From NCBI GenBank assembly GCA_944321715.1, contig CALUMJ010000009.1, positions 1 to 59,178 of the forward strand: DNA of 59,178 nt, given 5' to 3'. This DNA comes from an uncultured Muribaculaceae bacterium (GTDB lineage Bacteria; Bacteroidota; Bacteroidia; Bacteroidales; Muribaculaceae). Positions 1 to 59,178 of the stretch are shown one piece after another. How positions within the stretch are numbered: the stretch's first letter is position 1; each line of letters opens with the position of its first letter. The notes beneath the pieces were generated by a model. That model had not been told where the DNA came from, searched no databases, and saw only the letters and a list, made by a program, of their open reading frames with translations. A program made the translations under genes and the position numbers.

Positions 1-39
1 AAAAGGCTTAGCAACGATTATCAACGATACTTGTGCAAC

Positions 40-64
40 AAAAAAGGCGCCCGTAAAGAGCGCC
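40..64 (-). terminator. Intrinsic terminator of mnmE
   Basis: On the minus strand a GGCGC/GCGCC stem (46-50 with 60-64) is followed by a run of T (plus-strand A41-A45 and beyond). It lies about 45 nt past the mnmE stop, as expected for a Rho-independent terminator. The stem is only 5 bp. Confidence 0.55.
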
Positions 65-109
65 ATATTAATCGATTGTAATCAATTTAACTGTTTGATA
101 ATCAAGTAT

Positions 110-1534
110 TTACTTGCCGATGCAGAAGTGGGAGAAGATTTGGGTGAGGATGTCGGTGGTGGTGATGCGGCCGGTGATTTCGCCTATGTAGTGCATGCAT
201 TCGCGGATGTCTTGGCTGACGAAGTCGCCGCTGATGCCTTGGCGCAGCCCGTCGGCGGCGCGCGAGATGGCTTGGCTGGCCTGGCGCAGGGCTTGGTAGT
301 GGCGAGCGTTGGTCACGATGACTTCGCTCGGGTCGTTATCGGGGAGCGAGGCGGCTTGGCGTAGCGTGGCAAGCAGTGTGTCGATGCCAGTGTGGGTGCG
401 TGCCGAGATGTTGACGGTGGCGGTGCCGTGCGGTAGCGTTTCGTGCAGCGCGCGTGTGATGGCCGTGCGTTGCAGCTCGTCGATAGCATCGTCTTTGTTT
501 ATGACGGCGAGCATCGTCTTGCCGTCGTTGCAGTGAGGCAATATCTTTGCAGCAGTCGTGGCAAGTTGCCCAGCAGGCGCAGTGCCGTCAACTACCCACA
601 ATACTATGGTGGCATCGTCGATTTTGCGGAAGGTGCGTTCGATGCCAAGCGACTCGATTGTGTCGGCGGTGTCGCGTATGCCGGCAGTGTCGATGAAGCG
701 GTACAGGATGCCGTCGATGGTTATAGTGTCTTCGATTACGTCGCGTGTGGTGCCGTGAATGTCGCTCACTATGGCGCGGTCGTCGCCGAGCAGCAGGTTT
801 AGCAACGTGGATTTGCCGGCATTAGTTTCGCCAACGATTGCCACGGGGATGCCGTTTTTGATGGCGTTGCCTGTGGCGAACGAGTCGGCAAGGTGGTCGA
901 TAATGCGTTGTATGTCGGTGGCGAGCTGTAGCAGCTGGCTGCGGTCGGCAAACTCTACTTCCTCCTCGCTGAAATCGAGTTCGAGTTCCATTAGCGACAC
1001 GAATTGCAGCAATTGGTCGCGCAACTGTTGCAGCTTGTGGCTGAACGCGCCTCGCATCTGGCTCATGGCGATGCGGTGTGCGGCACGCGACGACGAGGCG
1101 ATGACATCGGCAACGGCTTCGGCCTGCGAAAGGTCCATGCGCCCATTGGCGAAGGCGCGCCGCGTGAATTCACCTGCCGTGGCAATGCGGCAACCGCAGT
1201 CGATTAGCACGTTGAGCAATTGCTGCTGGAGCCAAGTGGAGCCGTGGCATGAGATTTCAACCACGTCCTCGCCTGTGAATGAATGCGGCCCGCGGAAGAT
1301 GGTCAGCACCACCTCGTCGAGGACGGGGCGGTCGGCCATGGTGGTGTCGATTATGCGCCCGAAGTGTGCGGTGTGGCTTGCTGCCGCGGCAAGGTCGGCT
1401 CCGCGCCAGCACCGTGCCGCGATGGCAATCGCATCGCGCCCGCTCACACGTGCCACGGCAATGCCCCCGCGCCCCGGCGGAGTGGAAATGGCACAGATGG
1501 TGTCGTCAAATATTTGCTTGGTGTCGTCGTTCAT
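110..1534 (-). CDS. mnmE: tRNA-5-carboxymethylaminomethyluridine synthesis GTPase MnmE
   Basis: MnmE is a cytoplasmic GTPase that, with MnmG, modifies the wobble uridine (U34) of certain tRNAs using a methylene-tetrahydrofolate-derived carbon. The 474-residue protein has the family layout: N-terminal tetrahydrofolate-binding region (about 1-125), helical region, inserted G domain with P-loop GETNAGKS (235-242), DTAG (282-285) and NKDD (346-349), and the diagnostic C-terminal CIGK ending with Cys471. Length is normal for the family. ATG at 1534 lies about 25 nt downstream of a TAAATTTG -7 box. It appears monocistronic, with its own terminator at 40-64. Confidence 0.97.
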   Translation of the reverse strand: MNDDTKQIFDDTICAISTPPGRGGIAVARVSGRDAIAIAARCWRGADLAAAASHTAHFGRIIDTTMADRPVLDEVVLTIFRGPHSFTGEDVVEISCHGSTWLQQQLLNVLIDCGCRIATAGEFTRRAFANGRMDLSQAEAVADVIASSSRAAHRIAMSQMRGAFSHKLQQLRDQLLQFVSLMELELDFSEEEVEFADRSQLLQLATDIQRIIDHLADSFATGNAIKNGIPVAIVGETNAGKSTLLNLLLGDDRAIVSDIHGTTRDVIEDTITIDGILYRFIDTAGIRDTADTIESLGIERTFRKIDDATIVLWVVDGTAPAGQLATTAAKILPHCNDGKTMLAVINKDDAIDELQRTAITRALHETLPHGTATVNISARTHTGIDTLLATLRQAASLPDNDPSEVIVTNARHYQALRQASQAISRAADGLRQGISGDFVSQDIRECMHYIGEITGRITTTDILTQIFSHFCIGK

Positions 1535-1559
1535 GTTTGTTTTTGCTGTAGTATTTCGG

Positions 1560-1567
1560 CAAATTTA
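1560..1567 (-). promoter_or_regulatory. Promoter -7 box of mnmE
   Basis: TAAATTTG on the minus strand fits the Bacteroidetes TAnnTTTG consensus and sits 25-33 nt upstream of the mnmE start. Confidence 0.5.
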
Positions 1568-1686
1568 GCAAAAATATGCATAGAAGCCCTCCACGCCACA
1601 TCTTTATTCAACATTAAACGAGCCTCTCGACACGTCAAAGAACCTGTCAAAGAATGCTTTCAGCTTGGCGATTATGTCGATTGTGT

Positions 1687-2055
1687 TCACGAGGGGTGGT
1701 TGCGGTCGTTTATGATGGCGGCCATGTTTTCGGAGGCCCAGTCTAAGAGGGAATTGATGTGTGGGATTAGGGAGAGTGCGCGTGGGGTCAGTGCGTATTC
1801 CACACGCGGGGGGATTTCGGGATAGGCTGTGCGTGTGACGTAACCGTCGCTTTCCAAGGTGCGCAATGTGACGGTAAGCATTTTTTGCGAGATGTCGGGG
1901 ATTTCGTGTTGCAGCTCCTTGAAGCGAGTGGGGTGGTTGTCGGCCTTGTTTAGCGTGTAGATGACTAATAGCGACCATTTGTCGCACAGCCTTGCCAATA
2001 CGTTGCGTATGGGGCAAGATGGGAAGTCGGAGTTTTTTACCATTGTTCTATCCAT
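1687..2055 (-). CDS. HxlR-family winged-helix transcriptional regulator
   Basis: The 122-residue protein matches the HxlR/MarR-like family: an N-terminal Cys (Cys14) in SCPIRNVLARLCDKWSLL, a winged helix, the segment PDISQKMLTVTLRTLE that forms the recognition helix, and a wing ending ...PRVEYALTPRALSL. HxlR proteins are small dimeric DNA-binding regulators, often sensing aldehydes, thiols or redox stress through the N-terminal cysteine; the ligand here is unknown. No obvious target gene is adjacent, since both neighbours are housekeeping genes. Translation could begin at Met1 or Met5. A TACCTTTG box lies about 40 nt upstream. Confidence 0.9.
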   Translation of the reverse strand: MDRTMVKNSDFPSCPIRNVLARLCDKWSLLVIYTLNKADNHPTRFKELQHEIPDISQKMLTVTLRTLESDGYVTRTAYPEIPPRVEYALTPRALSLIPHINSLLDWASENMAAIINDRNHPS

Positions 2056-2091
2056 AACATGCTGCGTTTTAAATCACTTTACAAAGGTAAG

Positions 2092-2099
2092 CAAATTAT
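2092..2099 (-). promoter_or_regulatory. Promoter -7 box of the HxlR regulator gene
   Basis: TACCTTTG on the minus strand matches TAnnTTTG and is well placed for the gene starting at 2055. Confidence 0.5.
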
Positions 2100-2150
2100 T
2101 TTAATTGTGCAGGGAACTTTTGTCGAGAGTGTGGCATGGTGGTGGGGGAT

Positions 2151-2185
2151 AAAAAACAGGGGTGTGTCGCTATGGCACACCCCTG
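2151..2185 (-). terminator. Intrinsic terminator of pckA
   Basis: A perfect 10-bp stem CAGGGGTGTG/CACACCCCTG (2157-2166 with 2176-2185) is followed on the minus strand by six T. It lies about 40 nt past the pckA stop. Confidence 0.85.
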
Positions 2186-2226
2186 TGGGATTATATGAGC
2201 TTGTTTTATTATTATTTCAATAATAA

Positions 2227-3834
2227 TCAGAGCTTAGGACCGGCAGCTACCAATGCCTTGCCAGCTTCGTTGCCAGTGAACTTGGTGAAGTTGTTGATGA
2301 AGCGGCTTGCGAGGTCTTTTGCTTTCTCGTTCCATTGAGCGGCGTCGCTGTAAGTGTCGCGCGGGTCGAGAATCTTCGGGTCAACACCCGGCAATTCGGT
2401 AGGAACTACGAAATCGAAGTAAGGTATGGTCTTTGTCGGAGCCTTGTCGATTGAACCGTCGAGGATAGCGTCGATGATGCCACGAGTGTCCTTGATAGAG
2501 ATACGCTTGCCGGTACCGTTCCAGCCAGTGTTAACCAAGTAGGCCTTTGCACCAACGGCTTCCATGCGCTTAACGAGCTCTTCGGCGTATTTAGTTGGGT
2601 GCAACGAAAGGAATGCAGCACCGAAGCAAGCCGAGAATGTCGGGGTCGGTTCGGTGATACCACGTTCAGTACCAGCCAACTTGGCAGTGAAGCCCGAGAG
2701 GAAGTAGTATTTGGTTTGCTCGGCGTTCAAGATAGAAACCGGAGGCAATACGCCGAATGCATCGGCCGACAAGAAGATTACTTGGTGAGCGTGCGGGCCT
2801 TTAGAAACCGGCTTAACGATGTTGTTGATGTGGTAAATCGGGTAAGAAACACGAGTGTTCTCGGTTACGCTCTTATCGGCGAAGTCAATCTTGCCGTTGG
2901 CATCAACAGTGACGTTTTCGAGAAGTGCGTCACGCTTGATAGCGTTGTAGATGTCGGGTTCGCTTTCCTTGTCGAGGTTGATAACCTTTGCATAGCAGCC
3001 GCCTTCATAGTTGAATACGCCTTCGTCGTCCCAGCCGTGTTCGTCGTCGCCGATGAGCAAGCGTTTCGGGTCGGTCGAAAGGGTAGTCTTGCCAGTACCA
3101 GAAAGGCCGAAGAAGATGGCGGTGTCGGTGCCGTCCATGTTGGTGTTGGCCGAGCAGTGCATCGAAGCGATGCCACGCAGCGGGTTGAGGTAGTTCATGA
3201 TAGAGAAGATACCTTTCTTCATTTCACCACCATACCAAGTGTTGAGGATAACCTGTTCGTTGGTCTTGAGGTTGAAGACGGTGGCAGTTTCGGAGTTCAA
3301 GCCGAGTTCCTTGTAGTTGTCAACCTTTGCTTTTGCAGCGTTGAACGAAACGAAGTCGGGTTCGCCATAGTTAGCGAGTTCTTCTTCGGTAGGACGGATG
3401 AACATATTCTTAACGAAGTGTGCTTGCCAAGCAACTTCCATAATGAAGCGTACTTTCAGGCGAGTAGCAGGGTTGGCACCGCAGAAAGTATCCATTACGA
3501 ACAAACGTTTGCCCGACAATTGCTTAACGGCCTTAGCCTTAAGGTCGGCCCAAGCTTCTTCAGAGCAAGGCTTGTTGTCGTTCTTGTATTCAGGGGTAGT
3601 CCACCACACGGTGTCCTTGCTGGCCTCGTTCATTACAAAGAACTTGTCTTTAGGAGAACGTCCGGTGTAGATACCAGTCATAACGTTAACTGCACCGAGC
3701 TCGGTTACTTGGCCTTTTTCGTAGCCTTCGAGGCCTTCTTTGGTCTCTTCTTCAAACAATACTTCGTAAGACGGGTTGTGGAGGATTTCCTTCACATCGG
3801 TGATACCGTACTTGCTTAAATCTAAATTTGCCAT
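2227..3834 (-). CDS. pckA: Phosphoenolpyruvate carboxykinase (ATP)
   Basis: This cytosolic enzyme interconverts oxaloacetate + ATP and phosphoenolpyruvate + CO2 + ADP. In gut Bacteroidales the usual direction is carboxylation of PEP toward fumarate, succinate and propionate. The 535-residue sequence shows the ATP-type hallmarks: RSPKDKF (59-65), YGGEMKKG (201-208), the kinase-1a loop GLSGTGKTT (243-251) and the metal/nucleotide loop [10 protein letters not shown] (263-272). Length is typical. It is monocistronic, with a TAACTTTG promoter upstream and a strong hairpin terminator downstream. Confidence 0.98.
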
Positions 3835-3890
3835 ATTGTAAAATATAATGAGAGATTAAAAAATCACCTTTATGCTGCCTTAACGGCATT

Positions 3891-3919
3891 GCAAAGTTAG
3901 TTATTTTTTTTCATCGCAA
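3891..3919 (-). promoter_or_regulatory. Promoter of pckA
   Basis: On the minus strand TAACTTTGC (3891-3899) fits TAnnTTTG, with a TTGC element upstream (3916-3919). The -7 box is 57 nt from the pckA ATG. Confidence 0.5.
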
Positions 3920-4190
3920 TGTATAATTACGGAAAAATTTCCTTAATTCTTGCTCTTTTAATATTTATTGCATTTAGGGTTGCATTACAACCGTTTAAGA
4001 GCCTGCCGCGATGAGCCCGCAGTGGGGCGGCGACGGTGCATTACTCCCGTCAATGAAGGAGTTGCAAAAATCACTCCAAATGCAGCGGCGTGGCGTGTTT
4101 TTTATAATAATTTCACTATTGGGCGGCGTATGTCATGGTACGCGGAGTGGTTATGCCGACTTTGCATCTGCCATGCTGACAAAACGGCGC

Positions 4191-4232
4191 AGAAAAAGCC
4201 TGGATGTCGGGGATACGAGGAACATCCAGGCT
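4191..4232 (-). terminator. Strong leftward intrinsic terminator
   Basis: A perfect 11-bp stem AGCCTGGATGT/ACATCCAGGCT (4197-4207 with 4222-4232) is followed on the minus strand by a T5 run (plus A4192-A4196). There is no coding gene upstream of it on that strand for more than 1.2 kb. Confidence 0.8.
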
Positions 4233-4730
4233 AAACCTAAATACATCTAAATTTACCCTATGTCAAAGATACCTATATCTGAAAACTTGGGGAATCGATA
4301 GGCTCTACCCCTATGCCGCCAGAGCGGGTTCCGCTGCCGTGCACTATGTGCCGGGGCATGGAAGCAGGCTCCAATGGCACTTCAATTACCGACCTGAGAA
4401 AGGCTCTTTACAAAGTAACCTCCTATGCACTCCACGCAAATTACGCGACTGCAAGGAGGATGTCGCTCCCTTACCGCTATGCCGCCGTTACCATGTTGCA
4501 GGCTGGCGGCACAAGTGGCGAAGAGCAAAAAACTACAGCCTCATGATGTCACCCACGGTGCCGTGCGTGCGGTGTGGCTTGTGTGCCATCGACCAGCAAG
4601 CGGGCAGGCAGGGTGAATCTCGGCAAACAGTAAACTGGGTTCAAATAATGCCTCAGACACAGGTATGGTAGCATTGCCGCCAAAGCGGGCATTGCGCCCT
4701 TGACCGTAGTCCACCGACAATTATTTTAAC

Positions 4731-4912
4731 GAAACTGATTGAATCTTGACGAATGGGTTTACAAGTAGCCCGAAACGTCTTTTGCTTATGTTTTGGGTGT
4801 CTTTCCACATCGTTCCTGATTATTTCCGACATTAGCTTTGTGGGCTTGGAAAATATCAAAACCGAAGGTCGGGAACATCTTAAATCATAGAACAAAACAT
4901 TTAAACAGTTTC
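4731..4912 (+). mobile_element. MITE family B copy
   Basis: The left end (GAAACTGATTGAATCTT) and right end (ACAAAACATTTAAACAGTTTCT) match, with changes, the ends of the 187-bp element at 52271-52457. The centres also align around GATTATTT and ATTAGC. It has terminal inverted repeats and no coding capacity, so it is a non-autonomous element. The spurious open frame at 4653-5030 (minus) runs through it. Confidence 0.55.
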
Positions 4913-5406
4913 TAAAAAAAACTTCCTTTTGCAACGAACTGCTCCACGCCATAGGGTTTGATATGTAGCGCAGCCGTTGGGGCAGTGGCATATCGCACCC
5001 TGCAAGCGTTACCCTTTTGCGAACGGGCAAAATGCAAGAAGCATTTGCCTGAACCCTCAGGGCCGAAGCATGTTCCGCGAAAATAAATTGAAAAAATGCT
5101 GAATTTGGGGGTTTCTCTTAATGCAACATTTTGTCGTAGGATTCCCGATTACATCTGGAAGTTTTTCTTTGGTATAGCCTAATCCGCCTATTGTTCAAGA
5201 GAAGTTCTCAAGAATTATTGCCCTGCCTGTTCTTGGCATGCCTTTTTGCCGTATTCTTGCTTAGGCTTGAATGGGCGGCTATAGCGTATGCGCAAGAAGC
5301 AAGGCAACGTATCCCAAGGATTATACTTATACCCTCAATTTGTGTAGAACCGTCAGAATTGCCATAATTTACGCCACATAGCGCATTCCTCCTGTCTATA
5401 ACTTCG

Positions 5407-5437
5407 CAAATATAGCATATTGCTGTTGCATTTCAAA
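5407..5437 (-). promoter_or_regulatory. Consensus promoter reading into the noncoding region
   Basis: On the minus strand TTTG (5434-5437), a 19-nt spacer and TATATTTG (5407-5414) form an exact Bacteroidetes housekeeping promoter. The first ATG-containing reading frame downstream, preceded by AGGAGG, ends after five codons. Confidence 0.7.
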
Positions 5438-5536
5438 TGTTTTTGCCTTTAAATCATACGGTGTGTTGTGAAATAGGCCAACAATTACGACTTATAGAAC
5501 AGTGTTCTATTTTTCGCCCCGACTCTATCTAAATTT

Positions 5537-6544
5537 CTATTGTTGAAAGCGCGGTCGCGGTAATGCTCGTGTGGCTTGTCGTCGGCACCACTTGAGCAGG
5601 TTTAGCACGTGTTGCCGCATGGATAGTGGCGGCAGCGGGGTGGCGGCGGTTGCCTCCAATGCCTGTGCGTCGCAGTCGGCAGCTATGGCCGCTTCGGTTG
5701 CCAGTGCGTGGGATTTGCCGTGCTCGCCGGTGGCAAGGTAGTGTCGCATTAATGCCACGGCATTGTCCAAGTAGGTTTTGCGCAGCAGGGCTGCCACGTC
5801 GTCGCGGCGGCCGTCGAAGTGGCGCATCAGCGTCAGTCGCACTTTCATGGCCATTCGGTATTGCTTTTCTTGCCCGGCGCGGCTCCACAGTGCGTTGCTG
5901 CGCTTGCGATACACAGCCATGCAGCGCGGCATGTACCATATTTTGCCATGCTCGGCATTGAGCATGTGCAGGGCATAATCGTAGGTTGCCACGTCGGCAA
6001 TCCATGCTGGTAGCGTGGGTATGTTGCTATGCCTGAACATTGCCGACACATTGGTTATGAAGTTGCTGCGGGCAAGGTCGATTATGTCGTTATCATGTTT
6101 TTGGCCTCCATTGCTCAGGCTCATGCTGCCCTCGCCCTCGTAGTAGTTTACCACGCGGTGGACGCACATCGAGTATTCGGGGTGCGCATCGAGGAATTCT
6201 ACTTGCCGACGTAGCTTTGAACGGTCGGTCCAGTAATCGTCGCCTTCGCATATTGCGATGTACTCGCCTCGGCAACGGGCATAGGTGCGGGCAAAGTTGG
6301 CAAGCAGTCCCGAGTTGCACTCGTTGGTGAGTAGCGTGATGCGCCCTGGATAGCGGCTGGTCCATCGCTGGCACAGTTCCACCGTCCCGTCGGTGCTGGC
6401 GTCATCGCCGATAATTAGCTCGAAGTCGAACGGGCATATCTGCCCCATTACGCTGGCGATGGCTTCGTCGGCATAACGGCTGAAATTGTAAGTGAGCATA
6501 AGCACGCTTACCCGTGGTTGTTGTACGATGGTGGTATGTTCCAT
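5537..6544 (-). CDS. Family 2 glycosyltransferase
   Basis: This is a GT-A fold, inverting family 2 glycosyltransferase that transfers a sugar from a nucleotide sugar to an acceptor, probably in surface polysaccharide synthesis. The protein opens RVSVLMLTYN, then has FELIIGDDASTDGT (nucleotide binding), a GLLANFARTYARCRGEYIAICEGDDYW segment with the metal-binding DD, and a C-terminal helical region. An upstream in-frame Met would give 352 residues, but a TAAATTTG promoter box at 6566-6573 places the transcript start just inside that extension, so I start at the ATG at 6544 (335 residues). It is not in a visible polysaccharide cluster. Confidence 0.88.
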   Translation of the reverse strand: MEHTTIVQQPRVSVLMLTYNFSRYADEAIASVMGQICPFDFELIIGDDASTDGTVELCQRWTSRYPGRITLLTNECNSGLLANFARTYARCRGEYIAICEGDDYWTDRSKLRRQVEFLDAHPEYSMCVHRVVNYYEGEGSMSLSNGGQKHDNDIIDLARSNFITNVSAMFRHSNIPTLPAWIADVATYDYALHMLNAEHGKIWYMPRCMAVYRKRSNALWSRAGQEKQYRMAMKVRLTLMRHFDGRRDDVAALLRKTYLDNAVALMRHYLATGEHGKSHALATEAAIAADCDAQALEATAATPLPPLSMRQHVLNLLKWCRRQATRALPRPRFQQ

Positions 6545-6565
6545 GTTTGTCATATTGCGCGGTGC

Positions 6566-6573
6566 CAAATTTA
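6566..6573 (-). promoter_or_regulatory. Promoter -7 box of the glycosyltransferase gene
   Basis: TAAATTTG on the minus strand matches TAnnTTTG. It decides the start of the downstream gene, because the longer frame begins upstream of the expected transcript start. Confidence 0.5.
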
Positions 6574-6683
6574 GTGCAATATGGGCAAAGAACAAATAGA
6601 TTCATTTGATTTTTGCACGTAGCATGGTTGAACAGTAGGGTATGAGGTCGGTAAACAGAAGTCCAAATCAGCACTGTGTGGTA

Positions 6684-7613
6684 TCACAGGTTGTCGTCGT
6701 CATCGCTTGGCAGGCATTGTGGCCGTTCGCCACGTGCCAGCATCTCGCGATAATGCTTTGGCGACATACCCAATTTCTTCCTCACGTATTTGCCGAAGAA
6801 CGAGATGCTCGAAAAATTCAGCTCGTTGGCGATTTCTTTTATGCTCATGTTGCTCATCTTCAGCAATCGTTCCACCTCTTTCATGACGCATGCGCTGATG
6901 ATTGCCGAGGCGGTGTGTCCGCTTACTTCCTTGCACACGGCCGACAAATATTTGGGCGACACGTGCAGCCTGTCGGCGTAATACGACACTGTGCGTTCGC
7001 ATTGCGCCGATGAAGAAACAATTTCCATGAACTTTGTGAACAGCGAGTTGGACGAAGTGTATTTGATAGGTTGCGATTTCACGCAAGGGGCGAAGATGTC
7101 GCGAATCTCGCATATCGCGGCTTGCGTGAGCAGGTCGATGATTTCGTCGCTGTTGTCGGAGTGTTTGCCCAGCAGCTTGACCCGCAGCAGGTCGTAATAT
7201 CGCAAGAAGGTTTCAAGCTCGTTGTCCGAGAGGTGCTTGATTGGCGTTTTTTCCAAATATTGAATGATGTTCCAGATGTTCCGTGGCAACAATGGGAGTT
7301 GCTTGATGTAGCTTTGCGACAAGCACACGCCACGAATGTCGAAATCGGGGCTTTGCGTGTCTAAGTTGGCTATTATCGACCTTGGGTGGCAGGTTAACAT
7401 ATCATTCTTGCTTATTTCATAAAGTGTTCCATCGAGGACAAATGTGGACTTTCCGCTGAGGCATACCACGCTTATCAGCACCTCCATGCGCACTGGGTTC
7501 AGTAGCTTGATGCTGGATTGCCTCTCGATGAGAGCGATTCGATTGTCGCCATACACCAACATGTCGCTGCCATGCAGCGAGTCGAGGTTGCTATGTATAA
7601 TTTCGTTGTGCAT
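6684..7613 (-). CDS. AraC-family transcriptional regulator
   Basis: The 309-residue protein has an N-terminal cupin-like sensory region (about 1-150) without a recognisable ligand motif. At its C terminus (about 205-295) it has the double helix-turn-helix: the first HTH around YYADRLHVSPKYLSAVCKEV and the second around SIKEIANELNFSSISFFGKYV, ending in KKLGMSPKHYRE. Such proteins usually activate catabolic or stress genes on binding a small molecule. It diverges from the transglutaminase-like gene at 7930, which is a possible target. A TACTTTTG box is 58 nt upstream. Confidence 0.92.
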   Translation of the reverse strand: MHNEIIHSNLDSLHGSDMLVYGDNRIALIERQSSIKLLNPVRMEVLISVVCLSGKSTFVLDGTLYEISKNDMLTCHPRSIIANLDTQSPDFDIRGVCLSQSYIKQLPLLPRNIWNIIQYLEKTPIKHLSDNELETFLRYYDLLRVKLLGKHSDNSDEIIDLLTQAAICEIRDIFAPCVKSQPIKYTSSNSLFTKFMEIVSSSAQCERTVSYYADRLHVSPKYLSAVCKEVSGHTASAIISACVMKEVERLLKMSNMSIKEIANELNFSSISFFGKYVRKKLGMSPKHYREMLARGERPQCLPSDDDDNL

Positions 7614-7929
7614 ATAAACTCCAATCTGGTTGATTTAAAGTATAGATTATTTCTGCCATGCAAAAGTAATGGAAAATGGCCATAATTGAGTGTTGCGTTT
7701 TCCTTACAAATTGAACCATTTTTTCTGCAAACAGGTGCCAACAATTAATAGATGTAAACAGCTGGGCCTTTCGGGGTGTGGTTGTTTGGTCGTCATGGCT
7801 TGGGCGGTGTCGAGATTGAATGCCGATTTAAATGAAATGCCGTGGGGGTGCGCCCATCTTTCGTCTATGTGCATTGTTGCCGTTATGGAATATTATTAGT
7901 ATATTCGCAAAAAGTAAAAATTACAAGTT
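7614..7929. other. Intergenic region between divergent genes
   Basis: It holds the minus-strand -7 box TACTTTTG (7671-7678) for the AraC gene and a plus-strand near-consensus TATATTCG (7900-7907) for the transglutaminase-like gene. I see no further gene or repeat. Confidence 0.4.
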
Positions 7930-9315
7930 ATGATGAGAGTCAAGTCAGCTATTATTGCATTGTTGTTGGCCGTGGCGTCCATGGCGCAGACATTGGGCGT
8001 TGACGGGCAGCAGGTCGCTCCCACAAAGTATGACTATACGCAAGTCGCGCAGCAAATCACTGCCGGGTGCGGCAGCAAGTATGAACAGGCACATGCCATA
8101 TACCGATGGTTGTGCGACAACATAAGCTACGACACATCGTTCAGCATATACACGGCCGATGAGTGTTGGGATAACCGCCGTGGGGTGTGTCAGGCTTATA
8201 GCGAGCTTTTCTACCGCATTGCCGAGCCGTTAGGATTGGAAACTCGCATAGTGCGTGGCGACGCCAAGGGGCCGGGCGGAATCGAGGGACATGCGTGGGT
8301 GTTTGTGATTGTCGAGGAGCCTTCCACGGGCATACTAATCGACCCTACGTGGGGCGCTGGGTCGGTCAATGGCTCTACATTCACGCGTAGCGAAAACGAC
8401 GACTCGTGGTTCCACGTTGACCCATATTGGATGATTTTCACGCACTTCCCCGACGATGCCACCTACCAGTTTCTGCCCACGCCGCTCGACCGCAGCCAGT
8501 TTGATGCGCTGCCCGGCGACATCAAGCCATTTTGGGGCGAGTATGGCTACGTGGCCAAGGAGGTGTTTGACCGCTGCATGGCTGGCGACACCGATTTCCC
8601 GAAGATTTACCATAGCGGAATGGGCAAATTGCGGCTTGCCGATGTGCCGCAGCAGCGCACGTTGCGTGTGGGCGAGCGATACCGATTTGCCGTGCAGAAG
8701 TTGCAACAGTGCGACTTGGCCATAATCGACAATGCTTTTCATGGCGACTGGCAATTGAACGGCGACACCTATTACATGGAGTATATGCCTACGGCTGGCG
8801 GCAAGTTGCACCTCGGGTTCAAGCAAGGCAACGGCCGTTCTTACATGACCGTGGTGGAATATGACGTGGCGCAGCCCACGGCAGCCGATTTGGCTCGGTT
8901 GGAAGCCGCCAATCCGTTGCTGATGCCCGAGATTACCGGGCTCGACGGTTATGATGCAACTGCGCTGCAAAAGTTTGGTATCGACGGCGGCCAGTTGCTG
9001 GCGGCAGTGCGCCGTGGCGAGGTCACGAGTCTGCCCACGTTCTACGATTCGGCTGGCGATTGCGCCATCGATGCGATGCCGCTTAATGGCGTGTTGCGCA
9101 TAGGGCAAAGCTATACTTTCACATTGCGTCCGCGCAATGGCACAGCGTGGGCCATCATCAACGAGGGAAATTGGAACCGCGCATGGACTACCGACTCGCA
9201 GACCGGTGCAATGAGCATGACCGTCACCCCCACCACAGCTGGAACGCTGGTGCTGGCAGTGCAAATGCAGCAGGGCGGAACATACGAATATTGCATCAGC
9301 TTTGCCGTGAAATGA
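7930..9315 (+). CDS. Secreted transglutaminase-like superfamily protein
   Basis: A 461-residue exported protein: a signal peptide (about 1-20, ending ASMAQ) is followed by a transglutaminase-core/papain-like domain. The catalytic triad is visible as Cys87 in RRGVCQAYSE, His121 in EGHAWV and Asp138 in LIDPTWG. These domains act as cysteine proteases, protein cross-linkers or N-glycanase-like enzymes; which applies here cannot be told. Residues about 240-461 look like one or two beta-sandwich modules, probably for binding or anchoring. It is a single gene divergent from an AraC regulator. Confidence 0.85.
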   Translation: MMRVKSAIIALLLAVASMAQTLGVDGQQVAPTKYDYTQVAQQITAGCGSKYEQAHAIYRWLCDNISYDTSFSIYTADECWDNRRGVCQAYSELFYRIAEPLGLETRIVRGDAKGPGGIEGHAWVFVIVEEPSTGILIDPTWGAGSVNGSTFTRSENDDSWFHVDPYWMIFTHFPDDATYQFLPTPLDRSQFDALPGDIKPFWGEYGYVAKEVFDRCMAGDTDFPKIYHSGMGKLRLADVPQQRTLRVGERYRFAVQKLQQCDLAIIDNAFHGDWQLNGDTYYMEYMPTAGGKLHLGFKQGNGRSYMTVVEYDVAQPTAADLARLEAANPLLMPEITGLDGYDATALQKFGIDGGQLLAAVRRGEVTSLPTFYDSAGDCAIDAMPLNGVLRIGQSYTFTLRPRNGTAWAIINEGNWNRAWTTDSQTGAMSMTVTPTTAGTLVLAVQMQQGGTYEYCISFAVK

Positions 9316-9345
9316 GATTCTAATCGCTATATTAAGATGCGCCTC

Positions 9346-9524
9346 GGGGGGGTATCAAAATTGGCAGCACCCACCTCGTAGGGACGCACGGCTCGTGCGT
9401 CCGTGTGCCGCAAGGTGCTGTTAACCATTTGTAAGTTAGTAGGATACATAATTAATTGCGCAGCGGACGCACGAGCCGTGCGTCCCTACAAAATTGCGCA
9501 AATCTGCATTTTGATACACCCCCT
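9346..9524 (+). mobile_element. MITE family A, copy 1
   Basis: About 179 bp with outer inverted ends GGTATCAAAATT and, on the other side, ATTTTGATACACC. Nested inside are two inverted palindromic blocks, GTAGGGACGCACGGCTCG (from 9378) and its complement (9465-9489). There is no coding capacity. Copy 2 at 10698-10874 is the same element in the opposite orientation. Confidence 0.75.
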
Positions 9525-9561
9525 ATTGCGCTCGATTTCGCTATATTTAGATAATATATGA

Positions 9562-9631
9562 TGCGCCTCGGCAATACGAAAAAATCAGCAAGCTGTTTTT
9601 TTGTATTGCACTCGACTTTCGCTATATTTGC
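9562..9631 (+). repeat. Promoter-bearing repeat family D, single copy
   Basis: The sequence CGCCTCGGCAATACG, a CAGCAAGCTG hairpin flanked by A and T runs, then TTTG (9606-9609 area), a 19-nt spacer and TATATTTG (9623-9630) is homologous to the tandem units at 58918-59178. Here it supplies the promoter of the DUF5672 gene that starts at 9650. Confidence 0.65.
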
Positions 9632-9649
9632 ACAATAGCATTAATTAGA

Positions 9650-10435
9650 ATGAAAACTTTAGTAAAAGTAATAATTCCCCTCTATAAAAGTAATTTGGGA
9701 GATTGGGAAAAAGCGGCATTAGCCAATAACATACATGTCCTATCTTCGTACCCCATTATTTTTATTAAGCCAAAAGATTTGAATATCCAACAAATAACGA
9801 ATCAATATCCTCAAATTACCGTCATGGATGTTTCTAATGACTGGTTAGGAGTAAAGCGAGGTGTCAAAGGGTATAATGAAATGATGATGTCAAAAGAATT
9901 TTACGATTTGTTTCCCGACACAGAATACATTCTAATCTGTCATACCGATGCGTGGGTATTCCGCGATGAACTAAAAAGATGGTGTAATGAAGGATATGAC
10001 TTGGTTGCCGCTCCATGGCCTACAAAGCCATACTATAAATCATTTCTATTACAGAAGCTATTACATGTGACTTATATGTTTACCAACAGTTCGGATAGAC
10101 GATTCAGGCAAAAGTTATGTGGGAAAGTTGGCAATGGCGGTTTATGCCTGCGAAGAGTTGAAGCTTTTAAGCAGGCTTGTGAAAAATACAAGGACGAAAT
10201 CTCATTTTATAACAAACATTCTGACTCGCAACACAATGAAGATGTGTTCTGGGCATTCAGACCAGAAGGAATATCCTATCCCGACGAAGCGACTGCTTTA
10301 CAATTTGCATTCGACGTCAAACCTAAACTTTGCTATAAATTAAATGGGCGAAGACTTCCCATGGGGTGTCATGGGTTCATACCTAAAAAACGAATCAAAT
10401 TTTGGAAACGATTCATTCCCGGACATCAAGCATAA
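9650..10435 (+). CDS. DUF5672 family protein (probable glycosyltransferase-like)
   Basis: The 261-residue protein matches the DUF5672 pattern, with YILICHTDAWVF (a DxD-like metal site near residues 107-109), a GYDLVAAPWP motif, GNGGLCLRR, NEDVFW and a final PMGCHGF. These proteins resemble GT-A glycosyltransferases and usually sit in surface-glycan loci; the substrate is unknown. The gene is visibly richer in AT, with AT-rich codon choice, than its neighbours. It stands alone between two inverted MITE copies. Both points suggest acquisition by transfer. Confidence 0.8.
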   Translation: MKTLVKVIIPLYKSNLGDWEKAALANNIHVLSSYPIIFIKPKDLNIQQITNQYPQITVMDVSNDWLGVKRGVKGYNEMMMSKEFYDLFPDTEYILICHTDAWVFRDELKRWCNEGYDLVAAPWPTKPYYKSFLLQKLLHVTYMFTNSSDRRFRQKLCGKVGNGGLCLRRVEAFKQACEKYKDEISFYNKHSDSQHNEDVFWAFRPEGISYPDEATALQFAFDVKPKLCYKLNGRRLPMGCHGFIPKKRIKFWKRFIPGHQA

Positions 10436-10697
10436 AAGCACAAGAATAATCTCCATCCATGCAGCATTGACGGCTTGTCAACAGGGAGTTGCGTCGCCGC
10501 ATGGACCAGACTGGAAAAGAGCGCATCGCACAGTGCTTCGACGTTGAGGAATATGCTCGGCAATTCATGTCGCTGTTTCTATTGCTGTAGCCGGGAAAAT
10601 TGTCGCTCGAGGGTTGCTATTTTATTGCGCTGGCAGCCGTATAATTTGGATTTGCGTTTGCCGTTTTTCTGGATTTGCAAATCCTCATACTCGCAAT

Positions 10698-10874
10698 GGG
10701 AGGTATCAAAATTGCAGATTTGCGCAATTTTGTAGGGACGCACGGCTCGTGCGTCCGCTGCGCAATCAGACGCATATTCTGCTAATTTACAAATGGTTGG
10801 TAGTGCCTTACAGCACACGGACGCACGGGCCGTGCGTCCCTACGAGGTGGGTCTTGCCAATTTTGATACCCCCC
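10698..10874 (-). mobile_element. MITE family A, copy 2 (inverted)
   Basis: About 177 bp, bounded by GGTATCAAAATT and AATTTTGATACCCC. Read on the minus strand it lines up with copy 1 (9346-9524): the arm with CGAGGTGGG and the arm with GCAGATTTGCGCAA are swapped in order. Internal palindromes of the GGGACGCACGGCTCG type are retained. Confidence 0.75.
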
Positions 10875-10896
10875 AATGGTGTCGGCTGTCGGGAAG

Positions 10897-10933
10897 AAAA
10901 TACGAGGGGGCTGCATAAGCGGCAGCCCCCTCG
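10897..10933 (-). terminator. Intrinsic terminator of the TPR protein gene
   Basis: A perfect 12-bp GC-rich stem CGAGGGGGCTGC/GCAGCCCCCTCG (10903-10914 with 10922-10933) is followed on the minus strand by TATTTTCTT. It lies 24 nt past the stop at 10957. Confidence 0.85.
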
Positions 10934-10956
10934 TCGTTGAAACAACTATTCTATAA

Positions 10957-11631
10957 TCACTTGCCAGCCATAGCTTTGGCACGGGCAAGGTATTTTTCTA
11001 CATCGAAATTATAGTTGCGCGAGAAGCTCGGGTATTTATCCTTGATTTGTTGGAATATGTCGGCTTCGGCAGCGTAGTTCTTTTGTTCGCGATATATGGT
11101 TGCTTTCTTTACCATGAAAAGCGGAGTGTAGTAGCTGTTGTCGGCCGAGAGCGAAATAGCCTTGTCGTATGCGCCCAAAGCCTCGTCGAGCTTGCCGGTG
11201 TTCACATAGCAGTCGCCAAGAAGCGATTGCGAAGCTGGACCTATTATAGTGCCTTCGGGGTCGAAATTGTTGAGGTAGCTGATGGCTTCGTCATATTTTC
11301 CGTCGTTGTAAAGCAGTATGGCAGCATTCAGGTTTGCGCGGTTTGCTGTCGAATTGCTGTAATTTTCGGCAACGGCCATGTATTGTGCCAGGGCTATCGA
11401 GTCATTGCCTTGTGCAAGTTGCATGTCGGCTTGGGAAATTTCGTTTTTGGCACTTTCGATGCCCGGATTCCTCACGCCGTATATGTAAATCATTATAGCG
11501 GCGGCTATGACGACAATTATGCCGCATGCCCAGTAGATGTAGTTTTTGTTGCTTTCGACTTTCTGCTCCATCGACGACAACGATTCGTTGAGTTCGTCAA
11601 TCGAGGTACGAGTGTTTTCTTTGTTAGCCAT
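10957..11631 (-). CDS. Membrane-anchored tetratricopeptide repeat protein
   Basis: A Bacteroidales protein of about 224 residues. It has a short N-terminal coiled coil (ELNESLSSMEQKVESNK), one membrane helix (about residues 30-50, YWACGIIVVIAAAIMIYIYG) and a TPR-type region of helical pairs (QGNDSIALAQYMAVAENY; YNDGKYDEAISYLNNF; NTGKLDEALGAYDKAI). It probably scaffolds periplasmic complexes, as YfgM-like proteins do. The start is the ATG at 11631 (MANKEN...): a longer frame to 11730 would begin upstream of the promoter box at 11691-11698. It is monocistronic. Confidence 0.88.
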   Translation of the reverse strand: MANKENTRTSIDELNESLSSMEQKVESNKNYIYWACGIIVVIAAAIMIYIYGVRNPGIESAKNEISQADMQLAQGNDSIALAQYMAVAENYSNSTANRANLNAAILLYNDGKYDEAISYLNNFDPEGTIIGPASQSLLGDCYVNTGKLDEALGAYDKAISLSADNSYYTPLFMVKKATIYREQKNYAAEADIFQQIKDKYPSFSRNYNFDVEKYLARAKAMAGK

Positions 11632-11690
11632 TGGTTTATAACTATGATTTTTTATGTACAATATTCTGATTTTGGATTTGCAAAGGTAAT

Positions 11691-11698
11691 AGTTTCCA
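11691..11698 (-). promoter_or_regulatory. Promoter -7 box of the TPR protein gene
   Basis: TACCTTTG on the minus strand, about 60 nt upstream of the chosen ATG; it rules out the upstream in-frame start. Confidence 0.5.
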
Positions 11699-11953
11699 GC
11701 AAAATAAAAAAACTTTGCACGTTTTTTCATGCGGTTTTTTCATTAAGCTGCGGTTTTGGTGATGGTAAGTAATTTCAAGCCATGTTGCGGGGCTTGGTAC
11801 GTATCATGCGAGCGAAATGAATTAACCAATCGGGATATGGGCATATACAGGTCTTAACATGGCACACATCAGGGGGGGTATGTGCAGAAAAATGCACACT
11901 TGGGGGCGATGCGTGCCGTAAAATGGTGAAATATTATTCTTTTTTCTTAAAAG

Positions 11954-11985
11954 TTTGCTGAGTGGTTTCATTTTCTATATATTTG
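11954..11985 (+). promoter_or_regulatory. Promoter of the XRE-cupin/ligase operon
   Basis: TTTG (11954-11957), a 20-nt spacer and TATATTTG (11978-11985) precede the gene at 12068 by about 80 nt. The rest of the region 11699-12067 shows no gene; a small hairpin around TGTGCAGAAAAATGCACA (about 11880-11897) is the only other structure I noticed. Confidence 0.6.
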
Positions 11986-12067
11986 CTTCAAAGTAGTTAA
12001 GAAACAGTGCCATTTGGCGTGTGTTTAACATTTAAAGTGTTAATACGTAAAAATTATATATTTCAAT

Positions 12068-12625
12068 ATGACAAAAATCGAAGATATAGAAGAGGTGGCC
12101 AAGCGGCTGAAAGGGTTGCGCGAGGCTCTCGACATGAGTGCCGAGGAGGTCGCCAATGTGTGCGGTATCGACAGCAACGTGTATCGTGCCTACGAGAGTG
12201 GCGAAATCGACGTGCCTGTGAGCTTCGTGCGAACATTGGCGCATAAATTCGGCGTGGAGCTGCCGGCAATCTTGTTTGGCGAAGAACCCAAGATGAGCAG
12301 CTATTTCGTCACTCGCTGTGGCAATGGCGTAAGCGTCGAACGGTCGAAGGCCTACAGTTACCAAGCCCTTGCGGCAGGATTTTCAAACAAGGTGATTAAC
12401 CCATACATGGTGACCGTGGAACCGAGCGACAAGCCGCGAGGCGACTACAATTCGCACGACGGGCAAGAGTTCAACTATGTGGTGGAAGGCCGCATGGAGA
12501 TGCAAATTTCGGGCAACACATTCACGCTCGAAACTGGCGACAGCATAATTTTCAACTCGTCGCTGCCGCATCGTATGCGCGCCCTTGACGGCAAGCCGGT
12601 GCGTTTCCTCGCTATTATTTCATAA
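12068..12625 (+). CDS. XRE-family regulator with C-terminal cupin domain
   Basis: The 185-residue protein has an N-terminal Cro/C1-type helix-turn-helix (about 10-65, LREALDMSAEEVANVCGIDSNVYRAYESGE) and a C-terminal cupin barrel (about 105-180, with the HDGQEFNYVVEGRMEMQI and TLETGDSIIFNSSLPHRM motifs). Such HTH-cupin proteins sense a small metabolite. The gene is 20 bp upstream of the CoA ligase, in one operon, so it probably senses the acid or acyl-CoA handled by that enzyme; this is inference. Confidence 0.92.
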   Translation: MTKIEDIEEVAKRLKGLREALDMSAEEVANVCGIDSNVYRAYESGEIDVPVSFVRTLAHKFGVELPAILFGEEPKMSSYFVTRCGNGVSVERSKAYSYQALAAGFSNKVINPYMVTVEPSDKPRGDYNSHDGQEFNYVVEGRMEMQISGNTFTLETGDSIIFNSSLPHRMRALDGKPVRFLAIIS

Positions 12626-12645
12626 CCTGAAAAATCAGTTGTAAT

Positions 12646-14298
12646 ATGTTAGAAAAATATATCGATAAAGTCGATTTCACTTCTTACGAGGACTTTATGC
12701 AGAATTTCCGCATTAATGTTCCCGAAAATTTTAATTTTGCATACGATGTGGTGGACGAGTGGGCGCGCATTGCTCCCGACAAGAAAGCCCTCCTGTGGGT
12801 GAACGAGGCTGGCGAGTCGCGGCAGTTCACGTTTGCCGACATCAAGCGGGAGAGCGACAAGGCCGCATCATATTTCATGCAATTGGGTATAGGGCATGGC
12901 GACATGGTGATGCTCATCATGAAACGCCGTTACCAGTTCTGGACGGCAATCACTGCTTTGCACAAAATAGGTGCGGTGGTGATTCCTGCAACGCACCTGC
13001 TCACCGAGAAAGATATAATATACCGAGCCAATGCCGCCGACATCAAGGCCATAGTGGCTGTGGGCGACGATATTGTGGTGCAGCACATCAACAAGGCGTT
13101 GCCACAGTCGCCGTCGGTGCAGCACGTTATATCAATCGGCCCTGAGATTCCCGAAGGTTGGCACGACTTCAACCGTGGCTGTGAAGAGGCTCCGGAATTT
13201 GTAAAGCCCCAGTTTGTCAATGCCAACGACGACATCTCGCTTATGTATTTCACTTCGGGAACGACTGGCGAACCTAAGATGGTGGCACATGATTTCACCT
13301 ATCCGCTCGGGCACATCATCACGGCTAAATATTGGCACAACCTCGATGAGAACAGCCTCCATTTCACGCTCGCCGACACTGGTTGGGGCAAGGCAGTGTG
13401 GGGCAAGTATTACGGGCAGTGGCTCGTGGGTGCCAACGTGTTTGTATATGATTTCGAGAAATTCAAGCCCGTGGATGTGCTGCACATGATACACAACTAT
13501 GGCATCACGTCGTTTTGCGCGCCGCCGACGGTGTTCCGCTTCCTCATTCGCGAAGATTTGACCCAGTTCGACCTTTCCACGCTCCGCTATTGCACCATTG
13601 CCGGTGAGGCATTGAACCCGAGCGTGTATGACGAATGGCTAAAGTTGACTGGGATAAAATTGATGGAAGCATACGGGCAGACCGAAACGACTGTCACGCT
13701 TGGCACATATCCGTTTGTCGAGCCTCGTCCGGGGTCGATGGGCAAGGTGGGTCCGGTATATGACATTGCGCTGCTCACGTCGGACGGACGTTGGGCCGAA
13801 GATGGCGAGGAGGGCGAAATAGTAATCAAGACGCACGGGAAACGCCCCGTCGGGCTGTTCAAGGAATATTACCGCGACCCCGAATTGACACATCAGCAAT
13901 ACCACGACGACATTTACCATACTGGCGATGTGGCATGGCGCGACGAGGATGGATATTATTGGTTCATCGGGCGCAAAGACGACGTAATCAAGTCGAGCGG
14001 CTACCGCATCGGCCCGTTTGAGGTGGAGTCGGCACTGATGACGCACCCTGCAGTAGTGGAATGTGCCATTACCGGTGTACCCGACGAAATACGCGGACAA
14101 GTGGTAAAGGCTACAATAGTCCTCTCGCATGAATACAAAGGGAAAGAAGGCCCCGAACTTGTAAAGGAAATCCAGGACCACGTGAAACGCACCACAGCAC
14201 CATACAAGTACCCGCGCGTAGTGGAGTTTGTCGATGAATTGCCCAAGACCATAAGCGGCAAAATACGCCGCGTGGAAATCCGCAACAAGCATTGCTAA
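12646..14298 (+). CDS. AMP-forming acyl/acetyl-CoA ligase
   Basis: An adenylate-forming ligase (550 residues) that activates a short or medium carboxylic acid with ATP and transfers it to CoA. Visible motifs are the phosphate-binding loop YFTSGTTGEPKM (201-212), YGQTETT, YHTGD, the hinge GRKDDVIKSSGYRIGPFEVE, and the C-terminal catalytic Lys539 in PKTISGKIRR, the residue acetylated in acetyl-CoA synthetases. At 550 residues it is shorter than canonical Acs (about 650) and closer to the acetyl/medium-chain acyl-CoA synthetases of Bacteroidetes, so the exact substrate is open. It forms an operon with the XRE-cupin gene. Confidence 0.92.
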   Translation: MLEKYIDKVDFTSYEDFMQNFRINVPENFNFAYDVVDEWARIAPDKKALLWVNEAGESRQFTFADIKRESDKAASYFMQLGIGHGDMVMLIMKRRYQFWTAITALHKIGAVVIPATHLLTEKDIIYRANAADIKAIVAVGDDIVVQHINKALPQSPSVQHVISIGPEIPEGWHDFNRGCEEAPEFVKPQFVNANDDISLMYFTSGTTGEPKMVAHDFTYPLGHIITAKYWHNLDENSLHFTLADTGWGKAVWGKYYGQWLVGANVFVYDFEKFKPVDVLHMIHNYGITSFCAPPTVFRFLIREDLTQFDLSTLRYCTIAGEALNPSVYDEWLKLTGIKLMEAYGQTETTVTLGTYPFVEPRPGSMGKVGPVYDIALLTSDGRWAEDGEEGEIVIKTHGKRPVGLFKEYYRDPELTHQQYHDDIYHTGDVAWRDEDGYYWFIGRKDDVIKSSGYRIGPFEVESALMTHPAVVECAITGVPDEIRGQVVKATIVLSHEYKGKEGPELVKEIQDHVKRTTAPYKYPRVVEFVDELPKTISGKIRRVEIRNKHC

Positions 14299-14323
14299 CG
14301 CACTGCCAGTAACGCAATAAGTA

Positions 14324-14369
14324 AAACGGCATAAGTGTCACCCCCTCGCGGGTTGCACTTATGCCGTTT
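14324..14369. terminator. Bidirectional terminator hairpin
   Basis: A perfect 14-bp stem AAACGGCATAAGTG/CACTTATGCCGTTT (14324-14337 with 14356-14369) lies between the convergent ligase and outer-membrane genes. T runs are short in both directions (TTT and TTTT). Confidence 0.7.
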
Positions 14370-14411
14370 CGCTGTATCAATTAGAATGCAGAATTTAAGC
14401 GGTATGTCGTT

Positions 14412-15350
14412 TTAGAACCTGAAGCTGACGTAGAAACGCACTGCGCCGGTTTTCCACTTCGATGAGCCATCGTAGTTTCCCTCGAATATATTGCCGTCGG
14501 AGTCAAAATCTTCGTCGATGTCATCTATGTTTATCACGCTGTCATACTTTGCCTTGCCCCAACGAGCTTCGATGCCGAGCGATATTACCTTGTAGGCTAC
14601 CGACCCACCGGCAATGAAGAATGTGCCGTAGCTGCCACTGAAGTCCTCGGCTGCATAAAGCATCGAGTAGGACGGTGCGACACGGAAATATCCGGCGGCT
14701 TTGATGTGGTCGTAGGGGTTCACTGTCACCGACACGCCGATTGCTGTGCCTATTTCGGCCTGATATACATCTTCGGGTTCGAAATAATACTCGTCCGAGC
14801 CATTGTCGTCGGGATAATAGAAGTTGCCGCCACCGTTGCCATATTCCATTTCATACATATAGTCGCCGTTGAAGAATCCCCATCGGTCTTGGTATTTGGC
14901 AAAGTTTATGTCGAAATAGCTCCAGTCGATGCCGAATTTAATCATGCCCAATATCGGCTTTTTGTGCAGGTAGAACGTCTTGCCCAATGCAATGCCCACG
15001 CCGAAGTCATTTTTCCACGTGCCGTTGAGGTCTTCGAATGTAAGGCTTTGGTTGGCATAGTATATATTGAAATATTTGGCGCGGTCGTTCCAAATCTGCC
15101 TGTTACGGGTATCTTTTTCCGACTCCTCCTGCTCGCTTTTCACTGTTTCGACCGACGATTGCAGTTGGTTGACCATTTGGCGCAGCGAGTCGAGTTCGGC
15201 ATCACGGGCGTCGTCATATAATGATTCTTCGTCAAACACCGTTTCGGCAGCCACGCTGTCGGCTGGCACTGTCATGTCTTGCGCACACACTTGTTGCATG
15301 GTTGCCAACAGCATCATTGCTGTCGATGCAAAAAATATCTTGTATTTCAT
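14412..15350 (-). CDS. Outer-membrane beta-barrel-type protein
   Basis: A 312-residue exported protein: signal peptide (1-23, ending VCAQ), an acidic stretch, a predicted coiled coil (about 55-85, LDSLRQMVNQLQSSVETVKSE), then alternating amphipathic strands rich in Tyr and Phe that end in a terminal Phe (FYVSFRF). This is the usual signature of an outer-membrane barrel. Function is unknown. It lies 23 bp downstream of the TIG-like lipoprotein gene, and the two are probably co-transcribed. Confidence 0.75.
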   Translation of the reverse strand: MKYKIFFASTAMMLLATMQQVCAQDMTVPADSVAAETVFDEESLYDDARDAELDSLRQMVNQLQSSVETVKSEQEESEKDTRNRQIWNDRAKYFNIYYANQSLTFEDLNGTWKNDFGVGIALGKTFYLHKKPILGMIKFGIDWSYFDINFAKYQDRWGFFNGDYMYEMEYGNGGGNFYYPDDNGSDEYYFEPEDVYQAEIGTAIGVSVTVNPYDHIKAAGYFRVAPSYSMLYAAEDFSGSYGTFFIAGGSVAYKVISLGIEARWGKAKYDSVINIDDIDEDFDSDGNIFEGNYDGSSKWKTGAVRFYVSFRF

Positions 15351-15373
15351 TTTTCAGTCGTGATTGTGAATTG

Positions 15374-16312
15374 TTAATTTATATATAAATTTCCGATGAT
15401 TATGGGGTTGTTGTCGTATCGAAGCAAACGTATTTCATACTGCATGCTGCTATAAATGCCGTCTTGTGGAACGGTGAACGTCAAGCCCGATTCGTTGATT
15501 ATGGGATTGTCGATTGTGATGACCTCGTCGCCCATGGCAAGCCCTATAAGGTCGCTATCCCTGAAGCCAGTCCATTGCAATGTCACACTTTCGCCACGTT
15601 CGGCATAATTGTCAAACCACAAGGAACTTGTGCGGTAAGTCTGCATGTCGATGGCGGTTTCTCCGTTATGTTCGAAAATCACCCGATACTGTTGTGTGGC
15701 CGAATTCACTCTGGCTGCTGCCGAATATTCATATATTCCATGTTCTTCGAGCCATGTTGCAACATCGTTGTTGTTGGTCAGTTCGATAGGCTCGCCCAAT
15801 AATTCTCCATAATCTGAAATCTCCTGATAATAGAGTTTGTTGTCGCCGCTTTGTTCGCCATATACGCATATTATGTCGCTGGCGATGTGGTATTGGTCGT
15901 CGGCTGGATGTTGTTCAAAGGGAAAAGGATAGGCATATACAGTGCCGATAAAATGCGTAGCTCCATTTCGTTCAATCGAGACATCTACATCGCCTCCATC
16001 TATAAAATCGATGCCGCCAGGCATTACAAAGACGAGTTTTTCGTCTGTGTATTCCTCTATGCGGGCTTCGGCTGTCGCGCCATTCATGCGGTTATTGACA
16101 TAGATGCGGTCGCTTGCCGAGAAGCCGCTGCCCCTAAGTTCCACCATCGACCCGACGTATATATCCACATAGCCGGGCAATTTCACATTTAATTTACCGT
16201 CCTCTTGCGTTTCTATGTCTTCAAAAGGATTACGCTCATTCTCTACACACGAATTGAGCATGCACATCATTGCTGCAATGATGCCAATTGTACTTTTAAA
16301 TCTATACGACAT
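15374..16312 (-). CDS. IPT/TIG-like lipoprotein
   Basis: A 312-residue lipoprotein: a signal peptide with lipobox LNSC (Cys22), then Ig-like segments. The first (about 45-125: VELRGSGFSASDRIYV ... EKLVFVMP) resembles an IPT/TIG domain. The second begins near 150 and the third (about 235-310: ESVTLQWTGFRDSDLIGL ... LTFTVPQDG) shows the same rhythm. Probably surface- or periplasm-exposed; the partner is unknown. First gene of a two-gene unit with the beta-barrel gene. Confidence 0.75.
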   Translation of the reverse strand: MSYRFKSTIGIIAAMMCMLNSCVENERNPFEDIETQEDGKLNVKLPGYVDIYVGSMVELRGSGFSASDRIYVNNRMNGATAEARIEEYTDEKLVFVMPGGIDFIDGGDVDVSIERNGATHFIGTVYAYPFPFEQHPADDQYHIASDIICVYGEQSGDNKLYYQEISDYGELLGEPIELTNNNDVATWLEEHGIYEYSAAARVNSATQQYRVIFEHNGETAIDMQTYRTSSLWFDNYAERGESVTLQWTGFRDSDLIGLAMGDEVITIDNPIINESGLTFTVPQDGIYSSMQYEIRLLRYDNNPIIIGNLYIN

Positions 16313-16526
16313 TTGTTATAAGTAATTAGTTGTTTATTGGTAAATCCAATTTTTTAACAAAGAAACTAATAAAATTTGTGATGACAGGTTCTGTGATTAT
16401 TAATGTGTGTTAAAGCACCCGTGCCTTGTTTTCTTGGCCAAAATCTAATGGCCTATTTGGGTTTATCTCTTTTGAGCGGTGTGTGGTGGGCGATGTCGGC
16501 ATACCTTTGTCAAGAAAAACAGCTAA

Positions 16527-17954
16527 ATGACCATGGAAAACCATTCAATCGACATCGACAATGCCAATCGGCACGACAAGCAGGTGTTTGCGGCAGCTTA
16601 CAGTGCATGGACCGACTGGGGAGAATTGCGGCGCAAACGTCGTCGCAGCAAGGATTTCACTTACGGTTCGCAGTGGGGCGACGTGGTGACGACGCCCGAT
16701 GGGAGCCGCTGCACCGAACACCAGCAATTGCTTGCTCACGGCCACGAGCCGCTGACCAACAACGTTATACGCCGCCTTGTGCGCAGCGCGGTGGGGCGGT
16801 TTCGCAACATGGTGACTATTGGCGAGGAACGCCGTGACGCAATAGACGAGCTTGACAGCCGTGCGCTTGAGGAATTTTTGATTTCGGGTTGTTGCTTGCA
16901 ACGTATCGGCATTGACAATGATGGCGAGCCGATGGTCGAGAATCTGAATGTGAATCGTTTTTTCTCCAATGTAATGGAAGATGTGCATTGCCGTGACTGT
17001 AAGATTGTGGGCTATCTGCACAATATGAATGTAGGGGAGTTGATTAGGCTGCTTGCACGTGGCGACCGCTCACGTGCCACACGCATCAGGAGCATATACA
17101 GCAATATCGAACCGCACACAGCCGGCTTGCCGTCAATCGGGGCTGATGCCGAGTGTAGTGGCGACTTTTTCACTGCCAGTCATGGGCAGGTGAGGGCGGT
17201 GGAAGTGTGGACGCTCGAATTGAGCGAAGTGCTTGAATGCCACGACCGTGCCACGGCGCAGCTATATGTCTGCGACACGTCGCGGCAACACGGTATCGAT
17301 GCCGAGAACGCCCGTCGGCAAGCTGCCGGCATCGACATCATAGATGCCCGTTGGGGTATCGAGGAAGCATGGCATTGCCGCTGGTTTGCCCCCGACGGGC
17401 ATTGCTTGGCGCATTACACGTCGCCATACGGGCATGGGAGCCACCCGTTTGCCATAAAACTCTATCCGCTCACCGATGGCGAGGTGCATTCATTTGTGGA
17501 GGATGTAATCGACCAGCAGAAGTATATCAACCGCCTCATCACGCTTATCGACCGTGTGATGGGTGCGAGTGCCAAGGGGGTGCTGCTGTTTCCCGATGCT
17601 GCATTGCCCGATGGGTTCACGTGGGACGACCTGAAGCGCATTTGGCGCAGCACCGACGGCATATTGCCATACACCGACGGCTGTTGCACTCACCTGCCGC
17701 AACAGGTTTCGACCAACAACACGGGTATCGGGGCATTTGAGCTGTTGTCGCTGCAAATGCGGCTGATGGAGGAAATCAGCGGCATGGGTAGCGTGCTGCA
17801 AGGCAACAACAATGGTTCACGCCAAGGGGCACAGCTGTATGAGCGGCAAGTGGAAAATGCCACCATAGCTCTTTCCGACATATTTGAAACATTCAACACC
17901 TTCCGCCGCCACCGCGACCAAAAGCTCCGCACCACCCTCCCTCCGCAGCCATAG
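16527..17954 (+). CDS. Phage portal-like protein, isolated
   Basis: The 475-residue soluble protein resembles phage portal proteins seen in Bacteroidales. It has a basic N-terminal motif (WGELRRKRRRSKDFTYGSQW), a TNNVIRRLVRSAVGRFRN segment, a body of mixed strands and the helical clip/stem region (VEDVIDQQKYINRLITLIDRVM). Portals form the dodecameric DNA channel of tailed phages. No terminase, capsid, integrase or tail gene is nearby and the base composition matches the chromosome, so this is either a prophage relic or a domesticated gene. The C terminus (about residue 475) is shorter than many portals. Alternative start at 16533. Confidence 0.6.
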   Translation: MTMENHSIDIDNANRHDKQVFAAAYSAWTDWGELRRKRRRSKDFTYGSQWGDVVTTPDGSRCTEHQQLLAHGHEPLTNNVIRRLVRSAVGRFRNMVTIGEERRDAIDELDSRALEEFLISGCCLQRIGIDNDGEPMVENLNVNRFFSNVMEDVHCRDCKIVGYLHNMNVGELIRLLARGDRSRATRIRSIYSNIEPHTAGLPSIGADAECSGDFFTASHGQVRAVEVWTLELSEVLECHDRATAQLYVCDTSRQHGIDAENARRQAAGIDIIDARWGIEEAWHCRWFAPDGHCLAHYTSPYGHGSHPFAIKLYPLTDGEVHSFVEDVIDQQKYINRLITLIDRVMGASAKGVLLFPDAALPDGFTWDDLKRIWRSTDGILPYTDGCCTHLPQQVSTNNTGIGAFELLSLQMRLMEEISGMGSVLQGNNNGSRQGAQLYERQVENATIALSDIFETFNTFRRHRDQKLRTTLPPQP

Positions 17955-17966
17955 CCCGGTGCGCCG

Positions 17967-18042
17967 CGGCTCGTTACTGCTACAGTGTTGCAACGTTAAT
18001 TGTGTACGGCAAACAAATGTAATTGCAATCACGGCACACCTC
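17967..18042 (+). repeat. Repeat family C, copy 1
   Basis: The blocks CGGCTCGTTACTGCTACA (17967-17984) and AAATGTAATTGCAATCACGG (from 18014) recur in the same order at 54645-54737 with few changes. The spacer between the blocks differs. There is no coding content. Confidence 0.5.
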
Positions 18043-18100
18043 TTGTCGCGCTGCGTTTAATTTGCCTTATGGGCTATGGTTGCATATAAAATAAATGTAG

Positions 18101-18108
18101 TAACTTTG
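18101..18108 (+). promoter_or_regulatory. Promoter -7 box of the symporter gene
   Basis: TAACTTTG matches TAnnTTTG and ends only 16 nt before the TTG start codon at 18125, implying a leader of about 10 nt. Confidence 0.55.
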
Positions 18109-18124
18109 CGGCGAAAGCGATAAT

Positions 18125-19516
18125 TTGAATTACAAGACTCAACTGGCAGTGGAAAATTTTTTTGACAGCATAGGCCGTGCGCTCACCTCGGTGAGCGATG
18201 TGGTGTGCGGCTATCCATTCTTTATCCTGCTCATTGGTGGCGGACTGTTTTTTTTCGTTTATTCGGGCGGAATCTCGTTGCGTCGTTACGGCCATGCCAT
18301 CCGTGCGTTGCGGTACACGCAGGGCGGAAATAATGGCGAGGGTCAAATCAGTTCGTTTCAAGCTCTGATGAGCGAAATTTCCTCGACAGTGGGAATGGGC
18401 AACATTGCCGGTGTGGCCATCGCCCTGTCGATGGGTGGCCCGGGTGCTATATTCTGGATGTGGGTTAGCGCGATAGTGGGCATGTCAACAAAGTTTTTTG
18501 AGGGTGCCTTGTCGATAATGTACAAGGGGCGCGACAGTGCCGGCGAGGTGCAGGGTGGCCCAATGTATATAATCATCAACGGCCTTGGTGCCAAGTGGAA
18601 GCCGATGGCCTATTTTTTTGCCATTTTCGGGTTGCTCGGCACTTTATGCTTCATGCAAGCCAACCAGCTTGTCGAGGCGGTTACGACCGTGGTCACCACT
18701 CCGATGGGCATAGAAAACACGCTTGGTCTGCGTTTTGTGCTCGGAGCCGTCATTTGCGCCATAGTGGCATCGGTCATATTGGGCGGAATCACGCGTATCT
18801 CGCAGATTGCCACCAAAATCGTGCCTACGATGGTGGGGCTTTACTTCCTGCTTGTGTTTGCGATTATCATCATATATGCCGATAAGGTGCCAGGCGTGTT
18901 CGCGTCAATCTTCCACGGAGCTTTCAACCTTGACGCCGGCATTGGCGGACTGATAGGAACGGCAATAATCGGCGCGCGGCGTGCGGCCTACGTCAACGAG
19001 GCTGGCGTGGGCACTGCATCGCTCATGCACGGTGCATCGCGCAACGACAATCCCATACGCGAGGGGCTTGTGACAATGATTGGCCCGTCAATCGACTCGG
19101 GGCTTGTGTGCACGCTCACGGCGATACCTATACTGATAGCCGGGGGCTATACCGGGCTTGGCGAAATAAAGGGGCTGTATATCGCCCTCAATTCGTTTAA
19201 TGCGCTTTTGCCAGGTTATGGGCAATACCTGCTCATGGTGATTGTGCTGTTTTTTGCCTTTTCCACCATGTTCTCGTATTCCTACTACGGGCTGAAGTGT
19301 ACAAATTTCCTCTTTGGTGCAAACAGGGCCAAGTATTACAACTATTTTTACTTGGTGATGATAATAGTGGCGGCAATGATACCGCTTGGTTCGGTGGTGG
19401 CGGTGATGGACTTGTCGTTCGCCCTGATGGCGTTGCCCAACATGATAGCCGTCATGCTGCTTGCCCCGCGCGTGAAACGCCTCGCCCGCGAATACTTCGG
19501 CAAAAAGCAGGTTTGA
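18125..19516 (+). CDS. Alanine/glycine:cation symporter family (AGCS) transporter
   Basis: An inner-membrane Na+ (or H+)-coupled amino acid symporter of 463 residues with about ten membrane helices. The AGCS fingerprint is visible: SSTVGMGNIAGVAIAL (about 82-97) and AARRAAYVNEAGVGTASLMHG, in the conserved substrate/cation region. The start is the TTG at 18125: no ATG is available upstream before the -7 box, and the leader would be only about 10 nt, so initiation is close to leaderless. No partner gene is in the same unit; the HAD gene downstream has its own promoter. Confidence 0.93.
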   Translation: MNYKTQLAVENFFDSIGRALTSVSDVVCGYPFFILLIGGGLFFFVYSGGISLRRYGHAIRALRYTQGGNNGEGQISSFQALMSEISSTVGMGNIAGVAIALSMGGPGAIFWMWVSAIVGMSTKFFEGALSIMYKGRDSAGEVQGGPMYIIINGLGAKWKPMAYFFAIFGLLGTLCFMQANQLVEAVTTVVTTPMGIENTLGLRFVLGAVICAIVASVILGGITRISQIATKIVPTMVGLYFLLVFAIIIIYADKVPGVFASIFHGAFNLDAGIGGLIGTAIIGARRAAYVNEAGVGTASLMHGASRNDNPIREGLVTMIGPSIDSGLVCTLTAIPILIAGGYTGLGEIKGLYIALNSFNALLPGYGQYLLMVIVLFFAFSTMFSYSYYGLKCTNFLFGANRAKYYNYFYLVMIIVAAMIPLGSVVAVMDLSFALMALPNMIAVMLLAPRVKRLAREYFGKKQV

Positions 19517-19569
19517 TGCAAACCGACAAAAATGGCCTCGGTGCTGTTAGAAAATATGTCTAATTGCAC

Positions 19570-19577
19570 TATCTTTG
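19570..19577 (+). promoter_or_regulatory. Promoter -7 box of the HAD gene
   Basis: TATCTTTG, 22 nt before the ATG at 19599. Confidence 0.5.
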
Positions 19578-19598
19578 TGATGCCAGTAAAAGTGATAT

Positions 19599-20447
19599 AT
19601 GATTAATGACATAAGCAAGACGTTGTTTATTACCGACCTCGATGGAACGTTGCTTAACAGCAGCGGTGTAGTGTCGGAGCAAAGCACACACATCATCAAC
19701 GAATTGATTGCCCATCACGGGCTTAATTTTGCCGTAGCCACAGCACGGTCGCCAGCCACTGCCATGCCGCTGCTCAGCGGCATCGACATGCGTCTGCCGT
19801 CGGTGGTGCTGGCGGGTGCGGCGTTGTGGGATGCGCAACATGAGGCATACACCCACACATGGCCCATCGACGAGGGTATAATATCTGAAATATGCCAGAT
19901 TTACGAACGTCACGGGGCGCATCCGTTCATTTACCGCCAGTCGGGGGCACAATTGCAAGCCCACCACTTGGCGTGCATTTCGCCACGTGAGGCCGAGTTC
20001 ATGAAAAGCCGCACAGGCACGCACTACAAGGACTTCATCCTCGACGACCGCCCCTACGAACCATCGCCATGCCCGGCATTAATCGTGTTCTCGACCGACC
20101 GCTACACGGTGATGGAAGAAATTTACCGCGACATCATTGCTTGCGGCATCGACTGCCACCCTATATGCTATTGCGACATATATTCGCTTGGGTATGGCTA
20201 TTTGGAAATCTACGGCGCGCGCGTGTCTAAGGCTGCGGCCATTGCCACGCTTGCCCGTGAACATGGATTTGAGCATATTGTGGCTTTTGGCGATAACGCC
20301 AACGACATGGAAATGATGGAAATGGCCGACTACAGCGTGGCTCCGTCAAATGCCTTGGTGAAAGTGAAACGCCTCGCCAGCGAGGTGGTGGGGTGCAACG
20401 ACGACGATTGCGTGGCGTGGTGGCTCATGCACAATGTGGCGCAATAA
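19599..20447 (+). CDS. Cof-type HAD-IIB family phosphatase
   Basis: A 282-residue cytosolic phosphatase of the haloacid dehalogenase superfamily. Motif I is DLDGT (Asp13 nucleophile, Asp15), motif II is the VATARS threonine/serine (around residue 49), motif III is the Lys before the final motif (SKAAAIATLAREHG), and motif IV is GDNANDMEMME with two acidic Mg ligands. The large C2-type cap lies between motifs II and III. Such enzymes dephosphorylate sugar phosphates, pyridoxal phosphate or flavin intermediates; the substrate is not predictable. Confidence 0.92.
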   Translation: MINDISKTLFITDLDGTLLNSSGVVSEQSTHIINELIAHHGLNFAVATARSPATAMPLLSGIDMRLPSVVLAGAALWDAQHEAYTHTWPIDEGIISEICQIYERHGAHPFIYRQSGAQLQAHHLACISPREAEFMKSRTGTHYKDFILDDRPYEPSPCPALIVFSTDRYTVMEEIYRDIIACGIDCHPICYCDIYSLGYGYLEIYGARVSKAAAIATLAREHGFEHIVAFGDNANDMEMMEMADYSVAPSNALVKVKRLASEVVGCNDDDCVAWWLMHNVAQ

Positions 20448-20485
20448 CGGGCTGTGTGCAACCGTTTACAATATAAATCTCTGTC

Positions 20486-21700
20486 ATGCTCGGCCTACGC
20501 AACATATACGACACTCGGCACATCTGGAAAACCATCTTCATAATCGTGGCTCTTGTCATGGTGGGTGTGTTTTTGTATTTTTCCGACAATCTTGTGCGCG
20601 ACCTTGCTGCGCAGGAGCGAGAGCGTATGCAGATATGGGCAAATGCCACAAAAGAGCTTGCTACCTCGTCCGACTTGGATTCAGGAGCCGACGTGGAATT
20701 CCTTTTCAGCATCATCGAGGGCAACCATAATATTCCGGTTTTGCTTGTCGATGGTGACGGTACCATTCTGTTGCATCGCAATTTCAAGCTACCCGAACCG
20801 GTTGACTCCATGTCGCCATACGCCATATCTCCAGGCAACTTGGCATTCCTTGAGGACAAGTTGCGCAGCCTTGAAACATCGAACAACCATATCACCATAC
20901 ACATCGACGACAGCACCACGCAAGAGCTGTATTACGAAGATTCGACCGTGCTGAAGCGGCTCGCCTATTATCCCTACGTGCAAATCGCCGTGCTGCTCAT
21001 ATTCGTGGGAGTAGTGTATTTTGCACTTGTCAGCATCAAGAAAGCCGAGCAGAACAAGGTGTGGGTGGGGCTTTCAAAAGAAACCGCACACCAGTTGGGC
21101 ACGCCCATATCGTCGCTGATGGCGTGGGTGGAGATGTTGCAGGCCACGGGAGTGGACAAGGAGATTGTAGCCGACATGAATGCCGATGTGCACAGGCTCT
21201 CGGTGATAGCCGACCGTTTCTCGAAAATCGGTTCTCGGCCCGAAACTGAATTGAGTTTCATACATAGTGCCGTGGACGAGAGTTTGCAGTACATGCGTTC
21301 CCGCATTTCGGCACGTGTGAAGCTCACTGTGACTTGTGTAGGCGATGATTGTGGTGTGATGCTGTGCCTCCCGTTGTTTGAGTGGGTGATGGAGAATCTC
21401 ACCAAGAATGCCGTAGATGCCATGCAAGGGGAGGGTGGGCTGACGGTGGCCATCGACACTGTTTCGTCGCCCAAGGTGGCGTATGTCGATGTGACCGACA
21501 CCGGCAAAGGCATCATGCGCAAGAATTTCAAGGCAGTCTTCAATCCCGGCTATACAACCAAGAAGCGCGGCTGGGGGTTGGGACTGACGCTTGTGAAACG
21601 CATCATCGAGGAGTACCACGGTGGCAAGGTGTATGTCAAGGATTCGGAAGTGGGGCGTGGGACCACTTTCCGCATAGAATTGCAAAAGGTTAAATCGTAA
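20486..21700 (+). CDS. Membrane sensor histidine kinase
   Basis: A 404-residue two-component sensor: membrane helices at about 14-32 and 165-185 flank a 130-residue periplasmic sensing domain. These are followed by a HisKA-like helix with phospho-acceptor His202 (KETAHQLGTPISSLMAW) and an HATPase_c domain (N box ENLTKNAVDAM; G1 DVTDTGKGI; G2 KKRGWGLGL). No response regulator gene is adjacent, so its partner is elsewhere (orphan kinase). Its stop overlaps the start of the DUF2141 gene (TAATG), so the two are translationally coupled. Confidence 0.93.
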   Translation: MLGLRNIYDTRHIWKTIFIIVALVMVGVFLYFSDNLVRDLAAQERERMQIWANATKELATSSDLDSGADVEFLFSIIEGNHNIPVLLVDGDGTILLHRNFKLPEPVDSMSPYAISPGNLAFLEDKLRSLETSNNHITIHIDDSTTQELYYEDSTVLKRLAYYPYVQIAVLLIFVGVVYFALVSIKKAEQNKVWVGLSKETAHQLGTPISSLMAWVEMLQATGVDKEIVADMNADVHRLSVIADRFSKIGSRPETELSFIHSAVDESLQYMRSRISARVKLTVTCVGDDCGVMLCLPLFEWVMENLTKNAVDAMQGEGGLTVAIDTVSSPKVAYVDVTDTGKGIMRKNFKAVFNPGYTTKKRGWGLGLTLVKRIIEEYHGGKVYVKDSEVGRGTTFRIELQKVKS

Positions 21701-22158
21701 TGAAAACACTGTTCTCGATTATGATAGTTGCCGCGATGGCAGTGGCGACGATGGCGCAAGGTGTAGGCAAAAACATTCCGCAAGGAGCAGGAATGCTGGT
21801 AGTGACTGTCGATAGCATCGACGCCGACCGTTCCTACCTTATGGTGACGGTGATGCGCGACAATTTCACCCCGTTTGACTATGAAGTGGTGCCGTCGCGC
21901 CGAGGAAGCATGACGGTGGAGATGCACACGCCGCCCGGCGACATGCCTTTCAGCGTGATGGCATACGAAGATGCCAATCTCAACCGCCGCCTCGATCTTG
22001 ATGACAACTTAGTGCCTGCCGAGAAGAGTGCCGTGGTGCACTGTCGCGGCGGCGAAACGGCAGTCACACTGACGCTCGTGCATTACGACCTGCTGCTTGA
22101 GAAGCTGGATTCCGACACTGTGGCGGTGCCGGCCGATAGTATCAAGTCGTTGCATTGA
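21700..22158 (+). CDS. Exported DUF2141 family protein
   Basis: A 152-residue protein with a signal peptide (1-20, ending ATMAQ) and a single beta-sandwich domain of the DUF2141 type. The typical motif is FSVMAYEDANLNRRLDLDDN, where the Asp/Asn-rich loop may bind calcium. The function is unknown. The ATG overlaps the stop codon of the sensor kinase gene, suggesting a shared role, perhaps as a periplasmic partner of the sensor; this is inference. Confidence 0.8.
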   Translation: MKTLFSIMIVAAMAVATMAQGVGKNIPQGAGMLVVTVDSIDADRSYLMVTVMRDNFTPFDYEVVPSRRGSMTVEMHTPPGDMPFSVMAYEDANLNRRLDLDDNLVPAEKSAVVHCRGGETAVTLTLVHYDLLLEKLDSDTVAVPADSIKSLH

Positions 22159-22160
22159 AT

Positions 22161-22183
22161 AAAAAATTCAAAACAGATTCTTA
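22161..22183 (+). repeat. MITE family B end fragment
   Basis: AAAAAATTCAAAACAGATTCTT differs at one base from the right end of the family B element at 52435-52458. No matching left end was found nearby, so it looks like a remnant. Confidence 0.4.
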
Positions 22184-22272
22184 ATATTCAATTTTACTTT
22201 GGCATGATGCCGTTTTTGAGTAATTTTGAAGTGCAAAACAACCAAATCAGATAACAATTACTGATTTTTTCT

Positions 22273-22280
22273 TAATTTTG
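22273..22280 (+). promoter_or_regulatory. Promoter -7 box of the polyprenyl synthase/rnhB unit
   Basis: TAATTTTG, 16 nt before the ATG at 22297. Confidence 0.45.
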
Positions 22281-22296
22281 CGGCTTAATTAACAGC

Positions 22297-23280
22297 ATGG
22301 TTTCTTTTAAGAAAATTCAAGATAGCGTTTCGGGCGACCTTGGGCGGCTTAACAGTATAATAGGCGACACGCTCAAGAGTCCAAGCCCCTTGATGCAACA
22401 GGTTGTTGACAACTTCCTTGCATCGAAGGGAAAGCAATTGCGCCCTATACTGGTGATATTGAGCGGTAGGCTTTTCAGCCCCGAGGGCATCGACGACAGT
22501 GTGTTGCGCGCTGGGGCGGCGATAGAACTGCTCCATAATGCGTCGCTCATTCACGACGACGTAATCGACGAGTCGCAGCAACGACGCGGACGCCCTTCAA
22601 TCAACCGCATTTGGGATAACCACATAGCGGTGCTGGTGGGCGATTTTTTTGTTAGCGGTGCATTGTATTGTGCCGAGCAAACTGGCAAGATAGAAATAAT
22701 ATCGGTGATGGCCCACTTGGGTCGTGAATTGTCGCTTGGCGAAATAGAGCAAATCGACAATGCGCGCCACCATAGCATAGACGAGGAAACCTATATAGCC
22801 ATAATCCGCCGCAAGACAGCATCGCTGTTCAGCAGCTGTGTACAGGTGGGAGGGTATGCCGCCGGAGCGAGCGATGACAAGCTTGCCCAATTGCGACAGT
22901 ATGCCGAGATGCTGGGAATGTGTTTCCAGATAAAAGACGACATTTTCGACTACTACGATAACCCCGAAGTGGGTAAGCCGACGGCAGGTAACGACCTTCG
23001 TGAAGGGAAAATGACTTTGCCGCTGATTTACGCATTGTCGCGCACCGACCTGCCGCAATGCCGGCAGATGGTGGAGCTGAGCCGCAAGCCAGTGCTTGAA
23101 GCTGCCGACATTGCCACGCTCATTGCATACGCAAAGGAAGCTGGGGGCATCGAGTATGCCTATTCGATGATGGGGCGCATACGCGACGATGCCAGCAAGC
23201 TGCTTGACTGTTATGGCGATGGCGAAACAGTGGAGCAATTCAGGGCGATATTCGACTATATCATCGAACGCCGCAAGTGA
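22297..23280 (+). CDS. Polyprenyl diphosphate synthase (long-chain trans type)
   Basis: A 327-residue prenyltransferase that condenses isopentenyl diphosphate units onto an allylic primer to make the side chain of the respiratory quinone (menaquinone in Bacteroidales). The first Asp-rich motif is DDVID (87-91, in [15 protein letters not shown]) and the second is DDIFD (214-218, in [12 protein letters not shown]). Its size and the [10 protein letters not shown] segment fit octaprenyl/solanesyl-type enzymes; the exact chain length is not readable. It overlaps rnhB by 4 bp. Confidence 0.93.
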
Positions 23281-23879
23281 CCATGCTCCGACAGTGCCTT
23301 GAAAACGGACGCATAGAAGCCGGCTGCGACGAAGCCGGTCGGGGCTGCCTTGCCGGCCCGGTAGTGGCAGCGGCTGTGGTGCTGCCCGACGACTTCGCCG
23401 ACGAACGCCTTAACGACTCCAAGCAGCTCACAGAACGCCAGCGCAATGCGTTGCGCGCCATCATCGAGCATGATGCCGTGGCGTGGGCGGTGGCATTTGT
23501 TCAGCCCGAAGAAATCGACGAAATCAACATATTGCAAGCGTCAATCCTTGCCATGCACCGGGCCGTGGCGCAGCTTAGTGTGAAGCCCGAGTTCCTGCTT
23601 GTCGATGGGAACCGCTTCAATCCCTATCCTGGCATTCCCCACCAGTGCATCGTCAAGGGCGATGCCACTTTCATGTCGATAGCGGCGGCTTCAATCCTTG
23701 CCAAGACGCACCGCGACGAATACATGGCTCGCATAGCAGCCGATTATCCGCAATATGGCTGGGGGCGCAACAAGGGTTATCCCACTCGCGACCATCGTGC
23801 GGCTATTGCCGCGTATGGCACCACGCCGCACCACCGCCTGTCGTTCCGCCTGCTCGACCCGCAACTATCTCTATTTTAG
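23277..23879 (+). CDS. rnhB: Ribonuclease HII
   Basis: RNase HII cleaves RNA in RNA-DNA hybrids and removes single ribonucleotides from DNA. The 200-residue protein has the signature [19 protein letters not shown] with catalytic Asp18 and Glu19, and further acidic residues in FLLVDGN (about 117) and near KTHRDEYM. Translation starts either at the GTG at 23277, overlapping the upstream TGA, or at the ATG at 23283. Coupled translation with the polyprenyl synthase is likely. Confidence 0.95.
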
Positions 23880-24026
23880 CACCGCACTGCGACTTTTGAG
23901 CACGGCTCTTTCATTTAAATCGATACTGGATGGGGTAGTTTCGTTGGATTCCCGAAAGGACACAAATGTCTAAAACCATCGACTATTGTGTAGGGGTGTA
24001 TCAAAATGTAGAATTGCGCGATTTTG

Positions 24027-24205
24027 TAGGGGGCTGTATCAAAATTCAGGATTATGTGACTTTTGTAGAGACGCGATTTATCGCGTCTGTCGTTGCAGCA
24101 ATCCATTATGTTGTGAATCAAATAATTGCATATCAGCAGAAGCAGACGCGATAAATCGCGTCTCTACATTTAGCTGCGTTATTCCAATTTTGATACACCC
24201 CCTAC
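24027..24205 (+). mobile_element. MITE family A, copy 3 (divergent core)
   Basis: The same outer ends (GTATCAAAATT and AATTTTGATACACCCCC) as the copies at 9346 and 10698, but the internal palindrome is GTAGAGACGCGATTTATCG instead of the GGGACGCACGGCTCG type. A second partial left arm (TGTATCAAAATGTAGAATTG) lies directly upstream at about 23996-24028, so one copy seems inserted into another. Confidence 0.7.
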
Positions 24206-24294
24206 AACAAATAAATATAATTGTTTTTAGGTACAACCTCGCACTGTTTGTACAGTTGGTGCTATGCTGCAACCTCGATGGCCTGCAGCAGTTC

Positions 24295-24648
24295 TCAGTA
24301 GTCCTTGAGCTTGCGGGCGTAGTTGCCGAAGTAGAACGAATATGACGAGATGCGGTCGTTCCACGAGTCGCCCGAGCCGATGCACTTGATGTTCTTGAGG
24401 TTGTCGCGCATCACTCGTGGCGATTCATAGCTTGCCACGAAGCTCAGGCGGTGCTTTGTGCGGTCGTTGTCGCCATAGTTGTAATGGATGTCCTCCCACA
24501 CCGTCAACACGGCGCACACCTCGTCGTCATCGCCGTCGTATGCTACCACCAGCGATGTCACCTTGTCGTTAAGCCCGATGTCGCCCCATGCCCAATTTAA
24601 TGCGACAATAAACTGGTCAATGTGGTGGCAGGACGGCTTCGCCGCCAC
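24295..24648 (-). pseudogene. Truncated beta/gamma-crystallin-like protein fragment
   Basis: The frame (up to 117 residues, GTG start, no signal peptide) contains a pattern like beta/gamma-crystallin or related secreted proteins: VTSLVVAYDGD, then CAVLTVWEDIHYNYGD, RHRLSF-type strand, and a final segment around DSWNDRISSYSFYFGN. A normal family member would be exported, so the 5' part appears missing. It ends abruptly near the 19-bp inverted repeat. I regard it as a gene remnant carried inside the repeat nest. Confidence 0.45.
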
Positions 24649-24729
24649 TAATATAGCTTTAAATGAAAGAGCCGTGGGCTTTTGAGCATAAATTTGCCGA
24701 AAATGGTTGAATATTAGCGAGGAAGTTTG

Positions 24730-24737
24730 TATCTTTG
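24730..24737 (+). promoter_or_regulatory. Promoter -7 box of the DUF177-rpmF(-fabH) unit
   Basis: TATCTTTG lies across the upstream in-frame TTG at 24735, so that codon cannot be the start. The transcript should begin at about 24744. Confidence 0.6.
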
Positions 24738-24758
24738 CGGCGATTTAACTCTACAATT

Positions 24759-25295
24759 TTGGAAAAATTTGACGAATTTGACCTTCCATTGAAAGGTTTG
24801 CCTGCTGGTACACAAGATTTTAGTTACCATTTGGGCGATGATTTTTTCAGAAACATGGAAAGTGCCGATGTGTCGGCTGGCGACGTGAATGTGGCGTTGT
24901 CGGTTAATCACGTCGGAGATATTTATGAGTTGTGTTTCACGGTGAGTGGAGTTATAAGCATTCCGTGTGACCGTTGCCTCGACCCGATGCAGCACCACGT
25001 CGATGCCACATACGCTATGAGCGTCAAGTATGGCGATGAGTATGCCGAGGGTGACGACCAGACGGTATTGCCCCACTCGATGGCGACATTCAACGTGGCA
25101 AATGTCATCTACGACACTGTGATGCTCACCATCCCCATCATGCACGTCCATCCCGATGGCGAGTGCAACGAGGAGATGAGCCGCCTGCTTGCACAGCACT
25201 CGGCAGGAGCACCGGCCGATGATGAAGACGACGACAGCGACAAGGAATGCGACCCCCGCTGGGAAGCATTGAAGCGACTGACAGACAATAATTAA
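24759..25295 (+). CDS. DUF177 (YceD-like) protein, 23S rRNA accumulation factor family
   Basis: The 178-residue protein opens MEKFDEFDLPLKGL and carries the DUF177 core, including GVISIPCDRCLDPM with the CxxC-like pair, and an acidic C terminus (DEDDDSDKE). DUF177/YceD genes nearly always precede rpmF, as here, and YceD is linked to 23S rRNA maturation in other bacteria. The start is the TTG at 24759: an earlier TTG at 24735 lies inside the -7 box. Spacing to rpmF is 20 bp. Confidence 0.9.
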   Translation: MEKFDEFDLPLKGLPAGTQDFSYHLGDDFFRNMESADVSAGDVNVALSVNHVGDIYELCFTVSGVISIPCDRCLDPMQHHVDATYAMSVKYGDEYAEGDDQTVLPHSMATFNVANVIYDTVMLTIPIMHVHPDGECNEEMSRLLAQHSAGAPADDEDDDSDKECDPRWEALKRLTDNN

Positions 25296-25315
25296 TTTAA
25301 ACAAATAAAAAAGAG

Positions 25316-25501
25316 ATGGCACATCCTAAACGAAAACAATCGAAGACTCGCACAGCCAAGAGAAGAACTCACGACAAGGCTGTAGCCCCGACGCTTGCAC
25401 TTTGCCCCAACTGCGGAGCTTGGCACATATATCACACCGTATGCCCTGAATGCGGCTATTATCGCGGAAAGATAGCTATCGAAAAGGCCGCTGCGCAATA
25501 A
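25316..25501 (+). CDS. rpmF: 50S ribosomal protein L32
   Basis: A 61-residue large-subunit ribosomal protein with the MAHPKRKQSKTRTAKRR start and a zinc-binding Cys4 site (Cys30, Cys33, Cys43, Cys46), i.e. the zinc-containing (C+) form. It is preceded by AAAAGAG-like spacing in an operon with DUF177 and followed at 184 bp by fabH, the conserved order in many bacteria. Confidence 0.99.
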   Translation: MAHPKRKQSKTRTAKRRTHDKAVAPTLALCPNCGAWHIYHTVCPECGYYRGKIAIEKAAAQ

Positions 25502-25685
25502 GGACATAGCAACGCACGCTTCGGCAAACGTTAAGAAAAGAATGGTGGACTGAGATTGCCTTGACCTGCTGCGGCCGATGGCGTGGAGATATGCGCCGCC
25601 ATGCCGCTATGCCGGTGAATGGCAATCGTCAAGGTCTATCAAACGGCAAGACGTTTTGTGAAAAAAGACTTTACAATCAAGAATT

Positions 25686-26669
25686 ATGATTAACGCAAAC
25701 ATAACCGGCATTGCTTCATACACTCCCGATTATGTACTCACCAACGACGAATTGTCGCGGATGGTGGATACTAATGACGAGTGGATAACAACACGTGTGG
25801 GCATCAAGGAACGCCGTATCTTGAAAGAACCCCATGCCGGCTCGTCATACATGGGAATACGGGCCCTTAATAAATTGCTTGCTGAAACAGGCACACGGGC
25901 CGAAGATATAGAACTGATTATCTGCGCGACTTCCAACCCCGACTACCGTTTCCCTTCGACCGCTTCGGTGATTGCATACCAGTGCGGGGCTGTCAACGCA
26001 TACGCCTACGACATTCAGGCGGCTTGTGCAGGTTTCGTGGTGTCGATGCAATCGGCATCGGCTTATATCAAGAGCGGCCTTTATAAGAAGGTTGTCGTGA
26101 TAGCTGCCGAAAAGATGTCGAGCATGACTAACTACAAGGACCGCACTACTTGTCCGTTATTTGGCGACGCAGCGGTGGCAGTGCTTGTAGAACCTACCGA
26201 AGAGAACGTGGGTGTAATCGATGGCGTGTTCCACGTCAATGGCGAGGGGTTGCCACACTTGGTGATGAAGGCAGGCGGCTCGGTTAACCCGGCAACGGTC
26301 GAAAATGTGCAGGCCGACGAACACTATGTGTATCAGGAAGGTCGAGCTGTGTATAAGCACGCCGTTACCGACATGTATGAGTCGAGCAAGGAAATCATGG
26401 CTCGTAACGGGCTCACCGTCGATAACATCGACTGGTTTATACCGCATCAAGCCAACTTGCGCATAATCGAAGCCGTGGGTTCGCGCCTCGGGATTGACCC
26501 CGACAAAGTGCTTGTAAACATACAGCACTATGGCAACACCAGTGCAGCTTCCATTCCATTGTGTATCGACGAATACAAGGGCCGGCTCAAGAAAGGCGAC
26601 AAGATTGTCCTCACAGCTTTCGGTGCTGGTTTCACTTGGGGCGCAATGTACCTCATCTGGGGAATATAA
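25686..26669 (+). CDS. fabH: 3-oxoacyl-[acyl-carrier-protein] synthase III
   Basis: FabH starts fatty acid synthesis by condensing an acyl-CoA (acetyl or branched) with malonyl-ACP. The 327-residue thiolase-fold protein carries the catalytic triad Cys114 (QAACAGF), His254 (FIPHQANLRI) and Asn284 (HYGNTSAAS). Length is normal. The 184-bp gap after rpmF holds no other gene; co-transcription with rpmF is possible but not shown. Confidence 0.97.
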   Translation: MINANITGIASYTPDYVLTNDELSRMVDTNDEWITTRVGIKERRILKEPHAGSSYMGIRALNKLLAETGTRAEDIELIICATSNPDYRFPSTASVIAYQCGAVNAYAYDIQAACAGFVVSMQSASAYIKSGLYKKVVVIAAEKMSSMTNYKDRTTCPLFGDAAVAVLVEPTEENVGVIDGVFHVNGEGLPHLVMKAGGSVNPATVENVQADEHYVYQEGRAVYKHAVTDMYESSKEIMARNGLTVDNIDWFIPHQANLRIIEAVGSRLGIDPDKVLVNIQHYGNTSAASIPLCIDEYKGRLKKGDKIVLTAFGAGFTWGAMYLIWGI

Positions 26670-26688
26670 TCCCCTGCATCTACCTCAT

Positions 26689-26750
26689 AATCCCACACGA
26701 CTGCCTCGGCGCACATCACACCACGGGCGGCTGTGGGATTTTCATTTATT
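26689..26750 (+). terminator. Probable terminator of fabH
   Basis: A 9-bp stem AATCCCACA/TGTGGGATT (26689-26697 with 26732-26740) with a long loop is followed by TTCATTTATTT. The long loop makes it a moderate call. Confidence 0.45.
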
Positions 26751-26803
26751 TACACGCCACACCTCGCTGAAGAAGGTGGCACACAGGAGTAAGCACAAGC
26801 TAT

Positions 26804-27688
26804 ATGCAACATAAAGCAGGATTTGTAAACATAGTAGGAAATCCCAATGTCGGGAAGTCAACGTTGATGAACAGGCTCGTGGGCGAGCGCATCTCGATTA
26901 TCACATCGAAAGCGCAGACCACAAGGCATCGTATCATGGGGATTGTAAACACCGACGAGTACCAAATAGTCTTTTCAGATACCCCGGGAGTGCTCAAGCC
27001 GAAGTATAAGTTGCAGGAGAGCATGCTCGAATTTTCGGAAGAAGCGCTGGTTGATGCCGACATCCTAATTTATGTCACCGACGTGGTGGAAACGCCGACA
27101 AAGAACCAGTCGTTTCTTGAAAAGGTGGCAAAGATGAAAGTGCCCATCTTGCTTGTCATCAACAAAATTGACTTGCTCAAGGGCGACGCCGACTTGATGG
27201 CAATCGTCGATAAGTGGCGTGCCATGTTGCCAACAGCCGAAATCTTCCCCACATCGGCACAGGAAAATTTCAATGTCGATAACCTCATGAAGCGCATTGT
27301 GGAGTTGCTGCCCGATTCGCCGCCGTTTTTCGGCAAGGACGACCTTACCGACCGTCCGGCACGTTTCTTCGTTACCGAGATTATACGCGAGAAAATGCTG
27401 CTTGACTATGACAAGGAGATTCCATACGCTGCCGAGGTGGTGGTGGAACTATTTGACGAGAAGCCCGACTCGATACACATCATGGCCGTAATCTATGTAG
27501 AACGCGACAGCCAGAAGGCGATTGTCATAGGTCATGGTGGGCAGAAGTTGAAACGCATAGGCATCGAGGCGAGGAAAGACATCGAAACTTTCTTCAAGAA
27601 ACATGTTTACTTGGAGCTTTACGTGAAAGTGGAGAAGGACTGGCGCAACAAGGAGAATAAGTTGCGGGCATTCGGTTACAAGGATTGA
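26804..27688 (+). CDS. era: GTPase Era
   Basis: Era is an essential GTPase that binds 16S rRNA and helps assemble the 30S subunit. The 294-residue protein has the G1 loop GNPNVGKST (12-20), G2 effector TTRHR, G3 DTPG, G4 NKID, and a C-terminal KH domain (about 215-290, VIGHGGQKLKRIG with the GxxG loop). It lies 35 bp upstream of der, in an Era-Der ribosome-assembly unit. Confidence 0.98.
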   Translation: MQHKAGFVNIVGNPNVGKSTLMNRLVGERISIITSKAQTTRHRIMGIVNTDEYQIVFSDTPGVLKPKYKLQESMLEFSEEALVDADILIYVTDVVETPTKNQSFLEKVAKMKVPILLVINKIDLLKGDADLMAIVDKWRAMLPTAEIFPTSAQENFNVDNLMKRIVELLPDSPPFFGKDDLTDRPARFFVTEIIREKMLLDYDKEIPYAAEVVVELFDEKPDSIHIMAVIYVERDSQKAIVIGHGGQKLKRIGIEARKDIETFFKKHVYLELYVKVEKDWRNKENKLRAFGYKD

Positions 27689-27723
27689 AGAACTGTTTCA
27701 CATATTAATACAAAAAAATAATT

Positions 27724-29037
27724 ATGGGAAAACTTATAGCTATAGTAGGACGGCCCAACGTGGGTAAATCGACGCTGTTCAATCGCCTCACAGGCGCGCG
27801 CGCGGCCATAGTCGATGACACCTCGGGTACCACACGCGACCGCCAATATGGAAAAACCGAGTGGAACGGCATGGAAATGTCGGTGGTGGACACTGGCGGT
27901 TGGGTAGTGAACTCCGAAGACATTTTTGAAGAAGAAATAAACAAGCAGGTGGCTGTGGCTATTGACGAAGCCGACGTAATCCTGTTTGTCGTAGATATAA
28001 AGAATGGAATAACCGACCTCGACGACCACGTGGCGGCAATATTGAGGCGTTCAAAGAAGCCTGTTATTGTTGTTGCAAACAAGGCCGACGACCTTACATA
28101 CTTCGGCGAGGCCGAGTTTTATGCTTTCGGGCTTGGCGACCCCATCGCCGTGTCGGCAATGAACGGCTCTGGCACGGGCGACTTGCTCGACCGCATAGTG
28201 CAACTGATGCCATCGACACCTGCCGACGAGGAACCCACCGACCATTTGCCACGTTTTGCAATTGTCGGTCGCCCCAATTCGGGCAAGTCGTCGATTGTCA
28301 ACGCATTCATAGGCGAGGAACGTAACATCGTGACCGACATTGCCGGTACTACACGCGATAGCATTTACACGCGTTACAACAAGTTTGGTTTTGACTTCTA
28401 CCTTGTCGATACGGCAGGAATACGCAAGAAGGCTAAGGTAAACGAGGACATTGAATACTACTCGGTTATACGCAGCATTCGTGCCATTGAGAATAGCGAC
28501 GTGTGCATACTCATGATTGATGCCACACGTGGCATTGAAGGGCAAGATGCCAATATCTTCTCGCTGATACAGCGCAACAAGAAAGGGCTTGTGGTATGTG
28601 TAAACAAATGGGATTTGGTGACCGAGAAAAGCAACGCTGCAATAAAGACGTTTGAGAACGCAATTCGCAACCGTTTTGCACCGTTCACCGATTTTCCTAT
28701 AATATTCGGTTCGGCTCTCACCAAGCAGCGCATATTGAAAGTGCTCGAAAGCGCAGTTGCCGTTTACCAAAACCGCAACCGCGTAGTGCCTACGTCGGAG
28801 CTCAACACGGTGATGCACGAGGCAATCGAAGCGTATCCACCACCAGCCAACAAGGGTAAATATGTGAAAATAAAGTATGTGACCATGTTGAAGGAAGCCC
28901 GCATCCCGTCGTTCCTTTTCTTCTGCAACTTGCCACAATGGGTAAAAGAGCCTTATAAGCGATACCTGGAGAACCAGATTCGCGAACATTGGGACTTCAG
29001 TGGAACGCCCATCAATATTTTCATGCGCGAGAAATAA
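27724..29037 (+). CDS. der: Ribosome-assembly GTPase Der (EngA)
   Basis: Der has two tandem G domains and is required for 50S maturation. In this 437-residue protein G domain 1 has GRPNVGKST (8-16), DTGG and NKAD; G domain 2 has GRPNSGKSS (about 180-188), DTAG and NKWD. The C-terminal KH-like domain follows (about 350-437). It lies directly downstream of era. Confidence 0.98.
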
Positions 29038-29112
29038 TGACGCAGCCAGCTATAAAGATAGCAGTGCAGGTGTGGTATTAATATTCGTTAGCATTAATTT
29101 AGACAAATAAAG

Positions 29113-29143
29113 TTTGACATGCCGATATTACTGCTTATCTTTG
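29113..29143 (+). promoter_or_regulatory. Upstream consensus promoter before cysE
   Basis: TTTG (29113-29116), a 19-nt spacer and TATCTTTG (29136-29143) form a full consensus promoter. It is about 390 nt from the next gene, so it drives either a long leader or a short untranslated RNA; no open frame of note lies in 29145-29350. Confidence 0.55.
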
Positions 29144-29352
29144 TAGTGCTAAAGTCAAAAGGAATTTTTTCATAATTACAAAACAACAAACAACGAAAAT
29201 ATATACTTGAATTTTGGTTATGAGGGGGCTACTTATTTGTGAAAATAGGTAGTTCTTTTTTTATGTTCTGTTCTGCCGGTTGATTGATGCATAATTATGT
29301 TGTACATTTGGGAAAATGTGTTTGGCTCTTATTTTATTTGTTGTAAATATTG

Positions 29353-29360
29353 TATATTTG
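29353..29360 (+). promoter_or_regulatory. Second -7 box before the serine acetyltransferase gene
   Basis: TATATTTG ends 4 nt before the repeat element at 29365-29506, which would therefore form most of the mRNA leader. Confidence 0.5.
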
Positions 29361-29364
29361 CATA

Positions 29365-29506
29365 AGAAACTGTTTTGAATTTTTTGTTCAATGGTTTGAG
29401 ATGTATATTCGTGTCGTGAACGGCCGATGATAATGCTCAAAAGCATGAGAAACGAATGTTTTAGTTCCTTGCAAAAGGCTCATTCGTGGCGATTTACGCA
29501 GTTTCT
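29365..29506 (+). mobile_element. MITE family B-like element in the cysE leader
   Basis: The left end, AGAAACTGTTTTGAATTT followed by TTTGTTCAATGGTTTGAGATG (to 29403), is the exact inverse of the right end of the family B element at 52271-52457. The right end has only the short inverse CAGTTTCT (29499-29506). The core (CATGAGAAACGAATG ... CATTCGTGG) differs, suggesting a deleted or recombinant copy. Confidence 0.55.
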
Positions 29507-29534
29507 AAGTAGAACAATCTGATTTCAACCATTT

Positions 29535-30491
29535 ATGATGCGTTCCCATAGTTATGATGAGTGCAACCTCAAGCAGACGGTTGCCGAGCTTGCCGACCAG
29601 GAGAGCCTGTGCCGCATGTACCACCTACGATTGGGGTTTGAGCCGTTGCCGCAAGAACCAATGATACATGAGCTTGTGATGCTGTGCCGCTCGGTTTTGT
29701 TCCCCGGTTTTTTTGGTAAGGAAGAGGTGAACGCATTCAATATGGAATACTTGCTGGGATTGCAGGTGGAGCGGCTCAAATGCCTGCTTGAAAACCAGCT
29801 TGTGGCTGGATTGGTGTTCAAGGGCAAGCATGGCTGTGACAGCGAAAAAGACTTGTCGCCATTGCTGAGTGAGGCCCGTGATGTGACGATGCGATTTTTG
29901 CGCCGGCTTCCCGAGTTGCGGCGCATATTGCACACCGATGTCGAGGCAATATACCTTGGCGACCCGGCCGCCACGAGCCGCGAGGAGGTAATCTACTGCT
30001 ATCCGGCAATCAAGGCCATAATCAACCACCGCATAGCACATGAACTGCTACTTGAGGGCATACCCATCATTCCGCGCATGATAAGTGAGATGGCTCATTC
30101 CGAAACTGGCATTGACATCCATCCCGGGGCGCAAATCGGGCATCATTTTGCCATCGACCACGGTACTGGCGTAGTAATCGGTGCTACATCAATCATCGGC
30201 AACAATGTGAAGCTGTATCAAGGTGTGACGCTCGGCGCAAAGAGTTTCGACCTCGACGAAGACAACAATCCCATCAAGGGCATTCCTCGCCACCCGATTA
30301 TCGGCAATAATGTAATCATTTACTCCAACGCCTCGATACTGGGGCGCATCACCATCGGCGACAATGCCGTGATTGGCGGTAATATCTGGGTGACGGCCGA
30401 TGTGCCGGCGGGTGAGCGGCTGACGCAGGCTAAAGCAAGCAATAACAACATAAATACACATATTTCCACAGACAAGAGTGATGATAAGTAA
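29535..30491 (+). CDS. cysE: Serine O-acetyltransferase
   Basis: The enzyme makes O-acetylserine from serine and acetyl-CoA, the first committed step of cysteine synthesis. The 318-residue protein has the N-terminal helical SATase domain (about 1-180) and a left-handed beta-helix of hexapeptide repeats (about 190-290: HPGAQIGHHFAIDHGTGVVIG, with the catalytic His pair, GNNVKLYQGVTLG, GNNVIIYSNASILG). Length suits the longer EpsC-like group. Start at 29535 or the next ATG at 29538. Its last 11 bases overlap the methyltransferase gene. Confidence 0.93.
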   Translation: MMRSHSYDECNLKQTVAELADQESLCRMYHLRLGFEPLPQEPMIHELVMLCRSVLFPGFFGKEEVNAFNMEYLLGLQVERLKCLLENQLVAGLVFKGKHGCDSEKDLSPLLSEARDVTMRFLRRLPELRRILHTDVEAIYLGDPAATSREEVIYCYPAIKAIINHRIAHELLLEGIPIIPRMISEMAHSETGIDIHPGAQIGHHFAIDHGTGVVIGATSIIGNNVKLYQGVTLGAKSFDLDEDNNPIKGIPRHPIIGNNVIIYSNASILGRITIGDNAVIGGNIWVTADVPAGERLTQAKASNNNINTHISTDKSDDK

Positions 30492-32133
30492 ATTTGAAAT
30501 GGTGGCCAAGACGTTCAAGGGGCTTGAGAATGTATTGGCTGATGAATTGAGGCAATTAGGAGCCGAGAATGTTGAGCCGGGCAACCGCATGGTTTCTTTC
30601 ACTGGCGACTTGGCAACGCTTTATCGTGCCAACATTGGCTGCCGCACCGCTCTTAGGATATTGAAGCCTATATATAAGTTTTATGCACAAGATGCCGACG
30701 AGCTTTATAACGCTGTGAAGAAGTTTGCTTGGGATGAGTATTTGACTCCGTCGCAGACTTTCTCGATTGATGCCACGGTGTTCAGCGAGAATTTCCGCCA
30801 CAGCCGTTTTGCAACCTACAGGGTAAAAGATGCCATTGCCGACTATTTCACCGAGAAGTGTGGGAAACGCCCGTCAATAAGGCTTAACAATCCCGATTTC
30901 ATGTTTGACGTGCATATCTCCGACAATCAAGTGACACTTTCGCTCGACAGTTCGGGCGAGTCGCTGCATAAGCGTGGCTATCGTGTGGCGCAAACCGAGG
31001 CACCAATCAACGAGGTGCTTGCTGCCGGCATAATACTGCTCACTGGCTGGCATGGCGAAACCGATTTCTACGACCCCATGTGTGGTTCTGGCACGTTCCT
31101 CATCGAGGCGGCATTGATTGCCGCCAATATCTATCCGGGCATATTCCGCTCGAATTTCGCATTTGAGCGTTGGCCCGATTTTGACCAAGACCTCTTTGAC
31201 GACATCTATAACGACGACAGCCGCGAACGCCCGTTTACCAACAAAATCTATGGTTCGGACATTTCGCCGAAAGCCGTTGACATTGCGCTGCACAATATCA
31301 AGAGTGCGGCTGTGGGCAAGTATATCGAAGTGAAAGCCCAGCCGTTGAAGAATATTGAAGAAATACCGCAAGGTGGCGGAATACTTGTCACTAACCCGCC
31401 TTATGGCGAACGTATATCGGTCGATGACATGGAAGACCTTTACCGCACTTTGGGCGAGAAACTTAAAAAAGTGTTCAAGGGCTTCAAGGCTTGGGTGATA
31501 GGATATAATACCGAATTGCTCGATATGATAGGGCTTAAACCATCGTTGAAATTCCCACTGCTTAACGGCTCGCTCGAATGTGAGTTGCGCGAATATGTGA
31601 TTTTTGACGGGACATACGCCGAGTTCCGCAAGGAGGGACGCAGTGTTAAGAATGAAGATTTCAAGGGTGAACGTCCGCAATTCAAACGCCGCAATTTCGA
31701 GCCTACCGATACCGATGAAGAGAAGCCCTGTTACAACAAATGGCGCAGGCAGGACAGTGGAGATGGTGACAGACCACGTGACAAGGAGAAACCTCGCCGC
31801 CAACCCCGATTCCACACCGAGGGGTCGCCAAAGAATGCGCTTGAGGAAAAAATTCGCCGTCCATACTATGAGCGTCGCCGTGACGAGGATTCTCGCCGCA
31901 GGTCGGACGACGGCGGAGAAAAAGGGAAATTCCGCACTGCGACCGAGGAGGGCGAGCGCGACATGCAACGTCATGAGCATAACGAAGCTCGCACCAAGCG
32001 CATCATAAAGTTCAAGCAGCCGCAACTGTCGGCCGACAAGGAGCAACCCATCATTCGTGGCCGCCGGAACAGTTGGCGACGCAATGAGCTTCCCGAAAAC
32101 AACGAAACCAACGAGAATAACGAAAATCAATAA
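30481..32133 (+). CDS. THUMP-domain class I RNA methyltransferase with charged tail
   Basis: A SAM-dependent rRNA/tRNA methyltransferase of the RlmL/Trm14 type. It has an N-terminal ferredoxin-like and THUMP region (about 1-160), and a Rossmann methyltransferase domain with the SAM loop DPMCGSGTFLIEAA (about 200) and the N6/N2-type catalytic motif NPPY (about 305-308). After about residue 385 comes a roughly 160-residue tail of Arg, Glu, Lys, Asp and Asn, probably disordered and RNA-binding. The start is the ATG at 30481, within the end of cysE (a GTG at 30478 is the alternative); coupled translation. Confidence 0.9.
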   Translation: MISKFEMVAKTFKGLENVLADELRQLGAENVEPGNRMVSFTGDLATLYRANIGCRTALRILKPIYKFYAQDADELYNAVKKFAWDEYLTPSQTFSIDATVFSENFRHSRFATYRVKDAIADYFTEKCGKRPSIRLNNPDFMFDVHISDNQVTLSLDSSGESLHKRGYRVAQTEAPINEVLAAGIILLTGWHGETDFYDPMCGSGTFLIEAALIAANIYPGIFRSNFAFERWPDFDQDLFDDIYNDDSRERPFTNKIYGSDISPKAVDIALHNIKSAAVGKYIEVKAQPLKNIEEIPQGGGILVTNPPYGERISVDDMEDLYRTLGEKLKKVFKGFKAWVIGYNTELLDMIGLKPSLKFPLLNGSLECELREYVIFDGTYAEFRKEGRSVKNEDFKGERPQFKRRNFEPTDTDEEKPCYNKWRRQDSGDGDRPRDKEKPRRQPRFHTEGSPKNALEEKIRRPYYERRRDEDSRRRSDDGGEKGKFRTATEEGERDMQRHEHNEARTKRIIKFKQPQLSADKEQPIIRGRRNSWRRNELPENNETNENNENQ

Positions 32134-32153
32134 ACACACATAGCCCATTTTAA

Positions 32154-33443
32154 ATGACAATGAATAAATTCACTATACTGCTTTTGGGTTCAGGTGGCCG
32201 TGAGTCGGCATTGGCCTGGAAGCTTGCCCAAAGCCCGAAACTTGAGAAATTATATATCGCCCCCGGGAATGGCGGCACAACGCAATATGGAACAAATGTG
32301 GCATTGTCGCCGCTTGATTTCCAGTCAATAAAAGATTTTGTACTCGCCAATGCTGTCAGCATGGTGGTAGTAGGCAACGAAGACCCCTTGGTGGCTGGCA
32401 TATATGACTATTTCGTGGCCGATGCCGACCTGAATGGCATTCCTGTCGTTGGCCCGTCAAAAGCCGGCGCAATGCTTGAGGGTAGCAAGGATTTTGCCAA
32501 GGAATTCATGAACCGCCACGGCATTCCCACTGCCGAGCATCTGAGCGTCGATGCCTCGACTATCGAGGACGGGTACAGGTTTATCGAAAAGCACCAACCG
32601 CCATACGTGCTGAAGGCCGACGGACTTGCTGCTGGCAAGGGGGTATTGATTATTCCCGACGAGCAAGAGGCTAAAAGCCAATTGCGTGCGATGCTTGATG
32701 GAATGTTTGGTGCATCGTCGAGTAAGGTGGTGCTTGAGCAGTTCCTCAGCGGCATAGAATGTTCGGTATTTGTCCTCACCGACGGCGATAGCTATAAAAT
32801 TTTGCCTGTGGCTAAGGATTATAAGCGCATAGGCGAGGGCGATACTGGCCCGAATACTGGTGGCATGGGTGCTGTTTCGCCCGTGAGTTTCGCCAACGAA
32901 TGCTTCATGCGCAAGGTCGAGGACAGCATAATCAAGCCCACTATCGATGGGTTGAAGCAGGAAAATATCACTTACCGTGGGTTCATCTTCTTCGGTTTGA
33001 TAAATGTTGATGGCAATCCGTATGTCATTGAATACAACGTGCGCATGGGTGACCCCGAAACCGAAGTCGTGATGTTGCGCATCGACAGTGATTTGCTCGA
33101 TTTGCTCGAAGGTGTGGTGACTGGCACACTTGCCAATCGCCAGCTTAATATCGACCCGCGGTATGCAACTACTGTGATGGTAGTTTCGGACGGGTATCCT
33201 GGCAGTTATGCCAAAGGCAAAGTTATAACGGGCATCGACAGTGTGAGTGATAGCATATTGTTCCATGCAGGAACGCGTCGTGCCGACGATGGCACATTGC
33301 TCACTTCGGGCGGACGTGTAATTGCAGTAAGTTCATACGGGGCTACAAAAGAGGAAGCTTTGCAGAAATCGTTTGCGAATATTGCAAAAATCGACTTTGA
33401 AGGTAAGAAATTCCGTCGCGACATAGGCTTTGACCTGAAATAA
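32154..33443 (+). CDS. purD: Phosphoribosylamine-glycine ligase
   Basis: PurD performs the second step of purine synthesis: 5-phosphoribosylamine + glycine + ATP to glycinamide ribonucleotide. The 429-residue ATP-grasp protein has the N-terminal Rossmann motif LLGSGGRESALAWK, the central ADGLAAGKGV ATP-grasp lysine site, GPNTGGMGAVSP and the metal site YVIEYNVRMGDPE. Length is typical. It follows the methyltransferase by 20 bp. Start at 32154 or 32160. Confidence 0.97.
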   Translation: MTMNKFTILLLGSGGRESALAWKLAQSPKLEKLYIAPGNGGTTQYGTNVALSPLDFQSIKDFVLANAVSMVVVGNEDPLVAGIYDYFVADADLNGIPVVGPSKAGAMLEGSKDFAKEFMNRHGIPTAEHLSVDASTIEDGYRFIEKHQPPYVLKADGLAAGKGVLIIPDEQEAKSQLRAMLDGMFGASSSKVVLEQFLSGIECSVFVLTDGDSYKILPVAKDYKRIGEGDTGPNTGGMGAVSPVSFANECFMRKVEDSIIKPTIDGLKQENITYRGFIFFGLINVDGNPYVIEYNVRMGDPETEVVMLRIDSDLLDLLEGVVTGTLANRQLNIDPRYATTVMVVSDGYPGSYAKGKVITGIDSVSDSILFHAGTRRADDGTLLTSGGRVIAVSSYGATKEEALQKSFANIAKIDFEGKKFRRDIGFDLK

Positions 33444-33522
33444 TGGCCATGTTTCGGTTTATTGCATGAAAGTGTGCCGGAAAGCGGCAATTTGTGCGAT
33501 TTTGTCCGTTGTCAATTGTTAA

Positions 33523-34512
33523 TTGTCAATTGTTTTGAACAGGGAAGAGCAAATAAACAATTTTCTTGGAGGCCGAGGACTCAATGTTATTGTCCTCGGC
33601 ATCCTTGTCGTGGCGGTTATTCTCAATGCTTCATCGGGATGCGGGGTGGACGTGGCTGGCGACATCGGCTGGTGCATGCCCTCGTGCGGAGAGTGGTTGG
33701 AACAAGGTGCATTGTCGGCAATAGTGAATGCTGCATGTATCGTTGCTGCCGGCTATCTGTTACGTCATCTCAATCACTTGCACGGATTTATCCGTGCCAA
33801 TGCGTCTATTTCGTTGTCGGCGTTTCTGTTGCTTGAGATTGCTACGCCTGGAGTGGTGAGCTATTTTTACGAAGGCACAGCCATGCTTGTTGTCACAGTT
33901 GTCATGGCATATATTCTCTTCGGCACTTATCATGAACGTATTTCACAGCGTAGCACCTACTTGGCATTTGCCTTGGTGGGATTTTATGCCATGTTTCAGT
34001 TTACGGCGTTATATCTTGCCGTGGTGCTTTTCTTGGGATTTGTGCAAATGAGGGTGATGCGCCTGCGCAATTTCATAGCGATGCTTCTGGGAGTATTGAC
34101 TCCCTACTGGATTGCATACGGTTTCGGTGCTATCACGGTTGACAGTTTCGCCGTGCCGCCGTTTGGCGAGCCGCTCGATGAGCCTTGGCCGCTTATAGCA
34201 ACTTGCGCCGTCACGGCACTTGTCACCTTGATATTGATGATGTCTAACATGGTGCGCATCATCAGCTATAATGCCAAGCGCAGGGCTTGCAATGGATTTT
34301 TCTCGGTTCTCACAGTCGCCACCATCATCATGGCATGTGTCGATTATAACAATTTGCTCGTGTATCTGCCATTGCTCAACTTGTGCCTGTCGCTTCAAGT
34401 GGGGCATGCGTTCACCATAAGCAACAATAGCCGCCGCTATATCCCGGCGTTGGCACTCTGTGCTGTGTGCTTGGGAGTATATGTTTATAACATGTTTTTT
34501 GCTAATTTATGA
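33523..34512 (+). CDS. Polytopic inner-membrane protein of unknown function
   Basis: The 329-residue protein has about eight to nine hydrophobic helices (for example NVIVLGILVVAVIL, VVTVVMAYILFG, ALYLAVVLFLGFVQM, LCAVCLGVYVYNMFF). No family motif is recognised, beyond a general likeness to conserved Bacteroidales membrane proteins. Translation may begin at a TTG (33523 or 33535). Its stop overlaps the pdxB start (ATGA), so it is co-translated with pdxB. A direct role in vitamin B6 metabolism is not implied by the sequence. Confidence 0.75.
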   Translation: MSIVLNREEQINNFLGGRGLNVIVLGILVVAVILNASSGCGVDVAGDIGWCMPSCGEWLEQGALSAIVNAACIVAAGYLLRHLNHLHGFIRANASISLSAFLLLEIATPGVVSYFYEGTAMLVVTVVMAYILFGTYHERISQRSTYLAFALVGFYAMFQFTALYLAVVLFLGFVQMRVMRLRNFIAMLLGVLTPYWIAYGFGAITVDSFAVPPFGEPLDEPWPLIATCAVTALVTLILMMSNMVRIISYNAKRRACNGFFSVLTVATIIMACVDYNNLLVYLPLLNLCLSLQVGHAFTISNNSRRYIPALALCAVCLGVYVYNMFFANL

Positions 34513-35525
34513 AAGTTGTCATAGAAAACCACGTTCCCTACATCAACGGGTTGCTCGAACCATTTGCCACAGTTGAGTATTTGCCCTACGGCGATATTGA
34601 TGCCGATGCTGTGGCCGATGCCGACGCGCTTATTGTCCGTACTCGCACTCGCTGTGATGCGGCTCTGCTTGACAGGAGCAGGTGCAAGTTTGTCGGCAGC
34701 GCGACTATCGGCACCGACCATATCGACATAGAATATTGCAAATCACATGGAATAGCAGTGCATAACGCACCCGGGTGCAATGCTCCTGCAGTGGCTCAAT
34801 ATGTCTTATCGGTAGTGGGGCATTTCATGCGTCGCAAAGGTATTGCGTCGCCCGGTAGCCTCACAGTGGGCATTGTCGGAGTTGGGCATGTGGGTAGCAT
34901 AATTGCGCGATGGGCGCACCAGCTGGGGTTCAACGTGTTGCTTAATGACCCCCCACGGCAACGAGCCGAGGAAGGATTTAATGGCGTGACGCTTGACGAG
35001 ATTGCCCGCAATGCCGACATTATAACATTCCACACACCGTTCACGCGCATGGGCAGCGATGCTACTTGGCATTTATGCGACGACAGATTTGTGGGTAGCT
35101 TGCGGCACTGCAAGCTGCTGGTAAACAGTGCGCGCGGTCCTATTGCCGACACTCATGCTTTGCTCTTGGGGCTTGAAAGTGGCATGGTGGGCGATGTGGC
35201 AATCGACTGCTGGGAGGACGAACCGGGCATCGACCCGGTGTTGCTCGACAGGGCTTTTGTGGCCACGCCACACATAGCCGGATATTCCCAAGAAGGGAAG
35301 ATGCGCGGCACTGCGATGATTGTGGAAGCCCTCAACAAGCACTTCGGCATATCGGCAAAAGTGCCTGTTGTTGAAGCTCCTGCCAAGGGCGCAGATGGCG
35401 TTACGCTCGACATGATAATGGACAGTTATGACCCACTTGCCGATACTTTGCGCCTGAAATCGGCCCCAGGGCAATTTGAGGAATTGCGCAATCACTACCC
35501 ATTGCGCCGCGAAGTTCAAGCATAG
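34509..35525 (+). CDS. pdxB: Erythronate-4-phosphate dehydrogenase
   Basis: PdxB oxidises 4-phosphoerythronate in the DXP-dependent pyridoxal phosphate pathway. The 338-residue D-2-hydroxyacid dehydrogenase has the NAD loop VGIVGVGHVGSIIARWAHQLG (about 118-138), the catalytic Arg in VNSARGPIADTHALL, a Glu/His pair (CWEDEP; ATPHIAGYS) and a shortened C-terminal dimerisation domain. The segment SATIGTDHIDIEYC is typical of PdxB. It overlaps the upstream membrane protein by 4 bp and runs 10 bp into the convergent ccsBA gene. Confidence 0.93.
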   Translation: MKVVIENHVPYINGLLEPFATVEYLPYGDIDADAVADADALIVRTRTRCDAALLDRSRCKFVGSATIGTDHIDIEYCKSHGIAVHNAPGCNAPAVAQYVLSVVGHFMRRKGIASPGSLTVGIVGVGHVGSIIARWAHQLGFNVLLNDPPRQRAEEGFNGVTLDEIARNADIITFHTPFTRMGSDATWHLCDDRFVGSLRHCKLLVNSARGPIADTHALLLGLESGMVGDVAIDCWEDEPGIDPVLLDRAFVATPHIAGYSQEGKMRGTAMIVEALNKHFGISAKVPVVEAPAKGADGVTLDMIMDSYDPLADTLRLKSAPGQFEELRNHYPLRREVQA

Positions 35526-37723
35526 CTGTGCAACCCGGCCATGATGAAATTGGCTCCGAAATAGGTTATGATAACACTGAAAAAGGCAATGATGGCAAAC
35601 CAATGGAATGTCATGGGGCGGCGTAGCGATGGGAGCGATGCCGTGTGCAGCGAAGCGGCATATATGAGCAGCGTAATCAATGCCCATGTTTCTTTGGGGT
35701 CCCAGCCCCAATAGCGACCCCACGACACATTTGCCCAAATGGCTCCGATGAAGATGCCGGCCGCCAGCAGGAACACTGCCGGATATAACATCAACATGCT
35801 GAGCACTTGCAGCCGCTCGATTTGTTCGTCGCATTGGCGGCGGGAATACCGCAATATGACTGCCGACAAGCCGTTGAACATGACAAAACCAAATAATGAG
35901 TAGGCAATCATAATCACAGCGACGTGGATGCTCATCAACGGAGAAGAAAGCACTGGCATCAATGGAGTTATGGAGGGATTGGATGCGCCGAGTGTCGCTA
36001 CGAGCAATGTCAACCCACATAGCATAAAACCAAAGGGAAGTGCCATTTCAAACCGTCGGTGTACCACGATGGCAAATACCAGCACACATGCGGCCATGAG
36101 CTGCATGGTTTCAAATCCGTTGGAGGCAGGGAAGTGCCCTGCAATTATTCCACGCAGTGTCATAGTTGTGGCGATATAGGCCAGGAGTGCCACCATCAGT
36201 GCGACGAGAGCTGGACTGAGCCATGTGCGGCGGTTGTTGCCCCGAGCCATGCGTCGGCAATAAAAGAAAAACGCAAATACACCCACCGTGAGGCACATCA
36301 TGGCTGCAAGGCGGTTATAACCGAGTGTGTTGTATAGTTTCTCGGCATTGAACCGTGCGTTGCTTGGCAATAATCCCGCGGCTTCTTTTTCTTGGTATTT
36401 TCTTATTTTTGAAACGAGTGTATCGACTTGTGCAAAATCTTTGCGAGCCACTTGTTCGGCAACGTAGTTCATGCTGAAACGTATGAACGCCCATTGTTCG
36501 TGCGACAGGGTGTCGGGCAATTGGTCGGTGACCGAAAACCATGTCAAGCCGTTACCGCGGCAAGGGTATATTTTGAAGGCATTTCCAGTACACACGGTGC
36601 TGATGAGGCTGAATTTTTCGTCGGCCTCGCTCACGCCACGCAGGTCGGTCACCCCCGAGCCCTCCTGACGAGCCGTTTTGAGTTTGTAACCAGTGTTGCC
36701 AAAAAAGTCGTTAAGACAGGCATATTGGCTTTCGATTCCGAGCAATTGCTTCACTTCGCGGCTTTTGATGCGAATCATCGGCTCCTCTTTCCAGTTGTCG
36801 TAATAAAAGAACCACCCGGTAAATACCTGTTCGGCGGTCAATCCCTTGTAGGTGTCGCGACCATAGAGCTTGACTGTGAAATCGTGGGCGAGTGTTTGTA
36901 AAGGGCAAATGCGGTCGTTGTAATATACATACAGGTTGCCAAACTGTGCCGCAGTCGCCCGTGGCAATGTCTTTGGCTGCTCGGTTGCCATCGCTGGCAA
37001 CATGGTTACGGCCAAAGTTGCGAATGTGGCCACACGGCGTAATGCCCGATGGTGCAGCAATTGGCGAAACAGGCTTGCACGGTCGAAGAAGAATAGCACG
37101 ATTGACACCAACAGTAGCCCGTAGCCGCAATATGTGATGGTGATGCCCCATGGGTCGTGATAGACCGATAGTGTGCTGCCTCGAAGGTCAGAATCGTAGG
37201 TAGATTGGTAGAAACGGTAGCCACGGTAGCTGTAAATGTTGTTCATCGATACAATACCCTCGACTGTTTTGGCACCGTCTTGTATGGCGATTGTGCTGAT
37301 GAAGTCCTTCGGAGCTACTGTGCCAGGGTAGTAGGCGAGTTCAAAACCGTTCAACCCGATGCTGAATGGCAACTGGCATGAGGTGCTGTCGGCGGTAATG
37401 AATTGTTGTGCCGGGACATCGCCCTGCCGCAAGTGTATTGCACCCTGTTCGCCCCATAGGCGGGTGACTAATGCTCCTGCAAGAATGACAATCAGCGAAA
37501 CGTGCAGCAAGAATACCGCTTTACGTTTTACCATCTTGTGCGCTATGATATATGTGGCCGCGGAAATTGCCATCACGAGCCACAAGGCCGTGAACAGTGG
37601 CGAGCTGTAGATGTGCGTTGTGCCGCGCACGGTTTCGACAATGGTGGCGGTAGCAAGTACAAAGATTATTATTACTGTGAGTCCGAAACTGATGTTCCGT
37701 AATAGCTTGACATTGCGTGTCAT
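35516..37723 (-). CDS. ResB/CcsA fusion cytochrome c biogenesis protein (haem lyase)
   Basis: A 735-residue System II cytochrome c synthase fused as CcsB-CcsA. The N-terminal third has four membrane helices and a large ResB-like periplasmic domain (about 75-420). The C-terminal part is CcsA with the tryptophan-rich haem-handling WWD segment (WGRYWGWDPKETW, about 668-680) between conserved His-bearing helices. It exports haem and attaches it to CXXCH motifs. It lies directly downstream of a di-haem lipoprotein gene in the same operon, so that protein is a likely client. Its 3' end overlaps pdxB by 10 bp. Confidence 0.93.
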   Translation of the reverse strand: MTRNVKLLRNISFGLTVIIIFVLATATIVETVRGTTHIYSSPLFTALWLVMAISAATYIIAHKMVKRKAVFLLHVSLIVILAGALVTRLWGEQGAIHLRQGDVPAQQFITADSTSCQLPFSIGLNGFELAYYPGTVAPKDFISTIAIQDGAKTVEGIVSMNNIYSYRGYRFYQSTYDSDLRGSTLSVYHDPWGITITYCGYGLLLVSIVLFFFDRASLFRQLLHHRALRRVATFATLAVTMLPAMATEQPKTLPRATAAQFGNLYVYYNDRICPLQTLAHDFTVKLYGRDTYKGLTAEQVFTGWFFYYDNWKEEPMIRIKSREVKQLLGIESQYACLNDFFGNTGYKLKTARQEGSGVTDLRGVSEADEKFSLISTVCTGNAFKIYPCRGNGLTWFSVTDQLPDTLSHEQWAFIRFSMNYVAEQVARKDFAQVDTLVSKIRKYQEKEAAGLLPSNARFNAEKLYNTLGYNRLAAMMCLTVGVFAFFFYCRRMARGNNRRTWLSPALVALMVALLAYIATTMTLRGIIAGHFPASNGFETMQLMAACVLVFAIVVHRRFEMALPFGFMLCGLTLLVATLGASNPSITPLMPVLSSPLMSIHVAVIMIAYSLFGFVMFNGLSAVILRYSRRQCDEQIERLQVLSMLMLYPAVFLLAAGIFIGAIWANVSWGRYWGWDPKETWALITLLIYAASLHTASLPSLRRPMTFHWFAIIAFFSVIITYFGANFIMAGLHSYA

Positions 37724-37812
37724 TGTATGTATGAGTTATATGCAGGAAAGGGTGCGCCAAACACACTTGTACGCACCCACTCCATGTTATATCGATATGA
37801 GCCGTTTATGAA

Positions 37813-39465
37813 TCAAATTGAGTCGAGGAATTTAACTATTGCATCGCGGTCTTCTTTTGACAACTCGCGGAATTTTGCAACGGTTTCGTATGCATCGCTC
37901 TCGGTGCTTGTACCGTGCCACATGATGGCTTCCATGGTGGTGCGGGCTCGGCAGTCGTGCAGGCGGTCGGCATATTCAGCACCTGTGCAACGCTGGTGCA
38001 GTCCACGGCCCCATAACGGAGTTGTGCGGCACCAACCTGTGCGTATGTCGTTGACCATGTGTAGCTTGTGCTGCACCATATCGGTGTATGGCCATATTTT
38101 TTGGTTGGGGTAGCGGGGCAGTTCGGCAGCTTTGTCACCCACAAAGAATCGAGCCGGGTCGCGGATTTCGTCGTCGCCGGTAGTCCACGATGGACGGTGG
38201 CAATAGGCGCAACCGATTTCGGAGAACAATTCCTTGCCACGCAACACATCCTCGTCATCGACATTTCTTGCGGCAGGCACGGCAAGTCCGCGGTGCCACA
38301 CCATCAAGTCGATGTAATCCTCGTCCGATACCTCTATTGGCAGGTTCTTTGATGTCAGATAGTTGTAGATGTTGGCTTCGACATCGTTGGTGAACCATTC
38401 GGGATATTCTTCGGGAGTGGCAAATTGTGCTATGTAGGCAGGGAACCCAGCTTGTATTTCAGGGTCTTTCGAGGCATACTCGGCATAGCTGCCAGCAGCG
38501 TCCAAGTAGTGGAAACGGCGGTCGCTGCGTGTGGCATTTGTGATGTTCCAGAAGGCGTTGGCCCCGGCAGCATCTTGCAGCGGCCCGCGGCTAAGCGCGT
38601 AGGTGTAGCGGAACGGATATTTAGTGCCGTCACCCCCTTGTGCGGTGTTGGCATATTGACCCACCCATTCGCCGCCGGCAAATATTGCAGGGTTAAGTCC
38701 GTTCTTCATGTATCCGTCGGCTTCTTCCTGTGCATATTGGGCTTTGAGGTCTTCGTCGGTGATTGCATCAAGCAGCCCGGTGCCATAGATGCCGATAGTC
38801 GATTCAAGGCGCACCTCATAGTTGCCCACGTCATAGCCGCGGTTGGCCACATAGATGGCATCCTTGGGAATCGTCACAGTGGGATAGCGCAACTGGTAGG
38901 TTTCGCCGTCGGGGAATGTGTTGCCCCAAAGGTCGGTGTATTCGGTCCAAGTGATGTTGATTTTAGTTTCATCGAGCGGAGCCTTGAACGGAGCCACAGC
39001 CTTGGTTTGCGGCATGCCGGCAAGCCACGACACGTAGGCGTTGGTTTCGGGGTTGTAAACCACCAGCAGGTAGCCGTTGCCTATGTCGGTGGTGTTGAAC
39101 GACCCAGCCGGTTGGCTCTTGCCATGACCATATCCTGGGTGGCAGTGCTGGCACGAGGTGCGTATGTAAAGCGGGCCAAGGCCGCTGCGCACACCTGTCG
39201 GCTCGCTGTTGAACGCTTTTTCAAACAATTGCTCGCCGCGCTTGAACGAGTTGTAAAATTCTGCTCCCTCGGCAACTGGCGTTGGTTGCTCGTATGCCGT
39301 GGTGGTGATTAACGATGATGTTCCCAATTCGCCACCTGTGTAGTACCATTCAGGAAGCTCCGTTGAGGGTACCGGGTCGGGGGTAGGCTCGGGGTCGTCT
39401 TCGCTGCATGCGGACAAAGATGTGATGCAAGCAGTGGCAGCCAATAAATAAAGATATTTTCTCAT
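37813..39465 (-). CDS. Di-haem oxidoreductase-type lipoprotein (DUF1111 family)
   Basis: A 550-residue lipoprotein (lipobox LSAC, Cys20) with two haem c sites: CQHCH (Cys105, Cys108, His109) and CAYCH (Cys419, Cys422, His423). Layout and size fit the DUF1111 / putative thiol-oxidoreductase family related to di-haem cytochrome c peroxidases. Members often pair with imelysin genes, as here. The start is the ATG at 39465; an upstream in-frame Met (39504) would prefix a non-signal sequence. It is probably an outer-membrane-linked electron carrier or metal oxidase/reductase; the reaction is unproven. Confidence 0.9.
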   Translation of the reverse strand: MRKYLYLLAATACITSLSACSEDDPEPTPDPVPSTELPEWYYTGGELGTSSLITTTAYEQPTPVAEGAEFYNSFKRGEQLFEKAFNSEPTGVRSGLGPLYIRTSCQHCHPGYGHGKSQPAGSFNTTDIGNGYLLVVYNPETNAYVSWLAGMPQTKAVAPFKAPLDETKINITWTEYTDLWGNTFPDGETYQLRYPTVTIPKDAIYVANRGYDVGNYEVRLESTIGIYGTGLLDAITDEDLKAQYAQEEADGYMKNGLNPAIFAGGEWVGQYANTAQGGDGTKYPFRYTYALSRGPLQDAAGANAFWNITNATRSDRRFHYLDAAGSYAEYASKDPEIQAGFPAYIAQFATPEEYPEWFTNDVEANIYNYLTSKNLPIEVSDEDYIDLMVWHRGLAVPAARNVDDEDVLRGKELFSEIGCAYCHRPSWTTGDDEIRDPARFFVGDKAAELPRYPNQKIWPYTDMVQHKLHMVNDIRTGWCRTTPLWGRGLHQRCTGAEYADRLHDCRARTTMEAIMWHGTSTESDAYETVAKFRELSKEDRDAIVKFLDSI

Positions 39466-39564
39466 AGAGGAATAATTTAAATAGTTAATGGATTTATAGC
39501 CCAAAAGGAAAGTACACCCACGGAGAAGTGTACCATCCTCTTGTTTTAGGTATCGTTTGTATGA

Positions 39565-40809
39565 TTACTGGTTCGACAGTAGGTTTAGAACTTCGTCAAG
39601 AGCATTGGTGACTTCTTGGCAAGCAGCAATGGCGGCTTGGTTGATGCTGTCGTATGCCGGGTCGCGTGCCGTCTGAGCAAACGGCTCTTGCATCTGCTGT
39701 ATGGCATCGATGGCATTTTGTATGGCATCACGCACATTGGCATCTACATCGGGGTTGAGCGTGGCAACGTATGCGCTCAGCGAGTAATCGACTGGTTGGA
39801 TGTAGTCGTCGGTCGCCGGGCTGCCATTTTGGCCACCTTGATAGCCCTCGTATGCATTCTGTATGCTCTTGATGTTGTCGGTGAAGTCCTCAATCGAGTT
39901 CAAGCTATAAGGCGATTCGATATAATCGGGGTCGTCCTCTTCGCCATGGCCTGTCGGGTTGCCAATTTTCAATCCGCCCACTTCGTCGGCAATGTCTTGC
40001 GCGCCTACAATCAACTCTTGGACGGCATTGAGGTAATTGACCCACAAGCTGCCGGCGTTGCCCGAGTTGCACATCATTTCGCCATAGTCGTATGTTGGTT
40101 CAAGCTCCAGCTCGGTCAATATGTTGCTCTTCTCGGTTGTCACGTTGTCCATACCGGCCCACGATGCTTCGAGGCGTATGCACTGGTTGCGCAAGTCGCC
40201 GGCAACGGCAGTCAGGTAAATCAGTTCCTGCGAAGTGTAAAGGCTCACGTCGCGCGGGTTGCCCGTACCAATGCCGTTGGCATCTTGTCCGTAGAGCATA
40301 TATTCCACAGCGTGGAATCCGAGCAAGCTTTCGCCGAGTGTCGATATGAACACGCCATCTTCGTCCATATTGTTCATTTGTTGCTCGTTGTTGAGCAGGT
40401 TTTCCATTGCGGTGCGGTCGAGCGGCCATGTATCGATGTGCGGGTCGATATTGTAGTCGGCTGCCGGGCCATACAGCCATGCTTCGCTCAATTCCCAGTA
40501 GCGGCGAGCCTTCTCCCAGTGGTCGCAAGCAGTTTGTACCATTGCGGTAGTCACATTGCCAGCACCTGCGTTGCGCATTGCGAGGCAGGCTTCATACAGG
40601 TCGATTGATGCGTCGGCCATGCCTTGGTAAGTGGGAATGACTGTCTTATTCACATAATCGTCGATTACGAGCTGCAATGCTTGCTCTTGCGCATCGGGTT
40701 CTGGGTTGGGATTGGGATTTGGGTCGTCTTCGTCGCTGCAAGCGGCGAGGCTCAGTGCAATCATGGCGCTCATGGCCATGTAGGAAGCTGTTTTTACTAA
40801 CTTTTTCAT
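39565..40809 (-). CDS. Imelysin-family (peptidase M75-like) lipoprotein
   Basis: A 414-residue lipoprotein (lipobox LAAC, Cys24) made of two four-helix bundles. It carries the imelysin GxHxxE motif as GFHAVE (164-169), the putative metal site; the second conserved region is near QCIRLEASWAG. Imelysins such as EfeO and ICMP bind iron or related metals and are not proven proteases. It sits between a porin gene (38 bp upstream) and the di-haem lipoprotein gene (about 100 bp downstream). Confidence 0.92.
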   Translation of the reverse strand: MKKLVKTASYMAMSAMIALSLAACSDEDDPNPNPNPEPDAQEQALQLVIDDYVNKTVIPTYQGMADASIDLYEACLAMRNAGAGNVTTAMVQTACDHWEKARRYWELSEAWLYGPAADYNIDPHIDTWPLDRTAMENLLNNEQQMNNMDEDGVFISTLGESLLGFHAVEYMLYGQDANGIGTGNPRDVSLYTSQELIYLTAVAGDLRNQCIRLEASWAGMDNVTTEKSNILTELELEPTYDYGEMMCNSGNAGSLWVNYLNAVQELIVGAQDIADEVGGLKIGNPTGHGEEDDPDYIESPYSLNSIEDFTDNIKSIQNAYEGYQGGQNGSPATDDYIQPVDYSLSAYVATLNPDVDANVRDAIQNAIDAIQQMQEPFAQTARDPAYDSINQAAIAACQEVTNALDEVLNLLSNQ

Positions 40810-40846
40810 TACCTAATTTTTTATTTTCGTTGGTTTAAATATCATT

Positions 40847-42154
40847 TCATTTGAAAAATCCTGCGTATGCAATTCCCACCGATATTGCCGGCTCGTTGTT
40901 GTAGGGCGATTTCAAGAGTCCTATCGAGTATTCCCCTTTGATGACAATATCTTTGAGCGGGTAGTAGTTGATGCCGGCTGCCACGCGTTGCCGTCCGCAC
41001 CAGTCATATTTCATCACGCCCGTTTCTACTTTGTGCATCGAGTCGTAGCTGTCGTAACGAGCGAACACATATAATTTCTGTCGTTTTTCGCGCAGTTTGC
41101 TTATTTGTGAGAATATGTCGTAGCCGGCTTCGATGCCGATGGAGTAGGCGTCGGATGCCACATCTTGCTTGGGCGAAGGCGAGTCGTCGCGGCGGCCCTT
41201 GTTCCAGCGGGTAATCATGTCGGAGTCTGTAAGGTGGCCGTATGTGGCACTGCCGCGCACTATCAGGTTGTGGGCATCGTAGCAGAAATCGAACGAACCG
41301 AGCGACACTGTGCCTTTCACATTCTCATACGTTGTCGAGGTGGCGCGCAGTAAGCTATTGCTAAACGAATTTCCTATGTAACCGCTCAATGAGAGCCGCA
41401 ATCCGGGAATAGAGTAGTTGTCGATGCGTGCTACGCCGGCAATGGCATTGCCAATTTTGAACTCGTAGGGGCTGCCAGCACCGTCGTGTATCCACCCCGA
41501 ACGGCCGAAGCGGTCGGAATCAAGACCCGGAACGAGCATTGCCTCGTAACGCCAGTCGCCAGCACGCCCCCAGATGCTGATGCCCGTTTCGTGCCATGTG
41601 CAAGGAATGATGGTGTTTTCGCCTTCGGGGCGGTAAACGCCGAAAAACTCCGTTGGCAGGTGGTGCATATTGTTGCCGCCGACTGGGAGCACCATGTGTC
41701 CTATGCGCACGTTGAGTTGCGGCATGAATGACTTTTGAATCCAGAATTGTTCGAATGCGACTTCTCCGCCACGCTCGATTTCGCTTTCATATTCGCCACC
41801 TTCGTTTTCTTCGATTTCCATTGCGCTCTCGGTGCCGCCGTGTTCAAATTCTATTTCCATGCCCATCGTCCAGCCTTTGCCGAAGTCGTATCCGAGCATT
41901 AGCACCACGTGCGGCAGGTCGAAACGTCCGTGTGCATCGTCGTCCTTGTAGGTTTCGGGCGAGCGATAACGCAGGTAATTGTCGCTGAACATATTATAAG
42001 AATATGTGGCCTCGCCATATCCGCCAATGGTGAGGCGCGACATCACTTTTTCTATTTTCGACTGTTCCTTGCCGTCGGTATCATCGTCGTCGGCCCAGGC
42101 GGGAACGATAGCGACAATCGTCAGCAAGATTGCGAGTAAAAATTTTCCTTTCAT
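40847..42154 (-). CDS. Outer-membrane porin (phosphate-selective porin O/P-like)
   Basis: A 435-residue exported protein with a signal peptide (1-21, ending PAWA), then a beta-barrel body rich in aromatic strands. The start of the barrel (RLTIGGYGEATYSYNMF) and the loop RIGHMVLPVGGNN resemble the porin O/P and related families, and it ends in a C-terminal aromatic FFK. It is the first gene of the porin-imelysin-dihaem-CcsBA operon and is probably the entry pore for its substrate, perhaps a metal or phosphate complex. Confidence 0.85.
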   Translation of the reverse strand: MKGKFLLAILLTIVAIVPAWADDDDTDGKEQSKIEKVMSRLTIGGYGEATYSYNMFSDNYLRYRSPETYKDDDAHGRFDLPHVVLMLGYDFGKGWTMGMEIEFEHGGTESAMEIEENEGGEYESEIERGGEVAFEQFWIQKSFMPQLNVRIGHMVLPVGGNNMHHLPTEFFGVYRPEGENTIIPCTWHETGISIWGRAGDWRYEAMLVPGLDSDRFGRSGWIHDGAGSPYEFKIGNAIAGVARIDNYSIPGLRLSLSGYIGNSFSNSLLRATSTTYENVKGTVSLGSFDFCYDAHNLIVRGSATYGHLTDSDMITRWNKGRRDDSPSPKQDVASDAYSIGIEAGYDIFSQISKLREKRQKLYVFARYDSYDSMHKVETGVMKYDWCGRQRVAAGINYYPLKDIVIKGEYSIGLLKSPYNNEPAISVGIAYAGFFK

Positions 42155-42194
42155 AATTTTTTAGCAAAAATTCTTTATATTTTATTTTCAAGTG

Positions 42195-42202
42195 CAAAGG
42201 TA
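42195..42202 (-). promoter_or_regulatory. Promoter -7 box of the porin-imelysin operon
   Basis: TACCTTTG on the minus strand, about 40 nt upstream of the porin ATG. Upstream, at 42233-42345, several TTGGT/ACCAA half-sites and short inverted repeats could form an operator. Confidence 0.5.
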
Positions 42203-42425
42203 TCGGAGCGGTGAGGGGTAAACAATCCCTATTAGTTGGTAAAAACTGTGTTGTCCTAACCAACAATGGCGATATTGTAGTTGAGGCAATACCAACCAAT
42301 GGTGATGACATATCACGTGGCTAACAACTAATGGTTATATGTCGCATATAACCGTTCCAAATTATTTCTCAAAAAAGTTTTTGTAGTTTTTTTGCCGAAA
42401 TGATTGCAAATACAAAAAATATAGC

Positions 42426-42433
42426 TACCTTTG
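42426..42433 (+). promoter_or_regulatory. Promoter -7 box of the tRNA-Arg gene
   Basis: TACCTTTG, 12 nt upstream of the mature tRNA 5' end. Confidence 0.55.
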
Positions 42434-42445
42434 TACTCACAAAAC

Positions 42446-42519
42446 GGCCCATTAGCTCAACTGAATAGAGTATCTGACTACGGATCAGAAGGTTACAGGT
42501 TTGAATCCTGTATGGGTCA
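42446..42519 (+). tRNA. tRNA-Arg (anticodon ACG)
   Basis: A 74-nt cloverleaf. The acceptor stem GGCCCAT pairs with ATGGGTC (one G-T), with discriminator A42519. The D arm runs GCTCAACTGAATAGAGT, the anticodon arm is TCTGA-CTACGGA-TCAGA with anticodon ACG, and the T arm is ACAGG-TTTGAAT-CCTGT. CCA is not encoded. ACG is normally edited to ICG by TadA to read CGU, CGC and CGA. Confidence 0.95.
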
Positions 42520-42647
42520 CAAATCAAGCGGATTGGTACAGAGCCAGTTCGCTTTTTATTTTGTTCTCGGTCCCCCCTATTTTGTCGATGTTGGCGATGG
42601 CGCAATTCGCGTCGTGCAATCAATCTGTGCGTTTGTAGTATATAAGA

Positions 42648-42762
42648 TTTGGTGGAAAGTGACAAAATGCACATAAAAAATTTGGTGGAAAACGACAAAA
42701 CTGGCGAAAAAGATTTGGTGGAAAGTGACAAAATGTACATAAAAAATTTGGTGGAATATAAC
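42648..42762 (+). repeat. 33-bp direct tandem repeats
   Basis: Units begin with TTTGGTGGAAA at 42648, 42681, 42714 and 42747 (the last partial). Units 1 and 3 are almost identical (TGACAAAATGC/TACATAAAAAA). They lie between the tRNA and the ATPase fragment, without spacers, so this is not a CRISPR. Confidence 0.8.
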
Positions 42763-42782
42763 TAAAGCATGGCTCTTTAGCC

Positions 42783-43013
42783 GTGGTGCTATTTATAATT
42801 GTTGATTACGAGATAGATTTTGTCATTCCCGACAGGCACAAGGTGTCGCCAATCGAGGTGAAATCATCGGGCTACAGAACGCATAAATCATTGGATGAAT
42901 TTTGTGCAAAATTCTCTGACCGTATAATGAACAAGTATTTGGTTTACACTAAGGATTATAGGTTTGAAAATGGAGTTGAGTATGTTCCTGTGTATATGAC
43001 GATGTTTTTGTAA
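42783..43013 (+). pseudogene. C-terminal fragment of a DUF4143 AAA ATPase
   Basis: The 76-codon frame from about 42807 (YEIDFVIP ... KVSPIEVKSSGYRTHKSL ... YLVYTKD ... YVPVYMTMFL) matches the extreme C terminus of the ATP-binding/DUF4143 proteins common in Bacteroidales, whose DUF4143 domain is nuclease-like. The ATPase domain and most of DUF4143 are absent, so this is a remnant and unlikely to be functional. Confidence 0.7.
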
Positions 43014-43105
43014 TTATTGACATATTTTTGACTAATCTTAACGAGGGAGTCATGTGCTGTAAGTGATTTGTTGCTGTTGTATATGAAACAAATAGAAGTT
43101 TTTTG

Positions 43106-43113
43106 TATTTTTG
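43106..43113 (+). promoter_or_regulatory. Promoter -7 box of the GH31 gene
   Basis: TATTTTTG, 30 nt upstream of the ATG at 43144. Confidence 0.45.
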
Positions 43114-43143
43114 CAATAATAACTTATGAAATAAGCCTTTGCC

Positions 43144-46038
43144 ATGATAAAGAAACAGACATCGGTAGTGTTGCTGTGTGGGTTGCTGATGTGCGCAGCC
43201 TCTTGTAGCGACAATTATACCATCAATCCTGATGGTGTTACTGTCAAAGTGCCTCAAAACTCGGCAAGTGATGCCCAACTCGTTAGGTTGCAAGTGGTGG
43301 GAGACAAAATCATACGTGTTTCGGCAACCCCCGAGGCCGAGTTTGCCGATGAGGCAAGTTTGGTAGTCGTTCCACAGACTGGTGTTCCTCCGCAATTCAC
43401 AGTATCGCAAGTCGATGACACTGTTACTGTGTCAACTACGAGCATAAATGCTTCGGTGACGACAACCACTGGCGAAGTGTGGTTTACCGATTCAAGAGGC
43501 AACATGGTGCTGCATGAGCAGTATGGTGGCGGAAAACAATTTGCACCTATCGAAGTAGATGGTACTCGTGGCTACAGCACACGCATGGTGTTTGAGTCGC
43601 CCGACGATGAGGCATTCTATGGGCTTGGGCAACATCAGTCCGATGAGTTTAATTATAAGGGTAAAAACGAAGAACTGTTCCAGTATAATACCAAGGTGTC
43701 GATACCATTCATTGTTTCAAACAAGCGGTATGGCCTGCTGCTCGACAGTTACTCGTTGTGCCGATTTGGCAATCCCGATGATTACAAGCAATTGGGCGAA
43801 GTGTTCAAGTTGTATGACAAGCATGGCAATGAAGGTGCGTTGACAGGAACTTATATCCCTGCCGATAGCACCGAAACGGCTACTATCGAACGGCGAGAGG
43901 ACTCGATATGTTTCGACCACCTTATGCGCCAAGACTTGACCAAGGTCGCAGGCCTGCCGGCCGATTTCCAGTATATGGGAGCAAACGTCACATACGAGGG
44001 CGAAATAGAGCCTATCGAGAGCGGGGAGTATCGTTTCATCTTGTACTATGCCGGTTATACCACGGTGTATATCGACGGTAAGGAGGTTGTGCCTACGCGC
44101 TGGCGCACGGCATGGAATCCCAACAGTTACAAGTTTGCCGTCAACCTGCAAGGTGGCAAACGTGTGCCGATACGCATTGAGTGGCAGCCCGATGGCGCTG
44201 TCTCATATTGTGGCCTGCGCTCGATGCCAGTTGTTGACCCCGAGCAGCAGAGCAAGCAATCATGGCGGAGCGAGATGACAAAGCAGCTCGATTATTACTT
44301 TATTGCCGGCAATAGTATCGACGAGGTAATAAGTGGATACAGGACGCTCACGGGCAAGTCGCCCATCATGCCCAAGTGGGCTATGGGCTACTGGCAGAGC
44401 CGTGAACGCTACAAGACCCAAGCCGAGATGCTTGCCACGCTGAAAGGATTCCGTGAACGCCAGATTCCTATTGACAATATCGTACTCGACTGGCTGCACT
44501 GGCCCGAAGATGCATGGGGCAGCCACCAATTTGACACAAATCGCTTCCCCGACCCCAAGGGCATGGTCGATTCGATTCATGCCATGAACGGGCATGTGAT
44601 GATTTCGGTGTGGCCGAAGTTCTACACCACTACCGAGCATTTCAAGCAATTTGACGAGAAGGGGTGGATATACCAGCTGTCGGTGACCGACAGCTTGCGC
44701 GACTGGGTAGGCCCGGGCTACACGTATGGCTTCTATGATGCCTATTCGCCTGATGCAAGAAGGCTGTTTTGGAAGCAAATCGAGCAGAGCTATTTCCCAT
44801 TAGGAATAGATGCTTGGTGGATGGACGCAAGCGAACCCAACATACGCGACTGCACCGACATGCAGTATCGCAAAGACTTGTGCGGCCCTACGGCTCTCGG
44901 CAGCTCGACCGAATATTTCAATGCCTACGCACTCATGAATGCCGATGCTATATATAACGGGCAGCGCGGCTTAGACCCCGACCGACGGGTGTTCTTGCTC
45001 ACACGTTCGGGGTTTGCCGGGTTGCAGCGCTACTCGACGGCGACGTGGAGCGGCGACATAGCCACACGATGGGAAGATATGAAAGCCCAGATTTCGGCAG
45101 GGTTGAACTTCTCGATATGCGGCATCCCTTACTGGACTATGGATATAGGCGGCTTCTGCGTGGAGAACCGCTATGTGGCGGCACAGGCCGAGTGGGAGGA
45201 AACCAGCAAGGCAAATGCCGACATGGAGGAATGGCGCGAGCTTAACACGCGGTGGTTCCAGTTTGGCGCGTTTTGTCCGTTGTTCCGCGCCCATGGGCAA
45301 TACCCGTTCCGCGAGGTGTGGGAAATCGCTCCCGAAGATTCGCCAGCATATAATTCGATACTTTATTACACCAAGTTACGCTACCGCCTGATGCCATATA
45401 TTTACACACTGGCTGGAATGACGTGGCTTGACGATTATACCATCATGCGTTCGCTGATTATGGACTTTACCGATGATGCCGCAGTGAACGACATTGGCGA
45501 CCAATATATGTTTGGCCCTGCAATAATGGTAGCGCCGGTATATGAATATGGCGCACGTGAACGCAATGTGTATCTGCCACAATGTGCCGGGTGGTATGAC
45601 TTCTATACGGGCAATTATGTAACACCAGGGCAAAACATTACAGCTCCTGCGCCATACGAGCAACTTCCGTTGTATGTGCGAGCCGGGTCGATTATCCCGT
45701 GCGGCCCTGAGATACAATACACTTCCGACCCTGCAAGTGATGGTACGATTCGCCTGTTTGTGTATGAAGGTGCCGATGCGCAATTCAACCTGTATGAGGA
45801 CAATGGCACTAACTATGACTATGAGAAGGGGCAATACTCCATTATCCCCATTAGTTATAGCGAAGCGACAAAGACCCTTACAATAGGCGAACGCCAAGGC
45901 AGCTATGACGGTATGTGCCGCGACCGTAATTTCATAGTAGTGCCGGTGGGCAAGAATCATCCGAGGCCGTTTGACCCCGAGGCCGATGGTGCGGTAATCA
46001 AGTACACAGGCAGGGAGGTGACGGTGAAAGCCATGTAG
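43144..46038 (+). CDS. Glycoside hydrolase family 31 lipoprotein with PA14 insert
   Basis: A 964-residue exported alpha-glycosidase. It has a lipoprotein-type signal (ends AASC, Cys21), an N-terminal galactose-mutarotase-like sandwich, a PA14 domain (about 270-365, YEGEIEPIESGEYRFILYY), and the catalytic TIM barrel with nucleophile Asp561 (WWMDASEPN) and probable acid/base Asp638 (WSGDIATRW), followed by C-terminal sandwiches. The PA14-GH31 order is that of bacterial alpha-xylosidases acting on xyloglucan oligosaccharides, but alpha-glucosidase activity is also possible. No SusC/SusD pair is in the window, so it stands outside a visible PUL. Confidence 0.92.
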   Translation: MIKKQTSVVLLCGLLMCAASCSDNYTINPDGVTVKVPQNSASDAQLVRLQVVGDKIIRVSATPEAEFADEASLVVVPQTGVPPQFTVSQVDDTVTVSTTSINASVTTTTGEVWFTDSRGNMVLHEQYGGGKQFAPIEVDGTRGYSTRMVFESPDDEAFYGLGQHQSDEFNYKGKNEELFQYNTKVSIPFIVSNKRYGLLLDSYSLCRFGNPDDYKQLGEVFKLYDKHGNEGALTGTYIPADSTETATIERREDSICFDHLMRQDLTKVAGLPADFQYMGANVTYEGEIEPIESGEYRFILYYAGYTTVYIDGKEVVPTRWRTAWNPNSYKFAVNLQGGKRVPIRIEWQPDGAVSYCGLRSMPVVDPEQQSKQSWRSEMTKQLDYYFIAGNSIDEVISGYRTLTGKSPIMPKWAMGYWQSRERYKTQAEMLATLKGFRERQIPIDNIVLDWLHWPEDAWGSHQFDTNRFPDPKGMVDSIHAMNGHVMISVWPKFYTTTEHFKQFDEKGWIYQLSVTDSLRDWVGPGYTYGFYDAYSPDARRLFWKQIEQSYFPLGIDAWWMDASEPNIRDCTDMQYRKDLCGPTALGSSTEYFNAYALMNADAIYNGQRGLDPDRRVFLLTRSGFAGLQRYSTATWSGDIATRWEDMKAQISAGLNFSICGIPYWTMDIGGFCVENRYVAAQAEWEETSKANADMEEWRELNTRWFQFGAFCPLFRAHGQYPFREVWEIAPEDSPAYNSILYYTKLRYRLMPYIYTLAGMTWLDDYTIMRSLIMDFTDDAAVNDIGDQYMFGPAIMVAPVYEYGARERNVYLPQCAGWYDFYTGNYVTPGQNITAPAPYEQLPLYVRAGSIIPCGPEIQYTSDPASDGTIRLFVYEGADAQFNLYEDNGTNYDYEKGQYSIIPISYSEATKTLTIGERQGSYDGMCRDRNFIVVPVGKNHPRPFDPEADGAVIKYTGREVTVKAM

Positions 46039-46080
46039 GCACCGCTCCGGGCAGTCGTGTGGCAATAAGTTATATAGGAT

Positions 46081-46626
46081 ATGACAAGGTTGGTAATGGC
46101 AGTATTGGCAAGTTGTTGCATTCTTGCCGCTTGCAACAGGGGAGGCGGCAGGGGTGCCGACGTTGCGACGGCAGGCAATGACACACTTGCCACACGTAGC
46201 GACAGTACAGCCAATTTGTTCCCGTTGCTGGAATATCCTCCAAGCTGGTATTTCGCTACAGCCGACAGCGATACTGTCGTGGCGAGTGCCATGCCTATTA
46301 TAGCATACCCCAATCTCGGCATACACTACCGCACATTCGAGTCGGTGGCGCGCGAGTATGGCGGACCCTCGTTTTACCGCGAGATGGAGTATCGCAATGG
46401 CGAAACGGTATCGGGGCAAGGGTATGGCGATGTGGCATTGCTCGACTCCATATTGAAGAAAATTCCCGAAGCGCATGTGTTGCTGTTTCATTGGGAAAAC
46501 ACTACCGACCGATACTCTCGCCAATGTGGCTACGACATGGATTTGTATTTCCTTAACGACGGCGATTCGTTACGAGTGATTTATGGCATGAAGTTCCTGC
46601 CAGGAACTATCGCCTCGCCCTATTGA
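46081..46626 (+). CDS. Small lipoprotein of unknown function
   Basis: A 181-residue protein with a lipobox (LAAC, Cys18), a Ser/Thr/Ala-rich linker (about 20-45) and a compact domain from about residue 50 with the motif LLFHWENTTDRYSRQCGYDMDLYF. I recognise no family. It is followed 14 bp later by the next unknown gene, which suggests an operon. Confidence 0.7.
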   Translation: MTRLVMAVLASCCILAACNRGGGRGADVATAGNDTLATRSDSTANLFPLLEYPPSWYFATADSDTVVASAMPIIAYPNLGIHYRTFESVAREYGGPSFYREMEYRNGETVSGQGYGDVALLDSILKKIPEAHVLLFHWENTTDRYSRQCGYDMDLYFLNDGDSLRVIYGMKFLPGTIASPY

Positions 46627-46640
46627 CCTATTGCACGGCC

Positions 46641-47192
46641 ATGCTTGTAATCCATCCCAAAGACTGCACTACTGCGATGCTTGCCTCGCTCTATGATGGC
46701 GTGGCGGGCGTAAGGCTTATGGACCAGAGCCACAGCAACGCCGCGATAAGCCGTGCGTTGAATCACACTCCGCATGGCGAGCGTGTCATGCTGCTTGGCC
46801 ATGGGTCGGACAAGGGGCTGTTTTCCCGCATCGACGACAGTGCCGATACATTCGACCGAATTATCGTTTCGCATCAACATGCCTACTACCTGCGCCGCCA
46901 TGGCTGCAATATTGTGGCTGTGTGGTGCAATGCCGACAAGTTTGCCATCTCGGAAGGATTGCATGGGCTATTCTCGGGCATGATTGTCACCGAGATGCAC
47001 GAGGCTGCGGAATGTGGAATTGTGACCACCGAGGAGGAACTGCGCGTCGAGGGCGTGAAGCTCGTAAGGCGGTTGCGCCAGTTGCTCGATGAATGTGTGC
47101 CGTTGTGCGAGGTGCCGCGGCGCATGGCTGCGCTCGACGATGCCCACACGCCGCTGACCGCGTTCAATTACCCGAATTTTTATTATATATGA
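46641..47192 (+). CDS. Conserved-looking protein of unknown function
   Basis: A cytosolic protein of about 183 residues from the ATG at 46641 (a TTG at 46623 would add six residues and touch the upstream stop). It has no membrane segment. Features are RVMLLGHGSDKGLFS, IVSHQHAYYLRRHG and IVAVWCNADKFA: alternating strand-helix pattern with conserved-looking His and Cys residues, suggestive of an alpha/beta fold, possibly CHAT- or hydrolase-like. No function assigned. It overlaps the next gene by 4 bp (ATGA). Confidence 0.7.
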   Translation: MLVIHPKDCTTAMLASLYDGVAGVRLMDQSHSNAAISRALNHTPHGERVMLLGHGSDKGLFSRIDDSADTFDRIIVSHQHAYYLRRHGCNIVAVWCNADKFAISEGLHGLFSGMIVTEMHEAAECGIVTTEEELRVEGVKLVRRLRQLLDECVPLCEVPRRMAALDDAHTPLTAFNYPNFYYI

Positions 47193-47542
47193 AATTGAGT
47201 GTAAGCAACTTGGTGGTTGCTATATTTGAGCAGTTGTCGCACCGTGGGGCTTTGCGCAACATATTTGTGACGCACAATGCGTTCGGCATATTCAGCCGTT
47301 ACAGCCACATCGCGCGCCAGACAGGCAAGCCCAAGGTGGCTTATCCGTCGAAGGTCACGGCGCAGAAAGCCGCCGAAAGCATGTACAGGAAGCACGGGGT
47401 ACACTTTTCAACGTATAAGTGTGCTTGGTGCGACGGGAGGCATATCGGCAAAACGCTCAAAATAAACTGCTGTCGTCGCAAGGCTGTGCCAAGTCTTAAG
47501 CCGTTATTTGCTAACGTTGACGTAGTCAAGCCAATACGCTAA
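47189..47542 (+). CDS. Small basic protein with Cys/His cluster
   Basis: A 117-residue protein starting at the ATG that overlaps the upstream stop (ATGA at 47189). It is rich in Lys, Arg and His and has a zinc-knuckle-like cluster YKCAWCDGRHIGK plus a later CC pair, after a helix KVTAQKAAESMYRKHG. It may bind nucleic acid. A longer frame extending to 47093 would overlap the upstream gene by 100 bp and is not supported. Its last 39 bp overlap the convergent lipoprotein gene. Confidence 0.65.
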   Translation: MKLSVSNLVVAIFEQLSHRGALRNIFVTHNAFGIFSRYSHIARQTGKPKVAYPSKVTAQKAAESMYRKHGVHFSTYKCAWCDGRHIGKTLKINCCRRKAVPSLKPLFANVDVVKPIR

Positions 47543-48322
47543 TTTGAATTTATGGGTTTCTATGCTGTGTCCGCTTAAATTCACGTTCCCGTATATCGGT
47601 TCGGTGTATTCGTGGTAGTCGATTGAGAAATAGATTTGTTTGCCTACGCTGTCGGGTCCGAAATTGTAGTAATGTACCGCCGAGGAACCTTGTATGTCCA
47701 AGTAACCGTCAAGCACTACATCGGGCTTGCCCGACAGGTGGCTGCCATTCTTGTAGGCTGCCAAGCGGTAGGTGTTGAATCTATTGCTGTCGGGATAACA
47801 GTAATCTATGCGGTATATTGCATTTGTGTCGGAGTCTTTTATGCACATTACCGGGATGAAGTCGATGGCATTCAGCGACGGGTGTAGGCTTGCTGCTTCT
47901 TGCGCCCGCAGGCTGTCGAGCAGGGCTTGTTCCGATTTCGAGATGTAATTTATGGCAATTATGTATGTGTCGGCCCACAGTTCGCCGTTGTTGAACATTA
48001 TGCCACGCCATCCCATTGTCTGCCAACCGTCCAGTCCCTTGTCGCGCACCATGTTTCTTAGCGAATCATCGACGATGGTGGGGAAATAGGCCACCATTGT
48101 TGCCGAGTCGGTAATGTCTTTAATCGGGTATGGGCGGATGATGGGGTAGCTTGTCATCGATGCGAACGCCTCGGCATCATTGTTGATGATACTGCTGTCT
48201 ATTTGCTGCAACATCGGCGAGTAGTAGTTGTCGTCAATGTCGTTTTCACTGCTGTTGTGGTTATTGCCGTTACACGACACGAGCAGTATGATGGCAGCAA
48301 ATGCCATGGCAATATTTCTCAT
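47504..48322 (-). CDS. Lipoprotein of unknown function
   Basis: A 272-residue lipoprotein (lipobox LVSC, Cys17). After an Asn/Asp-rich linker it has a mixed alpha/beta domain with the repeated feel of Bacteroidales periplasmic proteins (DGWQTMGWRGIMFNNGELW; a later beta-rich half that may be a lipocalin- or sandwich-like fold). Function unknown. Its start overlaps the stop of the acetyltransferase-like gene by 4 bp, so the two form an operon. Confidence 0.7.
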   Translation of the reverse strand: MRNIAMAFAAIILLVSCNGNNHNSSENDIDDNYYSPMLQQIDSSIINNDAEAFASMTSYPIIRPYPIKDITDSATMVAYFPTIVDDSLRNMVRDKGLDGWQTMGWRGIMFNNGELWADTYIIAINYISKSEQALLDSLRAQEAASLHPSLNAIDFIPVMCIKDSDTNAIYRIDYCYPDSNRFNTYRLAAYKNGSHLSGKPDVVLDGYLDIQGSSAVHYYNFGPDSVGKQIYFSIDYHEYTEPIYGNVNLSGHSIETHKFKLAYWLDYVNVSK

Positions 48323-49452
48323 AACAGTTTTTTGTATGCGCGGCGGCGTTTGTTTTGGTGTGTTTCAAAATATTGCCACTGCGATTGCACTTTCTGGTTC
48401 ACTTCAAGCTCGGGATTGCTCTCGGCATACACATAACCGTTTTTGATGAAATATGGAATCAAGTCGGTGAACAGCAGTGCATTCACCCCCTTGCCTTGGT
48501 ACTCGGGCTTGATGGCTACAAGGAGCAGGTCAACCACGTCGTTCTTGCCTCGCAGGGCTTTCAGCAGGTGTACCCAGCCTAACGGGAACAGCCTGCCGCG
48601 GCTCTTAATCAATGCTTGCGACATCGACGGCATGGCGATGCCCACTCCCACCAATTCACGGTTTTTGTCAACGATGAGCGACACGTTTTCGAGCCTAAGC
48701 ACAGGCAGGTACATCTTTATGTAATGGTCGATTTGTCGCGGAGTGAGCGGCGAATAGCCATATAGCTTGTCGTAAGCCTCGTTGATAAGCCTGAAGATTG
48801 CTTGCCCGTAGTCGTTCACAATCTTCTTGGCACTTGTATATTTCACCACGCTCAATTCATATTTGCGGCTGATGATGTCGCTTATGCGCAGGTGCTTCTC
48901 GGGGATGCTTTCGGGAACGTAAATCTTGAATTCCACCCAGTCGATTTCTTTCTCATATCCCAACGCTTCGATATGCGGGGCATAATATGGATGGTTGTAG
49001 ATTGTTGCCATGGTGCTGATTTGGTCGAAGCCCTCGACGAGAACCCCCTCGGGGTCCATGTCGGTGAAGCCCAGCGGCCCCACGATTTGTGTCATGCCCT
49101 GTTGGCGGCCCCATTGCTCGATGGCGGCGAACAGCTTGCTGCTCACTTCTTTGTCGTCGATGAAATCGACAAACCCGAAGCGCATTTCTTTCTTCCCTGT
49201 TTTTTCGTTCACTTTGTCGTTGATGATGCCGGCGATGCGTCCCACTGGCTTGCCGTCAGCGTATGCCATGTAGTACACGCTGCGGCAGAAGTCAAATGCC
49301 GGGTTGCGGCTCGGGGTGAGCGTGTCAACCTCGTCAAGCACGAGCGACGGAACGTAGTATGGATTATCCTTGTAAAGGGTGTCGATGGGAAAATGCACAA
49401 ATTTCAGCAAGTCGCGCTTTACAGGTCGTATTTCTCTTATTTCAATAGCCAT
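48319..49452 (-). CDS. GNAT-like N-acyltransferase family protein
   Basis: A 377-residue cytosolic protein with two acyltransferase-like halves. The N-terminal half includes GKPVGRIAGIIND and a conserved IVGPLGFTDMDPEGVLVEGFD segment; the C-terminal half has the acetyl-CoA loop pattern LLVAIKPEYQGKGVNALLF. Such proteins are widespread and unnamed in Bacteroidetes; the substrate is unknown. A TAAATTTG box lies 21 nt upstream. It is co-transcribed with the lipoprotein gene at 47504-48322 through a 4-bp overlap. Confidence 0.8.
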   Translation of the reverse strand: MAIEIREIRPVKRDLLKFVHFPIDTLYKDNPYYVPSLVLDEVDTLTPSRNPAFDFCRSVYYMAYADGKPVGRIAGIINDKVNEKTGKKEMRFGFVDFIDDKEVSSKLFAAIEQWGRQQGMTQIVGPLGFTDMDPEGVLVEGFDQISTMATIYNHPYYAPHIEALGYEKEIDWVEFKIYVPESIPEKHLRISDIISRKYELSVVKYTSAKKIVNDYGQAIFRLINEAYDKLYGYSPLTPRQIDHYIKMYLPVLRLENVSLIVDKNRELVGVGIAMPSMSQALIKSRGRLFPLGWVHLLKALRGKNDVVDLLLVAIKPEYQGKGVNALLFTDLIPYFIKNGYVYAESNPELEVNQKVQSQWQYFETHQNKRRRAYKKLL

Positions 49453-49472
49453 GACATTAAATTTTTGTGCCG

Positions 49473-49480
49473 CAAATTTA
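49473..49480 (-). promoter_or_regulatory. Promoter -7 box of the acyltransferase-like gene
   Basis: TAAATTTG on the minus strand, 21 nt from the ATG at 49452. Confidence 0.5.
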
Positions 49481-49695
49481 GCTATAATTTACAAGCTACA
49501 AGCCTTGTTAAATTTTTTTATATATGGATAATCACGTCATTTCATTTAAAAAACTCGCTGAAGAAATATTTATTTTGCAGGTTGGTAAGGTTCTGTCCGC
49601 ATTTTTGTACAACTCCTTGTCAATTGCTTGGCTATTCTTTTAAAATGAAATGGTTGTAAGATTTGGTAACATAAACTATCTCAGGGGAATACTGG

Positions 49696-50154
49696 TTACA
49701 GAGTGTGGTTGAGGAGGGCAAGGAGGACGAGGAGGAGGGCGATGGCGGCGATGATGACGATGTACAGGACATTTGAGCGGCGTTTTTCCACGGCGAGCAT
49801 CACGTCGCCCATTGTGGCATACTTGCCGGCGCGGCAGTCTTGGACGAGTTGCGTTACACGATGGTTGGTGTATGGCATTTGTTGCAACAGTTCTGTGGCT
49901 ATTTCGCCGAAGGCTTTCACGTCGTCGTTTTCGCTGACAGGCGATGCACTCGCTTCAGCATTGCCGTCAACTATTTCTACTATGCCGGTCGCGGCATCTA
50001 CCATTAGCATCTCTTTGGTCAATGGCGTGAGTGGCTCTTGCTGCTCGCTGCGCCACAGGGCGATGGCTTCGGGCAGGCTGCGCAGTATCACATCGGCCGC
50101 ATCGGTTGTGCGTGAGCGGGCATATCGGTCAATGTATTCGTCGATTGTAATCAT
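49696..50154 (-). CDS. Small tail-anchored membrane protein of unknown function
   Basis: A 152-residue protein with a soluble acidic N-terminal part (about 1-125, mostly helical) and a single hydrophobic helix at the extreme C terminus (about 129-149, VLYIVIIAAIALLLVLLALLN). It therefore looks tail-anchored in the inner membrane with the bulk in the cytoplasm. No family recognised. It follows the zinc-ribbon gene by 40 bp on the same strand. Confidence 0.7.
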   Translation of the reverse strand: MITIDEYIDRYARSRTTDAADVILRSLPEAIALWRSEQQEPLTPLTKEMLMVDAATGIVEIVDGNAEASASPVSENDDVKAFGEIATELLQQMPYTNHRVTQLVQDCRAGKYATMGDVMLAVEKRRSNVLYIVIIAAIALLLVLLALLNHTL

Positions 50155-50194
50155 TCTAAAAACGTCCAGTTTTATATTTCAGAAGGGTATCCCT

Positions 50195-51586
50195 TTAGTT
50201 TAGTGTTGCTTTCCCGGTGTTGGGGTCGAGGTCGAAGTCCACGCTTGGGGCTTTTACGTGCAGCGAGCCGTCGCTGTTAATCTCGATTTGAGGGCGTGCG
50301 CTTCGGTCATCGACGTATGCTATGAAGAATTTTTTTGTGATGTGGTTGTAACCGAACACCGTGCCGCCGTGAGTGACGTAATAGATGTATGTTTCAGTTG
50401 AAACTCGGGTATCCATGTCAACTTCGCTGCGCGAGAATAGCGGGGAATTGTAGCGCGTGAGCGTCAGTGTCACTTCTTGCTTGCCATCGCGCAGCAGGCC
50501 GATTAAACTGTCGTTGTCGTTTACCCACTTGTGCGATGCGTTCGACGGGGCGGCCATTTCTATCTCGGCTGGCGATGGGTGGTAAACTATGGGCAGCCTG
50601 TCGAGTTCGCCTTTGAGGAAGTCAAACTCGGGAGTTTCGCGCTTGTTAGTCACGCTGCCGTAATATAGTGCTGTTCCGTTTGCCATCACGGGTTCGCATT
50701 TATAATCAAGTTGTATGAAGTCGCTACTCTCGATATTGAAAAGGACCAGTTTAAGATGGCAGCTTTCTGCCGTGCCGAGTGGCTTTTCGGCAGGGCTTGT
50801 CATGTATATGAAATAGAAATAGTTTTTGCCGTCGATTCGCACGAAACGGGGGATGTTTTCGCCTGCAATCTTTAGCTTGTCGCGGTCCATTTCGATAATG
50901 CCGTTGCCGTCTTCATATCGCACGATTTCTTTGCCGCAGTGCCAACGTCCATCTTCTTTGTACAGCATGGTGAGTTTGAAGAATGAGCGTTGTTTCTCGC
51001 CCGAGAAGTAGTTGATGCCGATTATAATCGGTCGGCTGCCGACCAATGCGTAAGCTGCCGGGCCCTGTACCGACTTGTCGCCTATGCGATTGTCGTGTAT
51101 GAGTGTGCTGCCATATATTGCCGATGCGTCCACCACATTTATCCGTTCGGGGTCGGTATGGGTAGTGTCAGCTCCAGTGATTGTTTGGTGCGGGTTGGTG
51201 GTTTTGTCGCCACCGCCACCCCAGTCATATAGCCAATAGCCTGCTCCGCATAGCATGGCAACTACAAGCACGGTGGCAATGATGCGGTTGCGTCCTGTAC
51301 GTTTTTTGCGTTGCCTATGGGGTAGCTTTGTGATTTTCGGGTTCGTCGGTGTGTCGTCCTCTGTTGGCGGTGCTGTGCTGGTGTCGTTTTCGGGTTGTGG
51401 AGGTTCGTCCTCGGCCATGTCGTTCCACACCATCTTACCGCAGAATGGGCAAAAGACCGATTTCAGCGGTATGCGTTTGCCGCACTCGGGGCAACGCCTC
51501 GTGCGTCCGGCGACTGTTGCGCCGCACTTGCCGCATCGTTCCGAGCCGTCGCGCAGCTCGCTGCCACATTCCGTACACCTGTCCAT
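50195..51586 (-). CDS. Double zinc-ribbon membrane protein
   Basis: A 463-residue protein. The N terminus has two zinc ribbons (Cys4/Cys7/Cys18/Cys21 and Cys32/Cys35/Cys46/Cys49), then an acidic Pro-rich linker, a basic stretch (HRQRKKRTGRN), one membrane helix (about 105-125, ATVLVVAMLCGAGYWLY) and a large extracytoplasmic beta-rich domain. The start is the ATG at 51586 (MDRCTECG); an upstream TTG-type start would overlap the RNase H gene. The arrangement suggests a cytoplasmic zinc-ribbon linked to a periplasmic sensing or scaffold domain; function unknown. Confidence 0.75.
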   Translation of the reverse strand: MDRCTECGSELRDGSERCGKCGATVAGRTRRCPECGKRIPLKSVFCPFCGKMVWNDMAEDEPPQPENDTSTAPPTEDDTPTNPKITKLPHRQRKKRTGRNRIIATVLVVAMLCGAGYWLYDWGGGGDKTTNPHQTITGADTTHTDPERINVVDASAIYGSTLIHDNRIGDKSVQGPAAYALVGSRPIIIGINYFSGEKQRSFFKLTMLYKEDGRWHCGKEIVRYEDGNGIIEMDRDKLKIAGENIPRFVRIDGKNYFYFIYMTSPAEKPLGTAESCHLKLVLFNIESSDFIQLDYKCEPVMANGTALYYGSVTNKRETPEFDFLKGELDRLPIVYHPSPAEIEMAAPSNASHKWVNDNDSLIGLLRDGKQEVTLTLTRYNSPLFSRSEVDMDTRVSTETYIYYVTHGGTVFGYNHITKKFFIAYVDDRSARPQIEINSDGSLHVKAPSVDFDLDPNTGKATLN

Positions 51587-51590
51587 AACT

Positions 51591-52241
51591 TTATTTTCTT
51601 CCAAAGTCTGCCGGTATTTCACCCCAATTGTCGGTATCCCATTTGATTATGCGATTCTTGTAATCGTTGCCCGCGAGCCATCGTTCGGCGCGGGCTACGA
51701 TGTCGAACAATGTGGCGTTTTGCTGATTACGCTGGAGCGTGGTGCGGCAGTGCCGCTGTCGCACCCATGCTTGTGCCGTGTGGCTGTCGCTGTAGATGGG
51801 CATAGTGGTTTTTCCCATTTGCTGGAGCAATGCCAACCCGTGTACTATGGCGAGGAATTCGCCGATGTTGTTGGTGGCGCACTTGAACGGGCCTTTATGG
51901 AATGCCACTTCACCAGTTGCCGTCCACACTCCGCGGTATTCCATTGTTCCAGGGTTTCCGCTGCAAGCGGCATCCACTGCAAGGCTGTCGAGAATGATTT
52001 CGGGGCAAGCTGCAGAGTTCACCACTGGCTTGTCGGCCATGCCCTTGGCAATGCTGCGCAATAAGTCCATTTGTTGCGACGGGTCGCCACGGAAAGCATT
52101 GATTGCTTCCTCGCGTGTGTTGAAACTTTTATAGCGTGCGCCGGGATAATGCTCAACCTGTAGTTTGCACTCTTCCCACGAGTCGTAGATGCCAGGTTGG
52201 TCGCCGACCCACACCACATACCATTTAAATTTGTTCCCCAT
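51591..52241 (-). CDS. rnhA: Ribonuclease HI with viroplasmin-like N-terminal domain
   Basis: The 216-residue protein has an N-terminal caulimovirus viroplasmin/RNase H N domain (about 1-50, KWYVVWVGDQPGIYDSWEECKLQV) that binds RNA-DNA hybrids. The RNase HI fold follows (about 80-216), with acidic residues in LAVDAACSGNPG, NNIGEFLAIVHGL, IYSDSHTAQAW and a final DTDNWGEIPADF. This longer form is common in Bacteroidetes. It is the first gene of a leftward set with the zinc-ribbon and tail-anchored genes (4-bp gap to the zinc-ribbon gene). Confidence 0.92.
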   Translation of the reverse strand: MGNKFKWYVVWVGDQPGIYDSWEECKLQVEHYPGARYKSFNTREEAINAFRGDPSQQMDLLRSIAKGMADKPVVNSAACPEIILDSLAVDAACSGNPGTMEYRGVWTATGEVAFHKGPFKCATNNIGEFLAIVHGLALLQQMGKTTMPIYSDSHTAQAWVRQRHCRTTLQRNQQNATLFDIVARAERWLAGNDYKNRIIKWDTDNWGEIPADFGRK

Positions 52242-52270
52242 TACTGCTTATGCACATTATGCTAGGCTAT

Positions 52271-52457
52271 AGAAACTGTTTTGAATTTTTACAGAAAAAT
52301 TTTTAAGGGAAGTTCTTTGTTCATGCTTTGAGAGTCTTTTCGGACGCTTTCGATTATTTTTTTCAACGTTTAGCTCGCTAAACTTATTCAAAAAATAATC
52401 AAAATCGCCTCGAAAATCCATCTCAAACCATTGAACAAAAAATTCAAAACAGTTTCT
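52271..52457 (+). mobile_element. MITE family B, full copy
   Basis: A 187-bp element with exact 17-bp terminal inverted repeats AGAAACTGTTTTGAATT (52271-52287) and AATTCAAAACAGTTTCT (52441-52457). A central palindrome (GATTATTTTTTTCAACG ... AAAAAATAATC) forms a second hairpin. It has no coding capacity. It lies between the divergent rnhA and aroK genes. Related sequences are at 4731-4912, 29365-29506 and 22161-22183. Confidence 0.75.
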
Positions 52458-52545
52458 TGATGCGAAGTCGGTCGTGAAATTCCGAAATCCGCATAGCCTA
52501 TCTTTAAATCCTTTAAAGTTTTCGGCAAAGTTAATATTTTTTCCG

Positions 52546-52553
52546 TATTTTTG
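52546..52553 (+). promoter_or_regulatory. Promoter -7 box of aroK
   Basis: TATTTTTG, 29 nt upstream of the ATG at 52583. Confidence 0.45.
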
Positions 52554-52582
52554 AAGCCCGATACAAAGAGATATAAACTATA

Positions 52583-53146
52583 ATGAACAGACCAGTTTTC
52601 CTTATAGGCTACATGGGCAGTGGAAAAAGTTCGCTCGGTAGGCAGCTCGCGCAGGAGATGCAGCGCGACTTTGTTGACCTTGACAAATACATCGAAGCTC
52701 GTTTCCACCTCACCATAAAGCAGATTTTCGACGAAAAGGGCGAAGGTGGGTTCCGCACAATCGAGCAAAATATGTTGCACGAGGTCGCCTACTTCGAGAA
52801 TGTGATAGTGGCTTGTGGTGGCGGCACTCCATGCTATTTCGACAACATGGATTTCATGCTCCGACATGGGTTGACCGTGTACCTTAACGTACCTGTCGAG
52901 GTGCTGGCATTGAGGCTGGCTCTGCCAGGGTCGCGCACCAAGCGGCCGCTGATTGCTGGGAAAAGCGATAAAGAGTTGCTCGATTTCGTGCGTGACGGGT
53001 TGGGGAAACGGTTAGAGCATTACACCCGTGCCGAAGTGAATTTCAATGCCACGCACCTGCTCAACAAGTCGGAAACCATACAGACGGCCTTACAACTGGC
53101 TCAAATAATAACGGATTACGAAAACAACCATAAGATGCAGTCATGA
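52583..53146 (+). CDS. aroK: Shikimate kinase
   Basis: AroK phosphorylates shikimate in the chorismate pathway. The 187-residue P-loop kinase has GYMGSGKSS (9-17), the shikimate-binding DLDKYIEAR (Asp34 region), FRTIEQNML, the GGGTP loop (about 80) and the lid Arg in GSRTKRPLI. Its length suits the family. It overlaps the following lipoprotein gene by 4 bp. Confidence 0.96.
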   Translation: MNRPVFLIGYMGSGKSSLGRQLAQEMQRDFVDLDKYIEARFHLTIKQIFDEKGEGGFRTIEQNMLHEVAYFENVIVACGGGTPCYFDNMDFMLRHGLTVYLNVPVEVLALRLALPGSRTKRPLIAGKSDKELLDFVRDGLGKRLEHYTRAEVNFNATHLLNKSETIQTALQLAQIITDYENNHKMQS

Positions 53147-53505
53147 AACAGACACCAATCATAGCCGCCATTGCTGCGGCATCGCTGTGCATATCGGTCG
53201 CATGCAAGTCAACGCAAGAAGTTGCCACAACGGCACCTGTCGCAGGTGCGCAGAAATTGCCGCCAGTGGTGCAACAGGCCGAGAGTAGAGTGTTGATAAT
53301 AATGTATGATGGCAATATAGGCAGCGAAACGCTCATAAAGGCGGCCGACGAATATGGCGCCGAAATCATATACCGTTACGATAATATAAATGGCATTGCA
53401 GTGCGGGTTCCCGACGGGAAAAGTATGCCCGAAGCCATGAAATATTTCCAAGCGGTGGAAGGTGTGCTGTCGGTGAGTATCGACAGGCCCGTGAGGCCGT
53501 TGTAG
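53143..53505 (+). CDS. Small lipoprotein with propeptide-inhibitor-like fold
   Basis: A 120-residue lipoprotein (lipobox SVAC, Cys21). Residues about 48-118 form a beta-alpha-beta-beta-alpha-beta pattern (VLIIMYDGNIG ... GAEIIYRYDNINGIAVRVP ... KYFQAVEGVLSVSIDRPV) that strongly resembles the subtilisin propeptide/I9 inhibitor fold. It may inhibit a periplasmic serine protease; no protease gene is adjacent. The ATG overlaps the aroK stop (ATGA). Confidence 0.75.
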   Translation: MKQTPIIAAIAAASLCISVACKSTQEVATTAPVAGAQKLPPVVQQAESRVLIIMYDGNIGSETLIKAADEYGAEIIYRYDNINGIAVRVPDGKSMPEAMKYFQAVEGVLSVSIDRPVRPL

Positions 53506-53511
53506 CCGCAC

Positions 53512-54450
53512 CTATTTTATTAACCGCTTGACAATGCGCGATGCTCCGCGCAGGCCAGTGGCTACGTAGCGGCGCAACAATGGGTATAGCAGCCGTGCCA
53601 CTGGGTCGTGCTTGATGCGGCCGTGAACACTGTCGATGAGCGGCCGCGCAAGGTCGCGCCGGCCTTCGCCTATGTATAACCCGGCCAATGCCGTGCGCTT
53701 GAAGTCGAGCAGTTTGAGCAGCCGCCCGCGGTCGGGTAGGTTTGACGCATTGCGCAGTGAGCGTTCCACGGCATCGGTGGCGAGTTCCCATGTGCCAGCT
53801 TTTGAAGAGAAATCGGTGCCTGTGATTGACTCACGTTGCAAGAAGATATGCACGTCTATGGTCTTGTCGTAGAATGCCACGCGAGGGGCGCACAGCAGCA
53901 GCCGCATCGATAGTTCCCAATCATTCCACGTCGGTAGGCCGGCATCCCATCGTCCGGCTTGCTCAAACAGCGTTCGCGACATCAGGCAGCATTGCAGTGG
54001 GCATGCCGATGCGTGCAATATGTTGTTTGCAATAAGGTCGGTCTTGTAATATGGTTTTTCGCTTTTCGAGCCATCGAGGTTCACACGGTCGGCTCGGCCA
54101 AGCACCATGTCGGTGTTTCCTTGCTGTGCCGTGGCGAGGTAATTTTTGAGCATACCGGGTTCCATGGTGTCGTCGCTGTCGAAAAACAGCAGCCACTCGC
54201 CGTTAGACAGGTCGGCTCCAAGGTTGCGCGCTCGTGCAGCCCCTTGGCGTTTCTCTTGCGCCACGACAACTTTGAAATTGTCGTTGCTATTTTGTTGCTT
54301 GAATGCTTGTAGCACGTCGAGAGTGCCGTCTGTCGAATTGTTATCGACAAGCACCACCTCGACCGGCCTTAGCGTCTGCGCCAGCACCGACTGCAACGTG
54401 CGCGCCACCAATTGCGCCCTATTGTACACTGGAATTATTACCGAAATCAT
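53512..54450 (-). CDS. Family 2 glycosyltransferase
   Basis: A GT-A inverting glycosyltransferase of 312 residues. It opens MISVIIPVYNRAQLVARTLQSVLAQ, then EVVLVDNNSTDGT, then the DxD-type site LLFFDSDDTMEPG, with an acceptor half containing WNDWELSMRLL. It probably acts in surface polysaccharide or LPS synthesis. The start is the ATG at 54450: a GTG at 54462 lies almost at the expected transcript start set by the TATCTTTG box at 54471-54478. It is convergent with the aroK operon (6 bp apart). Confidence 0.9.
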   Translation of the reverse strand: MISVIIPVYNRAQLVARTLQSVLAQTLRPVEVVLVDNNSTDGTLDVLQAFKQQNSNDNFKVVVAQEKRQGAARARNLGADLSNGEWLLFFDSDDTMEPGMLKNYLATAQQGNTDMVLGRADRVNLDGSKSEKPYYKTDLIANNILHASACPLQCCLMSRTLFEQAGRWDAGLPTWNDWELSMRLLLCAPRVAFYDKTIDVHIFLQRESITGTDFSSKAGTWELATDAVERSLRNASNLPDRGRLLKLLDFKRTALAGLYIGEGRRDLARPLIDSVHGRIKHDPVARLLYPLLRRYVATGLRGASRIVKRLIK

Positions 54451-54470
54451 GTCTTTCTCCACCTATGCGG

Positions 54471-54478
54471 CAAAGATA
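54471..54478 (-). promoter_or_regulatory. Promoter -7 box of the glycosyltransferase gene
   Basis: TATCTTTG on the minus strand; it favours the ATG at 54450 over the GTG at 54462. Confidence 0.5.
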
Positions 54479-54644
54479 GCGAAAGTCGGGCGCAAAGCAA
54501 GCAGCGGCTGTTGTTTTTTACCCCAGTTGTACACGGCTCTTTCGTTTAACCCATGTTATAGCCTATGGGCGTGTATAAAAATAGCAATTACTAAAACAAT
54601 CAGCAATCACAGACAGGAAATTGTGTAGAGCCGTCATACCATGG

Positions 54645-54737
54645 CGGCTCGTTACTGCCACATTTACAGTATATTATGGTCGCCATTGAGCCGCCATATA
54701 CAGCATATAAATGTAATTGCAATTTCGGCATACCTCT
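54645..54737 (+). repeat. Repeat family C, copy 2
   Basis: It shares CGGCTCGTTACTGC(C/T)ACA and AAATGTAATTGCAAT...CGGCA(C/T)ACCTCT with 17967-18042. A palindrome GAGCCGTCAT/ATGGCGGCTC begins just upstream (about 54629). It lies past the stop of the amidohydrolase gene. Confidence 0.5.
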
Positions 54738-55494
54738 ACAATTCACATAAACGTGTCACATTTATATTAGTGATTTTATCGAAAACTTCTGGGGCAAGTC
54801 GTTTCCTCAATGTATTCACATATTTCGCATTAATGCGCGATACAGCCTTGCGGTAATATACCGATTGTATGGGAGTGTCGGTTCCAAATAAAATTCTGTC
54901 TTCAAAACCATCACGCACAAGCTGTAATACATCTTCTACAGGCATGAAAGCAGTATCGCAATAGCTGTTGGGACAACAACGAAGCACTTCCTTGGTTTCA
55001 TCCAACGGTCGTCCGTGGGCAAGTATAAATTTTAAATCGGCGTTTTTTATGCACACGTCCTTAAACAACCCAGCATGACAACTATAGTTTTCTCCTGTGT
55101 GAAACAGTGTAGGAACATCAAGCAAGCGTGCCACTTGCAAGGCCGATTCCTCAAGTTCGGCATTGTCCATCCATTCGTCATGCAATCCCCAATGTTGCTT
55201 CACGCATTTCCATTTCACATTGCTGCCAAGTAACATATTCACAATATCATGCTCTTTTATTGACTGCGGGGTGAGCCATAAAACAGGATATACAGCTATC
55301 CCACATTCTGCACCATCATTCATCATGAGCTGCAATTCCTGCATCGCCATCTCATATCGTTCTATGCAAGTTGTAGTTGATGACACCAATGCACCTGAAA
55401 CGCCTGATTGTTTTAGTATTTGCAACACATCATGAGTGGAGTGGTATCCATTGCTATACCACCCCACATGACAGTGACTGTCTATTATATTCAT
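54736..55494 (-). CDS. Amidohydrolase (COG2159-like TIM-barrel metal hydrolase)
   Basis: A 252-residue cytosolic metal-dependent hydrolase or decarboxylase of the amidohydrolase-2/TatD-like group. Metal ligands are visible as the HxH pair His7/His9 (DSHCHVG), His in PTLFHTGE, His in ILAHGRP and Asp in FGTDTP. It begins 3 bp after the radical SAM gene stop, so it is translated with it. A role in the same peptide-modifying pathway, for example hydrolysing or trimming a modified peptide, is inferred from context only. It is AT-rich relative to the housekeeping genes. Confidence 0.88.
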   Translation of the reverse strand: MNIIDSHCHVGWYSNGYHSTHDVLQILKQSGVSGALVSSTTTCIERYEMAMQELQLMMNDGAECGIAVYPVLWLTPQSIKEHDIVNMLLGSNVKWKCVKQHWGLHDEWMDNAELEESALQVARLLDVPTLFHTGENYSCHAGLFKDVCIKNADLKFILAHGRPLDETKEVLRCCPNSYCDTAFMPVEDVLQLVRDGFEDRILFGTDTPIQSVYYRKAVSRINAKYVNTLRKRLAPEVFDKITNINVTRLCEL

Positions 55495-55497
55495 GCA

Positions 55498-57021
55498 TTA
55501 ATCGGCATTATTCTCAGACTCCCTTTTTAACTTCTCCACAAGCAATCGCTCTCTTCGCTCTAATTCGGGGCCATACTCTTCTTCTACAATTTCTTTTGTG
55601 AGAAATGCTATTTTACAGAAGTGCCGACTCAAAGCAAACATATCGCCACCGCTCTCGTTGAAATTGCGTACAAGGCATCGCGAGCAATAATCACGCGCTT
55701 CACACGACAAGCATTCAGGAAACGACGACTCGGTTATAGAACGCAGGAATTTCACTCTTTCACTGTTGTTCCATATATCACGCAACGATTGCTTATACAC
55801 ATTCCCAAGGATATAACCTTGCCAACCAGCACAAGGGTACACATCTCCGTTAACGGTTATGCAACAATTGTCAAAACCCACGCCACAAACCGGTCTTTTG
55901 CAGAAATTTTTGTCATAAAGCATTTTTTCGGACAACGGTATTTTCGTCAATGTTTTTTCTTTATAATCGATGTCGTTGCACACAATGTCGCGTATGACTC
56001 CACGACACTCTTCCACCGATAATCTATTGGCCAAGTTTGAAGTGTCAAGGTCGGAACGAGCCATCAAAATATAATCGGTTTGGCATTTGACTTTTAATCT
56101 TCTTGCGTATTCAAGCACTTTCACATAACCGTCCTTGTTGGCTTTCATCAACGGGCAAGAAATTTGGATAGGTATATCGGCTGCTACAAGCTTTTCTATT
56201 GCATCTTTTGTTTTTTGCCACGACCCTTTTACGGTGGTTATTGTGTCGTGTATGTCTGGGTTCATGGAGTACAACGATACTTGCACCAACGATACATTGG
56301 CTTCCCGGAGTACAGGAATAAGTGAATCATCCAATGCTATCAAATTAGACAACAATGAAATTTTCAAATCTTTTTTCCTGCAATACCTTATTATTTCGGG
56401 CAAATCCTTGTGTAAAAGCACCTCGCCTCCCGACAAGGACACAGACAAACCTCCCATTTCAGAAAATTCATCGATTAATTCTTTCACCTTTTCCAATGGC
56501 ATGTCCCATCCATGATTTTTCTTGTCGTTGGGTATGTAACAATGTATGCACCGTTCATTGCATCTACTGCTCAATTCAAACTGGAGATTTTGGATTACAG
56601 GAGTTTTCTTCATTTCTTCTTCCATAAAATCCTGAGTGCTGACGAGTGCTGTGTCGCGTAACGACTCCTGAGTGTAATTGTCTGTTGCTGTAAATGGAAT
56701 GGGGTCGTTGTATGAGAAAGACTTGTCCAGTTCGTCCAATTCTTTTTCAGTTTCACCCAACACTATAAACTTTTCGTGTGCGAGGTCGTTAATAAAGTCC
56801 ATGAAGTCGGAGCGAAGCTCTTCCATACTCACACTGTCGCCAAACACTGTCGCCATGTCCTTTATTATATCTTCCACATTGCGAGGTTCACGTGTAATAT
56901 GTTTTAAAAAAATGGCTCCTCCACGATTGTATGTGCGGTCATACCTCGTGGTTTGATTTACGATATAGCCATAATTGGCTGTAACTCTTATAAATGTATT
57001 CTTTGATTGTCGTACAAGCAT
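55498..57021 (-). CDS. Radical SAM/SPASM peptide maturase with PqqD-like N terminus
   Basis: A 507-residue radical SAM enzyme. Residues 1-100 form a winged-helix PqqD/RRE-like region that would bind a leader peptide. The radical SAM core has the Fe-S motif CNERCIHC (Cys154, Cys158, Cys161) and the SAM-binding GGE (198-200). The C-terminal SPASM region has many cysteines (Cys374, 379, 386, 387, 397, 437, 440, 446, 449, 469) that fit two auxiliary 4Fe-4S clusters. RRE-rSAM-SPASM enzymes install thioether, C-C or epimer modifications on RiPP precursors. A precursor-like gene lies 77 bp upstream. Confidence 0.93.
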   Translation of the reverse strand: MLVRQSKNTFIRVTANYGYIVNQTTRYDRTYNRGGAIFLKHITREPRNVEDIIKDMATVFGDSVSMEELRSDFMDFINDLAHEKFIVLGETEKELDELDKSFSYNDPIPFTATDNYTQESLRDTALVSTQDFMEEEMKKTPVIQNLQFELSSRCNERCIHCYIPNDKKNHGWDMPLEKVKELIDEFSEMGGLSVSLSGGEVLLHKDLPEIIRYCRKKDLKISLLSNLIALDDSLIPVLREANVSLVQVSLYSMNPDIHDTITTVKGSWQKTKDAIEKLVAADIPIQISCPLMKANKDGYVKVLEYARRLKVKCQTDYILMARSDLDTSNLANRLSVEECRGVIRDIVCNDIDYKEKTLTKIPLSEKMLYDKNFCKRPVCGVGFDNCCITVNGDVYPCAGWQGYILGNVYKQSLRDIWNNSERVKFLRSITESSFPECLSCEARDYCSRCLVRNFNESGGDMFALSRHFCKIAFLTKEIVEEEYGPELERRERLLVEKLKRESENNAD

Positions 57022-57040
57022 TTTCTTATTTTTTATTCAC

Positions 57041-57073
57041 AAAAATGCCGACAAAATAGCAATGTCGGCATTT
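57041..57073 (-). terminator. Terminator/attenuator between precursor and maturase
   Basis: A perfect 11-bp stem AAATGCCGACA/TGTCGGCATTT (57043-57053 with 57063-57073) with a 9-nt loop is followed on the minus strand by TTTTTG. It lies 26 nt after the precursor stop and 20 nt before the rSAM start codon. Partial read-through would give much more precursor mRNA than enzyme mRNA. Confidence 0.8.
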
Positions 57074-57098
57074 ATAAATCCACGATAATTAATACTGC

Positions 57099-57254
57099 TT
57101 AAGCAGAACGTTCACATTCTTTGCACATTGGTCTATGTCCAAATGCAAGTAAACAGTCACCGGTTTCCCTATTATCTTTCGGTGGGCATCCTGCTGCATA
57201 AGAACCAGAAGAAAGGTTTTTTGCAATCACTTTTGGTTTTTCGTAATTATTCAT
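57099..57254 (-). CDS. Cys-rich RiPP precursor peptide (candidate)
   Basis: A 51-codon gene too short for usual gene callers. The peptide starts MNNYEKPKVIAKNLSSG, then SYAAGCPPK, and ends in a Cys-rich part. It has four cysteines (Cys23, Cys34, Cys44, Cys47; the last two as CKEC). The N-terminal YEKPKV...GSYAAG segment looks like a leader with a small-residue turn before the core. Position directly upstream of a PqqD-rSAM-SPASM gene, followed by an attenuator, is the classic precursor arrangement. The start is ATG at 57254 with a weak AT-rich ribosome site, usual in Bacteroidetes. The modification and final product are unknown. Confidence 0.8.
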   Translation of the reverse strand: MNNYEKPKVIAKNLSSGSYAAGCPPKDNRETGDCLLAFGHRPMCKECERSA

Positions 57255-57320
57255 ATTCGATAATTTTAATTATTTTTGCCTACTTCCTTTATAGCGTTTC
57301 GGCTTTTTCTATTTTAATTG

Positions 57321-57827
57321 TTACTTTTCGTAGCGTTTCAGCAATGTCATCAGCTCATACACGCAGCGCAAATCGCAATAATACGTTGCACGTTCCCATA
57401 CGAGTGAATTGTTTTTTATCGACTTTTCGATGTTTAATGTGTAAATGCCAATGAACTTATAGCAGTCACTGTCTTTGAAGCGCATGAAAGTGATTCTGAC
57501 AATAGGGTGTTCTATATACCTTTTCACATTTCCACTGCGTTTTTCTTCGATGTATTCGGGAGTTTCGCCTTTAACCCCTGTGTAATATTCTTCATATACA
57601 GTGTAGTCAGGGCTCAGAATATTCGTCCACCCAGTGCTGTCGTCTTCTTTTGGGCAATAAACTTCGATGTCTTTTAATCCAGGAACGGCAACAGAACCTT
57701 TTCTTGGAGCTCTTGCATGAAATATCGCAAAAGCGTCACCGACATTTTTCACGCAGCAATTATTGTCGTTAGCATCCAATATTCCGTTGCTAATGATGCT
57801 TGAAACGTCGTTTGCAGTTTGTTCCAT
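57321..57827 (-). CDS. Protein of unknown function upstream of the RiPP genes
   Basis: A 168-residue soluble protein without a signal peptide. The middle is polar (GSVAVPGLKDIEVYCPKEDDS) and the C-terminal part (VRITFMRFKDSDCYKFIGIYTLNIEKS ... LVWERATYYCDL) has a beta-rich pattern faintly like domains attached to restriction endonucleases. No family is assigned. A TACATTTG promoter box is 72 nt upstream. It is 66 bp upstream of the precursor gene on the same strand and could be co-transcribed, but a role in the peptide pathway is unproven. Confidence 0.6.
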   Translation of the reverse strand: MEQTANDVSSIISNGILDANDNNCCVKNVGDAFAIFHARAPRKGSVAVPGLKDIEVYCPKEDDSTGWTNILSPDYTVYEEYYTGVKGETPEYIEEKRSGNVKRYIEHPIVRITFMRFKDSDCYKFIGIYTLNIEKSIKNNSLVWERATYYCDLRCVYELMTLLKRYEK

Positions 57828-57898
57828 AAGTTTGTTGAGTTTAAAGGTGAGTAGTATTCAATAAATTACTGGCTTACTGTTAATTTTTATTGTTATCG

Positions 57899-57906
57899 CA
57901 AATGTA
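57899..57906 (-). promoter_or_regulatory. Promoter -7 box for the RiPP-region operon
   Basis: TACATTTG on the minus strand, upstream of the gene at 57321-57827. I found no clear separate promoter directly before the precursor gene. Confidence 0.45.
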
Positions 57907-58150
57907 GGTAAATAAACGTGTTAGTGGGTTCTGATTATGTGTCTGATGCAGCGACATTTTGTTTTTAATTTGGACACAGTTTCTAAGATTTAGCAACTTT
58001 TAAAATAGAATCGTAGAGGTAGGACGACTGGCAACCTCGTGGTATTTTTTTAATTAGCAGTGGATAGATAGTGGTTCTGGTGCACATTATATGTTGCGGA
58101 ATGGAAGTTTTGTATTGGGCTAATATCCATTGACTCATATTTTTGTATGC

Positions 58151-58212
58151 TTAATCCTAAGGATTCTCGTTGCTGCCTGTAAACTTTGCGAGGCAACAGT
58201 CCCTTAGGAATC
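58151..58212 (-). terminator. Hairpin overlapping the end of the HTH gene
   Basis: Two stacked stems, CCTAAGG/CCTTAGG (58156-58162 with 58202-58208) and GTTGC/GCAAC (58169-58173 with 58193-58197), cover the stop codon of the HTH gene. There is no long T run, so it may be a weak terminator, an mRNA-stabilising hairpin or a recombination site. The rest of 57828-58150 holds a promoter box and no convincing gene. Confidence 0.4.
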
Positions 58213-58425
58213 GAATTGGTCTTTTTCTACTAATTCTTTGGAAATGTCTTCAAAAAAGTCGTGCCCAAGTACACGGCTAATTCGTACTAAAAGAGCTATG
58301 TCGATACTACTTTTCCTGAGTATCTTGTAAATGTTGGTGCGTGTGCAGCAAATCTGCTGAGCAAGCCAAGCGGCACTGCGTCTATCTTCTCTAAGTTTCT
58401 GCTTGATTCGATTTCCTATGTGCAT
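58204..58425 (-). CDS. Small XRE-like helix-turn-helix regulator
   Basis: A 73-residue protein from the ATG at 58425 (MHIGNRIKQKLREDRR). It is almost only a helix-turn-helix: SAAWLAQQICCTRTNIYKILRKSSIDIALLVRISRVLG, then HDFFEDIS. Such minimal XRE regulators are common in Bacteroidales accessory regions. A longer frame to 58467 adds a stretch unlike the family. The gene has an unusually long leader (promoter at 58741) that contains a structured element. No partner gene is in the window. Confidence 0.8.
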   Translation of the reverse strand: MHIGNRIKQKLREDRRSAAWLAQQICCTRTNIYKILRKSSIDIALLVRISRVLGHDFFEDISKELVEKDQFDS

Positions 58426-58515
58426 ATTCCGATACCCATTGCCGGGTGCTGCCTTGTGTATCCCCACTTAGCAATGAATGGTTGTACAAAAAAGCGTGGA
58501 TAATGTTCTGTTTAT

Positions 58516-58677
58516 TTTGTTAGAGGCATCGCCAAACGCCTATACGGAAATAAACAGTCCACCCCACGCCGTGCCGATATATCAACCCCTCCTCTTGCCG
58601 GGGTGGATAAGGCAAGCATGAGCGTTTTTGGACTGCTCCATCCCTCCGTATCAAAAAATTGGCGATTTTCTAACAAA
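58516..58677 (-). ncRNA. Structured leader RNA element upstream of the HTH gene
   Basis: Four nested complementary pairs occur in order: TTTGTTAGA/TCTAACAAA (58516-58524 with 58669-58677), ATCGCCAA/TTGGCGAT (58528-58535 with 58659-58666), ATACGGA/TCCGTAT (58542-58548 with 58645-58651) and CAGTCCA/TGGACTG (58555-58561 with 58629-58635). Inside are CCACCCC/GGGGTGG and CTTGCC/GGCAAG alternatives. This is an RNA-like long helix with interior loops and possible switching. It is transcribed leftward from the box at 58741. Confidence 0.6.
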
Positions 58678-58740
58678 GGATAAAGCAAAAACGCTTTTAT
58701 AAAAATATGTCATACAGACAGGGAAACCCCAATCTGTCTG

Positions 58741-58748
58741 CAAATATA
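58741..58748 (-). promoter_or_regulatory. Promoter -7 box for the structured leader and HTH gene
   Basis: TATATTTG on the minus strand. The transcript would begin with a short hairpin (AGACAG...CTGTCT, about 58712-58737) before the nested structure. Confidence 0.55.
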
Positions 58749-58917
58749 GCACTTTTCTTATATAGGTAACCTTGCAAATTAATTAATTTGTGAATTATAA
58801 GTATGGTTTTATTTAGGAATTGTAGGGATGAGCCACAAAATTTCATATAACCAACGGCTTCATTTTGTAGGGGAGGTGGCGAAAAAGCCGTTCTCAGAGA
58901 ATTTTCTTAAATAGAAT

Positions 58918-59178
58918 GCTACGGCTCGGCAAAGCGAAAAAAAAACAGCAAGCTGATTTTTTTGCATTGCGCTCGCCTTGCACTACTTTTGATAAGATAG
59001 GCTACGGCTCGGCAAAGCGAAAAAAACAGCGAGCTGATTTTTTTGCATTGCGCTCGCCTTGCACTACTTTTGATAAGATAGGCTACGGCTCGGCAAAGCG
59101 AAAAAAAACAGCGAGCTGATTTTTTTGCATTGCGCTCGCCTTGCACTACTTTTGATAAGATAGGCTACGGCTCGGCAA
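58918..59178 (+). repeat. Tandem array of promoter-bearing repeat family D
   Basis: Three units of 81-83 bp, beginning GCTACGGCTCGGCAAAGCG at 58918, 59001 and 59082, and the start of a fourth at 59164, cut by the window end. Each unit has an A-run, a CAGC(A/G)AGCTG palindrome, a T-run ending in TTTG, a 19-nt spacer and TACTTTTG, i.e. a full consensus promoter. Differences are mostly in A-run length. Confidence 0.85.

What the first reader, a model, noticed from the sequence alone, without database searches (positions are those of the whole stretch)
57099..57254. Unannotated 4-Cys precursor peptide for a radical SAM RiPP
A 51-residue peptide gene sits just upstream of a PqqD-like/radical SAM/SPASM enzyme gene, with leader-like N terminus (YEKPKV...GSYAAG) and Cys23, Cys34, Cys44, Cys47 in the rest. 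Established knowledge: RRE-rSAM-SPASM enzymes modify such precursors with thioether or carbon cross-links. I do not recognise the core sequence as a named class. Paired with the amidohydrolase it may be a new RiPP family.
Basis: partly seen in the sequence, partly recalled or inferred. Interest (0 to 1): 0.82.

Follow-up and report, generated by a model that had tools for sequence, protein, structure and literature searches.

The report
New cysteine-peptide natural product gene cluster
A gut-type bacterium carries a tiny gene for a cysteine-containing peptide beside enzymes that should modify it, and the same arrangement recurs in related bacteria with a constant front half and a changing back half, which marks a so far unnamed family of modified peptides.

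Summary
The 51-codon ORF (57254-57099, minus strand) is a RiPP precursor gene. All 22 distinct loci with a radical SAM orthologue at 51% identity or more and a readable flank (window included) carry at least one peptide Y..K....AKN...GSYAAGC-[variable]-CxxC. The leader averages 70% identity, the core 22%; leader codons show purifying selection. None of 13 loci with more distant rSAMs has it. The enzyme has a PqqD-like recognition domain and folds nearest to known peptide maturases. An amidohydrolase follows in 19 of 21 testable loci.

New here: five loci carry a second rSAM, and all five precursors have an extra middle Cys. The window's precursor has that Cys (Cys34), but no second rSAM was found in its genome. 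Eleven of 22 loci sit within 3.5 kb of a kinase + HTH gene pair.

Chemistry and function are inferred: most likely Cys thioether cross-links, then amidohydrolase processing. No Pfam or NCBIfam model matches the peptide. A new, unnamed RiPP family with a sister family that reaches proteobacterial plasmids.

The parts
57099..57254 (-). RiPP precursor gene, 51 aa
   Evidence: homologue in 22 of 22 orthologous loci
57189..57254 (-). leader, residues 1-22 (MNNYEKPKVIAKNLSSGSYAAG), conserved recognition segment
   Evidence: 70% mean pairwise identity over 24 precursors (the 22 residues compared there are 2-23); purifying selection
57102..57188 (-). core, residues 23-51, with Cys23, Cys34, Cys44, Cys47
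   Evidence: 22% mean identity after Cys23; Cys23 and Cys47 invariant, Cys44 over 90%
57043..57072 (-). hairpin followed by a T-run between precursor and enzyme; possible attenuator giving more precursor than enzyme
   Evidence: stretch folds at -24 kcal/mol, z -3.57 against dinucleotide shuffles; 20 of 24 precursors are followed by a stretch with z of -2 or lower. The consensus terminator scan did not list it
55498..57021 (-). rSAM1: radical SAM/SPASM maturase, 507 aa
56752..57021 (-). N-terminal PqqD-like RiPP recognition element, about residues 1-90
   Evidence: Pfam PqqD 1.4e-3; strand-helix order of the model
56539..56562 (-). radical SAM motif C154-x3-C158-x2-C161
   Evidence: invariant in 28 aligned rows
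55615..55887 (-). SPASM region, Cys379 to Cys469
   Evidence: PF13186; C379, C397, C437, C440, C446, C449, C469 invariant in 28 rows
54736..55494 (-). amidohydrolase-superfamily enzyme (TIM barrel; HxH, K99/H101, H132, H160, D206)
   Evidence: adjacent in 19 of 21 testable loci
57321..57827 (-). SRA-like ORF, 168 aa, upstream neighbour; probably island cargo, not part of the cassette
   Evidence: PF18491 6.4e-15; PADLOC mREase_II 5.4e-15

Best explanation
This is a RiPP cassette of a so far unnamed family. The precursor's leader (Y4, K6, A11-K12-N13, G17-S-Y-A-A-G22) is bound by the PqqD-like N-terminal domain of rSAM1 (leader conservation shown; binding inferred). rSAM1 then most likely joins cysteines of the core (Cys23 and the C-terminal Cys44-x2-Cys47) by thioether bonds to carbon atoms of other core residues (inferred). 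In some loci a second radical SAM enzyme comes with an extra middle cysteine and probably forms one more ring (co-occurrence shown, role inferred); the window has the cysteine but not the enzyme. The amidohydrolase then most likely hydrolyses a peptide or amide bond of the modified peptide, trimming leader or tail (inferred). A hairpin between precursor and enzyme genes probably raises precursor over enzyme (predicted structure shown, effect inferred). The hypervariable core and patchy occurrence fit a secreted peptide in competition or signalling (inferred). How likely: RiPP precursor plus maturase 0.97; thioether chemistry 0.6; amidohydrolase as maturation enzyme 0.65.
For: Precursor with rSAM1 in 22 of 22 loci, from Muribaculaceae, Bacteroidaceae and Prevotellaceae records and one further family of the order. 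Leader 70%, core 22% mean identity over 24 precursors. dN below dS in all 151 leader pairs (of 276) for which dS was usable, medians 0.20 and 1.32. None of 13 loci with rSAMs at 32-47% identity has this peptide; the 5 of 257 family genomes with the peptide profile are all rSAM1 genomes. Model of rSAM1 pLDDT 90; the ten best solved folds are the entries titled for thioether formation in sactipeptide biosynthesis (5wgg/5why; the name CteB is recalled), SuiB with and without its precursor, TigE and SkfB. SAM and SPASM cysteines invariant in 28 rows. Amidohydrolase in 19 of 21 testable loci, model pLDDT 94; K99, H101, H132, H160, D206 invariant in 18 rows, HxH in the 16 rows that reach it. Middle Cys: 5 of 5 two-rSAM loci, 1 of 16 one-rSAM loci (the window), Fisher p 0.0003. 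Folded stretch after 20 of 24 precursors.
Against: No chemistry was observed. Similarity of the rSAM to solved maturases is remote (14-17% identity, TM-scores 0.46-0.60 by query length in the ten best; none of the 25 NCBIfam models shown reaches its cut-off), and the same enzyme class also makes C-C bonds, epimers and oxidations (recalled). No exporter or C39 peptidase was noticed among the ORFs read, but no dedicated search for one was made. Two-rSAM loci are few and the tree does not exclude a single origin of that arrangement, so p 0.0003 overstates independence. In two of the five, rSAM2 is not a plain full-length ORF: in L047 the open frame lacks the recognition domain, in L052 the gene reads in two frames. 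L012 and L013 have no amidohydrolase nearby, and in L009 and L010 the amidohydrolase ORF lacks the N-terminal HxH. One of the two L010 precursors has an extra Cys after CxxC, L054 and L092 have C-x3-C, and L013 and one L090 precursor have a leader Cys.
Confidence: 0.62

Rival explanations
1. Same RiPP cassette, but the rSAM makes a bond other than a thioether (C-C cross-link, epimer, oxidation), and the cysteines serve as disulfide or metal ligands (Cys23 plus the C-x2-C pair resemble a metal site).
For: Three invariant or nearly invariant cysteines in a C...CxxC arrangement; SuiB, a C-C cross-linking enzyme (recalled), ranks beside 5wgg in the fold search.
Against: Extra Cys and extra rSAM come together (5 of 5 against 1 of 16), which points to Cys as a substrate; besides Pro24 and an acidic residue after the last Cys no core residue is well conserved.
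Confidence: 0.27
2. The amidohydrolase is an immunity or detoxifying enzyme that breaks down the finished peptide rather than a maturation enzyme.
For: It diverges faster than rSAM1 (28-45% against 51-64% identity to the window protein) and does not follow the rSAM1 tree: the window and L047 are neighbours in rSAM1 yet their amidohydrolases are 34% identical.
Against: It lies 3 bp after rSAM1 in the window, a tight gene string, and is absent in L012 and L013, whose precursor tails differ (CYICDYGG); these two are close kin in the rSAM1 tree, so this is one event.
Confidence: 0.25
3. The peptide is the source of a peptide-derived cofactor, like PqqA or MftA.
For: PqqE and mycofactocin maturase models match the rSAM at 7.8e-27 and 1.9e-25, far below their cut-offs.
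Against: The core is hypervariable (22% identity), whereas cofactor precursors keep the residues that become the cofactor (recalled); patchy distribution.
Confidence: 0.03
4. The peptide is a chance ORF.
For: Only its small size and lack of family matches.
Against: 22 of 22 conservation and codon-position bias.
Confidence: 0.01

Closest known systems
Ranthipeptides / SCIFF peptides (CteA with CteB; freyrasin PapA with PapB; names recalled)
   Same: Cys-bearing precursor and rSAM/SPASM enzyme with PqqD-like recognition domain; 5wgg is the top fold hit
   Different: No conserved CxxxD/E motif and no six-Cys-in-45 layout; enzyme far below the PapB cut-off (64.7 against 340 bits); accompanied by an amidohydrolase
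Sactipeptides (subtilosin, SKF, ruminococcin C)
   Same: Cys-bearing core and rSAM/SPASM maturase; ruminococcin C also uses two radical SAM enzymes (PMC8188230, start of abstract seen in a search listing)
   Different: No matching precursor model; AlbA and StsB models far below cut-off; the second rSAM is optional here and tied to one extra Cys
Bottromycin amidohydrolase PurAH/BotAH
   Same: Metal-dependent amidohydrolase acting in RiPP maturation, removing a follower peptide (PMC10885120, passage read)
   Different: Only the superfamily is shared, and no direct comparison was run; the rest of the bottromycin pathway was not seen here
Sister peptides with leader MxYxKP and core CRPNSxPSGRPCNPP or CSKKPCGRPSC
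   Same: Related rSAM (33-42% identity) and a Y-x-K-P leader, peptide upstream of the rSAM
   Different: Different core, nearly invariant in the first group; no amidohydrolase relative found beside them; also on proteobacterial conjugative plasmids

Membership tests
RiPP biosynthetic cassette (general) | short precursor with conserved leader and variable core beside its maturase | tested here: met
RiPP biosynthetic cassette (general) | leader recognition domain in or with the maturase | tested here: met
   PqqD match and modelled fold; below Pfam's cut-off in the window protein, above it in homologues L094 and L055
RiPP biosynthetic cassette (general) | modified product made from the precursor | not testable with these tools
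   needs mass spectrometry
rSAM/SPASM peptide maturases | CX3CX2C and SPASM cysteines | tested here: met
Ranthipeptide (PapB type) | match to the PapB maturase model at its cut-off; CxxxD/E motifs in the core | tested here: not met
   64.7 of 340 bits; motif not conserved
SCIFF type | six cysteines in 45 residues in the precursor | tested here: not met
   3 or 4 core cysteines
Ranthipeptide or sactipeptide (chemical definition) | thioether from Cys to a non-alpha or alpha carbon | not testable with these tools
   no chemistry available
Sactipeptide (AlbA and StsB types) | match to the named maturase models at cut-off | tested here: not met
   86.8 of 850 and 75.7 of 625 bits (which shows 25 of 77 families)
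Amidohydrolase superfamily | TIM barrel with HxH, H, H, D metal ligands | tested here: met

The most novel reading that the evidence does not exclude
The cassette is a modular system in which a second radical SAM enzyme and one extra middle cysteine are gained and lost together, so that ring number is switched by one gene, and in which a dedicated amidohydrolase performs a tailoring step not yet described for radical SAM peptides; its recurrent place beside a kinase + HTH pair, and sometimes beside anti-phage genes, would make the peptide part of a regulated defence or conflict response rather than a plain bacteriocin.
Probability: 0.15. Interest if true: 0.82.

Novelty: new variant of a known kind. 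Interest (0 to 1): 0.6.

Why it matters
It gives a testable, so far unnamed RiPP family in Bacteroidales of gut and rumen samples. The pairing of an rSAM with an amidohydrolase offers a maturation step to test, and the two-rSAM/extra-Cys subfamily offers a natural experiment that could assign one enzyme to one cysteine. The sister family on conjugative plasmids of E. coli and Photobacterium shows that the wider group crosses phyla.

Tried and rejected
Chance ORF: rejected by conservation and codon bias. Phage or plasmid origin: the peptide finds nothing in 50,697 phage records and nothing confirmed in viral contigs (80 stretches matched a pattern, none confirmed); the rSAM finds nothing in phage records at 1e-20 and only 35-36% identical plasmid proteins (7 records). 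A weak peptide hit in G066 (E 0.005) is an unrelated frame, and one in G327 (E 5.6e-4) contains stop codons: both dropped. PADLOC viperin matches of the rSAM reflect the shared radical SAM domain and were not taken further.

General defence-island enrichment is not claimed. The neighbour set (136 of 143 ORFs of 110 aa or more within 5 kb of the cassettes; the 7 from L094 dropped) shows kinase models (PD-T4-6, mad6) in 11 and PD-T4-3 in 3 ORFs at 1e-20. The control set (117 of 121 ORFs: flanks of 12 of the 13 distant rSAM loci plus window 1-49 kb; 4 short window ORFs left out) also holds restriction-modification and other defence genes; its table shows 25 of 63 families, none with more than two members, so a kinase or PD-T4-3 model could match at most one ORF there.

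Papers: 'SYAAGC' inside words gave 0 papers; five strings including 'YAAGCP', 'SGRPC' and 'LAQSTV' gave 5 papers, unrelated by title; six further searches showed no description of this family in their listings; passages of PMC10352776 (a RiPP survey of Bacteroidales centred on GG-motif precursors with PCAT exporters) and PMC10885120 were read, no whole paper. Subscription journals are mostly not held, so absence from print is not shown.

Rows dropped before the 22-locus count: L014 (probably the same as L029; the contig starts inside rSAM1, so the precursor is untestable); L050, L053, L088 and L093, taken as duplicates of L007, L009, L006 and L013 because contig lengths agree; L094 (50% identity, long branch, fused C-terminal domain, no precursor found); L015 (28%, clostridial).

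Full report
The ORF. The 51-codon ORF at 57254-57099 (minus) exists as described, with Cys at 23, 34, 44 and 47. Downstream on the same strand lie a 507-aa radical SAM/SPASM gene (57021-55498) and an amidohydrolase-like gene (55494-54736). Upstream lies a 168-aa SRA-like ORF (57827-57321). The peptide matches no Pfam, NCBIfam, PHROGs or PADLOC model at the limits used.

Conservation. A scan of one genome per species with rSAM1 gave 11 loci, 10 from Bacteroidales records and one remote clostridial one. Whole-genome searches gave rSAM matches in 18 of 397 genomes of the window's family (E up to 1e-60; the family is not named, but contigs of two of its genomes agree in length with Muribaculaceae MAG contigs L007 and L009), 7 of 393 genomes of the order and 10 of 399 genomes of the family of a Prevotellaceae MAG (E up to 1e-110). 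Counting only matches at 51% identity or more, these are 10 (one cut off by its contig), 2 and 9 genomes. After removal of duplicates and the cut-off copy, 22 loci remain, the window included. All 22 carry one or two peptides with the signature Y..K....AKN...GSYAAGC...C..C (alignment of all 24 precursors, where F replaces Y4 in L054 and L092 and single departures occur elsewhere). The peptide usually lies upstream of rSAM1, in some loci with a small ORF or rSAM2 between; in L049 and L090 it lies downstream. L094 (50%) and 13 loci at 32-47% have none. In a profile search of 257 genomes of the window's family, the 5 genomes with the peptide are all rSAM1 genomes. In the order sample 3 of 393 genomes matched, one of them a frame with stops. 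The family is patchy: up to about 2.5% of genomes in these samples.

Leader and core. Over 24 precursors the 22 residues up to the first Cys are 70% identical on average, the rest 22% with gaps counted. In the leader, codon positions 1, 2 and 3 are 76, 87 and 47% identical; dN is below dS in all 151 of 276 pairs for which dS was usable. The core starts at the Cys of AGC, with Pro next in 22 of 24, and ends in a C-x2-C tail followed by E, D or S (C-x3-C in L054 and L092). The Y-x-K-P start of the leader recalls the YxxP motif that recognition domains bind in lasso peptides; that comparison is from memory and was not tested.

Enzyme. rSAM1 keeps CX3CX2C and seven SPASM-region cysteines in 28 aligned rows, which include four distant homologues and two rSAM2 proteins. 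AlphaFold gives pLDDT 90; residues 1-90 show the strand and helix order of a PqqD-like recognition domain (the fold label is my reading). The ten best solved folds are 5wgg/5why (E 7.8e-16; CteB by recall), SuiB with and without its precursor, TigE and SkfB, at 14-17% identity and TM-scores of 0.46-0.60 by query length. By sequence the best solved relatives are SkfB, 5wgg, SuiB and PqqE. None of the 25 NCBIfam models shown (of 77) reaches its cut-off.

Amidohydrolase. It follows in 19 of 21 testable loci; L012 and L013 lack it, and their precursors end in CYICDYGG; L087's contig ends too soon. Its model is a TIM barrel (pLDDT 94) nearest to dihydroorotase, 5-carboxyvanillate decarboxylase and other amidohydrolase-superfamily entries. 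K99, H101, H132, H160 and D206 are invariant in 18 rows (of the 19 proteins; L092's was left out), and HxH is present in the 16 rows that reach it; L009 and L010 start late and may be incomplete. A zinc-dependent amidohydrolase, PurAH/BotAH, removes the follower peptide in bottromycin maturation (PMC10885120, passage read), so a processing role has a precedent.

Second rSAM and the middle cysteine. Five loci (L006, L047, L048, L049, L052) hold a second rSAM at 29-38% identity to the window's rSAM1. All five precursors have a Cys between the AGC and CxxC cysteines. Of the 16 one-rSAM loci in which the stretch from precursor to amidohydrolase (or, in L012 and L013, the flanks) could be read, only the window has it (Fisher p 0.0003; L087 left out). 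The window's rSAM1 groups with that of L047, a two-rSAM locus (support 93/75, not strong), and has a longer end branch (0.63 against 0.21). A search of the window's genome (93% complete) with the rSAM2 of L048 found, besides rSAM1 itself, only remote proteins (best 22% identity, 3e-11), and the window's contig ends 1.9 kb upstream of the precursor. The simplest reading is that the window's lineage lost rSAM2, or that rSAM1 took over. Against over-reading: the tree does not exclude one origin of the two-rSAM arrangement, and rSAM2 is incomplete in L047 and reads in two frames in L052.

Hairpin. Between the precursor's stop and rSAM1 lies a hairpin (57072-57043) followed by T's; the stretch folds with z -3.57. 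The stretch after 20 of 24 precursors folds with z of -2 or lower against mononucleotide shuffles; the four others are one copy each in L010 and L090, L048 and L054. By eye the hairpins share no sequence. This fits attenuation that yields more precursor than enzyme. The simple terminator scan of the window did not list the hairpin.

Neighbourhood. A kinase-like gene together with an HTH gene lies within 3.5 kb of the cassette in the same 11 of 22 loci (not in the window); in 12 distant rSAM loci the kinase occurs in none and the HTH gene in one. In seven genomes searched, matches to the kinase at E up to 1e-10 number 1 to 5 in six genomes and 10 in the window's genome, there all weak (best 5.6e-15), so 11 of 22 is far above chance. 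Order and orientation vary, which looks like a shared island. PD-T4-3 (GIY-YIG) lies directly upstream of the precursor in L006, L011 and L051, PDC-S31 in L008; PDC-S01 lies 1.7 kb past the amidohydrolase in L005, and Septu PtuAB lies next to the cassette in L063. Because control flanks also hold defence genes, a defence role is only a possibility.

Verdict. The gene, the family and the cassette are well supported; the bond chemistry, the amidohydrolase's substrate and the biological role are inference. It is a new family within a known kind of system.

Noticed in passing
L057, L058, L060, L062, L064-L068; L075:4809-4925; L076:4807-4923: Sister precursors (leader M.Y.KP..LA[QK]S or LVKS, core CRPNS.PSGRPCNPP or CSKKPCGRPSC) lie upstream of 33-42% identical rSAMs in 9 of 13 distant Bacteroidales loci and on conjugative plasmids of E. 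coli and Photobacterium beside recombinase genes; the related rSAM is on 7 plasmid records, one of Salmonella. The first core is nearly invariant across phyla. Megablast of the E. coli segment found no match in the complete E. coli genome collection.
   Followed up: partly
11 of 22 orthologue loci, e.g. L009:6479-8430, L089:8888-10771: Kinase-like gene plus HTH gene pair recurs within 3.5 kb of the RiPP cassette, although rare per genome.
   Followed up: partly
L094:5294-7348: rSAM1 homologue (50%) with an extra C-terminal domain of about 200 aa that looked uracil-DNA-glycosylase-like by eye (no Pfam match at 0.01); no precursor of this family nearby.
   Followed up: partly
L055:6558-9215: rSAM1 homologue (45%) fused to a PD-(D/E)XK nuclease-type domain (PF14281 5.3e-14); a 52-aa Cys-bearing ORF with a GGGG stretch lies 192 bp upstream.
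   Followed up: partly
L006:4488-5276, L011:4779-5600, L051:232-951: PD-T4-3-like GIY-YIG anti-phage gene directly upstream of the precursor in three loci.
   Followed up: partly
window 58916-59178: Tandem repeats of about 80 bp (by eye) at the contig end, so the cassette's upstream side is cut off 1.9 kb from the precursor.
   Followed up: no
L090:7241-7605, L010:5657-5976: Two loci carry two precursor copies each with different cores.
   Followed up: no
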